A stretch of 63,700 nucleotides of DNA. It comes from Terriglobia bacterium (GTDB taxonomy: Bacteria > Acidobacteriota > Terriglobia > Acidiferrales > UBA7541). Made by a program: the position numbers and the translations under genes. Location of the stretch: contig JAIQGC010000037.1 of NCBI GenBank assembly GCA_020072805.1, positions 1 to 63,700 on the forward strand. Direction: 5' to 3'. The notes beneath the pieces are model-generated. The model saw nothing but the letters and a program-made list of their open reading frames with translations. It had not been told where the DNA came from and searched no databases. Position 1 is the stretch's first letter, and each line of letters starts with the position of its first letter. Of the stretch, positions 1 to 63,700 are shown one piece after another.

Positions 1-568
1 TATATGACGGACGAATACTTAACTCCAGAGAGCGAATGACTGATACGTGGTTGAGTTGGATCGCTGCATCTTCTCGCAGCAACGGATCGAGTTTAAACAC
101 GGGAACGGACCGAACATCAGTTGCTACCAAATACGGATTGAGCTGCGATACACGTGGGCCGTAGAAATTAAACACAACACCAACGATATTGTTCGGGAAC
201 ACCTGGATATGAGTCCGCTCACAGAGCCCCTGATCGTCCGTGAGACCAAGTCCCTTTAGAACTCCACCCGACTCAACCAAAGGCAGACCACTATGTCGAA
301 TTGTCCCTAGGCTTATTCTCTGATCCGACGCTGAGTAAACCCAGGACGATAAGGAGTTTTCGTCGTCAACAGAGGAGTAACGTCGCCCGTCCTTTACATA
401 GGGGAGTTTGTCAACTCTTGCAAAAACCTTCGACAGGTCGAGCATCCCGCTGGTCCCTGGATCTGATCCTAAGTCGGCACGAAAAAAGCGAATGTCTCGC
501 TCAACAGTTAATTTCTTGATTGGCTTTGATTTCGTAATCCTGCGTTTGCCGCCGCCGTTATTAACCAT
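1..568 (-). CDS. Hypothetical protein, partial (C-terminus beyond the left edge)
   Basis: Reading the complement leftwards from an ATG at 568 gives about 189 codons without a stop, running off the window edge. An in-frame stop lies 20 codons upstream of that ATG, so the start region is bounded. The protein opens with a basic stretch (MVNNGGGKRRITKSK) and continues with mixed beta-like sequence, including LCERTHIQVFPNN and FNFYGPRVSQ. Its composition looks like a real protein and the DNA is AT-richer than the core of the window. I do not recognise the family. Its place beside MazG-like and DUF2075-like genes suggests an accessory island, possibly defence-related; that is inference. Confidence 0.6.
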   Translation of the reverse strand, partial: MVNNGGGKRRITKSKPIKKLTVERDIRFFRADLGSDPGTSGMLDLSKVFARVDKLPYVKDGRRYSSVDDENSLSSWVYSASDQRISLGTIRHSGLPLVESGGVLKGLGLTDDQGLCERTHIQVFPNNIVGVVFNFYGPRVSQLNPYLVATDVRSVPVFKLDPLLREDAAIQLNHVSVIRSLELSIRPSY

Positions 569-983
569 GCGCCTGAATGTATCAGCGAAGATGCGTGTGA
601 ACTTTATTTTCTCTCACGACATTCCGCATCCTCGCGGTCTCAAGTCCTAGGTCGGTACTCAAAGAAAGAAATTTAATTTCATATTAACGAGAATCTATTC
701 ACTTTTCTACGTTATGCGACGCAATATGGCATTTAAATCATTTATGGGGATTTCGTTGAATACGCCACATGCGTTCCCTAAATTGGCTGAAGGATGCTTA
801 GTCACAATCACATATGAAAGGAAACGCTTGAGCAAAAAACTTACTCTGATTCGCGTCATCTTATGAGCACACAAGTGCCGTATCTCGCAAAGAAATCCAG
901 GAACGCAGTACACAACTTGTGTGTGCAACGACAATGACGTGCAGTATCACCGGGGAGGTTCGAATCAAAAGCGCCGCGCCAAT
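569..983. other. Gene-poor AT-rich gap
   Basis: About 415 bases separate the left-edge gene from the MazG-like gene. Two short open frames overlap here on opposite strands: complement 707-934 (75 codons) and forward 714-866 (50 codons). Neither has a clear ribosome binding site or a recognisable product, so neither is called. The stretch around 661-710 is very AT-rich and could hold the promoter of the left-edge gene. Confidence 0.4.
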
Positions 984-1301
984 TCAAGCCGATGGAAAGC
1001 GAACCTCATTTATTGCCAATTTCTCTCGGACAGCATCGACCAAATCAACATGCAATACATCACTTAGACGTAACAGATAAATGAGCACATCAGCCATTTC
1101 GTGCCTAATCGCCTTTAACTGCTCAGTGTTCAATGCCTCAGTGACAGACTCTTCCGCCGTCAGCCATTGAAACTCAGCGGCCAACTCGCCAGCCTCCCCT
1201 GCAATTGCCATGGCCAAATTCTTTGGCGTGTGAAACTGCAGCCAATCTCTGGCAATAGCAAAGGCGCGGACTTCGGCAGTGAGTTCGTCGAGAATGGTCA
1301 T
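984..1301 (-). CDS. MazG-like nucleotide pyrophosphohydrolase
   Basis: A 105-residue all-alpha protein of the MazG/dUTPase-like superfamily, closest in layout to the small dCTP pyrophosphatase (RS21-C6) type. The metal-binding helices are visible: GEAGELAAEFQWL near residues 35-47 supplies the first acidic cluster, and HEMADVLIYLLRL near 88-100 supplies the E..D pair. Such enzymes hydrolyse (d)NTPs to NMP and pyrophosphate and clean modified nucleotides from the pool. Length is normal for the single-domain family. No strong ribosome binding site precedes the ATG. It sits in the accessory patch, where MazG-like genes often accompany phage or defence genes. Confidence 0.85.
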   Translation of the reverse strand: MTILDELTAEVRAFAIARDWLQFHTPKNLAMAIAGEAGELAAEFQWLTAEESVTEALNTEQLKAIRHEMADVLIYLLRLSDVLHVDLVDAVREKLAINEVRFPSA

Positions 1302-1459
1302 GGGAGATTTCTATACGAAAATGCGTTCACGCGCTGAAATGTCGGATGTCACCGGTTAGAGTTCTGGAGTCAATAGAGCGGCCCGCCGGGCTTCCATGGA
1401 ACTAATTCCTCGGACATGCCCCCACCCGCACGATCACTTCGTGCTGTTTGGGGGTCGCC

Positions 1460-2035
1460 ATGGGGGCTTTGCTCCGCCAAACGGCGACCAATATTCGTAC
1501 CTTGGGAAGCGATCGATCCTTGACCGGGAAGCTTACGGACCAGATGTTTCACCAAGTTGGACAATTCCCCTCTGAGGGTGAAAAGCGTTCGTGGCAGACA
1601 AGTCTTCCGGCCTTAGCTCAAGATCTCATCGACGTCGGTCTTGGGGATCTAGACGTTCTGGTCGAATATCAGTTGCCTTTCTCGAGTAAGCGAATTGATG
1701 CTGTGCTGTGTGGCACGCACCCAAAGAGTGGCAAACCATCGTTAGTCGTCGTGGAACTCAAACGCGCGGGCCGCGCCGGGGAGACCTACAAGGGCATCGG
1801 CAAGTACGACCTCAACCTGGAAAGCCTTCCGCTCTTCGCCGACGCGCAAGGCCCCCACGGCAGCCCCACCAGCGATTCCGAACGCACCATGGTCACCGCG
1901 CAAACCACCAGCGTCCTCGCCGTCATCATCTCCTTCGGCGGTCCGGAGGGCCTCGACCGCTGGGCCCAGCGCATGGCCGAACTCTTCGAGAAATACGCCT
2001 CCGCCCGCGAATGCCGGACGGAAATCGTCGTCTAA
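1460..2035 (+). CDS. Chimeric ORF: DUF2075-type N-terminus joined to B3/4-domain C-terminus
   Basis: The first ~100 residues (MGALLRQTATNIRTLG, then SLPALAQDLIDVGLGD, EYQLPFSSKRIDAVL, VVVELK) match the start of DUF2075-type nucleoside-triphosphatase/nuclease proteins, which are normally several hundred residues long. From about position 1770 the sequence switches to KGIGKYDLNLESLPLF, GSPTSDSERTMVT and an amphipathic C-terminus typical of B3/4 (PheRS beta-like tRNA-binding) proteins. GC content rises at the same point. Neither half is a complete protein, so the ORF is probably a recombination scar or a contig join rather than a working enzyme. The ATG at 1460 is preferred; an in-frame TTG lies at 1448. 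It ends tail to tail with asd, overlapping by 3 bases. Confidence 0.65.
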   Translation: MGALLRQTATNIRTLGSDRSLTGKLTDQMFHQVGQFPSEGEKRSWQTSLPALAQDLIDVGLGDLDVLVEYQLPFSSKRIDAVLCGTHPKSGKPSLVVVELKRAGRAGETYKGIGKYDLNLESLPLFADAQGPHGSPTSDSERTMVTAQTTSVLAVIISFGGPEGLDRWAQRMAELFEKYASARECRTEIVV

Positions 2036-3135
2036 GTGGCTAGGTCTTTGCCGGCTTTGCCGTCGAGCAAGCCGCGCGCGGCGAGCAACTCCGCGTTGAG
2101 CAGCGCCGCTCCCGCGGCTCCGCGCACCAGATTATGCGAAAGCACGGTGAACTTGAAATCCAGCAGCGGGCAGGCGCGCACCCGCCCCACCACCGCCGCC
2201 ATTCCCGCGCCCGCATCGGAATCGCGCCGCGGTTGCGGCCGGTCGGCTTCCTCGGCCACCACAATCGGCCGCCGCAGCGCCGTGGGCAGCCCGGCCAGCT
2301 CGTCATCCACTTCAAACGTGCGCAGCGCCTCGCGCACTTCTTTCACAGAAGCCTTTTTCTTCAGCTTCACCGAAACGCTCTCCATGTGCCCGTCGAGCAC
2401 CTGCACGCGGTTGCAGTGCGCGCTCAGCCGCACATCCAGATCCACGAAGCGCTTCCCGTCCCAGTGCCCCAGCAGCTTGCGCGGCTCCGTCTCCATTTTT
2501 TCTTCTTCGCCGCTGATGTAGGGAATGACGTTGCCGAGAATATCCATCGAGGGCACGCCGGGATAGCCCGCCCCGGAAACCGCCTGCATCGTCACCACGT
2601 GCACCTGCTCGATCCCGAACGCGTCCGCCAGCGGCTTCAGCGCCAGCGCCAGCCCCGCCGTCGAACAGTTAGGATTGGTCACGATGAATCCGCTCTCGTA
2701 TCCGTGATTCTTCTTCTGCGTCGCAATGGAAGCCAGATGCCCCGCGTTCACTTCCGGGATCAGCAGCGGCACGTCCGGCTCCATGCGGTGATTTTTCGAA
2801 TTGCTCACCACCGGATAGCCCGCCTTGGCAAACGCCGCTTCTACCGGCCCCGCCACCGAGGAGTCCAGCCCGGAAAAAACGAAATCGCAGTCCAGCGGCG
2901 GCGCCACGTCCTTCACCACCAGCTTGCGCGCCTCTTCCGGAATTGGCTCGTTCAGGTGCCAGCGCACCGCATCCGCGTAACGCTTGCCCGCCGAGCGTTC
3001 CGACGCCGCCACCTCCGTCAATTCAAACCACGGATGCTGCGCCAGCATCTGCACGATTCTCTGTCCCACCATACCCGTTGCGCCCAGCACTCCGGCGCGC
3101 CAGCGTTTTTTTCCTTTTTCGATTGCCCCGCTCAT
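2032..3135 (-). CDS. asd: Aspartate-semialdehyde dehydrogenase
   Basis: Catalyses NADPH-dependent reduction of aspartyl phosphate to aspartate semialdehyde, the branch-point step to lysine, threonine, methionine and diaminopimelate. The N-terminus carries the nucleotide-binding GVLGATGMVGQR motif (residues ~15-26). The active-site cysteine is in NPNCSTAGLA, and the substrate-binding HCNRV motif follows. The overall layout resembles the archaeal/fungal-type branch. The ATG at 3135 overlaps the lysC stop (ATGA), which implies translational coupling; an upstream in-frame ATG at 3225 would lie inside lysC and is rejected. The gene completes a two-gene aspartate-pathway operon. Confidence 0.95.
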   Translation of the reverse strand: MSGAIEKGKKRWRAGVLGATGMVGQRIVQMLAQHPWFELTEVAASERSAGKRYADAVRWHLNEPIPEEARKLVVKDVAPPLDCDFVFSGLDSSVAGPVEAAFAKAGYPVVSNSKNHRMEPDVPLLIPEVNAGHLASIATQKKNHGYESGFIVTNPNCSTAGLALALKPLADAFGIEQVHVVTMQAVSGAGYPGVPSMDILGNVIPYISGEEEKMETEPRKLLGHWDGKRFVDLDVRLSAHCNRVQVLDGHMESVSVKLKKKASVKEVREALRTFEVDDELAGLPTALRRPIVVAEEADRPQPRRDSDAGAGMAAVVGRVRACPLLDFKFTVLSHNLVRGAAGAALLNAELLAARGLLDGKAGKDLAT

Positions 3136-4217
3136 GCCACACCTCCTGTTTGCTCCGCTGCGCCTGAGGCGGGCGGTCCAATTCGCGTGCCATTCAATTC
3201 CGGACGGAACGTGTTGCGCACCCACACGGTCATTTGCGTTTCCGCCGCCAGCGGCAGCACCCGCGGGTGCAGCACCTTCGCTCCACCTTCCGCCAGCGCG
3301 TGCGCTTCCGCATAACTCAATTCGTGCAGCAGCTTGGCTTCGGCCACCTCGCTGGGATTCTCCGTGTAAATTCCGTCCACGTCCGTCCAGATCACCAGTT
3401 CATCCGCGTCCACCACGTGCGCCACGAGCGCTCCCGAATAGTCCGAACTGTTCCGCCCCAGCGTGGTGATCCGCCCATCCGCCGTGGCCCCGATAAATCC
3501 GGTCACCACCGGCACCACTCCCGCGTCCAGCAGCGGCAGCAGAAGTTCCCGGCCGCGCCGGCGCGTCTCTTCCAGTTGCGGCCGCGCATCCCGAAACGTG
3601 TCGCACGTCAGAACGAAATCCGAAGACGCCACGGGCACCGCCCGCACTCCCGCCGTTTCCAGCGCCGCCGCAAACAGCCGCACGCTGAAGCGCTCCCCGA
3701 ACGAAGCCAGGCGGTCGGCCCGCTCGGCCTCGACTCCGCCGCGGCGCGCAATTTCGTGCAGCAGATCGCGGCCCAGGAGCTGAATGTCGTGCTCCACGCG
3801 CTCCTGCTCCTCCCGCGGCAGCCGCAATTCGCCCAGCACGTCCCGGTGAAGCTGCAACAGAGCATCGGCTTCCCGCGTGGCTCGCGCGAATTCTCCGCTC
3901 TTGTGCATTTGATCCAATCGCAAGAGCTGGTCCGTGACTCCTTTCATGGCCGAAACCACCACGGCCACCCCGGCCTCCTCCGCCGCATCCCGCACCAGTT
4001 GCGCGGCGTGGCCCATGCGGTCCGCTCCGGCAAGCGACGTGCCCCCGAACTTGAAGGCGATCACCTCTCCGGATTCCACGCCGGCTCGCCGGCCCTCCCG
4101 GTTTGCTCCATAGGGAATGTGCGCAACCCCGCGCCGGATTTCCCCCGGTAACTCCCGGCGCCCCGGCGCGGGGCTTCGTTCCGCAACCACTGCTTGTTCC
4201 GCTCTTTCCCGATGCAT
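3132..4217 (-). CDS. lysC: Aspartate kinase, catalytic domain only
   Basis: Phosphorylates aspartate with ATP, the first step of the aspartate family. The kinase signature FKFGGTSLA is near residue 55, followed by VVSAMKGVTDQL, SFGERFSVRL, GFIGAT, TLGRNSSDYSGAL and WTDVDGIYTENP, so the amino-acid kinase fold is complete. The protein ends at residue 361, shortly after HPRVLPLAAE and the strand TVWVRNTF. The usual pair of ACT domains that bind lysine or threonine is absent. The start at 4217 has an AAGGAG site at good spacing, giving an N-terminal extension of about 50 residues before the kinase fold. It is coupled to asd by a 4-base overlap. Confidence 0.93.
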   Translation of the reverse strand: MHRERAEQAVVAERSPAPGRRELPGEIRRGVAHIPYGANREGRRAGVESGEVIAFKFGGTSLAGADRMGHAAQLVRDAAEEAGVAVVVSAMKGVTDQLLRLDQMHKSGEFARATREADALLQLHRDVLGELRLPREEQERVEHDIQLLGRDLLHEIARRGGVEAERADRLASFGERFSVRLFAAALETAGVRAVPVASSDFVLTCDTFRDARPQLEETRRRGRELLLPLLDAGVVPVVTGFIGATADGRITTLGRNSSDYSGALVAHVVDADELVIWTDVDGIYTENPSEVAEAKLLHELSYAEAHALAEGGAKVLHPRVLPLAAETQMTVWVRNTFRPELNGTRIGPPASGAAEQTGGVA

Positions 4218-4283
4218 GACTGCCGCTCCTTTTTCCCTCTTTAGGGTTCCGCCGGAGCGACTCTGGAGGGGGTAAAAATGAAA

Positions 4284-4330
4284 AACCCGCCGCCAGATTC
4301 GCTTCCGGCGGCGGGTTCGAAACTTTTTTG
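4284..4330. terminator. Strong hairpin with T-tracts on both sides
   Basis: An 11-bp perfect GC-rich stem (4284-4294 with 4307-4317) around a 12-base loop is followed by TTTTTT on the forward strand at 4325-4330 and by TTTTT on the complement. It lies between the lysC start and the small complement ORF ending at 4332. It can end transcription from that ORF, or act as an attenuator ahead of lysC, about 65 bases upstream of its start. The rest of the 4218-4747 gap holds only that small ORF and the leader of the next gene. Confidence 0.8.
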
Positions 4331-4331
4331 G

Positions 4332-4466
4332 CTAGTTGGCTAGCTGTTTCTCCCCGCGCCGAAAGCGAAAATAGTGCACATCCACGTAGTCGACGTCTTC
4401 GACGTCGTCGTGGCGGTCGTAATTCGCTTGGCCGAGGTAGAAATCATACTGCGGTAACTCTACCAC
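4332..4466 (-). CDS. Possible small acidic protein or gene remnant (44 aa)
   Basis: The complement reads GTG at 4466 to TAG at 4332, 44 codons, ending just before a strong terminator hairpin. The peptide is rich in Asp, Tyr, Arg and Val (YDFYLGQANYDRHDD, VDYVDVHYFRFRRG), which looks protein-like rather than random. There is no good ribosome binding site and an in-frame TGA lies 8 codons upstream, so it may be the tail of a decayed longer gene. No family recognised. Confidence 0.3.
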   Translation of the reverse strand: MVELPQYDFYLGQANYDRHDDVEDVDYVDVHYFRFRRGEKQLAN

Positions 4467-4670
4467 GGGCCCGCACGGGCTTCAACACGGGAATGCACAC
4501 CGCCTGCGCGGATGCCGCCAATTCGTCAACATCCCTTATCTTTTTCCACCTGTACTTGGCTTCCTTACACCCCTGTACGTCCGGCCAGTTGCCGCACCGC
4601 GCACGCTTCCTGCAATATCCAGTCACGACCCGCAGTCCCCCGGTAAAATTAGTCTACGAAAGAAAAAAGC

Positions 4671-4733
4671 TGTGCTTCGGTTCCGCAAGCTGCCCGTCGG
4701 AGTCTCCTAATCCTCCGGGATGCTGAAGCAAAA
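4671..4733 (+). promoter_or_regulatory. Structured 5' leader of the first TonB-C gene
   Basis: An outer stem TGCTTC (4673-4678) with GAAGCA (4725-4730) encloses an inner hairpin TCGGAG (4697-4702) with CTCCGG (4713-4718). The inner loop region is nearly identical to one at 26428-26447, upstream of the paralogous TonB-C gene, and the outer pairing is preserved there with different bases. The element ends about 15 bases before the ATG. It does not fit any riboswitch consensus I know. Function unknown; a cis-regulatory RNA is the simplest reading. Confidence 0.45.
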
Positions 4734-4747
4734 GATAGGACATAACC

Positions 4748-5089
4748 ATGACGAAAAAAAATTACAGCTCCGTTTCACGAAATTTTTGGCTGAAAGGCGC
4801 GCTCCTGGTGGGCCTCGGGCTTACCGCCGCGACCCTTCCGGCCCAGGACGGCCGCCACGCGGTTTCCAAGATCACCCCGGAGTACCCCGATTTGGCCCGC
4901 CGCATGCGCCTGGCCGGCACGGTAAAGGTGGAAGTGACCATTCTGGCCAGCGGTGTGGTGAAAAGCGCTACCGTGGTTGGCGGGCACCCGGTGCTGGCTC
5001 AGTCTGCCGTCGAGGCTGCCAAGCGCTGGAAGTTCTCACCCTCTGGCGGCGAAACCACGCAAATTCTGGAATTCGAATTTCACCCGTAG
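4748..5089 (+). CDS. Exported TonB C-terminal domain protein
   Basis: A 113-residue protein with an N-terminal signal sequence (basic start, hydrophobic ALLVGLGLTAATLPAQ) followed directly by a TonB C-terminal domain. The domain shows PEYPDLARRMRLAGTVKVEVTI, a variable turn, VVGGHPVLAQSAVEAAKRWKFSP and a last beta strand. It lacks the membrane anchor and proline-rich periplasm-spanning segment of a true TonB, so it cannot link the proton motive force to receptors in the usual way. A role as a free periplasmic binding partner is inference. A close paralogue is at 26477-26809, with a similar leader. Confidence 0.85.
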   Translation: MTKKNYSSVSRNFWLKGALLVGLGLTAATLPAQDGRHAVSKITPEYPDLARRMRLAGTVKVEVTILASGVVKSATVVGGHPVLAQSAVEAAKRWKFSPSGGETTQILEFEFHP

Positions 5090-5199
5090 AGCCCGCGCGG
5101 AATCGCGCGCGGATGGAATCGGCGTCTGGTCCAGTTCTTCGCTTCATTCTTTCTCGAGGCGGTAGCGCGCGGCTTGCGGCGGAAAAAACCGCCGCAGGG

Positions 5200-6414
5200 T
5201 TATGACAAAAGTCCTTCCTTCTTCCGATACTCCCGATAGCATCCCTCACAAAAACCGTGACTGAACTGCGCATTGGAGTGCAGCGCCACGTACTCATCCA
5301 GCGGAACCCACTCTCCTTCGCCTCGCTTCGCGCCGCTCTCGTCCCGGATTCTTCCGCACACGCAGCACACCGGCAAAATCTTTTCGTATAATTCCAGGCG
5401 CTGCTGCTCGGTCAGGTCGCGAATCGCCACCAGCCCGGCGGGCGCCCCGCCATGTATAATCCGCTCGGCGGAAACTTCCACGGAAACGGTGCTTCCATCG
5501 CGCCGCCGCGCGCGCGTCTCATGCCAGCGAGGCGCTTCTCCCCCCTCCTCGCGCGCTCGTGCAAACGCCAGGATGCGGTCCTTCTCCTCTTCGGCTAAGA
5601 ACCGGGAGATCTCCGCTCCGATTTCCTCCTCCGGTCTTTCGTAACCGTGCAGACGCGCATCGGCAGGATTGGCAAAAACAACTTTTCCCTCCTGGACAAT
5701 GCGCACCGCCACGGGAAGTGCGTCCAGGATGCGGCGGAGTTGCTTTTCGCTCTCCCGCAGGACCTCCTCGGCCTGCTTGCGCATGGTGACGTCGCGGACG
5801 ATAGCGATAAACTGGGCTTCCCGTCCGGTCCAGACGTTATCCACCGAGATTTCGACCTGAATGCGCTGGCCGTCCTTGCGCACGCCCGCGAATTCCATCG
5901 GACCCTTGCCGATCACCTTATCTTTCCCGAGGAGGTGAAATTGCCTCATTCCCGCCCGGAAAATCCCGGCCACCTCCTGGGGCATCAGGCACTCCACGGG
6001 CTGGCCGAGCAGGGCGCCGGCTTCATACCCATGTATTTTCTCCATCGCGGGATTGGCGAATTGGATCACGCGATCCAGGCCAAAAACCAGGATGCCGTCC
6101 TGCGCCCTCCGGGCAACGGCCTTGAGGCGCGAATTCGCGGCGGCCGCCGCCTGTCCGGCTGCCAGCACAGCCACCGGACGCAGGACCGCATGGTAGAGCA
6201 CCGGCAGAGCGATGGCGGAAAGCAGCAGGGCGTCCAGGAGATCCAGCCGCAACCCGAACGGGATTCCTGTCCAGTAGTGCAACAGGATCATTACCAGGAA
6301 CTCCGCGGCAAACACCACCGCCAGGCTGCGCCACACGATCGTTAAAACGGAAAAATGGATGGCGTCACGCGCTCCCGCCTCATCTTCCGCTGGGAATCCG
6401 GAGAAATTGTCCAT
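5200..6414 (-). CDS. Membrane PAS-PAS sensor protein with C-terminal CxxC domain, no kinase
   Basis: About 404 residues. Two hydrophobic segments lie near residues 25-80. A first PAS domain follows (ILVFGLDRVIQFANPAMEKIHG, ending AIVRDVTMRKQAEE), then a second (VRIVQEGKVVFANPADARLHG, ending AIRDLTEQQRLE). The tail has two Cys pairs (CCVCGRIRD and FCEGCYREY) in a small domain often found at the ends of PAS or response-regulator proteins, probably metal-binding. There is no histidine kinase, GGDEF or HTH output. The ATG at 6414 has a GGAAGAGGA site; the upstream ATG at 6486 lacks one. Confidence 0.8.
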   Translation of the reverse strand: MDNFSGFPAEDEAGARDAIHFSVLTIVWRSLAVVFAAEFLVMILLHYWTGIPFGLRLDLLDALLLSAIALPVLYHAVLRPVAVLAAGQAAAAANSRLKAVARRAQDGILVFGLDRVIQFANPAMEKIHGYEAGALLGQPVECLMPQEVAGIFRAGMRQFHLLGKDKVIGKGPMEFAGVRKDGQRIQVEISVDNVWTGREAQFIAIVRDVTMRKQAEEVLRESEKQLRRILDALPVAVRIVQEGKVVFANPADARLHGYERPEEEIGAEISRFLAEEEKDRILAFARAREEGGEAPRWHETRARRRDGSTVSVEVSAERIIHGGAPAGLVAIRDLTEQQRLELYEKILPVCCVCGRIRDESGAKRGEGEWVPLDEYVALHSNAQFSHGFCEGCYREYRKKEGLLS

Positions 6415-6559
6415 CGCGTTCCTCTTCCTGGGATCGGATTCCGGCGGGCAGGAGGGGGCCGCGGATTTCCGTCCGTGCGTCCCCACGCTGCAAAAAGTAT
6501 ATGCTTGTCAGGCTGCTTTTGGAACAGGACGAAGCGGTTTCCCTGGGATGCCCCCGGCG

Positions 6560-7333
6560 TCAGTTCCCGCCGGCCTCGAAGATCAGGCTCGAGCAGGTCA
6601 GCCCGGATTCCGCTTTCTGTAATTCTCCGATGTCCAGCGGCGCAACGGAAAATCCCGCTGCTTCGATGCGCGCCCTCGTTCGCGGAAACGAAGCCGGAAA
6701 AATCACCTTCCCCCCAATCGCCAGCGCGTTGCCCGCGTGCGCCTCGCCGGGGTCCACGTCCACCCACGCAAAACCGGAAAAAATCCCGCTTTCGAACCAG
6801 CCCCGATTCGCCAGCAGCGTCTTCCCTCCCAGCAGCGTTACCGCCGATTTCAGGTGCAGGCACCCCGTCACCGCCACCCCGCTCACTTCATATCCATACG
6901 GCCCCAGCAGCGCCGCCAACTGCCGCACGCCCTCTTCATTCGTGCGGCTCGATAGCCCCGCGAATATCCTCCGCCCCACCCGCAGCAGGTCTCCGCCCTC
7001 CATGCTCCCGGGCGATTTGACATACTCCAGCTTGCGATATTTTGCCAATGCCGCCGCCAGGGAAACCGCTTCCGGCCGCCGCGATTCCGTCCCCAGCGGA
7101 AAAATCACGGCCAGTTCATCGAGGACCAGCGCCGGATCTTCCACGAACATGGAATCGGGCAGCTCCGGCTCCGCCGGCAGGGAAATGACCCGCGCCCCCA
7201 GCTCTTCCAGCAATTCTTCATATCCGCGGTGCTGCGCGCGCGCTTTTTCCAGGTCAATCGGACGGCGCTCGACAAACGTCAGTTCGCACTTCGTCAGCGC
7301 CGGACTCACTTGCCGTGTGATGGCGGTCAGCAT
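6560..7333 (-). CDS. ddaH: Dimethylarginine dimethylaminohydrolase / amidinotransferase-fold hydrolase
   Basis: A 257-residue beta-propeller enzyme of the guanidino-modifying superfamily, which hydrolyses methylated arginines to citrulline and methylamines. Typical DDAH motifs appear in order: TRQVSP at the N-terminus, FVEDPALVLDE with the substrate-binding acidic pair, SMEGGDLLRVG, GCLHLKSAVTLL with the catalytic His, and the nucleophilic Cys in the C-terminal LTCSSLIFE. The length matches the family. The start at 7333 follows a GGGG-type site; the longer frame upstream has no family match. It is divergent from the C45 hydrolase gene, with a shared promoter region of about 210 bases. Arginine deiminase-like specificity cannot be excluded. 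Confidence 0.88.
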   Translation of the reverse strand: MLTAITRQVSPALTKCELTFVERRPIDLEKARAQHRGYEELLEELGARVISLPAEPELPDSMFVEDPALVLDELAVIFPLGTESRRPEAVSLAAALAKYRKLEYVKSPGSMEGGDLLRVGRRIFAGLSSRTNEEGVRQLAALLGPYGYEVSGVAVTGCLHLKSAVTLLGGKTLLANRGWFESGIFSGFAWVDVDPGEAHAGNALAIGGKVIFPASFPRTRARIEAAGFSVAPLDIGELQKAESGLTCSSLIFEAGGN

Positions 7334-7545
7334 GATCCCCGCTACTTTAGCAGATGTCGCAAGCTCCGGGCTTCTCCTCCGTTTCCCCGCATTGCCCGCC
7401 GCGGTAATCAAATGTAGACTGGCTGTCTGCTGGGCTTGGAGTGCGCTCCATCCGCGGAAAAACTTTCCATAACCTGCGGATCGCACGGAATGATCCCTGG
7501 CATTGCCGGGAATTTTGGGGCAGGGGATACGGGGGAGGAAGAATC

Positions 7546-8975
7546 ATGACCAACACCGCACGCAGGACAACGGCGATTCTCCTGCTCCTGGGCGCCGCGC
7601 TGTTTTGGTCCGCGGCCCGCAACTCCAACGAAGCCGCCGCCCCCGCCGCTCAGGATTCTCTCCGCTCCGCCCTGGCCTCCGCTCGCGCGCGTTCCGCAGC
7701 CGGCGATCCCCGCCTCGCGGGCAGCTACCCGAAATCGAAGACGCCTTTCACGCCATCCAGAAAAAGATGACCCATTCCACGCAGCGTGACTGGGCCTTCT
7801 TCCGCAAGGCCGCCCGCGAAATGCTTTGGCCCAAAATCGATCCCGAATACCAGCAGGAACTTTTGGGCATCGTCGCGGGATTGCGCGCCCGCAGCGAATC
7901 CGCTCTCGATATTGACGACCTTGTGGCCATGAACGCCTTCGAGGAGCTGCCCGACTATTACGTTCCCTGGCTCGACAAGCAGCAGAAAAATCCCGCTCCG
8001 CCCGTCTTAAAGAGTCCCGGCAACTGCAGCGCCTTCATCGCTACCGGAAGATCCACCAAGGACCACGGCATCGTCATCGCCCACAACAACTGGACCAGCT
8101 ACCTGGCCGGGGAACGCTGGCGCATCATCTTTGATATTGTCCCGGCCAGCGGCTACCGCATCCTCATGGATGGCTTTCCCGGCGTGATCGCCAGCGACGA
8201 CGATTTCGGCATTACCAGCAGCGGCCTCATGGTCACCGAAACCACCATCACCCAGTTCGAGGGCTGGGACCCCAACGGCAAGGCCGAATTCGTCCGCGCC
8301 CGCAAGGCCCTGCAATACTCCAATTCCATCGACGACTACATCCGCATCATGCTCGAAGGCAACAACGGCGGCTACGCCAACGACTGGCTCATCGGCGACA
8401 ACAAAACCGGCGAAATCGCCCAGCTCGAACTGGGCCTGAAGGCCACTCGCGTCTGGCGCACCAGGGACGGCGTCCTCTCCGGCTCGAACTGGGCCCGGGA
8501 CCCCAAAGTTATCAAGCTAGACGCTCCCGAATTTGACCCCAAGGATCTCTCCAGCTCCCCGAACGCCCGCCGCGTCCGCTGGGAAGAACTCTTGAAGAAG
8601 AACTGGGGCAAGATTGATGTCCCCCTGGCGCAGGCCATGCTCGCCGACCATGCCGACAGCTTCGAGAATAAAGAACAGGCCAGCGAGCGCACCCTCTGCG
8701 GCCATGTGGACGCGTCTCGCAGCGGCGTGCGCATCTGGGACTGGGCTCCGTTCTATCCCGGCGGCGCCGTTCAGGCCAAAGCCGCCGACAGCTCCATGGT
8801 TTCGCGCATGGAGCTCTCCGCGCGCATGGGCCATCCCTGCGGCCAGGATTTTCTCGCCGCTCCTTTCCTTGCCGCCCATCCCGAATTTTCCTGGATGGCC
8901 CCCGAGCTGCGCGACATGAAGGCCGGCCCCTGGACTTCGTTCCGTTCCGGCCAGTCCCCCGCAAAATTAGAATAA
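7546..8975 (+). pseudogene. C45-family acyltransferase/hydrolase (phospholipase B-like), frameshifted
   Basis: The signal peptide and first ~60 residues (MTNTARRTTAILLLLGAAL to GDPRLAGSY) are in one frame. The rest, from GQLPEIEDAFHAIQKKM at about 7725, is in another and runs without a stop to 8975. The body has the C45 hallmarks: the nucleophile in PGNCSAFIATG, then VIAHNNWTSY, and LIGDNKTGEIAQLELG. In relatives a YYE.G.QHG.LL segment precedes the EIEDAF helix; here it is missing, so about 30-40 bases seem deleted at the frame change. The CAGCTAC at the junction could be a deletion scar. Either a recent pseudogene or a sequencing error; an internal start at 7767 would make a protein without a signal peptide. 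Confidence 0.75.
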
Positions 8976-9165
8976 GTCCTGCTTATACTTTTTTCGCTCC
9001 GTTCTCATAATGTTGAATAGGGGTACCCCTTCGCTCATTTCCCTCAACAGACTGTTTGCCTGCCTTCCCCGTCGGTGCTAGTCTCCCCCCATGGATGGCG
9101 ATGGGGCCTTTCTTGGTTTTCATCCGCATCCATCTTGAACCCACTCTATCTCTTGAGGAGCGTCT

Positions 9166-9399
9166 ATGAAGAAGTTGCTTGGCAGTCTGATTTTGATCGC
9201 CTTCCTTGGCACTTCCGTCGCTGCCGTTGCGCAGGAAACCAAGAAGGAAGAATCCAAGAAGGAAGAAGGCGCGGCGCCGGAAACAGGCAAGAAAAAGGCC
9301 GGCAAGAAGGCTGGCAAAAAGGCCGGCAAGAAGGCCAGTAAAAAGGGTGGCAAAAAGAAGGCCGCTGCCGCCGAAGAAAAGAAGGGCGACAAGCAGTAG
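9166..9399 (+). CDS. Small secreted lysine-rich repeat protein
   Basis: 77 residues. Residues 1-22 form a signal peptide ending VAAVAQ. The mature part is almost all Lys, Ala, Gly and Glu, with tandem KKAG units near 45-60 that resemble histone H1-like tails, followed by KKKAAAAEEKKGDKQ. An exact GAGGAG site lies 6-10 bases before the ATG and a strong terminator follows, so it is a single-gene transcript. A perfect 12-bp palindrome (AGGGGTACCCCT) lies upstream at 9019-9030. No catalytic domain. A polyanion- or envelope-binding role is only inference. Confidence 0.75.
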   Translation: MKKLLGSLILIAFLGTSVAAVAQETKKEESKKEEGAAPETGKKKAGKKAGKKAGKKASKKGGKKKAAAAEEKKGDKQ

Positions 9400-9405
9400 T
9401 TTCAT

Positions 9406-9434
9406 GAGTCCGGTCCAGCCGGACTCTTTTTTTT
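9406..9434 (+). terminator. Rho-independent terminator of the lysine-rich gene
   Basis: A perfect 8-bp stem GAGTCCGG / CCGGACTC with a 5-base loop is followed by eight T at 9427-9434, starting 6 bases after the stop codon of the lysine-rich protein gene. Confidence 0.93.
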
Positions 9435-9441
9435 GTGGCTT

Positions 9442-9490
9442 CGGGCAGTTTCGGCGCCTCCATCAGGCCGCCGAAACTGCCCGCGCTGTT
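9442..9490. terminator. Long hairpin between convergent genes
   Basis: A 15-bp perfect inverted repeat (9442-9456 with 9469-9483) lies just after the previous terminator and just before the stop of the CocE-type gene on the complement. The T-tract is poor on both sides, so it may work as a backup terminator or an mRNA 3' stabiliser. Confidence 0.6.
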
Positions 9491-9499
9491 TCCCCTCTT

Positions 9500-11398
9500 T
9501 TACGGCCGTCCGGACGCCTCCGCGGGCAGCACGGCGATCTCCACGTTGGAAGGATATTCCCGGGACCGGAAAATCCGCTGGGTGGCCCGCTGATAGTCCA
9601 ATTCGCGCGCCTCGAAAATATTCGGCACGAATTTCTGCGGATTGCGGTCAATCAGCGGAAACCACGTGCTCTGCACCTGCACCATGATGCGGTGCCCCTT
9701 CTTGAAAACGTGATTGGCCGTGTGCAGATCCACCGTGTAGGGCGTCACCTGCCCGGGCACAATGGCCTCGGGCTTCTCGAACGAGTTGCGAAATCGCCCG
9801 CGCAGCACGTCATTGGCGATCATCAGTTCGTAACCCGCCAGCTTCCAATCCTGCGGATATTTTTCCGGATAGACGTCGATCAGCTTCACGATCCAGTCCG
9901 CGTCGCTTCCCGTCGTTGCGGCATACAGATGCGCCGCTACGCGCCCGGCCACCACCACGTCCTCCTTCAATTCCTCCGTCTCCCAGCTCAGCACCCCCGG
10001 GTGGTGCTCCACAAAGCGCTGGTCCTCCAGCAGCCACACCGGCCATCCGCTCTTGTATTCCGGCGGGTAGGTCATCTCCACCGGCCGGTGCCGGTAGGGC
10101 ACCGGATGCGCCGGGTCGGAGACGTAGCTGTCCGCGGCCTGCGCCGCTCCGCCCATCGGCGCGTCGAAATCCAGCTTCCCCTTTTCATGGAAATACAGCT
10201 TTTTCGCCTGCGCCTGCTTCGGCGGCCAGGAATCAAACGTCGTCCACTTGTCGCTGCCCGTCTGGAAGAGAATGGCCTCCTGCAGCGGTAGCTTTCCTTT
10301 GTTCTTCAGCCAGTAGGCGAACCACGCCGCCTCGATCTTCTGCCGGAAATAGACGCCCGTGTCGCTTCCAAAGGGAATCGCCCCCAGCGACGCTCCCGGC
10401 CCCCGCGCCCATCCCCCGTGATTCCACGGACCCACCGCCAGATAGTTCAGATGATCGGGGTCATGCTCTTCCATCAGCTCGTAGATCCTCATCGGCCCGT
10501 AGAAATCTTCCTGGTCCCACCAGCCCGCCACGTTCAGGTTGGGCACCTTGGGCCGCTTCAAAATGTACGTCATGGACTGCTTCTTCCAGAACGCATCGTA
10601 ATTCGGATGCGCCGTGAAATCGTTCCAGGTGGGCAGCTTTCCGTGCACATAACTTTTGTTGGCGTTGGCCAGCGCTCCCAGCCGCAGATACCAGTCATAA
10701 GTGTCGTAGCGGTCGAAGGGAAACGCGTAGTTTTCCTTGTCCGTCTCCATCATCGTGGCGTATTCGAATCCGTAGCTCAGCCGGAAGGCTCCCTGATGAT
10801 GAAAATCGTCGCCTAAAAACATGTCTGCCGGAGAAGCCTGCTCGGAAACCGCCTTCAGCGCCGGGTGTGGCTCGATCATCCCCATCACCGTAAGCCATCC
10901 GCCATAGGAAATGCCCACCAGCCCCGCGCGCCCGTTGTTGTGGGGCACGTTTTTCACCAGCCATTCGATCGTGTCGTAAGTGTCCGTGCCCTCGTCAATC
11001 GCTTTCCCGTCGCCCGCGTTGCGCACGGGCCGCTGCATCACGAACTTTCCCTCCGAGCCGAAGCGCCCGCGAATATCCTGAAATACAAAAATGTATCCCT
11101 CCGGAATCATTTCCTCGTAGCGGCCGAGCTTCCGGCTGAATCCCTTTTCGTCGTCGTTGAGCCCATACGGCGTGCGCTCGATCAGCAGCGGCAGCGGCCC
11201 GCCCGCGCTCTTCGGCGCATAGATCTCCGTGTGCAGCTTCACGCCGTCCCGCGCCGCGATCATCACCTCGGTCTTGTCGAAGACCTGCGAATAGTCCGCC
11301 GGGGCCGCCTGCTGCCCCGCCGCCGGCCCTGCAGCAATAAGCAGCACTCCCAGAACCATCACCGCGCAACGTTCCATTGCCCGCAGTTCAACAGACAT
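9500..11398 (-). CDS. CocE/NonD-family alpha/beta hydrolase (S15 type), exported
   Basis: 632 residues with a signal sequence (VMVLGVLLIAAGPAAG near residues 13-28). The alpha/beta hydrolase core has the nucleophile in GLVGISYGGWLT. The acid is probably in GWWDQEDFYGP and the His in GPWNHGGWARG. A C-terminal jelly-roll domain (X-Pro dipeptidyl-peptidase C-like) ends the protein. Members cleave esters, beta-lactams or acyl-peptides; the substrate cannot be told from sequence. The ATG at 11398 has a TTGAGGTG site. It stands alone, convergent with the lysine-rich gene and divergent from typA. Confidence 0.92.
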   Translation of the reverse strand: MSVELRAMERCAVMVLGVLLIAAGPAAGQQAAPADYSQVFDKTEVMIAARDGVKLHTEIYAPKSAGGPLPLLIERTPYGLNDDEKGFSRKLGRYEEMIPEGYIFVFQDIRGRFGSEGKFVMQRPVRNAGDGKAIDEGTDTYDTIEWLVKNVPHNNGRAGLVGISYGGWLTVMGMIEPHPALKAVSEQASPADMFLGDDFHHQGAFRLSYGFEYATMMETDKENYAFPFDRYDTYDWYLRLGALANANKSYVHGKLPTWNDFTAHPNYDAFWKKQSMTYILKRPKVPNLNVAGWWDQEDFYGPMRIYELMEEHDPDHLNYLAVGPWNHGGWARGPGASLGAIPFGSDTGVYFRQKIEAAWFAYWLKNKGKLPLQEAILFQTGSDKWTTFDSWPPKQAQAKKLYFHEKGKLDFDAPMGGAAQAADSYVSDPAHPVPYRHRPVEMTYPPEYKSGWPVWLLEDQRFVEHHPGVLSWETEELKEDVVVAGRVAAHLYAATTGSDADWIVKLIDVYPEKYPQDWKLAGYELMIANDVLRGRFRNSFEKPEAIVPGQVTPYTVDLHTANHVFKKGHRIMVQVQSTWFPLIDRNPQKFVPNIFEARELDYQRATQRIFRSREYPSNVEIAVLPAEASGRP

Positions 11399-11646
11399 GA
11401 TTCACCTCAAGGCCGCCCGCAGCGGCATATCCTGCCCCAATCGCTGCGAGCATACCAGAGCTTCCCTGGGCCGGGTACTCCGGGTATCCGCACCTTCCCG
11501 GGAGGCGCCTGCGCTGGTCCCGCTGGCCCATCTCTGCTATAATTAAATTTGTTCGCACGCTGTTCTCCGATTACATCCTGGAGTTGGGATCGGGCTGCTT
11601 GCTGCTGCGGCAGCCTTTTTTATTGTTCCGAGACAAGTTGAGGAAA

Positions 11647-13488
11647 ATGAGTCAAGAGATTCGCAATATCGCCATTATCGCCCACGTCGACCACGGCAAA
11701 ACCACCCTCGTCGACGCCATGCTCAAACAGAGCGGCATCTTCCGCGCCAATCAGGAAGTCGTTGAACGAGTCATGGACTCGAACGACCTCGAGCGCGAAC
11801 GCGGCATCACCATTCTCGCCAAGAACACCGCCCTTTTCTTCCACGATACCAAGATCAACATCGTGGACACCCCCGGCCACAGTGATTTCGGCGGCGAAGT
11901 CGAACGCGCCCTGCGCATGGTCGACGGCGTGGTCATGCTCGTGGACGCCAGCGAAGGGCCTCTCCCGCAGACCCGTTACGTCCTGCAGAAGGCCCTCGCC
12001 TCCAAGCTCCCCCCCATCGTCGTGCTCAATAAGATTGACCGCCCCGACGCGCGCCCCAAGGAAGTTCTCGACGAAATCTACGACCTCTTCATCGACCTCG
12101 ACGCCACCGAGGACCAGCTCGATTTTCCGGTCGTTTATACCAACGCCCGCGAAGGCATCGCCCACCGCACTCCCGGCGACTCCTCGAAGGACCTGCTCCC
12201 GCTCTTCGAAGCCATCGTCAACAAGATTGCCGCTCCGAAAGGCGATCCCGAGGGCAACCTGAAAATTCAGGTCATGAACCTCGACTACAGCGAATTCCTC
12301 GGGCGCATCGCCATCGGCCGCGTCTTCAACGGCACCCTGCGCCGCGGTGATGACGTCAGCATCCGCAAGCTCGACGGCAAGCTCGTCTCCACGCGCATCA
12401 CCAAGCTCTACACCTTCCGCGGCCTGGAGCGCGACGAAGCCGATGCCGTCGCCGCGGGCGACCTCGTGGCCATTGCCGGCGTCGAAGGCATTCAAATCGG
12501 CGAAGGCATCACCAGCACCGCCAATCCCTGCGAATTCGATCCCCTCCTGATTGACGAGCCGACCCTGGCCATGATTTTCACCGTCAACAACAGCCCCCTT
12601 TCCGGCCGCGAAGGCAGCTACCTCACCTCCCGCGACCTGCGCGACCGCCTCGCCAAGGAACTTCTCACTAACGTCTCCATCCGCGTCGAGGACACCGAGA
12701 CGCCGGAATCCTTTCGCGTCCTGGGCCGCGGCGAGCTCCAGCTGGCCATCCTCATCGAAACCATGCGCCGCGAAGGCTTCGAGCTGATGGTCGGCAAACC
12801 CGAAATCGTCGTGCGCACAGAAAACGGCAAGCGCCTCGAACCCATCGAGCGCCTGGTCATCGACGTCCCCGAAAATTTCATCGGCATCATTCTCGAAACC
12901 GTCGGCAGCCGCCGCGGCGAAATGCTCAAAATGTCCAATCACGGCTCCGGCCGCGTGCGCATGGACTTCAAAATCCCCTCCCGCGGCCTCATCGGCCTGC
13001 GCAGCCAGTTGCTCACGGACACCCGCGGCACCGCCCTGATTCACTCCATCTTCGAAGGCTGGGTGGATTACGGCGGGGAAATGGCCCTGCGTCCCACCGG
13101 CGCTCTCGTCGCCGACCGCTCCGGCCCGTCCACCGCCTTTGCCCTGTGGAACACCCAGGAGCGCGGCGAACTTTTCATCGGCCCCGCCGTGGAAGTCTAC
13201 GAAGGCATGATCGTCGGCGAAAATTCCCGCGAGCAGGACATGGACGTCAACGTTACCAAGGAAAAGAAGCAGACCAATATGCGCTCCTCCAGCGCCGACG
13301 AAGCCATTCGCCTCATTCCTCACCGCGAACTCAGCCTCGAACAGGCCATTGAATTCATTGCCGACGACGAATTCGTCGAAATCACTCCCAAATCCATCCG
13401 CCTGCGCAAGAAAGTTTTGCAGGCTAATAGGCGTCCCCGCCGCTGGCAGGAAATTCGCGCTAGCAACACCGCTCCTGGAAAAGGTTAG
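11647..13488 (+). CDS. typA: Ribosome-associated GTPase TypA/BipA
   Basis: A 613-residue translational GTPase that binds the ribosome at the EF-G site and supports 50S assembly and stress adaptation. G1 is HVDHGKTT (residues 13-20), the switch region has ERGITI, G3 is [14 protein letters not shown] and G4 is [10 protein letters not shown]. Domain II, the EF-G-like domain III/V segment (RRGEMLKM) and the BipA-specific C-terminal domain ([12 protein letters not shown]) all follow. The ATG at 11647 has a GAGGAAA site; the in-frame ATG at 11584 has no homologous sequence. Length is normal. Confidence 0.97.
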
Positions 13489-13532
13489 AATGAAGGATAG
13501 GTGATAGAAGAGCGTCGTGGGAGAATAGCTGA

Positions 13533-14969
13533 ATGGCGGACCTTCCTATCTTGATTCAGGGCGGCATGGGCGCCGCCGTTTCCAACTGGCGCCTGGCCAA
13601 CGCCGTCTCCAGCCTCGGCCAACTGGGCGTCGTCTCCGGCACCGCTCTCGACCAGATCCTCGTTCGCCGCCTGCAAGACGGCGACCCCGGCGGCAACCTC
13701 CGCCGCGCCCTCGATCGCTTTCCGTTCCCGACCATGGCCGAACGCATCTGGAAAAAATTCTACATACCCGGCGGCAAAGCCCCCGCCGTTTCCTATCTGC
13801 GCCTGCCGCAGGCCGAAAAGGATAATCCTCGCGAACTGCAGGAGCTGTGCATCGCCGCCAACTTCACTGAGGTCTTTCTGGCGCGCGAAGGCCACGCCCA
13901 TCCGGTGGGTATCAACTACCTCGAAAAAATTCAGATCCCTCATCTCCCTTCGCTCTACGGCGCCATGCTCGCCGGAGTCGCCTTCGTGCTCATGGGCGCG
14001 GGCGTGCCCTTGAAAATTCCCGGCGCCATCGATCTCCTGGCCAATCACCAGCCCGCGACGTATCCCCTGCATGTTACCGGCGCGCAAGAGGGCGACGACA
14101 CGCTGATGAGATTCGTGCCGCGGGAGTACATGGAGCGGGATCTTCCGCCGCTCGAGCGCCCCAAATTCCTGGCCATCATCGCCTCCAACACCCTGGCCAC
14201 CACCATGATCAAGCGCGCCAATGGCCGCGTCGACGGCTTCATCATCGAAGGCCCCACCGCCGGCGGCCATAACGCTCCTCCGCGCGGTCCGCTGAAGTTT
14301 GACGCCGAAGGCGAAGCCATCTACGGCGAGCGCGATCACGTCGATCTCGATAAAATTCTCCAGCTGGGTCTGCCCTTTTGGCTGGCCGGCGGCTATGGCA
14401 CTTCGGAAAAATTGCGCGAAGCCCTGGCCGCGGGCGCCGCGGGCATTCAGGTGGGAACCGCTTTCGCCTTCTGCAATGAGTCCGGCCTGCGCCCGGATTA
14501 CAAGCAGGCCCTCATTGCCAAATCCGCCGCTGGTCAGGTTCGCGTGGTCACCGATTGCGTCGCTTCCCCCACCGGCTTTCCTTTTAAAGTCGCCCAACTC
14601 GAAGGAACCATCGCCTCCGAAGAAGTCTACGCGGCGCGCCCGCGCATCTGCGACCTCGGCTATTTGCGCGAGCCCTACCGAACCCCAGAAGGAAAAATCG
14701 GTTTCCGCTGCGCCTCCGAGCCGCTCAGCCTGTACGTCTCCAAGGGCGGCGCCGTCGAGGATACCGTCGGCAAGAAGTGCCTGTGCAACGCTCTGGTGGC
14801 CACCATCGGCCACCCCCAGATCCGCGCCGGCAAGTATGTTGAAGCCGGCATCGTCACCAGTGGCAACGACCTGACCGAAATCGCCCGCTTCCTCCGCCCC
14901 GGCGCTTCCTCCTACTCCGCCGCAGACGTTGTCACCGCGCTCACCGCCGGCGTCCTCTCTTCCGCTTAA
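13533..14969 (+). CDS. Nitronate monooxygenase / 2-nitropropane dioxygenase-like flavoprotein
   Basis: 478 residues with an FMN-binding TIM barrel. ILIQGGMGAAVS at the N-terminus is the typical start. DGFIIEGPTAGGHN carries the catalytic-type His, and AGGYGTSEKLREALAAGAAGIQVGTAF is the phosphate-binding end of the barrel. It is longer than the usual ~330-residue enzymes and resembles the PfaD-like group, which has a C-terminal Cys-containing extension (KKCLCNALVATIG). Such proteins oxidise nitronates or act as enoyl reductases in lipid synthesis. The start follows typA by 44 bases, and a terminator follows. Confidence 0.85.
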   Translation: MADLPILIQGGMGAAVSNWRLANAVSSLGQLGVVSGTALDQILVRRLQDGDPGGNLRRALDRFPFPTMAERIWKKFYIPGGKAPAVSYLRLPQAEKDNPRELQELCIAANFTEVFLAREGHAHPVGINYLEKIQIPHLPSLYGAMLAGVAFVLMGAGVPLKIPGAIDLLANHQPATYPLHVTGAQEGDDTLMRFVPREYMERDLPPLERPKFLAIIASNTLATTMIKRANGRVDGFIIEGPTAGGHNAPPRGPLKFDAEGEAIYGERDHVDLDKILQLGLPFWLAGGYGTSEKLREALAAGAAGIQVGTAFAFCNESGLRPDYKQALIAKSAAGQVRVVTDCVASPTGFPFKVAQLEGTIASEEVYAARPRICDLGYLREPYRTPEGKIGFRCASEPLSLYVSKGGAVEDTVGKKCLCNALVATIGHPQIRAGKYVEAGIVTSGNDLTEIARFLRPGASSYSAADVVTALTAGVLSSA

Positions 14970-15000
14970 ACGCGGCCGCTATTCGCGGCGCGTATTTTTT
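14970..15000 (+). terminator. Terminator after the nitronate monooxygenase gene
   Basis: A stem of about nine pairs with one bulge (14970-14979 with 14985-14993) and a 5-base loop is followed by ATTTTTT. It starts at the first base after the stop codon. Confidence 0.8.
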
Positions 15001-15051
15001 CCTGAAACTGTGCTATAAAGAAAATTCTTCATGGCTGTGTCCGGAGGAAAA

Positions 15052-16041
15052 ATGCGCAAGAAGAAATTGATCGCCGCGGTCGCCCTGCTCGTAATTTTCA
15101 CCTCCGCGGCCTTGTTCGCCCAGGACCCGCCCTGCGCCAGCCCCGTGAATTTCGCCGGCATCCGCACCTTCCTCAGCGCCCCCTACGTCCCGCGCATCGA
15201 AGATCTCAAGGCGGATATCGCCGTTGTCGGCGTGCCTTTCGATGAAGGCACCTGGAACGCTCCCGGCACGCGCTACGGTCCGCGCGAACTCCGCGAAGGC
15301 ACCGCCATGTACAAGATGTGCGACCTCAGCCAGGGCTTCTACTACATCGAAGGCGATCGCGTCGTCCTCAAGGGCAAGCACTGGGCCGACGTCGGCGACG
15401 TGGAAACCTGGCCCACCGTGCCTGCGCAGACCAATGACAGCATCACCCGCTCCATCCGCGCCATCCTGGCCAAAAAAGCTTTTCCCGTCGTCCTCGGCGG
15501 AGACCATAGCATCAGCTTTCCCGTTCTGCGCGCCTTTGACGCTCCCGTAACCCTGATCCACTTCGACGCCCATCTGGACACCTGGACCGGCGCTCCCGGC
15601 AATCTCGATCACGCCTCCTGGGTCAATCGCGCCGCCCAGCTTCCTCATGTCAAAAAAATCGTCCAGATCGGCATGCGCGGCCTGGCCAACGATACCGAAG
15701 CCATGGCCAATTTCCGCAAGATTCACAGCACTCTGATTACTTCCGAGCAGATTCATCGCCGCGGCGTCGAATGGGCCCTCTCCCAGATCCCTGCCAGCGA
15801 AAATATCTACGTTTCCCTCGACGTGGACGTCCTGGATCCGGCCGTGGCCCCGGGAACCGGCACTCTCGAACCCGGCGGCCTCAGTTTCTTCCAGCTCGAC
15901 GACCTCCTCACCGGATTGAAGGACAAAGGCCGCCTCATCGGCGTGGACCTGGTCGAAGTGGATGACCGCGACCATAGCGGCAGAACCGCGCAGACTGCCG
16001 TGCGCCTGCTCATCGACCTGCTCGGCTCTTCGCTTCGCTGA
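15052..16041 (+). CDS. Exported agmatinase-family ureohydrolase
   Basis: 329 residues. The first ~23 are a clear signal peptide (MRKKKLIAAVALLVIFTSAALFAQ region), which is unusual because agmatinases are cytosolic. The ureohydrolase fold is complete: GVPFDEGTWNAPGTRYGP, the first metal ligand in LGGDHSISFP, the HFDAHLDTW ligand cluster, and SLDVDVLDPAVAPGTGT with the last aspartates and substrate glutamate nearby. It should hydrolyse agmatine or another guanidino compound to urea and an amine in the periplasm. The ATG at 15052 has GGAGGAAA; the upstream ATG at 15031 has no such site. A second, cytosolic member follows. Confidence 0.9.
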   Translation: MRKKKLIAAVALLVIFTSAALFAQDPPCASPVNFAGIRTFLSAPYVPRIEDLKADIAVVGVPFDEGTWNAPGTRYGPRELREGTAMYKMCDLSQGFYYIEGDRVVLKGKHWADVGDVETWPTVPAQTNDSITRSIRAILAKKAFPVVLGGDHSISFPVLRAFDAPVTLIHFDAHLDTWTGAPGNLDHASWVNRAAQLPHVKKIVQIGMRGLANDTEAMANFRKIHSTLITSEQIHRRGVEWALSQIPASENIYVSLDVDVLDPAVAPGTGTLEPGGLSFFQLDDLLTGLKDKGRLIGVDLVEVDDRDHSGRTAQTAVRLLIDLLGSSLR

Positions 16042-16134
16042 AAGCCCGCGCGGCTCTTTTGCGTCGTCACTGGCCCATCTGCCTGCACGGCTTTTTCTCT
16101 TCCGCGCCCGAATAAGGTAAAGTTTAGCCCAGCC

Positions 16135-17082
16135 ATGACACGCCACGCTCCTCCCCAATCCCCTGGCTCCCCGCGCTTCCGCGGCATCGGCACCTACTCC
16201 CGTCTGCCGCAGCTTACCCCCGAAGACCGCGCCGACTTCGCCATCATCGGCGTTCCCTTCGACCTTGGCGCCAGCTTCCGCTCCGGCCAGCGCTTCGGCC
16301 CGCAAGCCGTCCGCGAAGCCTCCCGCCTCGTCCGCCAGTCCAATCCCTTCCACCGGATCAACGTCTACGAACATCTCTCCGGCGGCGACTATGGCGACAC
16401 TCCTATTTTCCCTGCCGACCTCGAAAAAAGCATCGCCGCCATCGAGGAGTTTGTCCGCCCCATCGTCGCCACCGGCGCCGTTCCCGTCTCTCTGGGTGGC
16501 GACCACACCGTCTCCCTCCCGCTCCTGCGCGCCGTCGCCGCCACCCACGGCAAACTCGCCCTGGTCCATTTCGATTCTCATTCGGACACCGACGACACTC
16601 TCTTCGGCTCGAAAATTTCCCATGGCACTCCTTTCCGCCGCGCTCTCGACGAGGGCCTCATCGATCCTCAGCACTCCATCCAGATCGGCATCCGCGGCTC
16701 CACCGTCACCGCCACCGAAGCCGACGACCCCCGCTCTCTCGGCTTTGAAGCCATCGAAGCCCACCAGATGTTTTCCTTGGGCATTCCCAAGCTCATCGAG
16801 CGCATCCTCGCCCGCGTCGGCGCCCGCAAAGCCTATCTCTCCTTCGATGTGGACTTCCTCGACCCCGCCTACGCCCCCGGCACCGGCACGCCCGAAGTCG
16901 GCGGCCCCTCCACCCGCGAAGCCCTGGAACTCCTCCGCGGACTCGCCTCCATTCCCTTCGCCGGCTTCGACGTCGTCGAAGTTCTTCCCTCCTTCGACCA
17001 CGGCCAGATCACCGCCCTCGCCGCCGCCAACGTCGCCTTCGAGTGCATCTCCCTCCTCGCCGTCCGCCGCCGCTCCCGCTGA
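16135..17082 (+). CDS. speB: Agmatinase-family ureohydrolase, cytosolic
   Basis: 315 residues without a signal peptide. Binuclear Mn motifs are present as LGGDHTVSLPLL, HFDSHSDTDD (Ser replacing the usual Ala of DAHxD) and SFDVDFLDPAYAPGTGTPE. The N-terminus GIGTYSRLPQL and GVPFDLGASFRSGQRFGP are typical of agmatinase and guanidinobutyrase. The exact substrate is unclear. It is 93 bases after the exported paralogue and on the same strand, so the two may be co-transcribed. About 185 bases without a gene separate it from the polyketide synthase. Confidence 0.9.
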   Translation: MTRHAPPQSPGSPRFRGIGTYSRLPQLTPEDRADFAIIGVPFDLGASFRSGQRFGPQAVREASRLVRQSNPFHRINVYEHLSGGDYGDTPIFPADLEKSIAAIEEFVRPIVATGAVPVSLGGDHTVSLPLLRAVAATHGKLALVHFDSHSDTDDTLFGSKISHGTPFRRALDEGLIDPQHSIQIGIRGSTVTATEADDPRSLGFEAIEAHQMFSLGIPKLIERILARVGARKAYLSFDVDFLDPAYAPGTGTPEVGGPSTREALELLRGLASIPFAGFDVVEVLPSFDHGQITALAAANVAFECISLLAVRRRSR

Positions 17083-17267
17083 AAAGTTCTTCCCGTTTGC
17101 CGCTTGATTCGGATAAACACCTCTCTAATTCCTGGTTACTTTCTTTCCGCGGAGCATCTCCACGCTCTTTCCGCGGCATCCTAGAAAATTCCAGCGCTCG
17201 CGGTCGCATTTATTTTGTCGTTACGGTCTCTTACTTATTTCGCCCGAGCTTTTGAAAGGCAGGTTTC

Positions 17268-18353
17268 GTGAACGCTGCTCTCCGCTCCGTGCTTCCGGCT
17301 CCGGTTGTGACCATCGCGGCCACGGCCACCGCCGTGCCGTCCAATACCATCACCCGCGAAGACGTTAAGTTCTATCTTGGCCGGGTCTTTGAAATTTCCG
17401 AACGCCGTCTCGAAGCCATGATGTCCGTCGTGGATAACGCCCAGGTCTCCAAGTGCCATTCTCTCTTTCCCGTGGAGTACACCGTCGAGCCGCGCTCGCT
17501 CACCAAAACCAATCAGGAATATTGCGAACATGCCGTGGCTCTCGGCCGCAAAGCCGCCGAAGACTGCCTCGCCCGCGCCGGCCTCCGCCCGGACGAAGTG
17601 GATCTGCTCATCACCGCCTCCTGCACCGGCTTCATGATCCCCTCGCTCGATGCCCACCTGATCCAGCAGATGGGCTTCCGCCAAAACGTCCGCCGCATGC
17701 CCTTCACCGAGCTGGGCTGCGCCGCCGGCGCCATGGCCATGAGCTGCGCCACCGATTTTCTCCGCGCTCATCTCGGCGGCAACGCCCTCATCATCGCCGT
17801 CGAGCTGCCCACCCTGACCCTGCAGCGCAAGGACGTTTCCCAGGCCAATCTCATCTCCGCCGCTCTTTTCGGCGACGGCGCAGCCGTCGTCCTGCTCACC
17901 GGCGCGCAGCGCAGCGGCCCGCGCGTTCTCGCCACGGAAACCTACACGTTTTCCAACTCGCTCGCCGCCATGGGCTTCGATCTGCGCGATTCCGGCTTTC
18001 ATATTCAGCTTTCCAAGGACGTCCCGCAGATGATCGGCGGAGAAATTCGCTCCCTGGTGGATGGCTTTCTCTTCCGCCAGGGGCTGGCCCGCGATCAGAT
18101 CAAAGGCTGGATCCTGCACCCCGGCGGCGCCCGCCTGCTCCGCAACATCGAAGAGCAACTCGGCCTCTGCCGCTCGGACACACAGTTCTCCTGGGACATT
18201 CTCCGCGAGTTCGGCAACCTTTCCAGCGCCACCATCCTTTTTATTCTCCAGGAGTGGCTCGAGAAGAGTCACCTGGCCACGGGCGATTACGCGCTGGTCG
18301 CCGCCTTCGGTCCCGGCTTCAGCGCCGAATTTTTGCTGCTCCAATGGAACTGA
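17268..18353 (+). CDS. Type III polyketide synthase
   Basis: A 361-residue chalcone-synthase-like homodimeric enzyme that condenses malonyl-CoA onto an acyl starter, here probably a fatty acyl-CoA, to give alkylpyrones or alkylresorcinols. The catalytic triad is visible: Cys in FTELGCAAGAMAM, His in WILHPGG and Asn in EFGNLSSAT. DVSQANLISAALFGDGAAVVLL and the GFSAEFLLLQW C-terminus are also typical. The start is GTG at 17268 after an AAGGCAGG site. The stop overlaps the start of the methyltransferase gene, as in the B. subtilis bpsA-bpsB pair, where the partner methylates alkylpyrones. Confidence 0.94.
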   Translation: MNAALRSVLPAPVVTIAATATAVPSNTITREDVKFYLGRVFEISERRLEAMMSVVDNAQVSKCHSLFPVEYTVEPRSLTKTNQEYCEHAVALGRKAAEDCLARAGLRPDEVDLLITASCTGFMIPSLDAHLIQQMGFRQNVRRMPFTELGCAAGAMAMSCATDFLRAHLGGNALIIAVELPTLTLQRKDVSQANLISAALFGDGAAVVLLTGAQRSGPRVLATETYTFSNSLAAMGFDLRDSGFHIQLSKDVPQMIGGEIRSLVDGFLFRQGLARDQIKGWILHPGGARLLRNIEEQLGLCRSDTQFSWDILREFGNLSSATILFILQEWLEKSHLATGDYALVAAFGPGFSAEFLLLQWN

Positions 18354-18916
18354 GCGCCACTCTCTATCTCGGTCTCGTCGCGGGCGTTGGGTTGCTCCGC
18401 CTCGCCGAGCTGCGCCTCTCCCGCCGCCATCAGGACCGCCTGGCCGCCCGCGGCGCATTGAAAATCAGCAACCCCGGTTTTCGCTGGATGGTCCTGGTGC
18501 ATGCGGCCGTCCTGCTGGGCTCGCCCGCCGAGGTTTTTTTGCTGCGGCGCCCGCTGCTTCCCCGGCTGGCGATCTCCATGCTCCTGCTTTTCCTCGCGGC
18601 CAACGCCGTCCGCTGGTGGGTCATCGCCACGCTCGGCGAGCACTGGAACGTGCAGGTGGTGGATTCGACCAGTCTGGGCGTGATCGCCACCGGACCGTTC
18701 CGTTTCGTCCGCCATCCCAATTACGCCGCCGTATTTGCCGAGATGCTGGCCCTTCCGCTGATTCACACCGCCTGGCTCACCGCGCTCCTTGGCGCGCTCG
18801 CACACCTCGTCGTGCTCGCGCAGCGCCTCGCCATCGAGGACCGCGTCCTGCTCGCCAATCCACAATATCGCGCGGCCATGGCCGGCAAACCGCGCTTCCT
18901 GCCGGGGCTCTTCTGA
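18344..18916 (+). CDS. Isoprenylcysteine carboxyl methyltransferase (ICMT)-family membrane methyltransferase
   Basis: 190 residues with four to five hydrophobic segments. The C-terminal SAM-binding part has the family signature TGPFRFVRHPNYAAVFAEMLALPL and a trailing EDRVLLANPQYRAAM with the conserved acidic and Tyr residues. Bacterial members beside type III polyketide synthases O-methylate alkylpyrones, which is the likely role here. The ATG at 18344 overlaps the synthase stop by 10 bases, indicating coupling. It is followed 3 bases later by the frameshifted repeat-protein gene. Confidence 0.88.
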   Translation: MELSATLYLGLVAGVGLLRLAELRLSRRHQDRLAARGALKISNPGFRWMVLVHAAVLLGSPAEVFLLRRPLLPRLAISMLLLFLAANAVRWWVIATLGEHWNVQVVDSTSLGVIATGPFRFVRHPNYAAVFAEMLALPLIHTAWLTALLGALAHLVVLAQRLAIEDRVLLANPQYRAAMAGKPRFLPGLF

Positions 18917-18918
18917 CC

Positions 18919-19765
18919 ATGCGCGGCGTCGCCACTTCTGGAGCGGGCCCGGCCGGCACGGCTCTGCTGCGTTTCCCTCTCGCCTGCGCTTTGTTTCTGC
19001 TCCTGGCCATCTCCGCTGCGCCGCAATCCAGAGCGCCGCTCCATTCCGATGACCAGCCCGCGTTTCTCGCCGTGCCCGCGATCGAGGCCGGCTTTCACCT
19101 CCTGTACGAACAGAAATTTCCGCAAGCTCGCGAACTCTTTCTCGGCTGGGAGGACCAGCACCCCGCCGAGCCGTTCGGCCACATCGCCCTCGCCGCCAGT
19201 TTTCTCTTCGAGGAGTTCTACCGCCAGGGTGTTCTCTCCGGCGATTTCTTCCTCGACGACAGAAAATTTCTCCACGGCATTGACGGCCGGCCCGACCCCG
19301 CGCGCATGAAGGGATTCCGCCTGGCCCGCGAACGCGCCATGACACTCTCCCGCGCGCGCCTCCGGGCCAATCCCCGCGACCCCGAAGCTCTTTACGCCCT
19401 CACCCTCGCCGCCGGCATGCAGGGGCGCCGCCAACTACATCATCGGTTCTCTTTCCGGCGCCACCCGCTTCCTACTCTGGTTCGACGGCGTCCACGGAGA
19501 CCGCAAACTCGGCATGGAGCAACTCGCAAAAACCGCCGCCGCCGGTCTCTACCTCCGCCCCTTCGCCAAAATCCTTTTGGCCCTCGCCGCCCTCCGCGAA
19601 AAACAAATCCCCCTAGCCCGCCGCCTCCTTCTGGAACTGACCCAGGAGTTTCCCGCCAGCCCCCTCTTCGCCGCGGAATTCGCCCGCGTCGCCGCCCTCC
19701 GCTCCCCGCGGTCACAAAACATTGAGTTCCTGCTTTCGAAAACCTCCCCCGCCAGCGTCCTTTGA
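18919..19765 (+). pseudogene. Exported TPR-like protein with a one-base frameshift
   Basis: The first frame from ATG 18919 gives a signal sequence (LACALFLLLAISAAPQS) and helical repeat-like sequence (FHLLYEQKFPQARELF, PFGHIALAASFLFEEFY) up to YALTLAAGMQG near 19425. The protein-like sequence then continues one base later as GAANYIIGSLSGATRFLLW, EQLAKTAAAGLYLRPF and LARRLLLELTQEFPASPLF to a stop at 19765. One extra G in the GGGG at 19422-19425 explains the break; without it the protein would be about 282 residues. A fresh null mutation or a homopolymer sequencing error. It looks like the third gene of the polyketide operon. Confidence 0.75.
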
Positions 19766-19942
19766 CGCGCATCTTTGCGTTATCTCCCCCAATTCGCCGG
19801 CTCTTGGCCCTCTGTCCATACCGCAACTGCTTATATTTCAATAGCTTACAAAAACAATCCACCAACCCCGTTTGGCCTTTCGCCTGCTTTTTCTTCCTTC
19901 GTCAGCCTTTTGCGCTGGATCATCTCCGGATGAGGAACGGCC

Positions 19943-20230
19943 ATGGCAACCAAGGAAGCCTATCTCGAGCAGGTCTTGACCGAAGTCGAGGAATTCGCCG
20001 AAAAAGTGGCCCTCCTCAAGGCCCGCCTGGCTCGTGAGAAACCGGGTTCCAAGCTCCGCTACTACTGGGAGCTCGAATACCTGCGCAACCGCTTCGCCGA
20101 CTTCCGCAAGCAGATTGAACAACTGGAAGAAGCGGACGAGGTCCGTATCGAGAGCGTTCGCGAATCCACCGAATCCGCCTGGCAAAGTCTCAAGCAGGCC
20201 ATCGAAACGCTTCTCAATGAGCTTCCGTGA
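19943..20230 (+). CDS. Small coiled-coil protein (95 aa)
   Basis: A highly charged, almost fully helical protein with heptad-like spacing: EQVLTEVEEFAEKVALLKARL, then YYWELEYLRNRFADFRKQIEQLEE, then SAWQSLKQAIETLLNEL. No signal peptide and no Cys. It resembles the short stress-associated coiled-coil proteins often found in Acidobacteriota and cyanobacteria, but I cannot name a function. A GAGGAAC site lies 6-12 bases before the ATG. The next small gene starts 34 bases downstream. Confidence 0.75.
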   Translation: MATKEAYLEQVLTEVEEFAEKVALLKARLAREKPGSKLRYYWELEYLRNRFADFRKQIEQLEEADEVRIESVRESTESAWQSLKQAIETLLNELP

Positions 20231-20264
20231 AGCCGCCGCAATCGAGGCTGGAAGGGAAAACGCC

Positions 20265-20396
20265 ATGAAAGTAATGGGAAAATCGGGAACCGAAAAACGC
20301 AAGAAACTCGAAAAGCAGCACCACAAATTACTGGCCGCGCACGCTCGCCCGGAAATGCAGCCGCATATTCACCCCAGGAAAAAACCACGCCCTTGA
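20265..20396 (+). CDS. Small basic protein (43 aa)
   Basis: ATG at 20265 is preceded by a GGAAGGGAAA ribosome binding site and the frame ends at 20396, 30 bases before a strong terminator. The peptide is rich in Lys, His and Pro (GTEKRKKLEKQHHKLL, ending HPRKKPRP). The good start site and the terminator placement support expression with the coiled-coil gene just upstream. No recognised family. Confidence 0.5.
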   Translation: MKVMGKSGTEKRKKLEKQHHKLLAAHARPEMQPHIHPRKKPRP

Positions 20397-20426
20397 CTTG
20401 GCTGACCGCAACGCAGCCACCCCCGG

Positions 20427-20467
20427 GGAAGCGGGATCCAAGCGACCGGATCCCGCTTCCCTTTTTT
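20427..20467 (+). terminator. Strong rho-independent terminator
   Basis: A 13-bp perfect stem (20427-20439 with 20448-20460) with an 8-base loop, followed by CTTTTTT. It ends the two small-protein genes. The rest of the 409-base gap to the next gene is filled mainly by the inverted-repeat element at 20563-20704. Confidence 0.93.
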
Positions 20468-20562
20468 ATTTCTCCTCTGCGACCCCGCTCTAATGACCCT
20501 GCTTCAATGGCCAAAGACGCTCCGCCGCGAATGCTCCAGCAGCCTCTTTTGTTCTTGTAGAG

Positions 20563-20704
20563 GCCGGGCTTCAGAGTTTGTGTGGTAACTCTTGTCTTAT
20601 AGGGGGTCGGAGCTTTAGCTCCGACAAAAATGCTTTCTTTTCAATGCGGCTTTAGCCGCTGAGGAACTGATTTTCGCGTTGCCACACAGGCTCTTCAGCC
20701 CGGC
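20563..20704. repeat. Nested inverted-repeat element (142 bp)
   Basis: The ends form a long imperfect inverted repeat: GCCGGGCTTCAGAG followed by TGTGTGGTAAC on the left, and the complement of the same on the right (GTTGCCACACA to CTTCAGCCCGGC). Inside are two smaller perfect hairpins, GTCGGAGCT/AGCTCCGAC at 20606-20625 and GCGGC/GCCGC at 20646-20659. No ORF. The architecture is that of a REP/MITE-like mobile or structured intergenic repeat. Confidence 0.75.
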
Positions 20705-20805
20705 TCTTGTTTTCAGTCTTTTTTCCGCAACCTGCTAGAATCTTAGGCGCAACCGCCGGCGCCAGCATCGCGCCCGCGGTAAATCTCCTGCCAAGGCGGT
20801 GACGC

Positions 20806-21657
20806 ATGTTTCAGCAAGACATGATGAAGGGCCGGGCCATTTTCATCACCGGCGGCGGCACCGGACTGGGCCGCTCCATGGCCCTGCGCCTCGCCGGCCT
20901 GGGCGCGCGCCTCTTTCTCGTCGGCCGTCGCGAGGAGCCCCTCCGCGATGTCTGCGCCGAAATCCGCGCCGCCGGCGGCGCCGCCTCCTTTGCTACCTGC
21001 GATGTGCGCGACTACGCCGCCGTCGAAGCCGCCGCATCCGCCGCGGAAAAAGAGTTCGGCCGCATCGATTCCCTCATCAACAACGCCGCCGGAAACTTCA
21101 TCGCCCGCACCGAAAAACTTTCTCCCAACGCCTTCAACGCTGTCATCAGCATCGTCCTCAACGGCACTTTTCATTGCACCCAGGCCTTCGCCCGCCGCTG
21201 GATCGCCGCCAAACAACCGGGCAACATTCTGAATATTTCCACCACCTACGCCGCCGCCAACTGTGGCTCCGGCTTCACCGTTCCTTCCGCCTGTGCCAAA
21301 GCCGGCGTCTTGGCCATGACCACTTCCCTCGCCGTCGAATGGGCCAAATACCGCATCCGCGTCAATGCCATCGCCCCCGGCCCTTTTCCCACCGAAGGCG
21401 CCTGGTCCCGCCTCATGCCCTCCAAGCAATTCGAACAGCACGCCCTCGACTCCCACCCCATGAAGCGCTTCGGCCGCCACGAAGAACTCGCCAATCTCGC
21501 CGCTTTCCTCCTCAGCGACATGGCCGAATACATCAACGGCGAATGCGTCGTCATCGACGGCGCCCAGTGGCTTCGCGGCGCCGGCGAATTCAACGACCTC
21601 CTGGAAATTCCCGAAAGCGTCTGGGAACAAATGGAATCCGCCCGCGCCAAAAAATAA
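20806..21657 (+). CDS. 2,4-dienoyl-CoA reductase-like SDR
   Basis: 283 residues of the short-chain dehydrogenase/reductase fold, with the cofactor loop ITGGGTGLGRSMA (residues ~14-26), NNAAGNF and ISTTYA. The active-site segment reads TVPSACAKAGVLAM, with the usual YxxxK Tyr replaced. This is the pattern of mitochondrial-type 2,4-dienoyl-CoA reductases, which use a Tyr elsewhere. The C-terminus IDGAQWLRGAGEF also fits that family. The likely role is NADPH reduction of dienoyl-CoA in the beta-oxidation of unsaturated fatty acids. AAGGCGGTGA precedes the ATG. Confidence 0.88.
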   Translation: MFQQDMMKGRAIFITGGGTGLGRSMALRLAGLGARLFLVGRREEPLRDVCAEIRAAGGAASFATCDVRDYAAVEAAASAAEKEFGRIDSLINNAAGNFIARTEKLSPNAFNAVISIVLNGTFHCTQAFARRWIAAKQPGNILNISTTYAAANCGSGFTVPSACAKAGVLAMTTSLAVEWAKYRIRVNAIAPGPFPTEGAWSRLMPSKQFEQHALDSHPMKRFGRHEELANLAAFLLSDMAEYINGECVVIDGAQWLRGAGEFNDLLEIPESVWEQMESARAKK

Positions 21658-21658
21658 T

Positions 21659-21684
21659 CCCGCAGCCCTCTTCCCGGCTGCGGG
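21659..21684. terminator. GC-rich hairpin between convergent genes
   Basis: CCCGCAGCC pairs with GGCTGCGGG around an 8-base loop, directly after the SDR stop and before the archease stop on the other strand. There is no good T-tract, so termination is probable but not certain. Confidence 0.5.
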
Positions 21685-21717
21685 GTCCACCCGCTTTCAG
21701 CTTTCTTCCGTTCTCGT

Positions 21718-22140
21718 CTACACGTCCACGAACACCCGCGCGCTCCAGCCCTCCGCCGTTTCCTCCACTTTCATCTGGTGAAACGTAATCGCCTTGATGT
21801 TTGTCCCCATCTCATGCCGCGCCGCATCGTACGCTTCTCCGTACGCCGTCCCCCGCACGCTCTCCGCCCCCAGTGCCGTCACGTCCACCCGCCGGAAGAC
21901 CAGATGCTCCGTCTCCGCCACCGCCAGCAGTTCCGCCAGCCACCCGTACAGCAATGTCTCCTCGTCCTTCCCCGTCGCCGCGATCTCCCGCGATTCCCGC
22001 TCCTCCACCGCCGACATCCCGCACGTCAGATAAAACAGCGCCGCCGCCGCGTTTTCAAACAGCTCCTCCCGCGTCTGCCCAAACGCGCGAAACCCGATAT
22101 CCGCCGGATGCTCCAGAATCTCAAATCCTTTTCCGCTCAT
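21718..22140 (-). CDS. Archease
   Basis: 140 residues. Family motifs: FEILEHPADIGFRAFG at the start with the metal-binding Asp, AAAALFYLTCGM, WLAELLAVAETEHLVF, GTNIKAITFHQMKV and a C-terminal FVDV ending on the conserved Asp-Val. Archease activates the RNA ligase RtcB, promoting its guanylylation with GTP. No rtcB is in this window. The ATG at 22140 starts 8 bases after the kinase stop; an upstream in-frame start would lie inside the kinase gene. Confidence 0.93.
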   Translation of the reverse strand: MSGKGFEILEHPADIGFRAFGQTREELFENAAAALFYLTCGMSAVEERESREIAATGKDEETLLYGWLAELLAVAETEHLVFRRVDVTALGAESVRGTAYGEAYDAARHEMGTNIKAITFHQMKVEETAEGWSARVFVDV

Positions 22141-22148
22141 CGGCCAAC

Positions 22149-24644
22149 TCACCCTTTGCCCGCGCTCCGCCCATCCAGGATCCGCCGCACCGTCCCGCAC
22201 AGCGTCTCCGCCGTGAACGGCTTCGCCAAAAATCCCGCTTTATTCCCCAGCGGCCCGTGTTGCATCGCCGCCGTTCCCGTGTACCCGGACATGAACAAAA
22301 ACCGCAGCTTTGGAAACTCCGCGTGCATCTTTTCCGCCAGTTCCTTCCCGTTCATTCCCGGCATGATCACATCCGTCAGCACCAGATCAATCGCCCCGCT
22401 CTTCTCCCCGCAGATGCTCAGCGCCCGCTCCGCATTCTCCGCCGTCAGAATTTTGTACCCGCTCCCAGCCAGCACCGACGACGCCAGCTCCCGCAGCGCG
22501 TTGTCGTCGTCCACCACCAGGATCGTTTCTCTTCCCCCGCGCTGCCTCGCCGGCAAGCCCAGCGGCGCCGGTGTTTCCGGCTCTTCCTTCACCCGCGGAA
22601 AAAATACTTTGAATGTCGTTCCCCGGTCCACTTCGCTCTGCACCGTGATCTGCCCCGCATTCTGCTGCACAATTCCATAAACTGTGGCCAGCCCCATCCC
22701 CGTTCCTCTTCCTGCTCCTTTCGTCGTAAAAAACGGCTCGAACACCCGTGCCTGCGTCTCCTCGTTCATTCCATGTCCCGTGTCCGTCACCGTCACCATC
22801 ACGTGCTCCGCCAGCGCTCCCCCGCTTCCTTCCTGCGCCTGCGTCTCTTTCATCGCCGTCGCCGTTTCAATCCTCAGCCGCCCTCCTCCCTCCATCGCGT
22901 CCCGCGCATTCACCGCCAGGTTCATCACCACCTGTTCGATCTGATGTACATCCGCTTTCACCTCCCCCGTTCCGGGGTGCAGTTGCATCTCCAGCCGTAC
23001 CTTGTCCCCGATCAGCACTTCCAGCACCGGCTGCATCTCCTGCAGTACGCGGTTCAGATTCAGCACCCGCGGCCGGATAAACTGCCGCCGGCTGAACGCC
23101 AGCAGCTGGCTCGTCAAAAACGCCGCCCGGCTCGCCGACTCGTCGATCTGCCGCACTGCCTGCAGCGACTCCGCGTCCCCTTCCACCCGCTGAAACAGCA
23201 TCTCGCAGTAGCCCCGGATGACCGTGATCAGATTATTGAAATCGTGCGCCACTCCCCCCGCCAGCGTTCCCACCGCCTCCAGCTTTCGCGCCTCCTGCAC
23301 TTTCCTCTCCAGCTTCACCCGCTCGGTGATCTCTCGCGAGATTCCCACCACCCCGGCGATCCTGCCGTCCGCCCCGCGGAACGCACTCTTCGTCGTGAAA
23401 AACGTCCGCGCCACTCCTCCCGCCTCCACGATCTGCTCTTGCGTTTCTTCCTGCCCGCTTTGCATGATTCGCCGGTCCGCCTCGATCACCGCTGTCCCGG
23501 TTTCCTTCGTCATCAATTCCAAATCGCTTTTCCCGGCGATCTCCTCCGCTCCCATCCCCAGAAAACGCGCCCCTGCGCTATTGATCATCAGGTAGCGTCC
23601 CTGCAAATCCTTCACGTACACCGCATCCGTCGTCCCTTCGATCACCGCTTGCAGCAGTCTGTGGCTGCTTGCCAGCTCCTCCGCCGTCTCCTCCTGCTTC
23701 CGGTTGGTCAGCACCAGCCGCGCGCTCGAGCACGCAAACGCCGCCGCCACCGCCACCCACGCCACCGCATGCTGTTCCCGCGCGATCTCCCGCCCCATCA
23801 GCAGCACCACCAGGGGGATAGCCACCGGCAGCGCCTGCGATGCGATCAGCGCCGCCGAACGCGTCGCTTCCCGCCTCTCCTCCTCTTTCTCTCCCGCGGC
23901 CCACTGCACCGCGAACCATCCCGCTACCGCGAACTGCAATCCCCACGCCAGATCCAGCCAGGAATACTCCCCAATATATTTTTGAATATTCAGCGCGATG
24001 CACCAATTCACCGCGCTCGCCGCGCAGAAGAATATCCCCATCTGGCCCCGCATCGTCCGCGCCGGCCCTCTTCTCCCCATCCCGTACCACAGCAGTAGTC
24101 CCCCGGCGATCACTCCATCACGCACCGCATACAGCCGCCACATGGCCCGCAGTGACTCTTCCCCCGCCGCCGCCCACCTCGACTGCACATAATAAAAATA
24201 GAGATAAAACGTCACCGCCAGAATTCCCGCCTGCGCGTAGTCCATCACCCGCAGCCAGTCCAACCGCCGCTCCCCCGGCTCCCCTTGCGGCAGCAGCATC
24301 AGCAGAAACGGCGCCGGCCAGATGAACCGCAGCACGTCGGAAGGCCACGGCGCCGTCAATTCCGTCCGGCTCACGTTGTATGTGTAAATGTCCAGAATTT
24401 GCGTCACTGCCAGAATGGCAAACGCCGCCACCGCCAGGTTCCCCAGTTCCCGCGCCGCTCCCCGCAGCCTCCGCGTCCCGGCGAATATCGCTCCGCCCGC
24501 CAGCGCCACGAACCCCATCTGCGTCAGCCCGGAAAGCAGCGCGGCCTCGTCCTTCGCAATCACGCGCAGCACCACGAACAGGTAGAACCCCGCCAGCACT
24601 CCCGCCAGCCCCAGATACAGTAAGGTGCGATTCCCCAAGGACAC
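22149..24644 (-). CDS. Membrane hybrid sensor histidine kinase (PAS-HisKA-HATPase-REC)
   Basis: 831 residues from a GTG at 24644 with a GGGGAA site. The first ~310 residues hold about eight hydrophobic segments with no known sensor fold. A PAS domain spans ~325-445. The phospho-acceptor His is in [13 protein letters not shown] (~466). The ATPase has NLAVNARDAM, DTGHGM and GTGMGLATVYG. A receiver domain (~705-825) has VVDDDN, the acceptor Asp in LTDVIMPGM (~758), the switch Ser in MSGYTG and the Lys in AKPF. The partner and signal are unknown. It precedes archease, which is functionally unrelated. Confidence 0.93.
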   Translation of the reverse strand: MSLGNRTLLYLGLAGVLAGFYLFVVLRVIAKDEAALLSGLTQMGFVALAGGAIFAGTRRLRGAARELGNLAVAAFAILAVTQILDIYTYNVSRTELTAPWPSDVLRFIWPAPFLLMLLPQGEPGERRLDWLRVMDYAQAGILAVTFYLYFYYVQSRWAAAGEESLRAMWRLYAVRDGVIAGGLLLWYGMGRRGPARTMRGQMGIFFCAASAVNWCIALNIQKYIGEYSWLDLAWGLQFAVAGWFAVQWAAGEKEEERREATRSAALIASQALPVAIPLVVLLMGREIAREQHAVAWVAVAAAFACSSARLVLTNRKQEETAEELASSHRLLQAVIEGTTDAVYVKDLQGRYLMINSAGARFLGMGAEEIAGKSDLELMTKETGTAVIEADRRIMQSGQEETQEQIVEAGGVARTFFTTKSAFRGADGRIAGVVGISREITERVKLERKVQEARKLEAVGTLAGGVAHDFNNLITVIRGYCEMLFQRVEGDAESLQAVRQIDESASRAAFLTSQLLAFSRRQFIRPRVLNLNRVLQEMQPVLEVLIGDKVRLEMQLHPGTGEVKADVHQIEQVVMNLAVNARDAMEGGGRLRIETATAMKETQAQEGSGGALAEHVMVTVTDTGHGMNEETQARVFEPFFTTKGAGRGTGMGLATVYGIVQQNAGQITVQSEVDRGTTFKVFFPRVKEEPETPAPLGLPARQRGGRETILVVDDDNALRELASSVLAGSGYKILTAENAERALSICGEKSGAIDLVLTDVIMPGMNGKELAEKMHAEFPKLRFLFMSGYTGTAAMQHGPLGNKAGFLAKPFTAETLCGTVRRILDGRSAGKG

Positions 24645-24921
24645 GCGAATGTTCCCCTTCCCGTTTGGACCACCAGTGTATGCCCCGCTACTTCTTCAAA
24701 CAAGTAGCACTCCCTCTCGATTCCATGCGTGCTCCCTTTCACTCCCCCCCCGCCCGCGCCACAAATATTTGATAAGAGTTTCGGCCATGGGACAGTACAC
24801 GCCCGGAAACTGGCCCTTGGTTTTTTCCGTTGCAAGGCAATGAAGAATGGCAAGATAAGCTGAGAAAGACCGGGAAATATCGACGCATTCATGAAAAATA
24901 TGGAAACCAGGAGAATATTTC

Positions 24922-25953
24922 ATGCTTATAGCGCGAAAGTTCAGGGTCTTGTTGCAGATTGCGGTTTGCATGGCCTTGCTGGCGGGGCCGCTCGCCGCCC
25001 AGGAGGCTGTTTCCCTGGCTGGTTCGGGGTCAAATCTGGCGGGTTCGCTCTATTTCGCTTGGACAGCCCAGTTTGAGAAGCTGCACCCCGCCGTGAAGGT
25101 GCGCTATCTTCCTCTGGGTACCTCGGCGAGCATCAAGGAAATCCGCGAAGGCAAGGGAGATTTTGGCGGCGGTGAAATCCCGCTGACCGCATCGCAAAAA
25201 CACAGCGGCACGTCCTCCCTGACGCAATTTCCCACCATACTCGTGGCCATCGCCCCGATCTATAAACTCCCGGGCAATCCCGAACTCCGCTTTTCCGGCG
25301 AACTGCTCGCCAAAATCTATCTGGGAATCATCAGAAATTGGAAAGATCCCCTGATTGCCAGGCTGAATCCGGACGTGTCCTTGCCCAACCTCCCCATTAC
25401 CGTCGTGCACCTGAGCGGCGTCAAAGGCTCGAACTATATCCTCGCCGATTTTCTCAGCAAGACCAGCCCCGATTGGAAATCCAGAATCGGCAAGACGGCT
25501 TCGCCCGATTGGCCCGTGGGCTTGGAAATCAACCGTAGCGAAGCCATGGTTACAAAGGTCAGCGCAACCCCCGGAGCGATCGGCTACGTGGAATTCGCCT
25601 ACGCCAAAAGCAAGAATGTTGGTTACGCCAGCGTGCAGAATGCCGCCGGCCTGTTCGTAAAACCAACCCCCGCCGCCATCGCGGCCGCCTGCACCGCCAG
25701 CGATAAATACATCCCCGAGGACTTGGGCGCTTCCCTCACCAACGCCCCGGGCAAGGAATCCTATCCCCTGGCGAGCTTTACCTGGATTTATGTTCCTGCC
25801 CAAGGACTCGACCCCGCCCGCTCCCGCGCCCTGAAAGACTTCTGGATCTGGACTCTCGCCGATGGCCAGGAAATAGCCACCAGTCTCGGATTTACACCTC
25901 TGCCCCCGGCCATTGCCTCCAGGTCCAAGCAAGCTCTGCTTTCCATAAAATAG
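24922..25953 (+). CDS. pstS: PstS-type phosphate-binding protein, orphan
   Basis: 343 residues with a signal peptide ending near GPLAAQ. The mature protein shows the PstS pattern: LAGSGSNLAGSLYFAW at the phosphate-binding start, LGTSASIKEIREGKGDFGGGEIPLT, KIYLGIIRNWKDPLIARLNPDVSLP, VVHLSGVKGSNYILADFLSK and TPGAIGYVEFAYA. It would capture phosphate in the periplasm for an ABC importer, but no pstCAB follows. AGGAG lies 8 bases before the ATG. The first 277 bases upstream hold no gene and carry the promoters of this gene and the divergent kinase. Confidence 0.88.
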   Translation: MLIARKFRVLLQIAVCMALLAGPLAAQEAVSLAGSGSNLAGSLYFAWTAQFEKLHPAVKVRYLPLGTSASIKEIREGKGDFGGGEIPLTASQKHSGTSSLTQFPTILVAIAPIYKLPGNPELRFSGELLAKIYLGIIRNWKDPLIARLNPDVSLPNLPITVVHLSGVKGSNYILADFLSKTSPDWKSRIGKTASPDWPVGLEINRSEAMVTKVSATPGAIGYVEFAYAKSKNVGYASVQNAAGLFVKPTPAAIAAACTASDKYIPEDLGASLTNAPGKESYPLASFTWIYVPAQGLDPARSRALKDFWIWTLADGQEIATSLGFTPLPPAIASRSKQALLSIK

Positions 25954-26052
25954 CTCGCCAACTGCCCCGGCGGGATGCTTTTACCCCGAATCCCGAAATT
26001 GGACAGATTTGGGCAAGCGTATCTTATTTTCTTTCAGCCTTTTATCTCGTGA

Positions 26053-26078
26053 AAATTCAACTTCCCGAAGTTGAATTT
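26053..26078. promoter_or_regulatory. Perfect AT-rich dyad in a gene-free gap
   Basis: ATTCAACTT and AAGTTGAAT flank a CCCG spacer, extended by AA/TT on each side. This looks like an operator or a small terminator stem without a T-tract. The surrounding gap (25954-26476) also holds an imperfect GC-rich inverted repeat (CCGTTTG/CAAACGG near 26090-26115), a short GAGTCAC-type repeat at 26158-26179 and the leader of the next gene, but no coding region that I can support. Confidence 0.45.
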
Positions 26079-26398
26079 CATGCGCGCGCCATCCGTTTGT
26101 GCGCTGGCGCAAACGGCGGCGTTACGGCACAAAGCCTGTGCTTGGTGGTGTTTGCACCAGTCACGAGTCACCAGTCACCTTGAACTTTTTCACCCGCAAC
26201 TTCGGATTTCAGGTTCAAACCGGCATCCTGCTTTTGCCGCGATTTCGTTTTTCTTTCCGTCCGCGGGTATCTCATTCCCCGCTCTTGGGAAACCTCGGCA
26301 TCGTCACCCATAACCATGTTGCAGTATTGGATACATTTACCTGACAACAATTTTTACGCTGGGGATTTTACCCGTAGAATGAAAACGAAAACAAGGAA

Positions 26399-26463
26399 GC
26401 TTGCCTTCGCTTTCGCACTTTCCCTGGCGGAGTCCTGCATCCTCCGGAAGGCGGAAGCAAGCG
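26399..26463 (+). promoter_or_regulatory. Structured 5' leader of the second TonB-C gene
   Basis: An outer stem pairs GCTTGCCTTCGC (26399-26410) with GCGGAAGCAAGC (26451-26462), with small bulges. The inner hairpin pairs CGGAG (26428-26432) with CTCCG (26442-26446) around a loop close to that at 4703-4712. The arrangement and the gene downstream match the leader at 4671-4733. The outer stem differs in sequence but keeps pairing, which argues for selection on RNA structure. Confidence 0.45.
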
Positions 26464-26476
26464 TCAGGCACTGACC

Positions 26477-26809
26477 ATGGCCAAGAACATCTGCCATTCC
26501 TCTTCTCGCGCTTTGTGCCTTCAGGGCGCTCTTCTTCTGGGCCTCGGACTTACCCTCTCGGCGCAGGAGGAAAGACGCGCGCTATCCAAATCCGCACCGG
26601 AATACCCTGAATTGGCCCGCCGCATGAAGCTCGCGGGTATTGTGAAGGTGGAAGTAACCATCGCCCCCAACGGCTCGGTGACGAAGGCGATCGTGGTCGG
26701 CGGGCATCCCCTGCTGGGCGAGTCCGCCGTCGCGGCCTGCAAACACTGGAAATTTTCGCCCTCGGGCGTCGAATCCACGCAAATTCTAACTTTTAAATTT
26801 AACCCATAA
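26477..26809 (+). CDS. Exported TonB C-terminal domain protein, paralogue
   Basis: 110 residues. The signal-like N-terminus (LCLQGALLLGLGLTLSAQ) is followed by one TonB C-terminal domain: APEYPELARRMKLAGIVKVEVTI, VVGGHPLLGESAVAACKHWKFSP and a final beta strand. About two thirds of positions match the protein at 4748-5089, including the last strand. It has no anchor or proline linker. Sharing a structured leader with its paralogue suggests common post-transcriptional control. It is followed by the AT-richer RHS patch. Confidence 0.85.
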   Translation: MAKNICHSSSRALCLQGALLLGLGLTLSAQEERRALSKSAPEYPELARRMKLAGIVKVEVTIAPNGSVTKAIVVGGHPLLGESAVAACKHWKFSPSGVESTQILTFKFNP

Positions 26810-26896
26810 GCGGCGGATGGCGCAGCCGTAAAGCAAGGCGATGAATTTGGGTGCTCCTCACGTCGGGTTTACGTGTGGGGGTTTAGAGTCAACCTT

Positions 26897-27577
26897 ATGT
26901 CCAACCTACAGGAAATTTGCAACGCGTCTTCTGCCTCCCACCCCGAAACCACCCCATATTACTATCGCGCCAGATACTACGATCCCTGCACTGGACGATT
27001 CCTCAAGGAGGATCCAATTGGGTTCTATCCAGGCGTGAATTTTTATGTTTACGTCGATAACAATCCGATTTCTCTCTTGGATCCGATTGGGCTTTGTCCA
27101 TGCTCGTCAGACAAGAATCACTCATTCATGCCGCAAACGTTTGGCGTGGTAGTAGGCGCTAATAGCGAAGCTGGTATCGGCTCTCACGGTGGAACCGCAA
27201 TTAATGCGAACCTCGGATTTGCTGAGTCAACTAAGCACATGGGGCTTGTGGCATCTGGGGCCATCGCGACGAATGCGGGAAACTACGCCGGAGGCGCTCC
27301 CCATCAGGACGTAAGGAACACGGGAGTTTATGGGGCCTTCGTAGGCGCAGGTCAATCATTTTTCCTTACAAATGGACAGCCATGCGATCTCCAAGGCCCT
27401 TTCAAGACACTTAATTTTAATGCTGGCATTGGGGTATTGTCGTTCACAGGTAGTATTGCATCTGGCGACAACGGCGTGTACGAGATTACGTTCTCAAATA
27501 TTTTCGCGTCAGCGGGCCTGGGCGCCTCAATGTCGGCTCATACGACCTACACAAAAGTGAGCCCTTGTTGTCATTAG
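26897..27577 (+). CDS. RHS-repeat C-terminal fragment with variable tip
   Basis: The first ~60 residues carry the RHS core end: PYYYRARYYDPCTGRFLKEDPIGF, then NFYVYVDNNPISLLDPIGL. The remaining ~150 residues, after the DPIGL boundary, form a Gly/Ala/Ser-rich tip (GVVVGANSEAGIGSHGGTA, IFASAGLGASMSAHTTY) with no recognised toxin motif. A full RHS protein is over 1000 residues, so this is a displaced 3' cassette, of the kind that swaps into RHS genes. The ATG at 26897 may not be a real start; a GTG at 26873 is also in frame. GC is lower than in the neighbours. Confidence 0.7.
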   Translation: MSNLQEICNASSASHPETTPYYYRARYYDPCTGRFLKEDPIGFYPGVNFYVYVDNNPISLLDPIGLCPCSSDKNHSFMPQTFGVVVGANSEAGIGSHGGTAINANLGFAESTKHMGLVASGAIATNAGNYAGGAPHQDVRNTGVYGAFVGAGQSFFLTNGQPCDLQGPFKTLNFNAGIGVLSFTGSIASGDNGVYEITFSNIFASAGLGASMSAHTTYTKVSPCCH

Positions 27578-27588
27578 AGGTCAAAACG

Positions 27589-27798
27589 ATGGTCGCATCG
27601 GATTTTCATAAAGTAACTTCGACTATGCTAATAGTCTGGGGAGCTTTTGGTTTGGCGCTATTCATCAGCCCTTTGAGAATCCTGGGCTTTATGACGCAAG
27701 GCCGAATCTCCATATCGCCGCGAACAGGCCTGGTAATTCGCGTTCTGGGAGTCGTGAATGCCTACGGGGCCTTTCACGTTTTTTGGTTTGGGAGATAG
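27589..27798 (+). CDS. Small membrane protein, possible RHS-associated immunity protein
   Basis: 69 residues with two predicted membrane helices (TMLIVWGAFGLALFI and LVIRVLGVVNAYGAFHVFWF). The ATG at 27589 is 11 bases after the RHS fragment stop, with GAGGTC upstream. Small genes directly after an RHS tip are often cognate immunity genes; here that is inference from position alone. No known family. Confidence 0.5.
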   Translation: MVASDFHKVTSTMLIVWGAFGLALFISPLRILGFMTQGRISISPRTGLVIRVLGVVNAYGAFHVFWFGR

Positions 27799-27813
27799 CA
27801 CGGAGGCTAGACT

Positions 27814-28167
27814 TTGCAAATGCAGAAAAGCTCTGTTGGTACCTATTCAGCCGCATGGGCGGAATACCGGAGGCGAAGATTCTGGGCCATGTTATCTGGA
27901 ATTGGTTTCTTGGTGGTGCCGCAGCTTGTGGGGCGACTCATGCATGACAGTCAACTAAGTACAAGGGTAGTAGCGGCCTTGATCGTCGGATTGCTTGTGG
28001 CTACTCTCGTTCAAGGCTGGCGATTGGCACTCTGGCCCTGCCCAAGATGTGGAAAGGCATTTCGAGGAAGCACTCCTTTTCCTCGCGGCTGCCGAAGTTG
28101 CGGCCTCCCGATTTGGTCAGCCGGACCTACTGCCGCTTCTGAATTGAACCGACCGCAGAGTATGTAG
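27814..28167 (+). CDS. Membrane protein with C-terminal zinc-ribbon-like motif
   Basis: 117 residues from TTG 27814, which has GGAGG 8 bases upstream; the ATG at 27820 is too far from that site. There are two hydrophobic helices (AMLSGIGFLVVPQLVG and VVAALIVGLLVATLVQGW). The tail carries PCPRCGKAF, then CRSCGLPIW, a CxxC..CxxC zinc-ribbon pattern. Function unknown. It follows the other small membrane gene by 15 bases, so it is likely in the same RHS-linked cassette. Confidence 0.6.
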   Translation: MQMQKSSVGTYSAAWAEYRRRRFWAMLSGIGFLVVPQLVGRLMHDSQLSTRVVAALIVGLLVATLVQGWRLALWPCPRCGKAFRGSTPFPRGCRSCGLPIWSAGPTAASELNRPQSM

Positions 28168-28296
28168 ATGAATTGGATGGCACAGGCGTAGAGTGCTGAG
28201 ACGAATTTGGGTGGCCCACACGGCTGGCTTGCGTCGGGGGTTGAATTACCATTCTTTTCTCGAAGATTTCATCGGCATGCTCAACTTACGCACATC

Positions 28297-28347
28297 TGAC
28301 CCCGAAACCGGGCTGTATTAGTATCGCGCCAGATACTACGATCCCTC
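28297..28347 (+). pseudogene. Decayed second RHS tail
   Basis: The bases encode DPETGLY, then a TAG stop, then YRARYYDP, the RHS core end seen at 26944-26990. About 30 bases around the YRARYYD codons are nearly identical in both copies, and flanking DNA (GAATTTGGGTG upstream of both) also matches. It is a broken duplicate of the RHS 3' region with no open frame. The wider gap 28168-28728 holds this and the 39-bp repeat. Confidence 0.75.
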
Positions 28348-28535
28348 CCCATCCTTCCTCCCCGTGCACCCCGTCTCCTTTCTTCCAAGACATCCTCACC
28401 GTTCTAATAATCGTACTGATTGACAAATATATACTTGTAAGGTAACATAAAAGATTAGAATGCAGCGAAGCGAATCGCCCCGGTTACGGTCGGCAGTTCC
28501 CCCGCGAAACCTCCTCGGCCCGAACGAAAAATTCT

Positions 28536-28652
28536 CTAACCCCTGTGGAATCTGCAGATCCGTAATTTCTCCTTCTAACCCCTTTACAATCTGCAGATGC
28601 AAAACACAGGACTTAAAACCTTTTAGAATCTGCACTTACAAAAAACACCGGG
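28536..28652. repeat. Three tandem 39-bp repeats
   Basis: Three degenerate units each start with CTAACCCC-like sequence and contain AATCTGCA at exactly 39-base spacing (28549, 28588, 28627). A G-rich run (GGGGGGTGGGGGT) follows. Since 39 is 13 codons, the complement reads as a repeated LQI.KGLE-type 13-mer, but without a supported gene. It lies directly upstream of the carbamoyltransferase gene. Confidence 0.75.
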
Positions 28653-28728
28653 GGGTGGGGGTCATATTGTTGACTTCTTCCTCCCCCTCCATCCCATGCC
28701 TCCTCTGCGGTACACTGGCGGTCGCCCT

Positions 28729-30486
28729 ATGAACATCCTTGGTCTCAACGCCTATCACGGTAACGCCTCCGCAGCCATCGTATGCGACGGAAAACTCATC
28801 GCCGCTGTCGAGGAGGAGCGTTTCAACCGCGTTAAATACGCCGCCGGCTTTCCCGCCGCCGCTGTGCGCTATTGCCTCGAAGCCGCCGGCCTCCAGCTCT
28901 CGGACATTGACCATGTCGCCGTCCCCCGCGACCCGTACGCCCGCCTGGCAACCAAGCTCTTCTACGCCCTGCGCATGCCCTCCTTCGCCCGCGAACGCGC
29001 CAAGGTCCTGGTCAAGTTCACCGGCGTCCCCGAAGCCCTGGCGCAGTCCCAGGACGCCGCTCCCGGCGCCCTCCGCGCCAAATTCCACCGCATCGAGCAT
29101 CATCAGGCGCACCTTGCCAGCGCCTTCTTCGTTTCTCCCTTCGAGCAAGCCGCTCTGCTCTCCGCCGATGGCCTCGGCGATTTTGCCAGCACCATGTGGG
29201 GCGCGGGCGCCGGTCCTCGCATGAAAATCCAAGGCTCCGTGGCCTTTCCCCATTCTCTCGGCCTGTATTACACCGCCCTCACCCAGTATCTCGGTTTCCT
29301 CAAATTCGGCGACGAATACAAGGTCATGGGTCTCGCCGCCTACGGCCAGCCCGAATCCATGGACGTCTTCCGCGAAATCGTTCTCGCTCACGGCGACGCC
29401 TTCCGCCTGGGCCTCGATTTCTTCGTGCACCACCGCACCGGCCCGGAAATGAGCTGGGCCAATTCGGACCAGACTCCCGTCCTCGGCCGTCTCTTCTCCG
29501 ACGAGCTTGCCCGCCGCCTTGGCCCCGCCCGCGACCCTGAAGCGCCCCTCGAACAGCGCCACCACAACCTCGCCGCTTCCCTGCAAGCCCGCCTCGAGGA
29601 AGTTTACCTGGGCATGCTCCGCGGCCTCGCCGAACGTACCGGCCTCAAGTCCGTCTGCCTCGCGGGCGGCGTGGCCTTCAATTGCGTAGCCAACGGAAAA
29701 ATTTTCGACCAGACTCCCTTTGAAAATGTCTACGTGCACCCCGCCGCCGGTGACGCGGGCCTCGCCGTTGGCGCCGCTTTTCACGTCTGGCACCAGAAGC
29801 TGGGAAAACCCCGTTCCTTCGTCATGGACCACGCTTACTGGGGCCCCGAGTACTCCAAGGAAAAAATTCGCGCCGCTATCGCCAAAAGCGATCTCCTCTC
29901 CGGCGGCTACGCCATCGCCGAACTTTCCGAAGAGGAATTGATCCGCCGCGCCGCGCAACTTGTCGCCGATGGCAAAATTCTCGGCTGGTATCAAGGACGT
30001 GCCGAATGGGGCCCTCGCGCCCTCGGCAACCGCAGCATCGTCGCCGACCCGCGCCGCCCCGATATGAAGGACATTCTCAACCGCCGCATCAAGCACCGCG
30101 AAATCTTCCGCCCCTTCGCTCCCTCCATCCTGAAAGAAGAAACCGGAAAATGGTTCGAGCGCACCCATCCCTCGCCCTTCATGAATCTGGCTTATTCCGT
30201 GCGCCCGGAAATGCGCGATAAAATTCCCGCGCCCACCCACGTGGACGGCACCGCCCGCCTGCAAACCGTCACCCAGGACGCCAACCCGCGCTACTGGCGG
30301 CTCATTCATGCTTTCGGACGCCTCACCGGCGTTCCCGTCGTCCTCAACACCTCCTTCAACGACAACGAACCCATTGTCTGCCGCCCCGAAGAAGCCCTTG
30401 ACTGCTTCCTGCGCACAAAAATGGACGCCCTGGCACTTGGCGACATCCTGATCGTGAAGGAATCTCCGGCAGGAGAGAACAAATGA
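28729..30486 (+). CDS. NodU/CmcH-family carbamoyltransferase
   Basis: 585 residues. The N-terminal Kae1-like domain starts ILGLNAYHGNASAAIVCDG and has the metal-binding HHQAHLASAF, LSADGLGDFAS and FGDEYKVMGLAAYG. The C-terminal carbamoyltransferase domain has LGWYQGRAEWGPRALGNRSI and VVLNTSFNDNEPIV. It transfers a carbamoyl group from carbamoyl phosphate, through carbamoyl-AMP, to a hydroxyl of a sugar or natural product. The ATG at 28729 is the family-consistent start. The stop overlaps the ATG of the SDR gene, so the two are coupled. Confidence 0.94.
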   Translation: MNILGLNAYHGNASAAIVCDGKLIAAVEEERFNRVKYAAGFPAAAVRYCLEAAGLQLSDIDHVAVPRDPYARLATKLFYALRMPSFARERAKVLVKFTGVPEALAQSQDAAPGALRAKFHRIEHHQAHLASAFFVSPFEQAALLSADGLGDFASTMWGAGAGPRMKIQGSVAFPHSLGLYYTALTQYLGFLKFGDEYKVMGLAAYGQPESMDVFREIVLAHGDAFRLGLDFFVHHRTGPEMSWANSDQTPVLGRLFSDELARRLGPARDPEAPLEQRHHNLAASLQARLEEVYLGMLRGLAERTGLKSVCLAGGVAFNCVANGKIFDQTPFENVYVHPAAGDAGLAVGAAFHVWHQKLGKPRSFVMDHAYWGPEYSKEKIRAAIAKSDLLSGGYAIAELSEEELIRRAAQLVADGKILGWYQGRAEWGPRALGNRSIVADPRRPDMKDILNRRIKHREIFRPFAPSILKEETGKWFERTHPSPFMNLAYSVRPEMRDKIPAPTHVDGTARLQTVTQDANPRYWRLIHAFGRLTGVPVVLNTSFNDNEPIVCRPEEALDCFLRTKMDALALGDILIVKESPAGENK

Positions 30487-31355
30487 CGGCGGGCGCACCG
30501 GCGAAAAAAGTTCTCATTACCGGCGGAACGGATGGGTTGGGCAAGGCCGCGGCGATCCTGTTGGCCCAGCGCGGCTGGCGCGTCTTTGCCTCCGGGCGTT
30601 CGGCGGAAAAGCGCGCGCAGATGGATGCACTGGCGCGCGAACGGAAACTTTCCATCGAAACCGTGGAAATGGACGTCTGCAGCGACGCTTCGGTAGCCGC
30701 GGCCGTGCGCACAGTAATCGCTCGCGCGGGCGCGCTCGATGCGCTCATCAACAACGCCGGCGTCGGCTACGTGGCCGCGGTGGAAGACCTGCGACTGGAA
30801 GACCTGCGCGCGCAGTTTGAAACCAATTTCTTCGGCGTGGTCCGCGTCACCCAGGCCGCGCTTCCGCACATGCGCGAAAAACGACGCGGGCGCATCCTGG
30901 TGATCAGCTCCGTCGCCGGGCTGATCGTTCCGCCGACCTATGGCGCCTACAGCGGCAGCAAATTCGCCCTCGAAGGACTCAGCAACGCCCTGCGCCTCGA
31001 GGTTGCTCCCTTCGGCATCAAAGTCGTCCTGATCGAGCCCGGCTACATCATCACCAGTTTTCAGCAGACCGCCGCGGACCTGACCCAGCCCTACGCCGAA
31101 AAAATCAAGAGCGGTCCTTACGCCAGAATATATGAAGGCGCCTGGGCCGGGGCGAAAAGCGGCCGGGCCAAATCAAAAGCCACGCCCGAGGATTTTGCCC
31201 GCGTTGTGCTCCGCGCCATGGAATCATCCAGGCCCAGCGCCCGCTACGGTGTGACGCCGCTCGCCACGTTCGCCGCCTTTGCCCGCCGCTTTTTTCCCGA
31301 CTGGGCCCTCGACGCTTTTCTCCGCCGCCGTTTTCACATTCCGGACAAGGTCTAG
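30483..31355 (+). CDS. Short-chain dehydrogenase/reductase
   Basis: 290 residues, classical SDR: cofactor loop ITGGTDGLGKAAA, NNAGVGYV, ISSVAG and the YSGSK catalytic pair, with the long C-terminal tail seen in retinol/17-beta-hydroxysteroid-type members (GPYARIYEGAWAG and later). ASGRSAEKR after the second strand favours NADP(H). The substrate is unknown. The 4-base overlap with the carbamoyltransferase suggests a joint tailoring role on one metabolite, which is inference. Confidence 0.9.
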   Translation: MTAGAPAKKVLITGGTDGLGKAAAILLAQRGWRVFASGRSAEKRAQMDALARERKLSIETVEMDVCSDASVAAAVRTVIARAGALDALINNAGVGYVAAVEDLRLEDLRAQFETNFFGVVRVTQAALPHMREKRRGRILVISSVAGLIVPPTYGAYSGSKFALEGLSNALRLEVAPFGIKVVLIEPGYIITSFQQTAADLTQPYAEKIKSGPYARIYEGAWAGAKSGRAKSKATPEDFARVVLRAMESSRPSARYGVTPLATFAAFARRFFPDWALDAFLRRRFHIPDKV

Positions 31356-31357
31356 CC

Positions 31358-31783
31358 CTATGGATTCGTCGCTTGAAACGACAAACTGCTCTGCCGCAGC
31401 TCCAGCCAGCGCTTCGACCACGCTTCGTGCACCGGGCTTTCCGCATAGTCCGCCGCCGCCTCCGCGCTGGCGAACTCAATGGCATAGACCCCGTCCATAT
31501 CCTGCAGCTGGCTGCGCTGCGTTTTCAGCCAGACATTTTTTATTCCCGGAATCTTCCGTCCCATCTCCGCGATCCCCGCGAGAACTTTTTCCTTCTCGGC
31601 TTCGGATACGCCATCCTTCCATTTGTAAACCACCACGTGAATCACTGTTTTTGGCTGCCCCGCTTTTCTCGCGGAGCTTTTTGTCTGCGCGGAGACGCGC
31701 GCCGTGCGCCACGCGCCTGTCGCGTACAGAAAAAGCGCGGCGCTCAGGATCAGGAGTCCGGCGCGTTTTGTGAATAGGTTCAT
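31358..31783 (-). CDS. Exported Dabb-domain (stress-responsive A/B barrel) protein
   Basis: 141 residues. A signal sequence (LLILSAALFLYATGAW) is followed by a Dabb alpha/beta barrel: VIHVVVYKWKDGVSEAEKEKVLAGIAEMGRKIPGI, then DGVYAIEFASAEAAADYAESPVHEAW. Dabb proteins are small dimeric barrels, some of them enzymes of polyketide cyclisation; no catalytic role is clear here. The start at 31783 has GGAAGGAAAA upstream. It ends 2 bases from the convergent SDR stop. Confidence 0.85.
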   Translation of the reverse strand: MNLFTKRAGLLILSAALFLYATGAWRTARVSAQTKSSARKAGQPKTVIHVVVYKWKDGVSEAEKEKVLAGIAEMGRKIPGIKNVWLKTQRSQLQDMDGVYAIEFASAEAAADYAESPVHEAWSKRWLELRQSSLSFQATNP

Positions 31784-31898
31784 TTCATTTTTCCTTCCGC
31801 TGGGAGAAACTGTTACGGCGCCAGTGTAAAGCGGTGCGCGGCGGGAGGCAATCGGCCGTGGCCGGGAGTTTAAGACGAAGCACGCAAAGGAGAACGGA

Positions 31899-33326
31899 AT
31901 GCGGCGAATGATGATCTGTTTGGCGATTACGATCCTGCTGGGCGGCGCGGAGGCCAGCCCGGCGCAGGAGCGCAACGCGGTCCGGCAACTGGCCCGCGAC
32001 ATTTTCAAGCAGTTGATTGAAATCGATACCACGGACACCAGCCGGGGCAACGTGACCACCGCGGCCGAGGCCATGGCAAAGCGCTTGCGCGACGCAGGAT
32101 TCCCGGAAAAAGACATCATCGTGGACGGGCCGAACGAGCGCAAGAAGAACATGGTGGCGCGCATTCACGGGACGGGGAAGCGCAAGCCGGTGCTCTTCAT
32201 CGGCCATCTGGACGTGGTGGAAGCGCGGCGCGAGGATTGGACCACCGATCCGTTTCAGTTTATCGAAAAAGACGGCTATTACTACGGCCGCGGAACCACG
32301 GACATGAAGAACGGCGACGCCATTCTGATGGCCAATTTTATCCGCCTGAAGCGGGAAGGTTACCAGCCGGACCGCGACCTTATTCTTGCCCTGACCGCCG
32401 ATGAAGAAGGCGGCGATTGGAACGGCGTGGATTGGCTGGTGAAGAAACACCGCGATTGGATTGAGTCGGACTACTGCATCAACCTGGACGGCGGGGATTT
32501 CACCAGCGACAAGGACAAGAAACTTTTCGGAGCGGTGCAGGCCGCGGAAAAAGTGTACGTGGATATTGCGCTGGAAACGCGCAACCCCGGCGGACACAGT
32601 TCGCGCCCCACCCGCGATAACGCCATCTACCATCTCGCCGAAGGGCTGGCGCGCCTCGCCCAGCATTCCTTCCCCGCCGAACTCAACGAAATCACCCGCG
32701 CCGTGCTGGAGAAGGGCGCGGCGCTGCGCACCGGCCAGGAAGCCGCGGACATGAAAGCCGCGGCGAAAACTCCGCCGGATGCGGAAGTGATCGCGCGGCT
32801 CTCCGAGAATGCGACCTACAATGCTCTGCTGCGCACCACCTGCGTGGCCACCATGATCGAAGGAGGCCATGCGCGCAACGCCCTGCCGCAGCGCGCCCGC
32901 GCCAACGTGAACTGCCGCATGCTGCCGGGAACGGACCCGCGGCAGGTGCTCGAGACGATTGAGCGCGTGGTCGCCGATCCGCAAATCCGCGTGAGCTTCG
33001 TTGAGCAGAAGGACGCCGACGGAAAAGTGGTGATGCCGGTGAGCGTTCCGCCTTCGCCGCTGCGCCCGGACCTGATGGCGGCGATCGAGAAAACCACGCA
33101 TTCATTCTGGCCGGGCCTGCCCATCGTGCCGGAAATGTCCACGGGTGCCTCCGACGGAAAATTCCTGCGCATGAACGGGATACCCACGTACGGAATTTCC
33201 GCCGTGTTTCTGGACCTGAATGAGCACCGCGCGCACGGGCAGGACGAACGCGTGCCCGTAGAAAGTTTTCACGACGCCGTGGAATTCAACTACCGCCTGC
33301 TCAAGGAAATCAGCTCGTCAAACTAG
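31899..33326 (+). CDS. Exported M20-family metallopeptidase
   Basis: 475 residues with a signal peptide (ending EASPAQ). The di-zinc aminoacylase/carboxypeptidase fold is complete: FIGHLDVVEA with the first His and Asp, GRGTTDMKNGDA with the bridging Asp, TADEEGG with the catalytic Glu pair, and NLDGG. The dimerisation-domain RNPGGHSSRP follows and a C-terminal His is in NEHRAHGQDERV. It probably trims peptides or N-acyl amino acids in the periplasm. A strong terminator follows. Confidence 0.93.
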   Translation: MRRMMICLAITILLGGAEASPAQERNAVRQLARDIFKQLIEIDTTDTSRGNVTTAAEAMAKRLRDAGFPEKDIIVDGPNERKKNMVARIHGTGKRKPVLFIGHLDVVEARREDWTTDPFQFIEKDGYYYGRGTTDMKNGDAILMANFIRLKREGYQPDRDLILALTADEEGGDWNGVDWLVKKHRDWIESDYCINLDGGDFTSDKDKKLFGAVQAAEKVYVDIALETRNPGGHSSRPTRDNAIYHLAEGLARLAQHSFPAELNEITRAVLEKGAALRTGQEAADMKAAAKTPPDAEVIARLSENATYNALLRTTCVATMIEGGHARNALPQRARANVNCRMLPGTDPRQVLETIERVVADPQIRVSFVEQKDADGKVVMPVSVPPSPLRPDLMAAIEKTTHSFWPGLPIVPEMSTGASDGKFLRMNGIPTYGISAVFLDLNEHRAHGQDERVPVESFHDAVEFNYRLLKEISSSN

Positions 33327-33356
33327 CCGCCGCGCAGCAATCGGGAAAAAAGAAAA

Positions 33357-33394
33357 CGGCCCGGGGAGCGATGCTCCCCGGGCCGAAGTTTTTT
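33357..33394. terminator. Strong bidirectional terminator
   Basis: A perfect 13-bp stem (CGGCCCGGGGAGC paired with its complement, small loop) is followed by AAGTTTTTT on the forward strand. On the complement a T-rich tract (TTTTCTTTTTT) follows. It separates the convergent M20 and M48 genes. Confidence 0.93.
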
Positions 33395-33409
33395 CAGCCA
33401 AGTTTCGAA

Positions 33410-35110
33410 TCAGCGGCTTGGAGGCGGAGAATCTTTGGCTTTTTCGACGGGAACGAGCGCGCCTCCCGGTGCGGGCGGCTGTTCCGCTGGTTTTTCAGCG
33501 GCCGGGGGCGCGGCGGCGGCGCCTTGGGCGGGGGGCTGTTTCGAAACGGCGCTGCCGTAGCGAACCAGGTAGGGCATGAAGGGAGTGACTTCGAGGGGCA
33601 TTTTTTCGCGCTCGGCGAGCGTGCCCAGGGGCTTGGATTTGATGAGCGAGAGTTTGTCGTCCCAGGGATCGATTTTGACGCGGCCGCCAATGGGCAGGGC
33701 GGTGATCTGCTTGGATTTGTCGGAGCCTTCCGCGCCGGGGGCGGTTTTCAGTTCGGCAATGAGGGGGATGCGGTCGCCAAGATGAGGGCTGACCAGGTTG
33801 GGAATTTCCTTGGAGCGTTGTTCGATGGCAGTGAGGAACAGGCCGGCGTTGCCGAGATGGTCCTTATAGGGAGAATTCTTGAGGAGTTCAATGGCTTTCT
33901 TGCTGGCGTCGAGTTCCTCGGAGGGCGTGCGCGCGAAATAGAAATGGCGGAAGGTGTCCTTGTCGGGGATGAGCAGTTGGTCGAAGAAAGCGTAGTTGGA
34001 ATCGAGGCGGTGGCCGAGAATGACGTGGCCCAGTTCGTGGGCGAGGACGGTGGCCAGGCTGGCTTCGTCGGGAAGGACATCAATGAGGCCGCGGCTGAGG
34101 ACGATGGTGTGGCCCATGGTGTAGGACTCGAGGGTGGTGGTCATCAGGACGCGGCAGATGATTTCCGGCTGGATGTCCAGATTGTTGGTGACTTCCAGGT
34201 TGTTGACGACGGTTTCCAGAACTTTATCCACCTCGCCGCTGGGGGCGAGCATGCCGATGCGTTCGAGGCGGTCGGCGACGTTTTGTTCGGCCTGGCGGTC
34301 CCACTGGCGCTGGGCCTGAATGGGAGAGAGGTCGTTGGAGCCCTGGGACTCGTCGTTGACCGCGGTTTCCACGAGGATTCTGCTCAACTCCTGTTCATGC
34401 GAGGCATGGCCGACGTTGTAGCCCCACAGGCCCGGTTGAACGTTTGTGCGCCAGCTATCGAAGTGATAATAGTCGGACGCCTTGACGCCTTCGTAGCCGC
34501 CGTTGAAGCGGACCACATTGAAGTCCTTGTCTTCGACCCAGATGCGCCCGCGAAAGAGGCCTTTGCCGGCGCGTTTTTGCGGGGTGAGGTCAAAAACGAG
34601 GCAGCGGACTTCGCCGAGGAACTCGCGTTTTACGAAATCGAACTGGTAGTGTTCGCGGTCGAACGAGGTGTTATCGAGGAAGATCATCTGGAGGAAGCCT
34701 TCGGGCAGGAAGGGGGTGAGGAAGAACTTGCCGATGCCTCCCAGAATGGACTTGTTCTTTCCGGTGCCTTCCGTGAGGGGGACCAGATTGATGCCTTTGG
34801 AAAAATCGGCGCGGCCGACAAAGTATTTGTCGCCGGCGGGAACGAAGCCGAGTTCCTTGTCCGGCTTGAGATTCTGGATATAGGTTTCCACCAAGGGCTG
34901 ATGGCTGGTAATTTCCTTCATGGTGCGGCTTTCGTTCAAGACGATGCGCTGGATGACTTCATCCATGGTGCGCGGCGCGGCCTGGGGGCCTTGCTGGATC
35001 TCGGCTGCGGCCGGATTGGGATGTTTATCCTTGGTCCATTGGGCGCGCGCGGGAAGGCCGGTGCAGGCGAGCGCAAACACGAGGACTGCCGTAACTCTGA
35101 TTCCGTTCAT
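33410..35110 (-). CDS. Exported M48-family zinc metalloprotease
   Basis: 566 residues from an ATG with a GGGGGGAAAG site at 35110. A signal peptide (VTAVLVFALACTGLPARA) comes first. The N-terminal ~240 residues form an outer-membrane-lipoprotein-sorting-like beta domain with no sure family. The M48 peptidase domain has the zinc motif VLAHELGHVILGH, with the third ligand likely in SEELDASKKAIELL. The C-terminal ~50 residues are Pro/Ala-rich and probably disordered. It resembles BepA-like envelope proteases only in the catalytic part. It lies 17 bases downstream of the tonB gene, so the two are probably one operon. Confidence 0.88.
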   Translation of the reverse strand: MNGIRVTAVLVFALACTGLPARAQWTKDKHPNPAAAEIQQGPQAAPRTMDEVIQRIVLNESRTMKEITSHQPLVETYIQNLKPDKELGFVPAGDKYFVGRADFSKGINLVPLTEGTGKNKSILGGIGKFFLTPFLPEGFLQMIFLDNTSFDREHYQFDFVKREFLGEVRCLVFDLTPQKRAGKGLFRGRIWVEDKDFNVVRFNGGYEGVKASDYYHFDSWRTNVQPGLWGYNVGHASHEQELSRILVETAVNDESQGSNDLSPIQAQRQWDRQAEQNVADRLERIGMLAPSGEVDKVLETVVNNLEVTNNLDIQPEIICRVLMTTTLESYTMGHTIVLSRGLIDVLPDEASLATVLAHELGHVILGHRLDSNYAFFDQLLIPDKDTFRHFYFARTPSEELDASKKAIELLKNSPYKDHLGNAGLFLTAIEQRSKEIPNLVSPHLGDRIPLIAELKTAPGAEGSDKSKQITALPIGGRVKIDPWDDKLSLIKSKPLGTLAEREKMPLEVTPFMPYLVRYGSAVSKQPPAQGAAAAPPAAEKPAEQPPAPGGALVPVEKAKDSPPPSR

Positions 35111-35127
35111 TTTCTTTCCCCCCACGA

Positions 35128-36264
35128 CTAGTAAGCCAGCTGAAAGATGATGCGAACGCGAGCGGGGAAATCCACGGCTTCCCCTTCGCGTTTGGCCGGT
35201 TTGAACTTGATCTCCCGCGCAGCTTCCATGGCCGCTTCATCCAGGCCATGCCCCAGGCCGCGGGCCACGCGCAGCACCTGCACCTTGCCGCTGGCCAGGA
35301 AAATAAGATCGATGACCACTTCGCCTTCAATCTTAAGGTTGCGCCCCTCGGCGGTGTAGACGGGCTGGGGCTTGGAGAGAATGCTAACTTGAACGTCGGG
35401 ATTCTGGCTAACGGTTTTCTTCTTGGGCGCTTCGGCGGCCGCCGCGGTATCCGAGAAGCCGGAGGATTGCACGGAGCCCTTGCGCGAGGCTGGAGGGGGA
35501 ACGGCGACATCATTCCCGAAGCCGGTGCTGGCGACCGTGCCGCGCACGCCTTTGGCGCCGCCGGTGCCGTTGCCATAGCCCGCGCCGGGAGGAAGCAGGG
35601 TATCGCCCTGCAAATTCACGTTTTGGCGCTTATTGGGGTTGGGCGAAGGAACGCCGTTGGGGTCGCCGAAGCCTCCGGTTTGAACCTTGTTCAAGGGCTG
35701 ATTGACGGTAGCCGGAGCGGAGCTGCCCGAGGATAGATTGCCGATTTTCACTTCCTCGCGGGGCTTTTTGGGCATGCTGCGGTCCAACTCCAGCTTGGCT
35801 TCCTCGATCACGGGCTTCAGGTCAAGTTGTTTGACCTCTTCGATTTTATGAACGACGGGTTTGGGAGCGAAAAGTTTGACGGGCTTGAGGATGGGCTGGG
35901 GAGGAGGCTGGACGACGGGAGCTTCCGGGCGGGTTTTGACGACCGGAGGGGCGGGGGGAGGAACCTCGGTGATGGGAGTGGCCAGGGGCATGATGCCGTA
36001 GTTCAAGGCGGTTTTGATGCGCTCGGGGAAAAAGAGCGGGAGAGAGGCCAGAAAAACAAAGAACAGGATCTGCAGCAGGGCCATCACGCCGAAGATGTCC
36101 CAGCGCTTCTTTTCTTCAGGAAGCAGTTCGAAGCGGGCGGTGACCCGGGTGTTCGTGCCCAGGGAGCGCTTCCAGGCATCGGAGGGAGCGCCGCTGGGAG
36201 ACGGGCGAAGGCCAATGCCCATGCGCAGCGAATCTTTTTCGGAAGCGAGCATTATCGGGCTCAT
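35128..36264 (-). CDS. tonB: TonB family energy-transducing protein
   Basis: 378 residues. A cytoplasmic segment of ~55 residues precedes one membrane helix (FGVMALLQILFFVFLASLPLFF). A proline-rich periplasmic linker (VPPPAPPVVKTRP, VVQPPPQPILKP) and a long low-complexity Gly/Asn region follow. The TonB C-terminal domain closes the protein (PVYTAEGRNLKIEGEVVIDLIFL, AAMEAAREIKFKPA). It should couple the proton motive force to outer-membrane receptors, although no exbBD is nearby. Unlike the two small TonB-C proteins in this window, it has the full anchor and linker. The start ATG has only a weak ribosome site. Confidence 0.88.
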   Translation of the reverse strand: MSPIMLASEKDSLRMGIGLRPSPSGAPSDAWKRSLGTNTRVTARFELLPEEKKRWDIFGVMALLQILFFVFLASLPLFFPERIKTALNYGIMPLATPITEVPPPAPPVVKTRPEAPVVQPPPQPILKPVKLFAPKPVVHKIEEVKQLDLKPVIEEAKLELDRSMPKKPREEVKIGNLSSGSSAPATVNQPLNKVQTGGFGDPNGVPSPNPNKRQNVNLQGDTLLPPGAGYGNGTGGAKGVRGTVASTGFGNDVAVPPPASRKGSVQSSGFSDTAAAAEAPKKKTVSQNPDVQVSILSKPQPVYTAEGRNLKIEGEVVIDLIFLASGKVQVLRVARGLGHGLDEAAMEAAREIKFKPAKREGEAVDFPARVRIIFQLAY

Positions 36265-36426
36265 AAGTCTGTTGTATTACAGATTCTTTTCCGCAAAAAA
36301 AGGATGCATCAAAGTGAATCCGACTCCCCAAGTCAGCCGGACCGCCTGGCGGCCCAGATTGATTCTCTATAAGACTACTAACAAAAATTGCTTAAGCGAA
36401 TAGGACTTTGGGACAGCGTTGCTTAT

Positions 36427-36466
36427 CGGGCAATTTGCCCGTCGGTACAGGGAGGGAACTGTACCG
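36427..36466 (+). promoter_or_regulatory. Two adjacent hairpins upstream of the sigma factor gene
   Basis: CGGGCAA-T-TTGCCCG (36427-36441) is followed immediately by CGGTACAG-N8-CTGTACCG (36443-36466). They lie about 100 bases before the ATG at 36569, in the 304-base gap divergent from tonB. They may be operators or leader hairpins. The rest of the gap shows no gene. Confidence 0.45.
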
Positions 36467-36568
36467 GTTAACCCTGAAGCGGCGCGGGTCCGAAGAAGCA
36501 GCGCGGGGCAGGCGGGAGGAGTCTATGCTAGAGGGCGGAAGCGGCCAGCGAGGACCTTGAGCAGGACG

Positions 36569-37534
36569 ATGAACGAGAGCGGCAAAGCGCAGACGCGGGA
36601 AGCCGGGGCGGAAACGGGCCAGGGCGGGGCATGGCTGGCGGGGTGCGAGCCGCTGGTCAACCGGCTCTATGCGCGTTCGCGGGCGGGCAGCTGGAAGCTG
36701 GGGAGGGAAAGCTTTGAGGCGGCGCTGGAGAGGAGCGCGCGCTGGAGATTTCCCCAAGGGCCGCCGGGGCCGCGCGAGGCCGAGGAGTATCTGGGAGCGC
36801 TGCACGTGGAGGATGTGGCGCTGGCCTGCGCCTGCGCGGAAGGCAGCGAGGAGGCCTGGGAAACTTTCCTGGCGACGCATCGCAGTTCGCTGCGGCGGGC
36901 GGCCGCGGCCATGCTGCGCAGCGGAGCGGATTCGGCCGATGCCATCGAGCTGGCCGATTCGATCTTTGCCGATTTGTACGGCTGGCGGGAATCGAAAGCC
37001 GGGAGGCAGCCGCTATTTCGCTGGTACAACGGGAGGAGCAAGCTTTCCACGTGGCTGCGGACGGTCCTGGCGCAGCGGCATGTGGACTCGATCCGGCGCA
37101 GCCGGCGGTTTGATTCGCTGGACGAGGAGGGAGGGGAAGAGATTGTGGCGCGGGGCCGGGGTATAGCGCCTGCCGGGGCGCCTGGATCATTGGATCCGCC
37201 CGATCCCGGCCGGCAGCGTTATCTCGATCTGCTTTCGCGCGGATTGAATGGAGCCATCCGGGCGCTGGCGCCAGGGGATCGCGCGCGGCTGCTGGATTAT
37301 TACCTCTCCGGGCGCACGCTGGCGGAGATGGCCGTGGAGCGCAACGAACACGAGGCCACGGCGTCGCGCAAGCTCGAGCGCATTCGGCGCGAATTGCGCA
37401 CCGTGGTGGTGCGGGCGCTGCGCGAGCCTCCGGCCGGCCTGGATGAAGCGCAGATCGCCTTGTGTTTCGAATATGCGCTGGAGGATTGGCCGTTCGATCT
37501 GCGGGAGGTGTTGGAGGAGAAAAGCGGGCCTTAG
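36569..37534 (+). CDS. Sigma-70 family RNA polymerase sigma factor (ECF-like)
   Basis: 321 residues. An unusual ~100-residue N-terminal extension precedes sigma region 2 (SEEAWETFLATHRSSLRRAAAAML, then IELADSIFADLYGW and LSTWLRTVLAQRHVDSIRRSRRFDSL). Region 4 is IRALAPGDRARLLDYYLSGRTLAEMAVERNEHEATASRKLERIRREL. The tail (LCFEYALEDWPFDLREVLEE) is also extra. The ATG at 36569 is preferred, but the frame is open from 36419. The anti-sigma gene starts 81 bases downstream, which is the usual sigma/anti-sigma layout. Confidence 0.82.
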   Translation: MNESGKAQTREAGAETGQGGAWLAGCEPLVNRLYARSRAGSWKLGRESFEAALERSARWRFPQGPPGPREAEEYLGALHVEDVALACACAEGSEEAWETFLATHRSSLRRAAAAMLRSGADSADAIELADSIFADLYGWRESKAGRQPLFRWYNGRSKLSTWLRTVLAQRHVDSIRRSRRFDSLDEEGGEEIVARGRGIAPAGAPGSLDPPDPGRQRYLDLLSRGLNGAIRALAPGDRARLLDYYLSGRTLAEMAVERNEHEATASRKLERIRRELRTVVVRALREPPAGLDEAQIALCFEYALEDWPFDLREVLEEKSGP

Positions 37535-37615
37535 CGGATACTTGCGGAAGGATGGAAGCAAGAAAGCGTGCAAGAGAACGGCATGAGAATCGTTCTCAGT
37601 AAGGAGTGAAGCGCG

Positions 37616-38956
37616 ATGAGCGCGGCTGACAAACAAAAAGAGTTCGACGAACTGCTGGCCCGGCACGTTCGCCGCGCCGTGCGGGAGGACGAGGGCGGAG
37701 CCTGCCCGGAGGCCAATCTCCTGGCGGCCTATCAGGAGCACGCGCTGAGCGCGGAAGAGGCGGCCGCGTGCAAGGAGCATTTTGCGGGTTGCGCGCGCTG
37801 CCGGGAGATTCTGGCGGCGCTGGAAGACAGCGAAGGAATACCCGCCGAGGAGCCCGCGCGGGTGGCCGCGCCCGCGCCCGGGGCCGGGGAAGCGAAGAGA
37901 GCGGGGCGGCCGATGTGGTGGATGGCGCCCGCCGGGGTGCTGGCGGCGGCGATGATGTTGTGGATTGTGACGCGCGTGGAAAAGCGCGCGGTGAGGACAG
38001 GAACGGCGGATGTGCAGGTGGCGGAGAATCGTCCGCAGGCCCCGCCGGTGCCCGGTGCGGCGGTGCCTCCGGCGGCACCCGCGGAGCAGCGGGCGGCGGA
38101 CAGGCTGGACGTGACGCGCGGTCCGGCGGCGGCGAGGACCGGGGCAAAGAGTCTGGATAAGGATGCGGGAGTTGTGGGTTTTATTTCCGGGAACGCCGCC
38201 GAGCCGCCTGCGCCGCAAGAGAATGAGATTGTTGCCGCGAAGAAGAAGACCGGCGGGCTGGAGAAAAGCGCGGCCGGGGAAGTGGGCGGGAAGAGCGAAA
38301 CGTTTGCGGATGCGGGCGCCATTCGTTCCCGGCGCGGAGAAAAGAGCGTGGCGAAACCGGACGCGGCGGGGGCTGGCGAGACGCTGGGCCTGGTGAGTTC
38401 CGCGGCTGCGCCCGCAGCCGCAGCGCCCGTGGCGAAGCAGCAGGAGAAATACGCGGTTGCGAACGATGAAAATCAAGTCCAGTTGAAAGAGGAGGCTGCT
38501 GCACGGGCGGTGGCCGTGCAGCGGGAAAAAGTTGCGAGAGATGATGTTGGGCAGAGGACCACCGCGCTGGAGCAAAAAATGCTTCCGGCGATGACGCTCA
38601 TCACCGCGCCGGGCGGGCGCGTGCAGTGGAGCGCAGGGCCGATGGGCCGGATCGAGCGCTCGACGGATGGCGGGCGGAGTTGGGAACTGCAATCGAGCGG
38701 GGTCCGTGTGGAATTGCTGGCGGGAGACTCGACGGGCGAGGAAGTGTGCTGGGTCGTGGGCAGGCAGGGGACGATTCTGCTGACGACCGACGGACGCAAT
38801 TGGCGAAAAATTTCCGCGCCGGCGGCGGTGAATTTTGTGGGGGTCACGGCGAGCGATGAGCGGAAGGCCACCATCTGGGGCGCAGGGTCGGGCGAACGGT
38901 ATAGCACCGAGGATGGCGGCGCGCACTGGACGCCCGAAGCGGCTGTATCGCATTGA
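37616..38956 (+). CDS. Membrane anti-sigma factor with zinc finger and YCF48-like sensor domain
   Basis: 446 residues. The N-terminal zinc-binding anti-sigma domain has CPEANLLAAYQEHALS and CKEHFAGCARCREILAAL (HxxxC..C). A membrane helix follows (MWWMAPAGVLAAAMMLWIV, ~98-116). The periplasmic part is a long Ala/Lys/Glu-rich linker followed by a YCF48/BNR-like beta repeat (GRIERSTDGGRSWEL, ILLTTDGRNWRK, RYSTEDGGAHWTP). It should hold the preceding sigma factor inactive and release it on an envelope signal. The beta-propeller-like tail is an unusual sensor. Confidence 0.85.
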   Translation: MSAADKQKEFDELLARHVRRAVREDEGGACPEANLLAAYQEHALSAEEAAACKEHFAGCARCREILAALEDSEGIPAEEPARVAAPAPGAGEAKRAGRPMWWMAPAGVLAAAMMLWIVTRVEKRAVRTGTADVQVAENRPQAPPVPGAAVPPAAPAEQRAADRLDVTRGPAAARTGAKSLDKDAGVVGFISGNAAEPPAPQENEIVAAKKKTGGLEKSAAGEVGGKSETFADAGAIRSRRGEKSVAKPDAAGAGETLGLVSSAAAPAAAAPVAKQQEKYAVANDENQVQLKEEAAARAVAVQREKVARDDVGQRTTALEQKMLPAMTLITAPGGRVQWSAGPMGRIERSTDGGRSWELQSSGVRVELLAGDSTGEEVCWVVGRQGTILLTTDGRNWRKISAPAAVNFVGVTASDERKATIWGAGSGERYSTEDGGAHWTPEAAVSH

Positions 38957-39041
38957 AATATAAGGTGTTACTGAATTGTGCAAGGAATCCTGGCGGCCCC
39001 GTTCTAAGCAGTGAAGGCAATTCAAATACGAGGTGACTCCG

Positions 39042-40559
39042 ATGATTTTCCGCAATCGCAGCAAACGAAATACGGGGCTGTTGCTGGCGCTTTCCATCTT
39101 GCTGGCCGGAGGAGCGGCGCTGTTGCAGGGCGCGCCTCACCGGCAAGGAACGGGGGAGCCGCAGGAGAAAGGCGCGGCGCGCGCGGCGGGAGAACAGACA
39201 ACGACACTGGGGGACCAGACGGATTTGGCGGTGACCGTCTACAACTCGAACATTGCGCTGGTGCGCGACGTGCGCAAGCTGAATCTTTCCCCGGGAATCT
39301 TCCAGTTGAAATTCATGGACATCGCCGCGACGGTGAATCCCGCGACGGTGCATTTCCGTTCGCTGAGCGAGCCGGAGAAACTGAGCGTGCTGGAGCAGAA
39401 CTACGAGTACGATTTGCTGGAGCCGGCCAAGCTGCTGAACAAGTACGTGGGCAAGGAAGTGACGCTGGTGCGCAGCTACCAGGAGAACGGGACGACCAAG
39501 CGCGAGGAGATCAAGGCCACGCTGCTGGCGAACAACAACGGGCCAGTGTGGAAGATCGGGAATGAAATTGTTACGGGGATGTACGCGGAGAGTTATCGCT
39601 TTCCGGAAGTGCCGGCGAATCTGTTCGAGCGTCCGACGCTGCTGATGACGCTGGAGAATTCGGGCGGGCGGAAGCAGCAGATCGAGGCGTCGTATCTGGC
39701 GGGGAATCTGTCGTGGAATTCGGATTATGTGCTGACGGTGGGACGCGATGACAAGGCGGCGGACTTGGATGGGTGGGTGACGGTGGTGAACAACAGCGGG
39801 ACGGCGTTTCGCAATGCGCGGTTGCAGCTGGTGGCCGGGGATTTGCACCGCGTTCAGTCAGGAGTGCTGGGCGAAGCGAGGGATGAAATGTATAACCGCG
39901 CGGCCAAGATGGCCGCGGCGCCGCAGTTCGCGCAGGAAAACTTTTCCGAATATCACCTGTACTCGCTGGGGCGGCGGACGTCGGTCGAGGACAAGGAGAC
40001 CAAGCAGATCAGCCTGCTGAATGCGAGCAGCGTGCCGGTGGAGAAGATATTCGTGGTGAACGGGCAGAGTTTTTACTATCACAACTACCAGAATCCCGGC
40101 GCGCCGCTGAAGGACCCGGTGAAGGTGTATTACAAGTTCAAGAATGAAGAGAAAGCCGGGCTGGGGATTCCCATGCCGGCGGGGAACTTGCGCGTTTACC
40201 AGAAGGATTCGAAAGGCGGGGTGCTGTTTGTGGGGGAAGACCGCATCGAGCACACGCCGAAGGACGAAACGCTGAACATCGAGATCGGCAGCGCGTTCGA
40301 CGTGGTGGCCGAGCACAAGCAGATGGACTACAAGAGCGTTTCGAACCGTGTCTGGGAGATGGAGTTCGAAGTGACGCTGCGCAATCACAAGGACGGGCCG
40401 ATTACCGTGCAGGTGAACGAGCCGATTGGCGGCGACTGGCAGATGCTGTCTTCCACGCACAAATACACGAAGACGGCGGCGTTCGCCGCGCAGTTCCTGG
40501 TGCCGGTGGCGGCGAACGGAACGTCAGTGCTGAAGTATCGCATTCGCGCGAAGTGGTAG
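39042..40559 (+). CDS. Exported DUF4139 domain protein
   Basis: 505 residues with a signal sequence ([18 protein letters not shown]). The body matches DUF4139-type proteins: [21 protein letters not shown] near the start, [42 protein letters not shown], and a C-terminal beta domain ending KYRIRAKW. The function of the family is unknown; it is an exported beta-rich protein. The ATG at 39042 has GAGGTG 7 bases upstream, better than the GTG at 39033. It lies 85 bases after the anti-sigma gene. Confidence 0.85.
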
Positions 40560-41022
40560 TGCGGAAGTGACTCGTGACTTGTGACTCGTGACTCGTGGTG
40601 GTGGGACAGGCGGTTTTGCCTGTCCCACTTTTTTTTTGCGGCTCGACGATGGCGTCGGCTTCGATTTCCACGAGCATGTCCGGGGAAATCAGTTTGCTGA
40701 CTTCCACCATGGAAGTCGCCGGGCGAATCTCTCCGAAGAAAGACCCGTGCGCCTTGCCGGCCTTTTCCCATTCGGCGATGTTGGTCAGGTAGATGCGTGT
40801 GCGGATCACGTCTTTCAGCGTGGCTCCGGCCTTCACCAGCGCGGCTTCGATGTTTTTGATGGTTTGCACGGTTTGCGCGTGCAGGTCGCCCAGGCCCACG
40901 ATTTTTCCGTCGGGGCCGGTGGCCGTTGTGCCCGAGACGCTGATCATGTTGCCGACGCGCACGGCGCGCGAATAGCCGACAATCGGTTCCCAGGGCGTGC
41001 CGGTGGAAATGTTCTGTCGCAT
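40402..41022 (-). CDS. ridA: RidA-family deaminase with an antisense-overlapping C-terminal extension
   Basis: Residues 1-128 are a normal RidA/YjgF domain, which hydrolyses reactive enamines and imines: [38 protein letters not shown] and [14 protein letters not shown] with the conserved Arg, followed by [18 protein letters not shown]. Normal members stop here. This frame stays open for ~75 further residues ([19 protein letters not shown] on) across the opposite terminator and 158 bases into the 3' end of the DUF4139 gene. The extension is low in family-like features, so the ancestral stop has probably been lost. AAGGAG precedes the ATG at 41022. Confidence 0.85.
40566..40599. repeat. GTGACTC short tandem repeat
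   Basis: Five near-copies of a 7-8-base unit (GTGACTC / GTGACTT / GTGGTG) follow the DUF4139 stop. The reverse complement of the same unit occurs at 26158-26179 in another gap, so it is a dispersed low-complexity motif of this genome. Confidence 0.5.
40601..40637 (+). terminator. Terminator of the DUF4139 gene
   Basis: An 11-bp perfect stem GTGGGACAGGC / GCCTGTCCCAC with a 6-base loop is followed by nine T. It lies inside the C-terminal extension of the RidA frame on the other strand. Confidence 0.93.
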
Positions 41023-41148
41023 GCGAGTCTCCTTGGGGCGGGGCACGGCGTTGATTCCAGGCGTTCCCGCCAAACGTGTTAAACTTTTCAGCATTATGAC
41101 ATGAGGACAGGCGGGAGCGCGAAGGCCCGTTGTCCGAGGCGAATCGAA

Positions 41149-42537
41149 ATGCGTTGCAATAATATTCTGGAAGCAGTGGGCCGCACGCCGCTGGTGCGGC
41201 TGAATCGCATCAATCAGGGCTTGAAGCCGCAGATCTACGTGAAGGCGGACTACATCAATCCGGGCGGGTCGGTGAAGGACCGCATCGGCATCAGCATGAT
41301 TGACGACGCCGAGAAGAAGGGGCTGCTCAAGCCCGGCGGCACGATCATCGAAGGCACTTCCGGCAACACCGGGATGGGCCTGGCGCTGGTGGCGGCGGTG
41401 CGCGGATATAAGATGGTTTTTACGATTACGGACAAGCAGTCCAAGGAAAAAGTGGACCTATTGAAGGCGCTGGGCGCGGAAGTGATCGTCTGCCCCACGG
41501 CGGTCGAGCCGGACGATCCGCGCAGCTACTATTCGGTGGCGAAAAAACTGGCGCGCGATATTCCCAATTCCTATTATCCCAACCAGTATGACAATCCCAT
41601 GAATCCCGAGGCGCACTACCGCACCACCGGGCCGGAAATCTGGGAGGACAGCGAAGGAAAGATCACCCATTTTGTATGCGGCGCGGGCACGGGCGGGACG
41701 ATCAGCGGCGTGGGAAAGTATCTGAAGGAAAAAAATCCCAAGATTCAGCTGATTGCCGTGGACCCCTACGGCTCGCTCTTTTACGACTATGTGAAGCACG
41801 GCAAGACGGTTCAGGCCAAGACCTACGTCGTCGAGGGCATCGGCGAGGATTTTTTCCCCAGCACGATGAACCTGAAGATTCTGGACGACGTCATGCAGGT
41901 GAACGACGAGGAGTGCTTCGTGGTGGCGCGGCGGCTGGTGAAGCAGGAGGGCATTTTCACCGGCGGTTCGGGCGGCGGGTGCATTTCGGCCACGCTGAAG
42001 CTGGCCAAGACGCTGGGGCCGGAAGCGTTCATCGTGGCGTTCCTGCCGGACACGGGCATGCGTTATTTGAGCAAGGTGTATAACGACGAGTGGATGCGCG
42101 AGCGCGGCTACGTGGACGCGGAAGTGGCGCTGAGCGCCGCGGACGTGGTGGCGGCCAAGCAGAAGGCGGGCAAGGCGCGCGAGGTGGTGTTCGCGCGGCC
42201 GGAGCAGACCGTTTTTCATGCGCTGAAAACCATGCAGGAGCAGGACATTTCGCAGATTCCCATTCTCGAAGAGAGCACGATGATCGGGACGATCTACGAG
42301 GACCAGATTCTGAACATGGCGCTGCAGGGCAAGGACCTGCGCAAATTGGTGGTGCGCGAGGTGATGGCCAAGCCGCTGCCTATTGTTCCGAAAACGGCGC
42401 CCGTCGAGCGCATCACGCACATCCTGAGCCACGACAGCCCGGCGGTGTTCGTGGAGATGAGCGAAGGGAAATACGAAATTCTCACCAAGTACGATCTGAT
42501 GAGCACGGTGGCCAGCCTCATGGAGCAGAAACGCTAA
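41149..42537 (+). CDS. cbs: Cystathionine beta-synthase with C-terminal CBS domain pair
   Basis: 462 residues. The fold-type II PLP core has [11 protein letters not shown] with the Schiff-base Lys, [16 protein letters not shown] binding the PLP phosphate, and [18 protein letters not shown]. The C-terminal ~120 residues form two CBS motifs ([25 protein letters not shown] and [20 protein letters not shown]), possibly nucleotide- or S-adenosylmethionine-sensing. It condenses homocysteine with serine, or O-acetylserine with sulfide. The ATG at 41149 follows AGGCGAATCG. Next to a homocysteine methyltransferase gene, it places both fates of homocysteine in one cluster. Confidence 0.93.
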
Positions 42538-42546
42538 GGAGAGCCC

Positions 42547-43002
42547 GTGGGAGGAGTAATTCCGGGAGCTTTGGGAGTTGCCGCATTCGGGGCCATCAAG
42601 TTTGGCGGCTATTCGGCCGCCGCTTGGCGCCTGAAGAAGATCGAACCAGTCATCGCGGCGGGAGCTGCCAAGATCGCAGCGGTGCGGACGGGACTGGGGT
42701 TTGTTCTGGGACCGCCGGCCACTTTTCTTGGTATGTTCCTGGCCGAACGCGTCTTTTCGCCGTCCAGTAATTTGCCGTACGCCGCAAATTCTCACGTTCA
42801 GAACGCCGCTATTTATGGAGTCTTGTTTCTTGCGCGTATTTTTGTCTGGGCGCTGGTTCTATTTCTCTTCACTAGAAGAACGCCGCTTCCCAGCTCCAGG
42901 TTTTGGCTGTATGCGTTTCTCGGAGCGGTGGTTTCCAGCTTGCTGGACTGGCCGGGCTACGCACTGGCCATTGCCGCGCCGGGCAAAATCTCAATTTGTT
43001 GA
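42547..43002 (+). CDS. Hypothetical membrane protein (151 aa)
   Basis: Starts at GTG 42547, seven bases after an AGGAG site and 9 bases after the cbs stop. Three or four hydrophobic segments are visible (GALGVAAFGAIKFGGYSA, GLGFVLGPPATFLGMFLA, GVLFLARIFVWALVLFLF, YAFLGAVVSSLLDWPGYAL). No recognised family. Its place between cbs and the homocysteine methyltransferase gene suggests co-transcription, but its role is unknown. Confidence 0.6.
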   Translation: MGGVIPGALGVAAFGAIKFGGYSAAAWRLKKIEPVIAAGAAKIAAVRTGLGFVLGPPATFLGMFLAERVFSPSSNLPYAANSHVQNAAIYGVLFLARIFVWALVLFLFTRRTPLPSSRFWLYAFLGAVVSSLLDWPGYALAIAAPGKISIC

Positions 43003-43026
43003 TTTAGTGACGGACCAGAGTGCCGA

Positions 43027-44856
43027 ATGAAAATTTCCGAATTTAACGAGCGGCTGAAGAACTCCCTGCTGATGGCCGACGGGGCCATGGGCTCGATGCT
43101 GCACGAAGCGGTGGGCGCGCAGCGCTGCTTCGACGAGTTGAACGCCACGCACCCCGAAGACGTCTTTCGCGTGCACCAGGCCTACATCGAAGCCGGCGCG
43201 CAGATCATCGAGACCAACACGTTTGGGGCCAACCGCTTCAAGCTGGCCCCGCTGGGCCTTGCCGGAGAGGCTGCGCGCTTCAACAGCCGCGGCGTGAAGA
43301 TTGCCCGCGAGGCCCGCGAATCGGCCGCGCGCGAAGTGCTCATCGCCGGATCGATCGGCCCGCTGGGGCTGGGCGTGCAGGCGCGCCATCCCGCACCCGA
43401 GGAGATTCGCGAGGTTTTTCGAGAGCAGGTCCAGGCGCTCGAAGAGCGCGGCGTGGATCTTTTCTGTCTGGAAACGTTTTCGAATCTGGACGAACTGCTG
43501 CTGGCCATTGACGCCATCCGCTCGTTTTCCAGCTTGCCGGTGATTGCCCAGCTTACCTATTCCGAGGAAGGCACGACGCACGGGGACATTCGCCCGCGCG
43601 AAGCGGCGCGGCGGCTGCAGGCGAAGGACGTGCAGGTGGTGGGCGCGAATTGCACGCTCGGCCCGCAGACGCTTCTCCCTATTTTGCAGGAACTGGCCTC
43701 GGTGGAAGGTTTGCTGGTCAGCGGCATGCCCAACGCCGGATTTCCCAAGCGCGAGGGCGGGCGCATCGTCTATCCGAAATCCTCGCCGGAATATTTCGCG
43801 CAATTCGCGCGCGACGCGGCCGCCGCCGGGGTGAGCATCCTGGGCGGCTGCTGCGGCACCACGCCCGCGCACATCCGCGCCATGGCCGATGCGGTGAAGT
43901 CGCTGCGGCCCGCGGCGCATGCGAGCGTGGCCGCCGCCGCTCCCTCCTCCGCGTTGCCTGCGCTGGTGAAGCAGCGCGATCCGGAGAGCAAGCTGTGGAA
44001 GAAATTGCATGCGGGAGAATTTGCCATTTCCGTGGAGATCGATCCGCCCAAAGGCCTTGCGCTCGAACGCATCTTCGAGCAGGTGGACAAGGTGATGGCC
44101 GCAGGCCGCGTGGACGTGATTGACGTCAACAGCGGCGCCATGGCCCGCGTGGGCATGGACGCGCTGATGGTTTCCGGAGCGATCGAGGCGCGCGGCATCG
44201 AGACCGTGCCGCACCTGACCACGCGCGACTACAATCTCATCGGCTTGCAGGCCATGCTGCTGGGTGCGTGGACCGTCGGCGGCGTGCGCAATATTCTGGC
44301 GGTCACAGGCGATCCGCCGTCGGTCGGCGATTATCCGGAATCGAGCGGAGTCTACGAAGTGGATTCCATCGGGCTGGTCAGCGTGCTCAAGCGGCTCAAT
44401 CAGGGGCAGGACTGGGCCGGAAAAACTCTGGGCGGGGCGACGAATTTCACCATCGGCGTGGCGCTGAATCCCGTCGCCGACGACATTGACCACGAGATCG
44501 AGCGCTTCCACGCGAAAATAGAAGCCGGCGCGCATTTCGCCATGACCCAGCCGCTGTTCGATCCCGAGCACTGGCACGGATTTCTCAAGCGCTTCGGCGG
44601 CAAGCCGCCCATTCCGGTGATGGTGGGAATCTGGCCGCTGAACAGTTACAAGCAGGCGCTGCGGCTCAACAACGAAGTGCCGGGAATTGTGATTCCCGAA
44701 GGCGTGCTGAAATCGCTCGAATCCGCCGGGGTGAACGCGCGGGAACGCGGCTTTGCAGCGGCTCGGGAGATGCTGGCCTGGGCGCGCACGGAACTGGCGG
44801 GTGCGTATCTGATTCCGCCGTTCAAGCGTTACGAGGAAATTCTGGAAATTTTGTAG
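43027..44856 (+). CDS. Bifunctional homocysteine S-methyltransferase / methylenetetrahydrofolate reductase
   Basis: 609 residues. The N-terminal ~300 form a homocysteine S-methyltransferase TIM barrel: MADGAMGSML, ETNTFGANRFKL, the first zinc Cys in VGANCTLGPQ and the Cys pair in GGCCGTTPAHI. The C-terminal ~290 form a flavin MetF-type barrel (EFAISVEIDPPKG, ILAVTGDPPSVGDYP, AGAHFAMTQPLFDPEHW). The layout is like B. subtilis YitJ. It channels a methyl group from methylene-THF to methionine. It sits 24 bases after the small membrane gene, in the cbs operon. Confidence 0.93.
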   Translation: MKISEFNERLKNSLLMADGAMGSMLHEAVGAQRCFDELNATHPEDVFRVHQAYIEAGAQIIETNTFGANRFKLAPLGLAGEAARFNSRGVKIAREARESAAREVLIAGSIGPLGLGVQARHPAPEEIREVFREQVQALEERGVDLFCLETFSNLDELLLAIDAIRSFSSLPVIAQLTYSEEGTTHGDIRPREAARRLQAKDVQVVGANCTLGPQTLLPILQELASVEGLLVSGMPNAGFPKREGGRIVYPKSSPEYFAQFARDAAAAGVSILGGCCGTTPAHIRAMADAVKSLRPAAHASVAAAAPSSALPALVKQRDPESKLWKKLHAGEFAISVEIDPPKGLALERIFEQVDKVMAAGRVDVIDVNSGAMARVGMDALMVSGAIEARGIETVPHLTTRDYNLIGLQAMLLGAWTVGGVRNILAVTGDPPSVGDYPESSGVYEVDSIGLVSVLKRLNQGQDWAGKTLGGATNFTIGVALNPVADDIDHEIERFHAKIEAGAHFAMTQPLFDPEHWHGFLKRFGGKPPIPVMVGIWPLNSYKQALRLNNEVPGIVIPEGVLKSLESAGVNARERGFAAAREMLAWARTELAGAYLIPPFKRYEEILEIL

Positions 44857-44868
44857 CGCCGCTTCCGC

Positions 44869-45540
44869 TTACTTCCGGTGATTCAGCATCCCCGGCAAAT
44901 CGCCCAGCCGATCGAGATACACATCCGCGGGATGCGCTTCGCGGTCGTGCACGCCGAAACCGTAATTCACGGCCACCGCCAGCATTCCCGCGTTGCGCGC
45001 GGTGAGCACGTCCACTTCCGAATCGCCTACCAGCAGCGCTTCGTCCGGCGCTGCCGCGAACTCCTGCAAAATGGCGCGGGCTCCCAGCGGGTCCGGCTTC
45101 TTCGTTTCGAAACTGTTTCCGCCGACGATTGCGCGGAAATATTGCGCCAGTCCCATCGCTTCCAGAATGCGCCGGCTGATCTTGTGCGGCTTGTTGGTGA
45201 GGATGGCCATGGGGAAGGGGCGCAACTCCTCGAGGGCCTCGGCCACGCTGGGATAGGCGCGGGTGTGATCCATCTTGTGTTCTTCGTAGTAGCCCAGAAA
45301 AAACTCGAGGCCGCGCTGGCGATCCTCTTCGCCGGCCGCTTCGCCCAGCGCCCGGGAGATTAGTTGCGGCGCGCCCGCGCCGATGTAGCTGGCGATGCGC
45401 GGCTCGGGCAGTTCCGCCCGGCCCATCTCGCGCAGCATGGCATTCACCGAGAGAATGAGATCTTTCTTGGAGTCGATCAGCGTTCCGTCCAGGTCGAAGA
45501 GCAGTGCGCGCACACGCCCAAGTTTTCCGTTTGTTGGCAT
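44869..45540 (-). CDS. gph: Phosphoglycolate phosphatase-like HAD hydrolase
   Basis: 223 residues of the HAD superfamily with an alpha-helical cap. Motif I is LLFDLDGTLIDS (nucleophile and general-acid Asp). Motif II is AILTNKPHK, motif III KKPDPLGA, and motif IV LLVGDSEVDVLTARNAG. The sequence matches Gph-type enzymes that dephosphorylate 2-phosphoglycolate from DNA repair or photorespiration, though pyrophosphatase activity (PpaX) is also possible. It starts 6 bases after the end of the damaged ABC ATPase gene on the same strand. Confidence 0.88.
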   Translation of the reverse strand: MPTNGKLGRVRALLFDLDGTLIDSKKDLILSVNAMLREMGRAELPEPRIASYIGAGAPQLISRALGEAAGEEDRQRGLEFFLGYYEEHKMDHTRAYPSVAEALEELRPFPMAILTNKPHKISRRILEAMGLAQYFRAIVGGNSFETKKPDPLGARAILQEFAAAPDEALLVGDSEVDVLTARNAGMLAVAVNYGFGVHDREAHPADVYLDRLGDLPGMLNHRK

Positions 45541-45546
45541 CTTTAC

Positions 45547-46090
45547 CTATTCTAGCTCATTCCCGCCGCCAGCCCCCTGCCACAAGCGGTATTGCCCGTT
45601 CTGGCGTTCGAGGCGCACGCTGGCGTCGAAGACTTCGCTCAGGCGCTCGCTGGTCAGCACATTTTCCTTGGGGCCGTCCGCCAGGACGCGCCCGCCGCGC
45701 AGCAGCACCACGCGCTCGATTTCCGGAGAAATTTCCTCGACGTGATGCGTCACCAGGACGATGCCCAGGCCGCCGCGGGCCAGGCGCCGCATGGTTTCGC
45801 GCAACTGCATCTGCGCGCCGATATCCAGCGCGCTGGCCGCTTCATCTGTCCCACCTCTCCCGGCCGAAGACGCGCATCGAAGAGTTTTCCCGCGCCAGCG
45901 GATAGCATTCCCGCGCAATCGTTTTGATCAGCGTGGATTTTCCGCTGCCGTTGGGCCCCAGGATGCACACGCGCTCGCGCGCCGCGATGCGCAGCGTCAC
46001 TTCATCGAGCGCCGCGCGCTCCCCGCGCAGCACCGTCACCCGCTGCATCTCCAGCAGCGGTGCTTCCGGCTGTCTTTCTCCCGTGGTCAT
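45547..46090 (-). pseudogene. ABC transporter ATP-binding protein with internal deletion
   Basis: The first frame from ATG 46090 gives a normal start to an ABC ATPase (LLEMQRVTVLRGERAALDEV) with Walker A in LGPNGSGKSTLIKTI, then RVFGRERWD and a stop at about 45841. The C-terminal part lies in another frame: SALDIGAQMQLRETMRRL, the H-loop in LVTHHVEEI, and VVLLRGGRVLADGP to 45547. The Q-loop, the LSGG signature and Walker B are all missing, about 300 bases. It cannot hydrolyse ATP as it stands. Real decay or a deletion in the assembly; the two ends would otherwise make a ModF-like protein of ~260 residues. Confidence 0.82.
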
Positions 46091-46145
46091 CCCGCTCCCC
46101 TCACTTCCCGCTGCAACTGGCCAGCATCCACGATACAATAAAAAG

Positions 46146-46982
46146 ATGCGCGGACTCGTTCGCAGCTTTCTTTGCCTGTTCCTTCTGGCCGCGCCCGCCG
46201 CCGCGCGGGCTGGAAACGCCGACGAGCGCCAGCCAGTCATCCGCCTGGCGCGCGATCCCGAGCCGGCCCCGGCCTTTTCCGTTGTGGGCCTGGACGGCCA
46301 GCCTGTGGCGCTGGAGGCCCAGCGCGGAAAAGTGGTGCTCCTGAATTTCTGGGCCACCTGGTGCAAGCCCTGCCGCGCGGAAATTCCCGATCTGATCGCC
46401 CTGCAAAACGGCTACGCCGGCAAGCTCCAGATTATCGGCCTCTCGCTTGATGATGAATCTCCCGAAACCGTCCAGGAATTCGTGCGCGAGACGGGAATCA
46501 ACTATCCCGTGGCCATGGCCACCGCGAAGATTCGCGCGCTCTATGGCGGCGTGCCCGCGCTGCCCACTTCTTTCCTGGTGGATACGCAGGGCCGGGTGGT
46601 GCAGAAGCATACGGGACTGCGCGACCCCGCGCTCTATGAAACGGAAATTCGCGCGCTGCTGGGGCTTCCCATTGACGCCAGGATCGAAACGTTCGAGGAC
46701 AAGGGCGAAATCTTTCTGCGCAACGCCAGCCGCGCCACCGAACTGCCCGGCGTGGACCTTTCCCGCCTTACCCCCGAACAGAAACAGGCCGCGCTGCGCC
46801 GCTTCAACGCCGAAAGCTGCACCTGTCCCTGCGAACTGACCCTGGCGCAGTGCCGCGTGAACGATTCGGAATGTCCCGTCAGCGCGGAAATTATCGAGAA
46901 AATCGTCTCGCAAATCCGGCGCAAAGCCGCTCCCGCGGCCAAACCTGCTCCGGGATCCACCGCTCGGAAGACGAAAACGTAG
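46146..46982 (+). CDS. Exported TlpA/ResA-type thioredoxin-like protein with Cys-rich tail
   Basis: 278 residues with a signal sequence (FLCLFLLAAPAAARA). The thioredoxin domain has FWATWCKPCRAEIPDL with the redox pair and GGVPALPTSFLVD with the cis-Pro. After it, residues ~225-255 form a Cys cluster (ESCTCPCELTLAQC, then NDSECPVS), five Cys in about 22 residues, then an Ala/Lys tail. The cluster resembles tails on other acidobacterial redoxins and may bind metal or take part in thiol exchange. It is divergent from the ABC gene and 33 bases before the YeiH-type gene. Confidence 0.85.
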   Translation: MRGLVRSFLCLFLLAAPAAARAGNADERQPVIRLARDPEPAPAFSVVGLDGQPVALEAQRGKVVLLNFWATWCKPCRAEIPDLIALQNGYAGKLQIIGLSLDDESPETVQEFVRETGINYPVAMATAKIRALYGGVPALPTSFLVDTQGRVVQKHTGLRDPALYETEIRALLGLPIDARIETFEDKGEIFLRNASRATELPGVDLSRLTPEQKQAALRRFNAESCTCPCELTLAQCRVNDSECPVSAEIIEKIVSQIRRKAAPAAKPAPGSTARKTKT

Positions 46983-47015
46983 ATTGAATCCTGCACGCCA
47001 TTTCCCGGAGACCGC

Positions 47016-47948
47016 ATGACCCTTACGAATCCCAGAACTCTTTTTTTTCTTGGATTGATTCTTTCCGCCAGCGGATTTATTTCTCCTCCGCTGGCCCTGG
47101 CCGCCGGGATCGTCTTCGGTCTCTCCTTTGCGCATCCCTACGGCGCGGACTCGCGGGGGCTGGCAAAAATACTTCTGCAAGCCTCGGTGGTCGCGCTGGG
47201 CTTCGGCATGAATCTCCACGAAGTGCTGCGCGCGGGGCGCAGCGGTTTTGTCTATACTGCCGCGGGGATCGCTTTCGCGCTGACCGCGGGCACTCTCCTG
47301 GGAAAAGTTCTCCTGGTGCGCGGAAACGCTTCCTTCCTGATCAGCGCGGGAACGGCCATCTGCGGCGGCAGCGCGATCGCCGCGGTGGGCCCGGTGATGG
47401 GGGCCAGCGAAGAGGAGATGGCCGTTTCGCTGGGCACCGTGTTCATCCTGAACTCCGTGGCTCTGCTGATTTTTCCGCCGATCGGATGGGCGCTGCATCT
47501 CTCGCAGCCGCAATTCGGCCTGTGGGCCGCGCTGGCTATTCATGACACCAGTTCCGTGGTGGGCGCGGCAGCGCGCTACGGCGCCGCCGCGCTGGTGGTG
47601 GGCACCACGGTGAAGCTGGCGCGGGCGCTGTGGATTGCTCCGCTGGCCCTGGCCACCGCCGCGCTGAAGAAGCACCGCTCCGGCGTGGTGCTGCCCTGGT
47701 TTGTTCTTCTTTTTTGCCTCGCCGCCGTGGTCAATACCTACGTTCCGTTCTTCGCCGTTCCCGCAAAATCGCTTTTCAGCCTCGGCCGCCTCGGGCTTAC
47801 CGCCACTCTTTTTCTGATCGGCACGGGTCTCTCGCGGCAGACGCTGCTTCAGGTGGGCTGGCGGCCGCTTCTGCAAGGAATTTTGTTGTGGATGATTGTC
47901 GGTTCGGGATCGCTATGGCTGATCCGCGCGGGATGGATCGGACTTTAA
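47016..47948 (+). CDS. YeiH-family putative sulfate/anion exporter
   Basis: 310 residues with about ten membrane helices. Family features are GIVFGLSFAHPYG, LLQASVVALGFGMNL, SAGTAICGGSAIAAVGPVMGA, AIHDTSSVVGAA and LFLIGTGLSRQ. The UPF0324/PSE family is annotated as sulfate exporters, but no member's substrate can be read from sequence. CGGAGACCGC precedes the ATG. Next to a thiol redoxin gene, a link to sulfur metabolism is plausible inference. Confidence 0.88.
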   Translation: MTLTNPRTLFFLGLILSASGFISPPLALAAGIVFGLSFAHPYGADSRGLAKILLQASVVALGFGMNLHEVLRAGRSGFVYTAAGIAFALTAGTLLGKVLLVRGNASFLISAGTAICGGSAIAAVGPVMGASEEEMAVSLGTVFILNSVALLIFPPIGWALHLSQPQFGLWAALAIHDTSSVVGAAARYGAAALVVGTTVKLARALWIAPLALATAALKKHRSGVVLPWFVLLFCLAAVVNTYVPFFAVPAKSLFSLGRLGLTATLFLIGTGLSRQTLLQVGWRPLLQGILLWMIVGSGSLWLIRAGWIGL

Positions 47949-47976
47949 GAGGACCTGAAAAATTCTCTTGCGCGGC

Positions 47977-50900
47977 TCAATGGGCGGCCGCGTTGTTGCC
48001 GCTGTCCAGAATGCCGCGAATTTTCTGCGCCAGGTCCGCCAGGCGATAGGGCTTCTGCAGAAACTCCAGCCCCGGACTGAGGTTCCCGTCCTGCACGATG
48101 GCGTCCCGCGTATAGCCGGAAACGAACAGGGCCTTCACTCCCGGGCGCATGGCGGACAGTTTTTCCACCAGCGCCGGACCGCTCATCCCCGGCATAATCA
48201 CGTCGCTGAGCACCAGGTTGATGGCACTCTTGTGGCTGGCCGCGAGCGAAAGAGCTTGCGCGCCGTTGCCGGCGCTGAGCACCTGGTACCCCTTGGACGC
48301 CAGAAATTCCGTGGTCAGCTCTTGCAGCGTTTCGTCGTCCTCGACGAGGAGAATCGTCTCGGTGGCCCTGGTCTCTTTTTGCCTGCCGGATTCCGCCGCC
48401 GGAATTTCGGGCGACAGCTCGGTCTCCTTCGCGCGGGGCAGGAAGACGCAGAACGTGGTGCCCTTGCCCAATTCGCTTTGCACGGTCACGTAGCCGCCGC
48501 TCTGTTTCACGATGCCGTAGACCGTGGAGAGGCCCAGGCCGGTGCCTTTGCCCGGCTCCTTGGTGGTGAAAAATGGCTCGAAGATGCGCGCCTGCGTGGC
48601 CGCGTCCATTCCCGTTCCCGTGTCGCTCACGCACAGCTCGACGTATTCTCCCGGCTCGGAGGGATATTGAGATTGCGCCGAGAGCGCATCCTGGGTCCTG
48701 TTGAAAGTGGACAAAATCAGCGTGCCCCCGTCGGGCATGGCGTCGCGCGCATTGATCACCAGATTCAGGATCACCTGCTCCATCTGCGAGGGATCGACCT
48801 TGGTCAGATGCAGGCCGGCGGTGGATTTCGTCTGCAGCTCGATGTTTTCGGTGATCAGCCGGGGCAGCAGGTGGTTCATGGCGTGCAAGATGTCGTTCAG
48901 ATTTACCACGCGCGGTTCCAGCACCTGTTTGCGGCTGAAGGCCAGCAGTTGCCGCGTCAGCGCCGCGGCGCGCTGCCCGGAGGAGCGGATGTGTTCGACA
49001 CGGGTGCGCTGCGGGTCCGCCGAGGGCATTGCGTCCAGCACCAGATCGCAATAGCCCAGAATCACGTTGAGAAGATTATTGAAGTCATGGGCCACGCCCC
49101 CGGCCAGCTGCCCCACCGCTTCCATGCGCTGCGACTGGCGAAGCTGGTCCTCAAGCTGCCGGTATTCGCTGATGTCGCTGGCCAGCGAAGCCACGCCGAT
49201 GACCTTCCCATCCTTGTCCACCAGCGGCGTGTTATACCACTCGCACAGAATGATTCGCCCATCCTTGGTCACGTTTTCGTTGGTGCTGCGCGTGCCTCCG
49301 CTGCGCGCTTCTAGTTGCCGCAGCACGCCCTCCGTATGCGGGCGCACCGCCGCGGGCACGATAAAATTCGCGTGCCGGCCCAGAGCCTCGGCGCGCGTGT
49401 AGCCAAACACCTTCTCCGCCGCCGGATTCCATTCCGTCACTTCATAATTCAGATTCCATTCGACGGCCGCCAGCGGCGTCTGCTCGATGTGCAGCGAAAG
49501 CTTCTGCTGGGAGTCGCGCAGGGCTTCCAGATTCCTGCGGTTTTCCTGCATCTGCCGCACCATATCCAGATTGGCCTCGTGCAGTTCCGACGTGCGCTCC
49601 TGCACGCGCTGCTCCAGCCGGTCCTTCGCCCGCAGCAACTCCTCTTCCATCCTCTTCCGCTCGGTGATGTCCTCGGACACACCCAGAATATAGGCGGGCT
49701 GTCCGTCCGGGCCCGCGATGGAAAGCTTTTTCGTGTGCAGGAAGCGCAGACCCTGGTCCCGCGTGTGAATCGGCTCATCGGGAATATCCACGAGCGCGCC
49801 GCTCGCGAGGGCCTTCCGGTCGCTCTCCAGGAACCGTTCTTTGTCCTCCCCGGGAACAAGATCCTGGATGCGCTTGCCCACGATCTCCGTTCTGGAAAGG
49901 CCAAGCTGCTGTTCCACGGAGCGATTGACCCGCAATAGCTTCAGGCTGTTCGCATCCTTCAGATACACCGACGCGGGGATATTCTCGACGATCGAATCCA
50001 GCACCGCGTTGGTGTGCATCAGTTCGGTCTGCATTCTTTTGCCTTCGGTTACGTCCTCGACGATGGCGATAAACATCCGCCCGTCCGCGGTGAGCACCGC
50101 GCTCAGCCCGATCTCCACCGGAAATTCGCTGCCGTCCTTGCGCCGCGCCAGCAGCAGCCGCCCCGCGCCCATGGCTCGCGTCGTCGGACGCGCCGCGTAG
50201 TCCGCGCGCTGGCCCACATGCCGGCCGCGCATCTGTTCGGGCAGCAGCAGGTCCACCGAAGCGCCGATCAGCTCCTCACGTGCATAGCCAAAAATGGTCT
50301 CCGCTTGTCCGTTGGCGAGCAGGATCCGCCCCTGCGTGTCCACCCCCATTACTCCCACCGGCGCCGCCTCCAGCACCGACCGCAGTTGTCCTTCGCTCTC
50401 CTGCAGCTGCTCGCGCACGCGGAGGCGCTCCTCCAGGTCGCGGTGCAACATGTAATACATGGCGCCCAGCAGAACGATCAGCGCCAGAACGGTGCCGGAG
50501 ACCAGTCCAAAAGTTTTGCCGGTGTAATGCTTATATTCCGCTTCCCCTTCCAGCAGCCGGCCTTCCTCTACTTGGCGCATCTCTCCGGCCGTTTTGTAGA
50601 TCTTCGCCATCAGGGTCTTTTCGGCGCCGGCCCCCATGAAATCCGCCGAGGCCTTCATTCCCTTCGCTCGGTTCAGTTCCAGGGCCTTCCCAAAGAGGGT
50701 GATCTGCGCCAGGACGCTGTTTTCCAGTTCCCCCAGGCGGGCTTGCTGGCGCGGATGGTCTGCCGTGAGCTTTCTGATATTTTCGAGGTGCACGACGGCA
50801 TCGGAAAGCGCGTTTTGGGAATGCTCGGTATAGAAGCCATCGCCGGTCAGGATGTAACCGCGAAGCGCTCCCTGGGCGTCCTCCATGTTGAGAAGGGTTC

Positions 50901-51054
50901 CCTGGATTTCCTCCAGGATCTGATGGGTGCGCCAGACTTGCTGGCTGACTTTCAGGAACGCGCGTGCGCTGAAATAGGTGAAAAATCCCAGGCAGGCAAA
51001 CACCACGCCAGCCAGGGTCAGGCCCGCTGCGAATCTCAATCGAATCGATGCCAT
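47977..51054 (-). CDS. Hybrid sensor histidine kinase: CHASE3, three PAS, HisKA-HATPase, REC
   Basis: 1025 residues from ATG 51054. TM1 ([20 protein letters not shown]) and TM2 ([23 protein letters not shown], ~180-203) flank a helical CHASE3-like periplasmic domain. PAS domains follow at ~230-345, ~360-480 and ~560-680. The His is in [14 protein letters not shown], the ATPase has [14 protein letters not shown] and [11 protein letters not shown], and the receiver has [18 protein letters not shown] and LQKPYR. A TTG start 14 codons upstream has no binding site. The signal and partner are unknown; it lies next to the YeiH gene, convergent. Confidence 0.93.
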
Positions 51055-51439
51055 CTTCTTGCTGTGTCTCCGCCTGTTTCCAGCAGCGCCAATCAAAAGT
51101 TTCCAACAGGGAATGCTGTACCGTCCTACTTACTTATCGGCAGTTTTATTACAAATTGAAGTCGCAGTTTGGAACATTCCATGCGTCTGCGCTGTATCCA
51201 CCAATTGCCGCATACATATCGTGAATTGAGGATAAATCGACTTCGCCATATTGTAGCGCGGCATTCCTCCATCCGCCACCGAATCCCCGCCGAGGGTCGC
51301 GTATCTTATTGAGTATATGGATATCAAAACGTTATCGGTGCTCCACTCCAATGCAGCCAGGGAAGCCCTCAAGGCGGAAGGAAAGTTCTCCAAAGATCGC
51401 GGCGGTGATTGCTCGGCCCTGATGCGCAACAGGATTTCC

Positions 51440-51730
51440 CGCATTTTCGCCGCGAAATCCGCCATCTTGTAGGGTTTATTGTGGTCATTATTGCGCACCA
51501 AGACACTGAGCCGGTCAACGTAGAAGCTGAGCGGGATGCCATAGCTATGCAACGGGCTGCAAGCAGGCGAAAATGGCCTTGGGCATTCTTGAGCGAGAAG
51601 AACTCGGCCACGGGTACTTTTCGAGTGGCGTCGTCAAGGAAGCCGGGCACGGTCAGTTGCGGGCCGCACGGTTCGAGCCGGTGGTGAATGCTGCGTTAAG
51701 CAGCAGCTTCTCGCCTGCGCAAGAGCGGCA
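51440..51730 (-). mobile_element. Remnant of an ISNCY-type (rve/DDE) transposase
   Basis: On the complement, HHRLEPCGPQLTVPGFLDDATRKV, AEFFSLKNAQGHFRLLAARCIA and, one frame over, YGIPLSFYVDRLSVLVRNN line up with the DGSxHDWFE, FIDDATxR and YGRPxAxYSDKHxVFR motifs of ISNCY/ISKra-like integrase-core transposases. Stops and a frameshift break the frame and both ends are missing. The surrounding gap 51055-51945 has lower GC and no other supportable gene. It is a decayed insertion lying between the kinase and the efflux operon. Confidence 0.72.
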
Positions 51731-51815
51731 GAGGCAGCGCCGACCATGAGCCGGAGCCCGGCAAGATGCCCAAATACAGTCTTAATGCTTTGTCCATATT
51801 AAGGTAAACGCCCAT

Positions 51816-51835
51816 ATTTGGTCTATTTCCCAAAT
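51816..51835. promoter_or_regulatory. Candidate operator of the efflux operon
   Basis: ATTTGG-N8-CCAAAT is a perfect 6+6 dyad in AT-rich DNA, 111 bases before the start of the STAS-TolC gene. This spacing and size would suit a dimeric repressor. No regulator gene lies next to the operon, so the owner is unknown. Confidence 0.4.
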
Positions 51836-51945
51836 CATCGATTCTATTCTTCTTCTATCTTCCATGAAATCAGTTAATTATAAATATTCCAACCCGTTAG
51901 ATATGGCCCCTGAGATGCTCCTATCCCCCTGGCAGGTTCAATCTC

Positions 51946-53598
51946 ATGCTGAAGATCACAACAGAACAAATCTCTGGCCGGCTCGTCCTCAGCGTCGAGG
52001 GGCGCCTGGCCGGGCAGGCGGTCACTACCCTGGGGCATTGCTGGCGGGAGCTCCGCGCCACTTCGCCCGAGCAGAAATTTTCGGTCAATCTCTGCGGCGT
52101 GAGTTTCATTGACGCCACCGGAAAAGCCTTGCTCCAGGAAATCCACGGCCAAGGCGCCCAGTTGCTCGCCGAAGGCTGCCTGAATCAATCCATCGTCGAG
52201 GAAATTACGGGCAAAGGGCGCCGCAATGGCTCCTGCGGAAAGCGCAACGGAGCCGGCGGCGCCGCCCTCATCTTTTTTGCTTTCCTCCTGCTGGCCTTCG
52301 CGCCCGCGGAAACCTTCGCGCAGACCGCGCCACCGAGCGCGCCGCTTCCCGCCCCTCTGCGCCTCACGCTCGATCAGGCCGTGGCCCTGGCGCTCAAGCA
52401 GAACACCATGGGCCGCATTGCGGCCATCGAGGCGGCCGAAGCCGCACAGGATAAAGACATCGCCCGTGCCGCGCTGCTGCCGCGCGCCGATCTCGATGTC
52501 AACGACAACGCCCGGCGCATGAATCTCGAGACCGGTTTCGGCCAGCGTTTCCCCGGCATGCCCCAGCACGCCGGCCCTTTCCAGATCTTCAATGCGGGTG
52601 CTTCCTTCAGCGCCCCCGTGCTGGACCTGACCCTCTGGCGCCGCTATCAGGCGGCGCGCAACGGCGCCGAAGCCGGGCGGCAGTCCGCGCTGGCCGCGCG
52701 CGAGCAGGTGACCCTCCTGGTCGTCTCGCAGTACATCGGCACGCTGCGCAGCATCGCCAATGTGCAGGCCTCCGAATCGCGCGTGGCCCTGGCCCAGGCC
52801 CTCTATGACCAGGCCGCCGACCTGCAAAAGGCCGGCGTGGGCACGAGTCTGGACGCCTTGCGCGCCAACGTCGAACTGCAGAATGAAAAGCAGCGGCTCA
52901 TTCTGGCGCAAGCCGAGCGCCTGCTCTCCCTCTTCGGTCTCAGCCGCCTGCTCAATCTCGACTCGCGCCAGAACCTGGTCTTGGATGACGCGCTGCAGTT
53001 CTTCGACACGCCGCAGCCGGACCCACAAGCCAGCATCGCTCTGGCCCTGGCGGCTCGCCCCGAATGGAAAGCCCTGGACGCGCAATTGCTCGCCGCGCGC
53101 AATTTGCACCACGCGGCGGTGGAGCAGCGCCTGCCTTCGCTGCGCTTCGAAGGCTCCTGGGCGTATTCCGGGATTTCCTCCACCCGCGGCATTCCCGTCT
53201 ATAACTACCAGGCCAGCCTCACCCTTCCTCTCTTCGCTGGAGGCCGCATCCACGCGGAAGCGGTTCGTGCCGGCCTCGAAGTGGAAAAATTCGAGCAGCG
53301 CCAGGCCGATTTGCGCTTTCAGATCGCCCTCGAAGTGGATACCGCGCTGGTCGCTCTGACGGCTTCCCGCAGCGAAGTCGAAGTGGCCAATCTCGGCGTC
53401 AAACTGGCCAATGAAGAGGTCCAGCAGGCCCGCGACCGCTTCCAGGCCGGCGTGGCCGGCAACATCGAAGTGATTTCCGCCCAGGACGCCCTGGCCCGCG
53501 CCAGCGACAACCAGATTGGCGCGCTCTACCGCTTCAACCAGTCCCGCGCCGATTTCGCCCGCGCCACCGGCCAGATGGAAAAACTTTACGGAAAATGA
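51946..53598 (+). CDS. STAS domain fused to a TolC-family outer membrane efflux protein
   Basis: 550 residues in one open frame. Residues 1-88 are an STAS domain (ISGRLVLSVEGRLAGQAV, FSVNLCGVSFIDATGKALLQEIHGQGAQLL); the DSSG-type phospho-site reads DATG. A hydrophobic signal-like segment (ALIFFAFLLLAFAPAETFAQ, ~105-125) follows, then a full TolC-type protein (~138-550) with LRLTLDQAVALALKQN, the two coiled-coil hairpin halves and VAGNIEVISAQDALARASDN. STAS is a cytosolic fold, so its place before a signal sequence is odd. The gene starts a TolC-HlyD-MFS operon and overlaps or abuts the HlyD gene. Confidence 0.85.
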   Translation: MLKITTEQISGRLVLSVEGRLAGQAVTTLGHCWRELRATSPEQKFSVNLCGVSFIDATGKALLQEIHGQGAQLLAEGCLNQSIVEEITGKGRRNGSCGKRNGAGGAALIFFAFLLLAFAPAETFAQTAPPSAPLPAPLRLTLDQAVALALKQNTMGRIAAIEAAEAAQDKDIARAALLPRADLDVNDNARRMNLETGFGQRFPGMPQHAGPFQIFNAGASFSAPVLDLTLWRRYQAARNGAEAGRQSALAAREQVTLLVVSQYIGTLRSIANVQASESRVALAQALYDQAADLQKAGVGTSLDALRANVELQNEKQRLILAQAERLLSLFGLSRLLNLDSRQNLVLDDALQFFDTPQPDPQASIALALAARPEWKALDAQLLAARNLHHAAVEQRLPSLRFEGSWAYSGISSTRGIPVYNYQASLTLPLFAGGRIHAEAVRAGLEVEKFEQRQADLRFQIALEVDTALVALTASRSEVEVANLGVKLANEEVQQARDRFQAGVAGNIEVISAQDALARASDNQIGALYRFNQSRADFARATGQMEKLYGK

Positions 53599-53606
53599 GG
53601 AAGACG

Positions 53607-54899
53607 ATGAGCGTCGATCTGGATATTGAATTGGAAAAAGATGTGAACGACTCCACGGTGGAGAAGTCTCCGGACGCGGGAGGAGTCAGCCTGGCGAACC
53701 CCAGGGTCCGCCGGGCCCTGCAAGGCGCCGCAGCCGCACTGGTGCTGCTGGTGGGCGGACTGTTTTTCTATTATCACTGGCGCGAAGGAACCGACGACGC
53801 CCAGGTGGATGGACGCATCACGCCCATCGCTTCGAAGGTCTATGGCCGCGTCGAGCGCGTGCTGGTGGAAGACAATCAGGCGGTAAAGGCGGGCGACCCG
53901 CTGGTGCGCATTGATCCGGCGGGGTATCAGGCCGCGGTGGATCAGGCCCGCGCCATGGTTTCTCTCGCCGAAAGCGAAGCGCGCGCCGCGGGCATTGAAG
54001 TGCCGCGCGTTCGCGAGAATATGGCCAGCGGCACCTCCAGCGCCGATGCGCAACTCGCCGCCGCAGAAGCGGACCTGCTGCGCGCCCAGGCGGCATACGA
54101 CCAGGCGCGCACCGCCGACCTGGCCGTGGCCCAGGCCAACGTGGAACGCTCGCGCGCCGGCGCTAAGCTGGCCCAGTCCGATCTCGAACGCTTCCAGCCG
54201 CTCGCCGCAAAAGGCGAAATCTCCAAACAACAGATGGACTCGGCCCGCGCCAATGCCGACGCCAGCGCCAGCGCTTTGCGTGCTGATGAGCAGCGCCTGG
54301 CCCAGGCCCGGCAGTACGTCGAAGTCAGCCGCGCGGCCTTTCTCGCCGCCCAGGCCCGCGTCGAACAGGCCAAAGCCGCCGTGCGCAGCGCGAAATCCGA
54401 ACTTCGCCAAGTCTCCATTCGCGGCGCCGACGTGCAGGCCAAACTCGCCCGCGTCGAACAGGCCCGCGCAGCCCTGCGCGCCGCCGAACTGCAATTGAGC
54501 GATACCACGATTTCCGCGCCGCTCGACGGCGTGGTCACCCGCAAGCAGGTGGAAGCCGGCCAGATCGTTCAGCCCGGCCAGGGCCTGCTGGTCATCGTCC
54601 CCCTGCGCGACGTCTGGGTCACCGCCAACTTCAAGGAGACGCAGTTGCGCAATATGCGCCCGGGGCAGAAGGCCTACATCGAAGTGGATATGTACGGCAA
54701 GACTTTCACCGGCCGCGTGGATTCCATCGCCGGCGCCACCGGAGCGCGCCTGAGCCTCCTGCCGCCCGAAAATGCCACGGGCAACTACGTCAAGGTGGTC
54801 CAGCGCATCCCGGTCAAGATCCTGCTCGACCCCATTCCGCAGGAAGAGGCCATCCTGCGACCGGGAATGAATGTGTATGCGACGGTGGTGACCAAGTAA
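53607..54899 (+). CDS. emrA: HlyD/EmrA-family membrane fusion protein
   Basis: 430 residues. One membrane helix (GAAAALVLLVGGLFFYYHW) follows a cytosolic start. The lipoyl-like half is GRITPIASKVYGRVERVLVEDNQAVKAGDPL. Then comes a long Ala/Arg/Gln-rich coiled coil (~90-290), the second lipoyl half (DTTISAPLDGVVTRKQVEAGQIV) and the beta-barrel with WVTANFKETQLRNM. It bridges the inner-membrane transporter and the TolC protein. The ATG at 53607 has GAGGAAG; the ATG at 53595, overlapping the TolC stop, is an alternative. Confidence 0.93.
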   Translation: MSVDLDIELEKDVNDSTVEKSPDAGGVSLANPRVRRALQGAAAALVLLVGGLFFYYHWREGTDDAQVDGRITPIASKVYGRVERVLVEDNQAVKAGDPLVRIDPAGYQAAVDQARAMVSLAESEARAAGIEVPRVRENMASGTSSADAQLAAAEADLLRAQAAYDQARTADLAVAQANVERSRAGAKLAQSDLERFQPLAAKGEISKQQMDSARANADASASALRADEQRLAQARQYVEVSRAAFLAAQARVEQAKAAVRSAKSELRQVSIRGADVQAKLARVEQARAALRAAELQLSDTTISAPLDGVVTRKQVEAGQIVQPGQGLLVIVPLRDVWVTANFKETQLRNMRPGQKAYIEVDMYGKTFTGRVDSIAGATGARLSLLPPENATGNYVKVVQRIPVKILLDPIPQEEAILRPGMNVYATVVTK

Positions 54900-54962
54900 G
54901 CGTGGGAAGAGAAGCAAGAGCAGCAAGCGAAGTTCAAGAAAGGGAAGTGCAAGGCAAGCGCG

Positions 54963-56552
54963 ATGCGTAATCGGATCCTGGCCCGGCTGCGGATGCCTGA
55001 CGGCTCGATCAACCCCTGGGTGATCGCCGTCACGGTGACCATGGCCACGTTCATGGAAGTATTGGACACGTCCATCGCCAACGTGGCCCTGCGGCACATC
55101 GCCGGGAGCTTGTCGGCCGGCGTGGACGAATCAACCTGGGTTCTGACGTCTTATTTGGTTTCCAACGCCGTCGTGCTGCCCCTCTCCGGCTGGTTTTCTT
55201 CGCTGATCGGCAGAAAGCGCTTTTACATGTCGTGCGTGGCCATATTCACGGTCAGTTCGTTTCTCTGCGGCCTGGCGCCCAGCCTGGGCATGCTGGTCTT
55301 CTTCCGCATTCTCCAGGGCGTTGGCGGCGGCGGACTCCAGCCCAGCGAGCAGGCCATCCTGAGCGACACCTTTCCGCCGGAGAAAAAAGGCATGGCCTTC
55401 GCCGTCTACGGCATCGCCGTCGTCGTGGCCCCCACGCTGGGCCCCTGGCTGGGCGGCTGGATCACCGACAACTTCTCCTGGCGCTGGATTTTCTATATCA
55501 ACGTCCCCGTGGGCGTTGTTTCGCTTCTGCTGACCTCCCTTATCGTCAGCGACCCCCCGTATATGAAGCGCCTCAGCTTCAAAAAAGGTTTTCGTCTCGA
55601 CTATATCGGCATCGGCCTGCTCAGCCTGGGACTCGGCAGCCTGCAGTTCATCCTGGACAAGGGCCAGCGCGAGGACTGGTTCCACTCCGATCTGATCCGT
55701 TTCTTCTTCGTGGTCATGGCCGTCGCCCTGCTCTCCTCCGTCCTCTGGGAACTTCGCCAGAAGGAGCCGGTCGTCGATTTCCGCATGCTCAAGGACCGCA
55801 ACTTCGCCGTGGCCACCTCCGCCATGTTCCTGCTGGGCTTCGTCCTTTATGCCAGCACCGTGCTGATTCCCCAGATGGTTCAGCAACTGCTCGGCTACAG
55901 CGCCGAGCTGGCCGGCTTGGCGCTTTCTCCCGGCGGCCTGGTCATCATGTGCATGATGCCCGTCGTTGGCTTGCTGGTTTCCAGGATTGAAGCCCGCTGG
56001 CTGGTCATGTTTGGCTGCATCGTCTGTTCGGCTTCGCTGTTTCTGATGTCCGGCTGGAACCTGGACGTTTCCTTCGGGATGGTGGTGCGCGGGCGGATGA
56101 TGCAAAGCATGGGCATGGCCTTCCTGTTTATTCCCATCAACGTCGCGGCCTTTTCCTTCATCGCCCGCGACAGAACCAACATGGGCACCGGCATCATCAA
56201 CCTTGCCCGCAACATTGGCGCCAGCGTCGGCGTGGCCACCGTCACCACCATGCTCGAGCGCCGCGCCCAGGTTCACAACGTCCAGCTCAATAGCCACATC
56301 GTGGCTGGCAGCCCCGCCTACGAAAACATGATCGCCGGCTCCCAGGCCCATTTTCTGGCCGTTGGCGCGGACCCCGTGCAGGCCGTTCAGCAAGCCCACG
56401 GCCTGCTCTACTGGATGGTGCAGCGCCAGGCCGCCATGATGGCCTTCGTGGACAATTTCTGGCTTCTCGGGTTGATCTTTTTGCTCATGATTCCGCTGCT
56501 CTTCCTCATGAAAAAATCCCTGCCGCCGAAGGGGTCTTTGGCGGTGCACTAA
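54963..56552 (+). CDS. emrB: DHA2-family drug/proton MFS efflux transporter
   Basis: 529 residues with 14 predicted helices. Motif features of the EmrB/QacA group are ATFMEVLDTSIANVAL (motif D1), FSSLIGRKRFY (motif A) and FRILQGVGGGGLQPSEQAIL. The GPWLGGWITDNFSWRWIFYINVPVGV segment (motif C region) is also present. It exports lipophilic compounds using the proton gradient and forms a tripartite pump with the HlyD and TolC proteins encoded just upstream. It starts 63 bases after the emrA stop. Confidence 0.95.
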   Translation: MRNRILARLRMPDGSINPWVIAVTVTMATFMEVLDTSIANVALRHIAGSLSAGVDESTWVLTSYLVSNAVVLPLSGWFSSLIGRKRFYMSCVAIFTVSSFLCGLAPSLGMLVFFRILQGVGGGGLQPSEQAILSDTFPPEKKGMAFAVYGIAVVVAPTLGPWLGGWITDNFSWRWIFYINVPVGVVSLLLTSLIVSDPPYMKRLSFKKGFRLDYIGIGLLSLGLGSLQFILDKGQREDWFHSDLIRFFFVVMAVALLSSVLWELRQKEPVVDFRMLKDRNFAVATSAMFLLGFVLYASTVLIPQMVQQLLGYSAELAGLALSPGGLVIMCMMPVVGLLVSRIEARWLVMFGCIVCSASLFLMSGWNLDVSFGMVVRGRMMQSMGMAFLFIPINVAAFSFIARDRTNMGTGIINLARNIGASVGVATVTTMLERRAQVHNVQLNSHIVAGSPAYENMIAGSQAHFLAVGADPVQAVQQAHGLLYWMVQRQAAMMAFVDNFWLLGLIFLLMIPLLFLMKKSLPPKGSLAVH

Positions 56553-56617
56553 GCGGGAGAAGCGCAGAAGGTGCGGTTTTTGATTTGTGGTAGTTAAGGA
56601 AAGAACAGGATAACGAT

Positions 56618-57271
56618 ATGGCGACTCCAGTGATCGAAGCAACGCAAGCAAGCGAACACACTCTGATTCGCGCCGGCCAGCGCGGCGACCGCGAAGCCAT
56701 CGAGCATCTCTTCGCGCGCTACCAGCGGCCCCTCTATCAGACCGCTCTGCGCGTCATGGGCAATCCCGAGGATGCCGAAGACGCCCTGCAGGACGGCCTG
56801 CTCTCCGCCTGGCGCAATTTGCACCGCTTCGAAGGCCGCTCCCAGTTTTCCACCTGGCTCACGCGCATCGTCATCAACGCCGCGCTCATGCGCCGCCGCA
56901 GCCAGAAGGCCCGCCCGGCCGTCTCCCTCGACGACACCGCCTTCGACGACGAACTGCCCCTCGCCGAGCGCTTTGCCGACGACGGCCCCGACCCCGAGCA
57001 GCTGCATGCCGGAACGGAAATCCGCGAGATGATCGAGGAAAATCTCGGCGAACTTTCCCCGCTCCTGCGCACCGCTTTTGTGCTTCGCGAAGTGGAAGGC
57101 TATTCGACCGGAGAAGCCGCGCGCAAACTCGGCGTCACGGAAAATACTCTCAAAGCCCGCCTGTGGCGCGCCCGCCGCGAACTGGCCGAGCGCCTCCGCC
57201 TGCGCCTGCGCCGAATGAGCGACGAAGTCTCTGGCGGCTCGATGGGCGACGAAGCCTGCAGCTACTGCTGA
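56618..57271 (+). CDS. ECF sigma factor, RpoE type
   Basis: 217 residues. Region 2 has GDREAIEHLFARYQRPLYQTALRVMGNPEDAEDALQDGLLSAWRNLHRFEGRSQFSTWLTRIVINAAL. Region 4 has LGELSPLLRTAFVLREVEGYSTGEAARKLGVTENTLKARLWRARREL. No zinc-finger anti-sigma gene follows; instead pheA lies convergent with a 10-base overlap at the 3' ends. The C-terminal CSYC tail (ACSYC) is unusual. It begins 66 bases after the efflux transporter gene and may be its regulator or simply read through from it. Confidence 0.9.
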   Translation: MATPVIEATQASEHTLIRAGQRGDREAIEHLFARYQRPLYQTALRVMGNPEDAEDALQDGLLSAWRNLHRFEGRSQFSTWLTRIVINAALMRRRSQKARPAVSLDDTAFDDELPLAERFADDGPDPEQLHAGTEIREMIEENLGELSPLLRTAFVLREVEGYSTGEAARKLGVTENTLKARLWRARRELAERLRLRLRRMSDEVSGGSMGDEACSYC

Positions 57272-58140
57272 GCGGCCTGGCCCTCGGCATGCCCCGCGCG
57301 GTAATGCCCCAGCACGCGCGCTTCCTGCGTTACCCCGCGCACTTCGGCCAGCGCCGCTTCGAGGCGCGCCGGCTCCTGCGCCTCGACCTCCATAAAAAAC
57401 TGATACTCCCACGGCCGCCCGTGAATCGGCCGGCTCTCGATCTTCTGCAGATTGACCCCGTGCCGTGCGAAGGCCACCAGCGCCGCCACCAGCGCCCCCG
57501 GCTTGTGCGCCAGCCTCATGACGATGCTCATCTTGTCCGCGCCGGGAACTTCCAGCCGCTGCCCTTCTTTCGCGGGGACCAGCAGCACGAAGCGCGTAAA
57601 GTTTTCGGCGTTGTCCTGAATCGCTTCCGCCAGGATTACCCCGCCATAGCGCTCCGCCGCGCGCCGGCTGGCGATTCCCGCGCAGGATTTGTCTCCCCGC
57701 TCGAGCGCCTCGCGCACGCTCGCCGCGGTGTCCTCCGCCGGCACACGCTTGAATTCCGGATGCGCCGCGAAAAACCGCTCGCACTGCGCCAGCGCCATCG
57801 GATGCGAGGCCACCGCGCGAATCCCCGCCAGCGTCGCCCCCGGGCAGCCGATCAACTGATGCTCGATGGGCAGAATCGTTTCCGCCACGATGGTTAGAGA
57901 ACTTTCCAGCAGCAGGTCGTACACGCGCACCACCGACCCCGCCAGGCTGTTCTCCAGCGGCGCCAGCAGCGCGTCCGCCGCCCCCTCGTCAATCGCCGAA
58001 AACAGCAGCTCGAACGTGGCCCGCGGCACCGTGACGATTCCCGGTCCCAGCAGCCGTATCGCCGCCTCTTCGCTGAACGCTCCCGGCGCGCCCTGAAAGG
58101 CCACCCGCGCCCCGTCCTTGAGTTGTGGAAATTTATTCAT
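57262..58140 (-). CDS. pheA: Prephenate dehydratase
   Basis: 292 residues, monofunctional: there is no chorismate mutase domain. The dehydratase part starts VAFQGAPGAFSEEAAIRL, has SLAGSVVRVYDLL, EHQLIGCPGATL and ASHPMALAQCERFF, and ends with ENFTRFVLL containing the TRF motif. The ACT domain has KPGALVAALVAFARHGVNLQKIESRP for phenylalanine feedback. It converts prephenate to phenylpyruvate. The ATG at 58140 fits the family length; a longer upstream frame exists. Confidence 0.95.
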   Translation of the reverse strand: MNKFPQLKDGARVAFQGAPGAFSEEAAIRLLGPGIVTVPRATFELLFSAIDEGAADALLAPLENSLAGSVVRVYDLLLESSLTIVAETILPIEHQLIGCPGATLAGIRAVASHPMALAQCERFFAAHPEFKRVPAEDTAASVREALERGDKSCAGIASRRAAERYGGVILAEAIQDNAENFTRFVLLVPAKEGQRLEVPGADKMSIVMRLAHKPGALVAALVAFARHGVNLQKIESRPIHGRPWEYQFFMEVEAQEPARLEAALAEVRGVTQEARVLGHYRAGHAEGQAAQQ

Positions 58141-58280
58141 TCTGGCAATTCTCTCGCCGCGCTTTCTCGCCCCCAGGATTCTACTCGACTTTCGCTCTTG
58201 CGCACCCCCATCCTTGTCAAAGAACATGCGATTCAGCTGGATTGCGCACCGATTTTCATTCTGTGGCAAAATTATAGTTT

Positions 58281-60791
58281 ATGGCCAGGAGCTCCACCAC
58301 CCCCGTGAAACCCGCCCTCAACCCCGAACGCGAGCGCGTCTTCGACGCCTTCCGCCGCTGGGGCTATACCCAGGCCCAGCTCGACCCCCTTGGCATGTTC
58401 CTGCCCCTCCAGCATCCTGATCTCGCCCTCGACGGCCCCCACGCCGAAGCCGCCCGCCGCGTCTATTGCGGTACCGTCGGCGCCGACTTCATGCATCTGG
58501 AAGACCCCGAGCAACGCCAGTGGATCGCCGAGCGCCTCGAAGCCGATGCCGCCGCGGTAGACCAGAAGAAAATTCTCGAACGCCTCATCCGCGCCGATCT
58601 TTTTGAGCAGGTGCTGCAAGCCCGCTACCTGGGCACCAAGCGCTTCTCCCTCGAAGGCGTCACCGCTCTCATCCCGCTGCTCGACTCCATCCTGGACGCC
58701 GCCGCCGAACACGGCGCGGTTGAATCCGTCATGGCCTTGAGCCATCGCGGCCGCCTCAACGTGATGGTTCATGCCGCCTGCAAATCGCCGCACGAAGTTG
58801 TCGCCGGCTTCGAGGATGTGGACCCGCGCAGTGTGCTCGGCGCCGGTGACGTGAAATATCACATTGGAGCCACGGGCACCTACGTAACCTCCAGCGGCGC
58901 GCAACTCCGCGTGCACCTCGCCTCCAACCCCAGCCATCTTGATGCCGTGGACCCGGTGGCCATGGGCCGCGCCCGCGCCAAGCTCACCCGCCATGCGGGC
59001 AGCGCCGAAGAGCAATCGCTCGCTTCCGTGCGCAACAAGGTCGTGCCCATCACCATGCACGGCGACGCCGCCTTTGCCGGGCAGGGCGTCGTCGCGGAAA
59101 CCCTCAACCTCGCCTCCCTCAAGGCTTACACCGTCGGCGGCACCATTCACATCATCGTCAACAATCTTATCGGCTTCACCACCCGCTACACCCAGGAGCA
59201 CTCCTCGCGCTTCGCCTCCGACGTCTCCAAGCGCCAGTCCATCCCCGTCTTTCATGTGAATGGCGAAGACCCCGACGCCGTTGTGCGCATTGGCCGCCTG
59301 GCCGCCGATTTCCGCGCCACATTCGGCGCCGAGGTCGTCGTGGACATTATCGGCTACCGCCGCCACGGCCACAGCGAAGTGGACGACCCCACCATCACCC
59401 AGCCCCTTCTCTACGACCGCATCAAGAGCCATCCTCCGCTCTGGAAAATTTACGCCGGAAAAACCGGCCTCGATGCCGCGCCCATCGCCGAAAAAATCCG
59501 TGCCGAATACGAACACGAGCAGACCCAGGCCAGCAAGCTCAAGAAAATCCCCAAAATGCGCCAGCTGCCGCCCTACTGGTCGCCCTACCGCTGGGGCCGT
59601 CACGACGCTTCCTATGAAGTGGACACCGGTATCTCCCGCGAGCGCCTTGCGGAAATTACCGAAAAACTCGTGCGTGTCCCCGAGGGCTTCCACGTTCATC
59701 CCAAAATCGCTAAGCTCCTCGAACAGCGCGCCGAGATGGGCCGCGGCAAGCGCCCCGCCGATTACGGTTTCGCCGAATCGCTGGCCTTCGGCTCGCTCCT
59801 CTTCGAAGGCACTCCGCTGCGCCTCGCGGGGCAGGATTCCCAGCGCGGCACCTTCAATCAGCGCCATGCCGTGCTCATCGACACCAAAACCGAGCGCGAG
59901 CATCTCTCCCTCGCCCATCTCGATCCCGCCCAGCCCTTCTGCGAAATTCACAACTCTTCGCTCTCCGAAGCCGCCTGCCTCGGTTTCGAATACGGCTTCA
60001 GCCGCGACTATCCCGAAGCCTTGGTCATGTGGGAGGCGCAATTCGGAGATTTCGCCAACAGCGCCCAGATCATCATCGACCAGTTCATCAGCGCCGGCGA
60101 GGACAAGTGGAATCTTCCGTCCGGCATCGTTCTCCTTTTGCCCCACGGTTTCGAAGGCCAGGGCCCCGAACATTCCAGCGCGCGCATCGAACGTTTTCTT
60201 CAGCTCTGCGGCGAACACAACATGCAGATCTGCCAGCCCTCCAACGCCGCGCAGTATTTCCACCTGCTCCGCCGCCAGGCCCGCCGCCTCTGGCGCAAGC
60301 CCCTGGTGGTCTTCACTCCCAAGAGCATGCTCCGCCATCCCGATGCCTGCTCGTCCATCGAAGATTTCGAACGCCCGCGCTTTTCCCCCGTGGTCACCGA
60401 TTCCAGCATCGCCCAGGCCAAGCGCATTCTCTTTGCCAGCGGCAAGGTCGGCCACGAACTGAAAGCCGAACGCCGCCGCCGCAAGGACACCCACACCGCC
60501 ATCTATTCCCTCGACCAGCTCTATCCTTTTCCGCGCACCGAAATCGCCGCCGCTCTCGACGAGCATCCCGAAGCCCGCGAAATCGTCTGGGTCCAGGAGG
60601 AGCCCGCCAACATGGGCCCGCTCTTCTTCATTCTTCCGCGCATCGAGAGCCTGGCCCGCGCACGCAATCTTCCCGTGCGCTCGGTCAAGCGCTCCGCCAG
60701 CGCCAGCCCGGCCACCGGCTCCGCCAAGGCCCACGAGATGGAGCAGAAAACCCTTCTCGAACTGGCCTTCACCACCCACGTCCGTTCCTGA
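58281..60791 (+). CDS. sucA: 2-oxoglutarate dehydrogenase E1 component
   Basis: 836 residues, a thiamine-diphosphate decarboxylase of the TCA cycle. Motifs: GVTALIPLLDSILD, SHRGRLNVMVH, LGAGDVKYHIG, HGDAAFAGQGVVAETLNL, GFTTRYTQEHSS, YRRHGHSEVDDP, HNSSLSEAACLGFEYGFS and EAQFGDFANSAQIIIDQFISAGEDKW. It is about 100 residues shorter than the E. coli protein, mostly at the N-terminus. The E2 and E3 genes are not next to it. It is divergent from pheA with a 140-base gap. Convergent shadow frames on the other strand were discarded. Confidence 0.95.
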   Translation: MARSSTTPVKPALNPERERVFDAFRRWGYTQAQLDPLGMFLPLQHPDLALDGPHAEAARRVYCGTVGADFMHLEDPEQRQWIAERLEADAAAVDQKKILERLIRADLFEQVLQARYLGTKRFSLEGVTALIPLLDSILDAAAEHGAVESVMALSHRGRLNVMVHAACKSPHEVVAGFEDVDPRSVLGAGDVKYHIGATGTYVTSSGAQLRVHLASNPSHLDAVDPVAMGRARAKLTRHAGSAEEQSLASVRNKVVPITMHGDAAFAGQGVVAETLNLASLKAYTVGGTIHIIVNNLIGFTTRYTQEHSSRFASDVSKRQSIPVFHVNGEDPDAVVRIGRLAADFRATFGAEVVVDIIGYRRHGHSEVDDPTITQPLLYDRIKSHPPLWKIYAGKTGLDAAPIAEKIRAEYEHEQTQASKLKKIPKMRQLPPYWSPYRWGRHDASYEVDTGISRERLAEITEKLVRVPEGFHVHPKIAKLLEQRAEMGRGKRPADYGFAESLAFGSLLFEGTPLRLAGQDSQRGTFNQRHAVLIDTKTEREHLSLAHLDPAQPFCEIHNSSLSEAACLGFEYGFSRDYPEALVMWEAQFGDFANSAQIIIDQFISAGEDKWNLPSGIVLLLPHGFEGQGPEHSSARIERFLQLCGEHNMQICQPSNAAQYFHLLRRQARRLWRKPLVVFTPKSMLRHPDACSSIEDFERPRFSPVVTDSSIAQAKRILFASGKVGHELKAERRRRKDTHTAIYSLDQLYPFPRTEIAAALDEHPEAREIVWVQEEPANMGPLFFILPRIESLARARNLPVRSVKRSASASPATGSAKAHEMEQKTLLELAFTTHVRS

Positions 60792-60870
60792 ACCGCTCCG
60801 CGCCTTTTTTCCTCGTTTATCAAACGTTCACAATAGTGTTGCGGGCGCGTGACTTTTCCCGCCCCCGCTC

Positions 60871-60939
60871 CTGTCACAATGGCTCCCACAATGATTCCCC
60901 ACCCGCAACACGGGAGTTCACATGCCTCCTGTCACAATG
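60871..60939 (+). promoter_or_regulatory. Candidate PhoB-type boxes upstream of phoB
   Basis: CTGTCACAATG occurs twice, at 60871 and 60929, and CACAATG recurs 12 bases after the first copy. A related TTCACAATAG is at 60828. The words resemble half-sites of the CTGTCAT-type Pho box, 54-122 bases before the phoB start. This would fit autoregulation of phoB-phoR, as known from other bacteria. Confidence 0.4.
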
Positions 60940-60992
60940 AGAACCAGTGCGGTAAACTTCCCTCTATCCAGCCTGCGGCGGAGCCGGCCAGC

Positions 60993-61688
60993 ATGAAACG
61001 CATCTTGATCATCGAGGACGACCGGGACATCGTGGAACTGGTCCGCTACAACCTGTCCAAGGAAGGCTTTCAGGTCGCCTCCGCCCAGGACGGCGCCGCT
61101 GGCCTCGCCGCCGTGAAAAAATCCACTCCCGATCTCCTGCTCCTCGACCTCATGCTTCCCAAGCTCTCCGGCCTGGACATCTGCCGCGAAATCCGCCGCG
61201 ACGAGTCCCTTAACCGCCTCCCCATTCTCATGCTCACCGCGCGCGGCGACGAAGCCGACCGCGTCGTGGGCCTCGAAATGGGCGCCGACGATTACGTCAC
61301 CAAGCCCTTCAGCCCCCGCGAACTCGTCGCCCGCGTCAAAGCCCTCCTCCGCCGCACCGAACCCGCTTCCGACTCCCCCCGCCTCCTCGAAATCGGAAAG
61401 CTGGTGATCGATCCCGGCTCCTACCGCGTCACCGTCGCCGGCAAGCCCGCCGCGCTCAGCACCCTGGAATTCAAGCTGCTCTTTTACCTGGCTTCCCGCC
61501 CCAACCGCGTTTTTTCCCGCGACCAGTTGCTCGACGCCGTTTGGGGCACCGAACGTTTTGTCACTCCGCGCAGCGTGGATGTCTACATGCGCCGCCTGCG
61601 CGAGAAAGTCGAACCCGATCCGGAGAATCCCGCGCATCTGAAAACCGTTCGCGGCGCGGGATATCTTTTCGAAACCCGTGCGTCTTAA
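60993..61688 (+). CDS. phoB: Phosphate-regulon response regulator PhoB
   Basis: 231 residues. The receiver domain has [14 protein letters not shown], the phospho-Asp in [24 protein letters not shown] and [11 protein letters not shown]. The OmpR-type winged helix has [32 protein letters not shown] and [21 protein letters not shown], followed by the ending [10 protein letters not shown]. The ATG at 60993 is the first start compatible with the domain. The phoR-like kinase starts inside its last codons, overlapping by 11 bases. Identity as PhoB is based on the partner kinase and on the phoU-like gene that follows. Confidence 0.9.
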
Positions 61689-63456
61689 CCTCTTCTGGAA
61701 ACTCGGCTTCGCCTTCTTCGGCCTTCTCGCGGCCGTTCTGCTCCCCGTGGATTTTTATATCGAGCGTACCCTGCGCCAGGATTACGAAAACGCCGGCTTT
61801 GAGCAGCTCGCCTCCATCGCCCGCATCGCCCAGGCCGCCGCCCCGCAATTCCTCGCTGCATCGCCGGAACGCCCCGCGCGCCTCCGCGCCTGGGTGGACC
61901 AGATCGCCTCCAGCCGCGTGCGTTTCACCATCATCGCCGCCTCCGGCGAAGTTCTGGGCGATTCCGGCGCCGACCCCCGCTACATGGAAAATCACGCCAC
62001 CCGCCCCGAGGTGATTCAGGCCTTTGCCTCCGGCGAAGGCCGTTCCATCCGCCACAGCGTCACCATTCGCCGTGACCTCCTCTATCTCGCCGTTCGCCAG
62101 CCCGTCCCCGGCTCTGCTCCCGTCGTCCTGCGCTTCGCTCTCCCCGTGCAGACCGTTGACGAGGAAATGTGGGCCTTCCGCAAAGGCCTTTGGCTGGCTT
62201 CCCTCGCCATGCTCTTCGTCACCGGCCTGGCCTCCCTGATGATCTCCCGCCGCTTTGCCGGCCGGGTCGAACGCCTCCGCTCTTTCTCCCGCCGCGTCGC
62301 CGCCGGTAATTTCCAGCCCATCGAAGCCGACCGCTCCGGTGACGCCCTGGAAACCCTGGCCCTCTCCATGAACGACACCGCCGCGCAGCTCGACGCCAAT
62401 ATCCGCTCGCTCACCGCCGAGCGCAATCTTTCCTCCGCCATTCTCGGCAGCATGGCCGAGGGCGTGGCCGTGGTCAGCGCCGAGGAGCGCCTCCTTTTTT
62501 CCAACCCTGCCTTCGCCTCCATTCTCGGCTTGGACGCTCCTCCCGCCGCCGGCAGCGCCCTGCTCGAAACCGTCCGCCAGATGGAATTGATCGAAGCCGT
62601 CCGCACGGTCCTCCGCGGCGGACCCGTCGTCCATTCCGAAATCGTCACCGGCACTCTCCGCCAGCGCTTCTTTTCCGCCACGGTCGCCGCCGTCCGCGAA
62701 GGCGCCGGCGCCGTCATCGTTCTCCATGACATCACCGACCTGCGCAAGCTTGAACGCGTCCGCCGCGATTTCGTCGCCAACGTTTCCCACGAGTTCAAGA
62801 CTCCCCTCACCGCCATTCAGGGCTTTGCCGAAACGCTCCTCGGCGGCGCCGCCGAAGAGCCCGAAAACCGCGAACGCTTCCTGCGCATCAGCCTAGAACA
62901 CGCCCGCCGCCTCGCCCGCCTCACCGACGACCTGCTCAAGCTCTCCCAGATCGAAGCCGACCGCATGGACCTCGAACCTCAGCTCCTCCGCCCCGAGGAT
63001 CTCGTGCGCTCCTGTCTGGAAACCACCCGCCTGCGCGCCGCCACCAAAAATATCTCCGTCACCGCCGAACTTCCCCCGGACCTTCCCCTCGTCCTCGGCG
63101 ACCCCCGCAGGCTCAACGAAGTTCTTCAGAATCTTCTCGACAATGCCGTGCAGTACACCCCCGCCGGCGGGCAGATTTCCGTTCGCGCCAAACAGGCCGC
63201 GAAATCCGTCATCTTTACCGTCGCCGACACCGGCCTGGGCATTCCCGAATCCGACCAGTTGCGCATCTTCGAGCGCTTCTACCGCGTGGACGACGCCCGC
63301 TCCCGCGAAGTCGGCGGCACCGGCCTGGGCCTGGCCATCGCCAAGCATCTCGTCGAAGCCCACGGCGGCCGCATCTGGGTCGAAAGCGAAGTCGGCCGCG
63401 GCTCCCGCTTCCATTTCTCCATCCCCGCCGGCAAAACTCCCCGCGCCATATCCTGA
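61678..63456 (+). CDS. phoR: PhoR-like sensor histidine kinase
   Basis: 592 residues from GTG 61678. TM1 ([20 protein letters not shown]) and TM2 ([20 protein letters not shown]) flank a periplasmic domain. The protein then has HAMP-like sequence, a PAS domain ([21 protein letters not shown]), the phospho-His in [21 protein letters not shown], the N box [20 protein letters not shown] and [19 protein letters not shown]. It is coupled to phoB by overlap. It senses phosphate status through the Pst/PhoU system in homologues. Confidence 0.92.
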
Positions 63457-63593
63457 CCCCACCCTCCGCGTGTTAACGAAAATTCATCTCCGCGAGAAGC
63501 CCCTGTAATCATCCGCGGCCATACTGTGCTCGGCGGAAATCTCCGGCGTTTTCCAGTGGATGGAATCGCACCAGGAGCCGTCGGGAGGACTGC

Positions 63594-63700
63594 ATGTCCA
63601 GCGCACCCAATCTCACCGAAACGATTCTCTACGACACTCTGGTCAACTACCTCGTCTCCATGGCCCGCACCGTCGAACTGGCCATGAACCGCGCCCTCGA
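63594..63700 (+). CDS. phoU: PhoU-like protein, 5' end only
   Basis: ATG at 63594 with GGGAGGAC 4 bases upstream; the frame runs off the right edge after 35 codons. The visible helix (TILYDTLVNYLVSMARTVELAMNRAL) has the pattern of the first PhoU helix, which ends with E.A..RAL. The position right after phoB-phoR, 137 bases downstream, supports it. Only a fragment can be seen, so this could be another helical protein. Confidence 0.5.
   Translation, partial: MSSAPNLTETILYDTLVNYLVSMARTVELAMNRAL

Follow-up and report, generated by a model that had tools for sequence, protein, structure and literature searches.

A conserved in-frame fusion of an STAS domain and a TolC-type channel heads an EmrAB-type efflux operon with an ECF sigma factor gene in Acidobacteriota

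The window analysed, that is, the whole stretch of 63,700 nucleotides, was taken from contig JAIQGC010000037.1 of a Terriglobia bacterium (assembly GCA_020072805.1). A single open frame at 51946..53598 (+), with an ATG start, encodes a protein of 550 aa composed of an STAS domain and a TolC-type channel. Along the polypeptide the order is STAS domain (residues 1-88; 51946..52209, +), hydrophilic disordered linker (residues 89-105; 52210..52260, +), predicted internal signal peptide (residues ~106-125; 52261..52320, +) and a complete TolC-type outer membrane efflux channel, the mature part of which spans residues 126-550 plus the stop codon (52321..53598, +). The linker has a pLDDT below 50, is fast-evolving and is devoid of in-frame start codons. 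The start codon of the next gene, which encodes an EmrA/HlyD-type periplasmic adaptor (53595..54899, +), overlaps the TolC stop codon (ATGA); TIGR00998 was its best family (5e-76), with 256 bits against a cut-off of 391, and the HlyD domains of Pfam were above their cut-offs. An EmrB-type DHA2 MFS permease is encoded at 54963..56552 (+), with the EmrB profile TIGR00711 at 445 bits (cut-off 230), and an ECF sigma factor gene follows 66 bp after emrB, at 56618..57271 (+). The fusion at the head of a tripartite pump operon, as proposed in a first-pass annotation of this DNA, was confirmed; the conserved ECF gene at the end of the operon had been missed.

The TolC part matched PF02321 with 162 bits (E 1.5e-47), and Foldseek related it to CmeC, OprM and TolC with E values of ~1e-18 to 1e-15. 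Together with the internal hydrophobic segment and its A-x-A motif, the PF02321 match characterizes the protein as an OEP-family channel with a signal peptide. The h-region in the window is LIFFAFLLLAFA (residues 108-119), a hydrophobic 12-mer with a Kyte-Doolittle value of 3.02, and cleavage would be expected at ETFA|QT, where the A-x-A|Q site lies at 125/126; topology and cleavage were deduced from the hydrophobic core and this site. Among the fused proteins described below the hydrophobic core was present in 57/57, A125 and Q126 were nearly invariant, and the STAS part was without a hydrophobic N-terminus. In the full-length model of the window protein, residues 91-134 are unstructured except for one hydrophobic helix, and both the STAS and the TolC parts are confident. 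One relative (L124) encodes an STAS-TolC fusion of 605 aa with a longer linker and two hydrophobic stretches ahead of TolC.

The identity of the STAS domain is weak by sequence and clear by predicted structure. Scores were below the cut-offs for PF01740 (17.7 bits, cut-off 22.6; Pfam) and TIGR00377 (19.7 bits, cut-off 53.45; NCBIfam). The AlphaFold2 model of the domain alone, with a pLDDT of 90.8, shows the STAS topology of a four-stranded sheet plus helices, with VIA-align Z scores up to 12.8. Its nearest folds are RsfB, RsbV, TM1442 and SpoIIAA (Z 11-12.8, rmsd 1.8-2.3 Å over 88-90 residues), and the SLC26 and MlaB domains score lower (Z 8-10; MlaB 8.5 vs 12.8 for the best). The phospho-site had been read in the first-pass annotation as DATG; the motif is present in the window, but Thr occupies that position in just 5/61 fused STAS domains. 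A phosphorylatable Ser or Thr before Gly was found in 12/61 fused and 2/50 standalone STAS domains, and a classical phospho-switch is unlikely because the usual residue at this position is Ala or an acidic one. A phospho-switch was set aside as a candidate, since the site is not conserved. A partner kinase/anti-sigma gene (HATPase_c_2) was absent from 53.6-57.3 kb, with one good match elsewhere in the genome (C138).

The in-frame fusion was recovered in 57 non-redundant proteins after removal of duplicates, distributed over at least four families of the class Terriglobia (f1, f6, f7 and f11) and one genome of another class (G387). Of 299 genomes surveyed in the class, 133 contain the STAS family, and ~54 of the matches listed were fused to TolC, as counted by hand from open frames of at least 530 aa. 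A scan of bacterial and archaeal genomes yielded 54 loci, and nearly all of those with complete sequence and an STAS match have STAS and TolC in a single frame; the exceptions are two with the STAS domain elsewhere upstream (L043, L047) and two that look like frameshifts inside TolC (L049, L100). On plasmids, 11 records matched the TolC domain only (query start at 185 or later among the rows listed), and none covers 80% of the query. For 16 close pairs, dN/dS was 0.02-0.24 in the STAS part and 0.03-0.25 in the TolC part, and 0.14-0.76 in the linker and signal peptide, usually several-fold above the other two. Strong purifying selection acts on the STAS domain but not on the linker; by this measure both ends of the fusion are functional.

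That an STAS gene belongs to this DHA2/EmrAB-type efflux operon, also proposed previously, is borne out by its being fused in many genera and a separate upstream gene in others. A search of genomes for STAS genes upstream of tolC-hlyD-emrB found them within ~200 bp in L093, L095, L096, L098, L101 and L104, and farther away in L094 and L103, and a separate STAS gene also precedes tolC-hlyD-ECF in L154 and L155. In these last two the STAS gene stops 0-5 bp before tolC, the product of which has an ordinary N-terminal signal peptide; the hydrophobic segment and the A-x-A|Q site of the fusion are located where the split-form TolC carries that signal peptide. In the TolC tree the fused proteins cluster without forming a single clade, and L119, L122 and L124 make up a second fused group among operons with separate STAS genes. 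This placement points to two or more fusion events, a reading qualified by the long branches that meet at that part of the tree. An STAS domain in frame with a HlyD/RND-type adaptor (L120:909-2516, -), with an ECF sigma gene upstream and an RND pump after it, and an STAS-TolC fusion accompanied by a second, separate STAS between HlyD and MFS (L118:3327-3539 and 6294-6545, -) point in the same direction.

The ECF factor has sigma2 and sigma4 regions only (Sigma70_r2 and r4, PF04542 and PF08281; TIGR02937 above cut-off) and ends in ...MGDEACSYC, with GMGD(E/A)(A/E)CSYC conserved genus-wide. No anti-sigma gene follows it. The ECF gene is at the operon end in every relative of the same type with enough sequence, and it was also found after the operon in L027, L125, L126, L154 and L155. 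The same STAS family immediately precedes an ECF gene, with no efflux genes present, in L089, L090, L091, L097, L102 and L153, and an ECF gene is directly upstream of an STAS-TolC or STAS-HlyD fusion in L119, L120, L122 and L124. By hand comparison of coordinates, an STAS gene was within ~7 kb on the same strand for 37 of the 47 closest ECF homologues, vs ~1 of ~108 more distant ECFs (Fisher p ~2e-25, a value inflated by ignoring relatedness, most of the 47 being orthologues in one genus); several of the ten that lack one lie at contig ends or MAG gaps. The STAS family and this ECF subfamily occur as genomic neighbours at a rate well above chance, also outside efflux operons, an association that is new here. 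Fused operons without an ECF gene nearby were found in several genera (f6 g63, L110-L118, L121 and L123), and therefore the sigma factor cannot be the STAS partner everywhere. Many standalone STAS genes adjoin sigma-54 activators or Crp/Fnr regulators instead. At L089:4472-7049, L106:3018-7164, L131:6271-8931 and L043:1924-4304, standalone genes of the family have GAF/PAS sigma-54 activators and Crp/Fnr regulators as neighbours, or precede genes for an ECF sigma factor and an aldo/keto reductase.

Upstream of the operon, a putative palindromic operator, GCCCATATTTGGTC, is located at 51810..51823 (+), 134-136 bp before the start codon. CCATATnnGG was present in 17/30 upstream regions of relatives, vs a mean of 0.2 for shuffled sequences; the stricter form GMCCATATNNGGKC has two copies in the genome, one of them at 51810-51823. 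In relatives GMCCATATATGGKC is found at about -141 and/or -183, L011 and L048 having two copies at a spacing of 42-43 bp. The palindrome GCCCATATATGGGC is an operon-specific candidate operator that would bind a protein. A second conserved block, TTAACATC...TCATGCATCTA, at about -60 to -20 in L006-L020 and absent or diverged in the window, may be a promoter or leader; no convincing -35/-10 pair of an ECF-type promoter was made out upstream. No conserved divergent regulator gene was found upstream of the operon in relatives. What recurs upstream, at L006:5151-5726 and in 16 further relatives, is a gene for an exported protein of RidA-like (Ribonuc_L-PSP) type.

From these data our main reading, to which a probability of about one half is given, is that the fusion is a pre-protein processed into TolC and a regulator, with the ECF sigma factor as the likeliest partner of the latter in this genus. 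The STAS domain would be translated first and fold in the cytosol; TolC's own signal peptide, the hydrophobic stretch that follows the linker, would act as an internal signal-anchor, and the TolC part would cross the inner membrane via Sec. Signal peptidase I would cut A125|Q126, which would yield a normal outer membrane TolC trimer for the EmrAB-type pump and leave a stub of ~125 residues, comprising STAS domain, linker and signal peptide, on the cytosolic face of the inner membrane. Stub and channel would be made in equal numbers, and the stub would be a regulator dedicated to the operon, its likeliest partner in the genus being the ECF sigma factor encoded last in the operon or some protein that acts on this sigma factor. 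That the stub is cytosolic, is released by cleavage, stays tethered and may bind sigma factor is what we infer; a single gene whose product is processed into two would agree with the conserved internal signal peptide. Sigma control is favoured in the genus because of the ECF neighbourhood and the anti-sigma-antagonist fold. Counted against control by STAS is the conserved CSYC tail of the ECF factor itself, which could be self-sensing.

A possible, less probable explanation is that the stub acts on the pump and not on transcription: three copies per TolC trimer, tethered to the inner membrane, would bind either EmrB, at its cytosolic face, or EmrA, at its N-terminal tail, in the manner of MlaB-MlaF or STAS-SLC26. 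Action on the pump is favoured because the STAS domain persists in the operons of genera without an ECF gene and because MlaB is a precedent for an STAS subunit of a transporter (PMC7367683), and the STAS gene between HlyD and MFS in L118 and the fusion to an RND-type HlyD adaptor in L120 agree with it. However, members of the family also accompany ECF, Crp/Fnr or sigma-54 activators where pump genes are absent, and its fold is nearer to the anti-sigma antagonists than to MlaB by the Z scores given above, bearing in mind that a shared fold is not a demonstrated function.

Doubtful is a variant in which cleavage itself is the signal, the tethered STAS domain controlling the cognate ECF factor and so coupling the finished export of TolC to expression of the pump operon. 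If true, sigma control of this kind would be new, with STAS released or anchored through the export of an outer membrane protein.

It is unlikely that the STAS domain is a mere folding, targeting or solubility leader of TolC, i.e. an extended signal peptide without signalling. Its position before the signal peptide in the 57 fused proteins would suit such a role, but other genera encode the same STAS on its own, also away from efflux genes, the STAS part is about as constrained as TolC, and close TolC homologues do without it (L038-L041, L044-L046 and L054-L057).

Very unlikely, too, is a separate synthesis of TolC, initiated internally at a non-standard or leaderless start, which would render the fusion nominal. 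Some ATG, GTG or TTG exists in the region in 31/57 relatives, a few with a Shine-Dalgarno-like stretch upstream, but their positions are not conserved. Between codon 85 and the hydrophobic core no in-frame ATG, GTG or TTG exists in 26/57 fused proteins, including that of the window, which has none in codons 76-140; a separate TolC start is therefore unavailable in these 26, short of a rare start codon such as ATT or CTG.

The lost stop or indel considered previously, a sequencing or assembly error joining two coupled genes such as those that lie 0-5 bp apart in a few relatives (L154, L155), is refuted for the family and has a negligible probability, since dozens of independent assemblies keep the frame, the linker and the signal peptide.

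The operon resembles the EmrAB-TolC pump (DHA2 MFS) in having a TolC-type channel, an EmrA-type adaptor and an EmrB-type permease together; it differs by the N-terminal STAS domain before the internal signal peptide of the channel and by the ECF sigma gene in the operon. With the antagonists SpoIIAA, RsbV and RsfB the STAS domain shares its fold, theirs being the nearest solved ones (Z 11-12.8), and a neighbourhood of sigma-factor genes, but the phospho-Ser/Thr is not conserved, no RsbW-type gene is adjacent, the domain is fused to a secreted protein, and the sigma partner would be an ECF factor and not one of SigF/SigB type. Membrane-bound ECF anti-sigma factors of the RseA/RskA type consist of a cytosolic domain, one membrane helix and a periplasmic part. 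The fusion has the same predicted layout and an ECF gene in its operon, but an STAS fold replaces the anti-sigma domain, and the periplasmic part is a whole channel whose removal by signal peptidase would be expected. A candidate bacterial precedent for a polyprotein with an internal signal is cytochrome b/c1 (fbcH), which did not turn up in the open literature and is not drawn on as evidence.

CorE-type ECF factors have a Cys-rich C-terminal extension (PMC8999054); the window ECF is likened to them by features and not by classification, sharing the lack of an adjacent anti-sigma gene and a conserved C-terminal Cys pair (CSYC), whereas its tail is very short and without a CRD domain. MlaB of the MlaFEDB transporter is likewise a small STAS protein that works in the cytosol for an envelope transporter, but it is a separate protein that binds an ABC ATPase (PMC7367683); here no ATPase is involved, the STAS domain is fused to the outer membrane part, and mlaF, mlaE and mlaD are not beside it, the operon consisting of TolC, EmrA, EmrB and ECF. 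No description of an STAS-TolC fusion or an STAS-ECF pair was found in the open literature, outside which many journals lie. Similarly, ECF sigma factors are not known to be under STAS control, and no such case was described in the titles and abstracts of the open papers found to mention both.

In this group of soil bacteria (Acidobacteriota) a conserved gene encodes a single polypeptide in which an internal signal peptide joins a cytosolic signalling domain to an outer membrane channel, so that one gene probably supplies both the pump channel and an intracellular regulator. A family of small STAS proteins is also linked with tripartite efflux and with one particular ECF sigma subfamily; should the stub communicate with the sigma factor, cells would have a possible means of sensing that the pump is assembled. 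For annotation, such N-terminal extensions of TolC should not be taken as start-site errors. One operon (L008, CAJCHZ010000126.1) is labelled as Betaproteobacteria but nests in the acidobacterial clade, and is probably mislabelled or misbinned.
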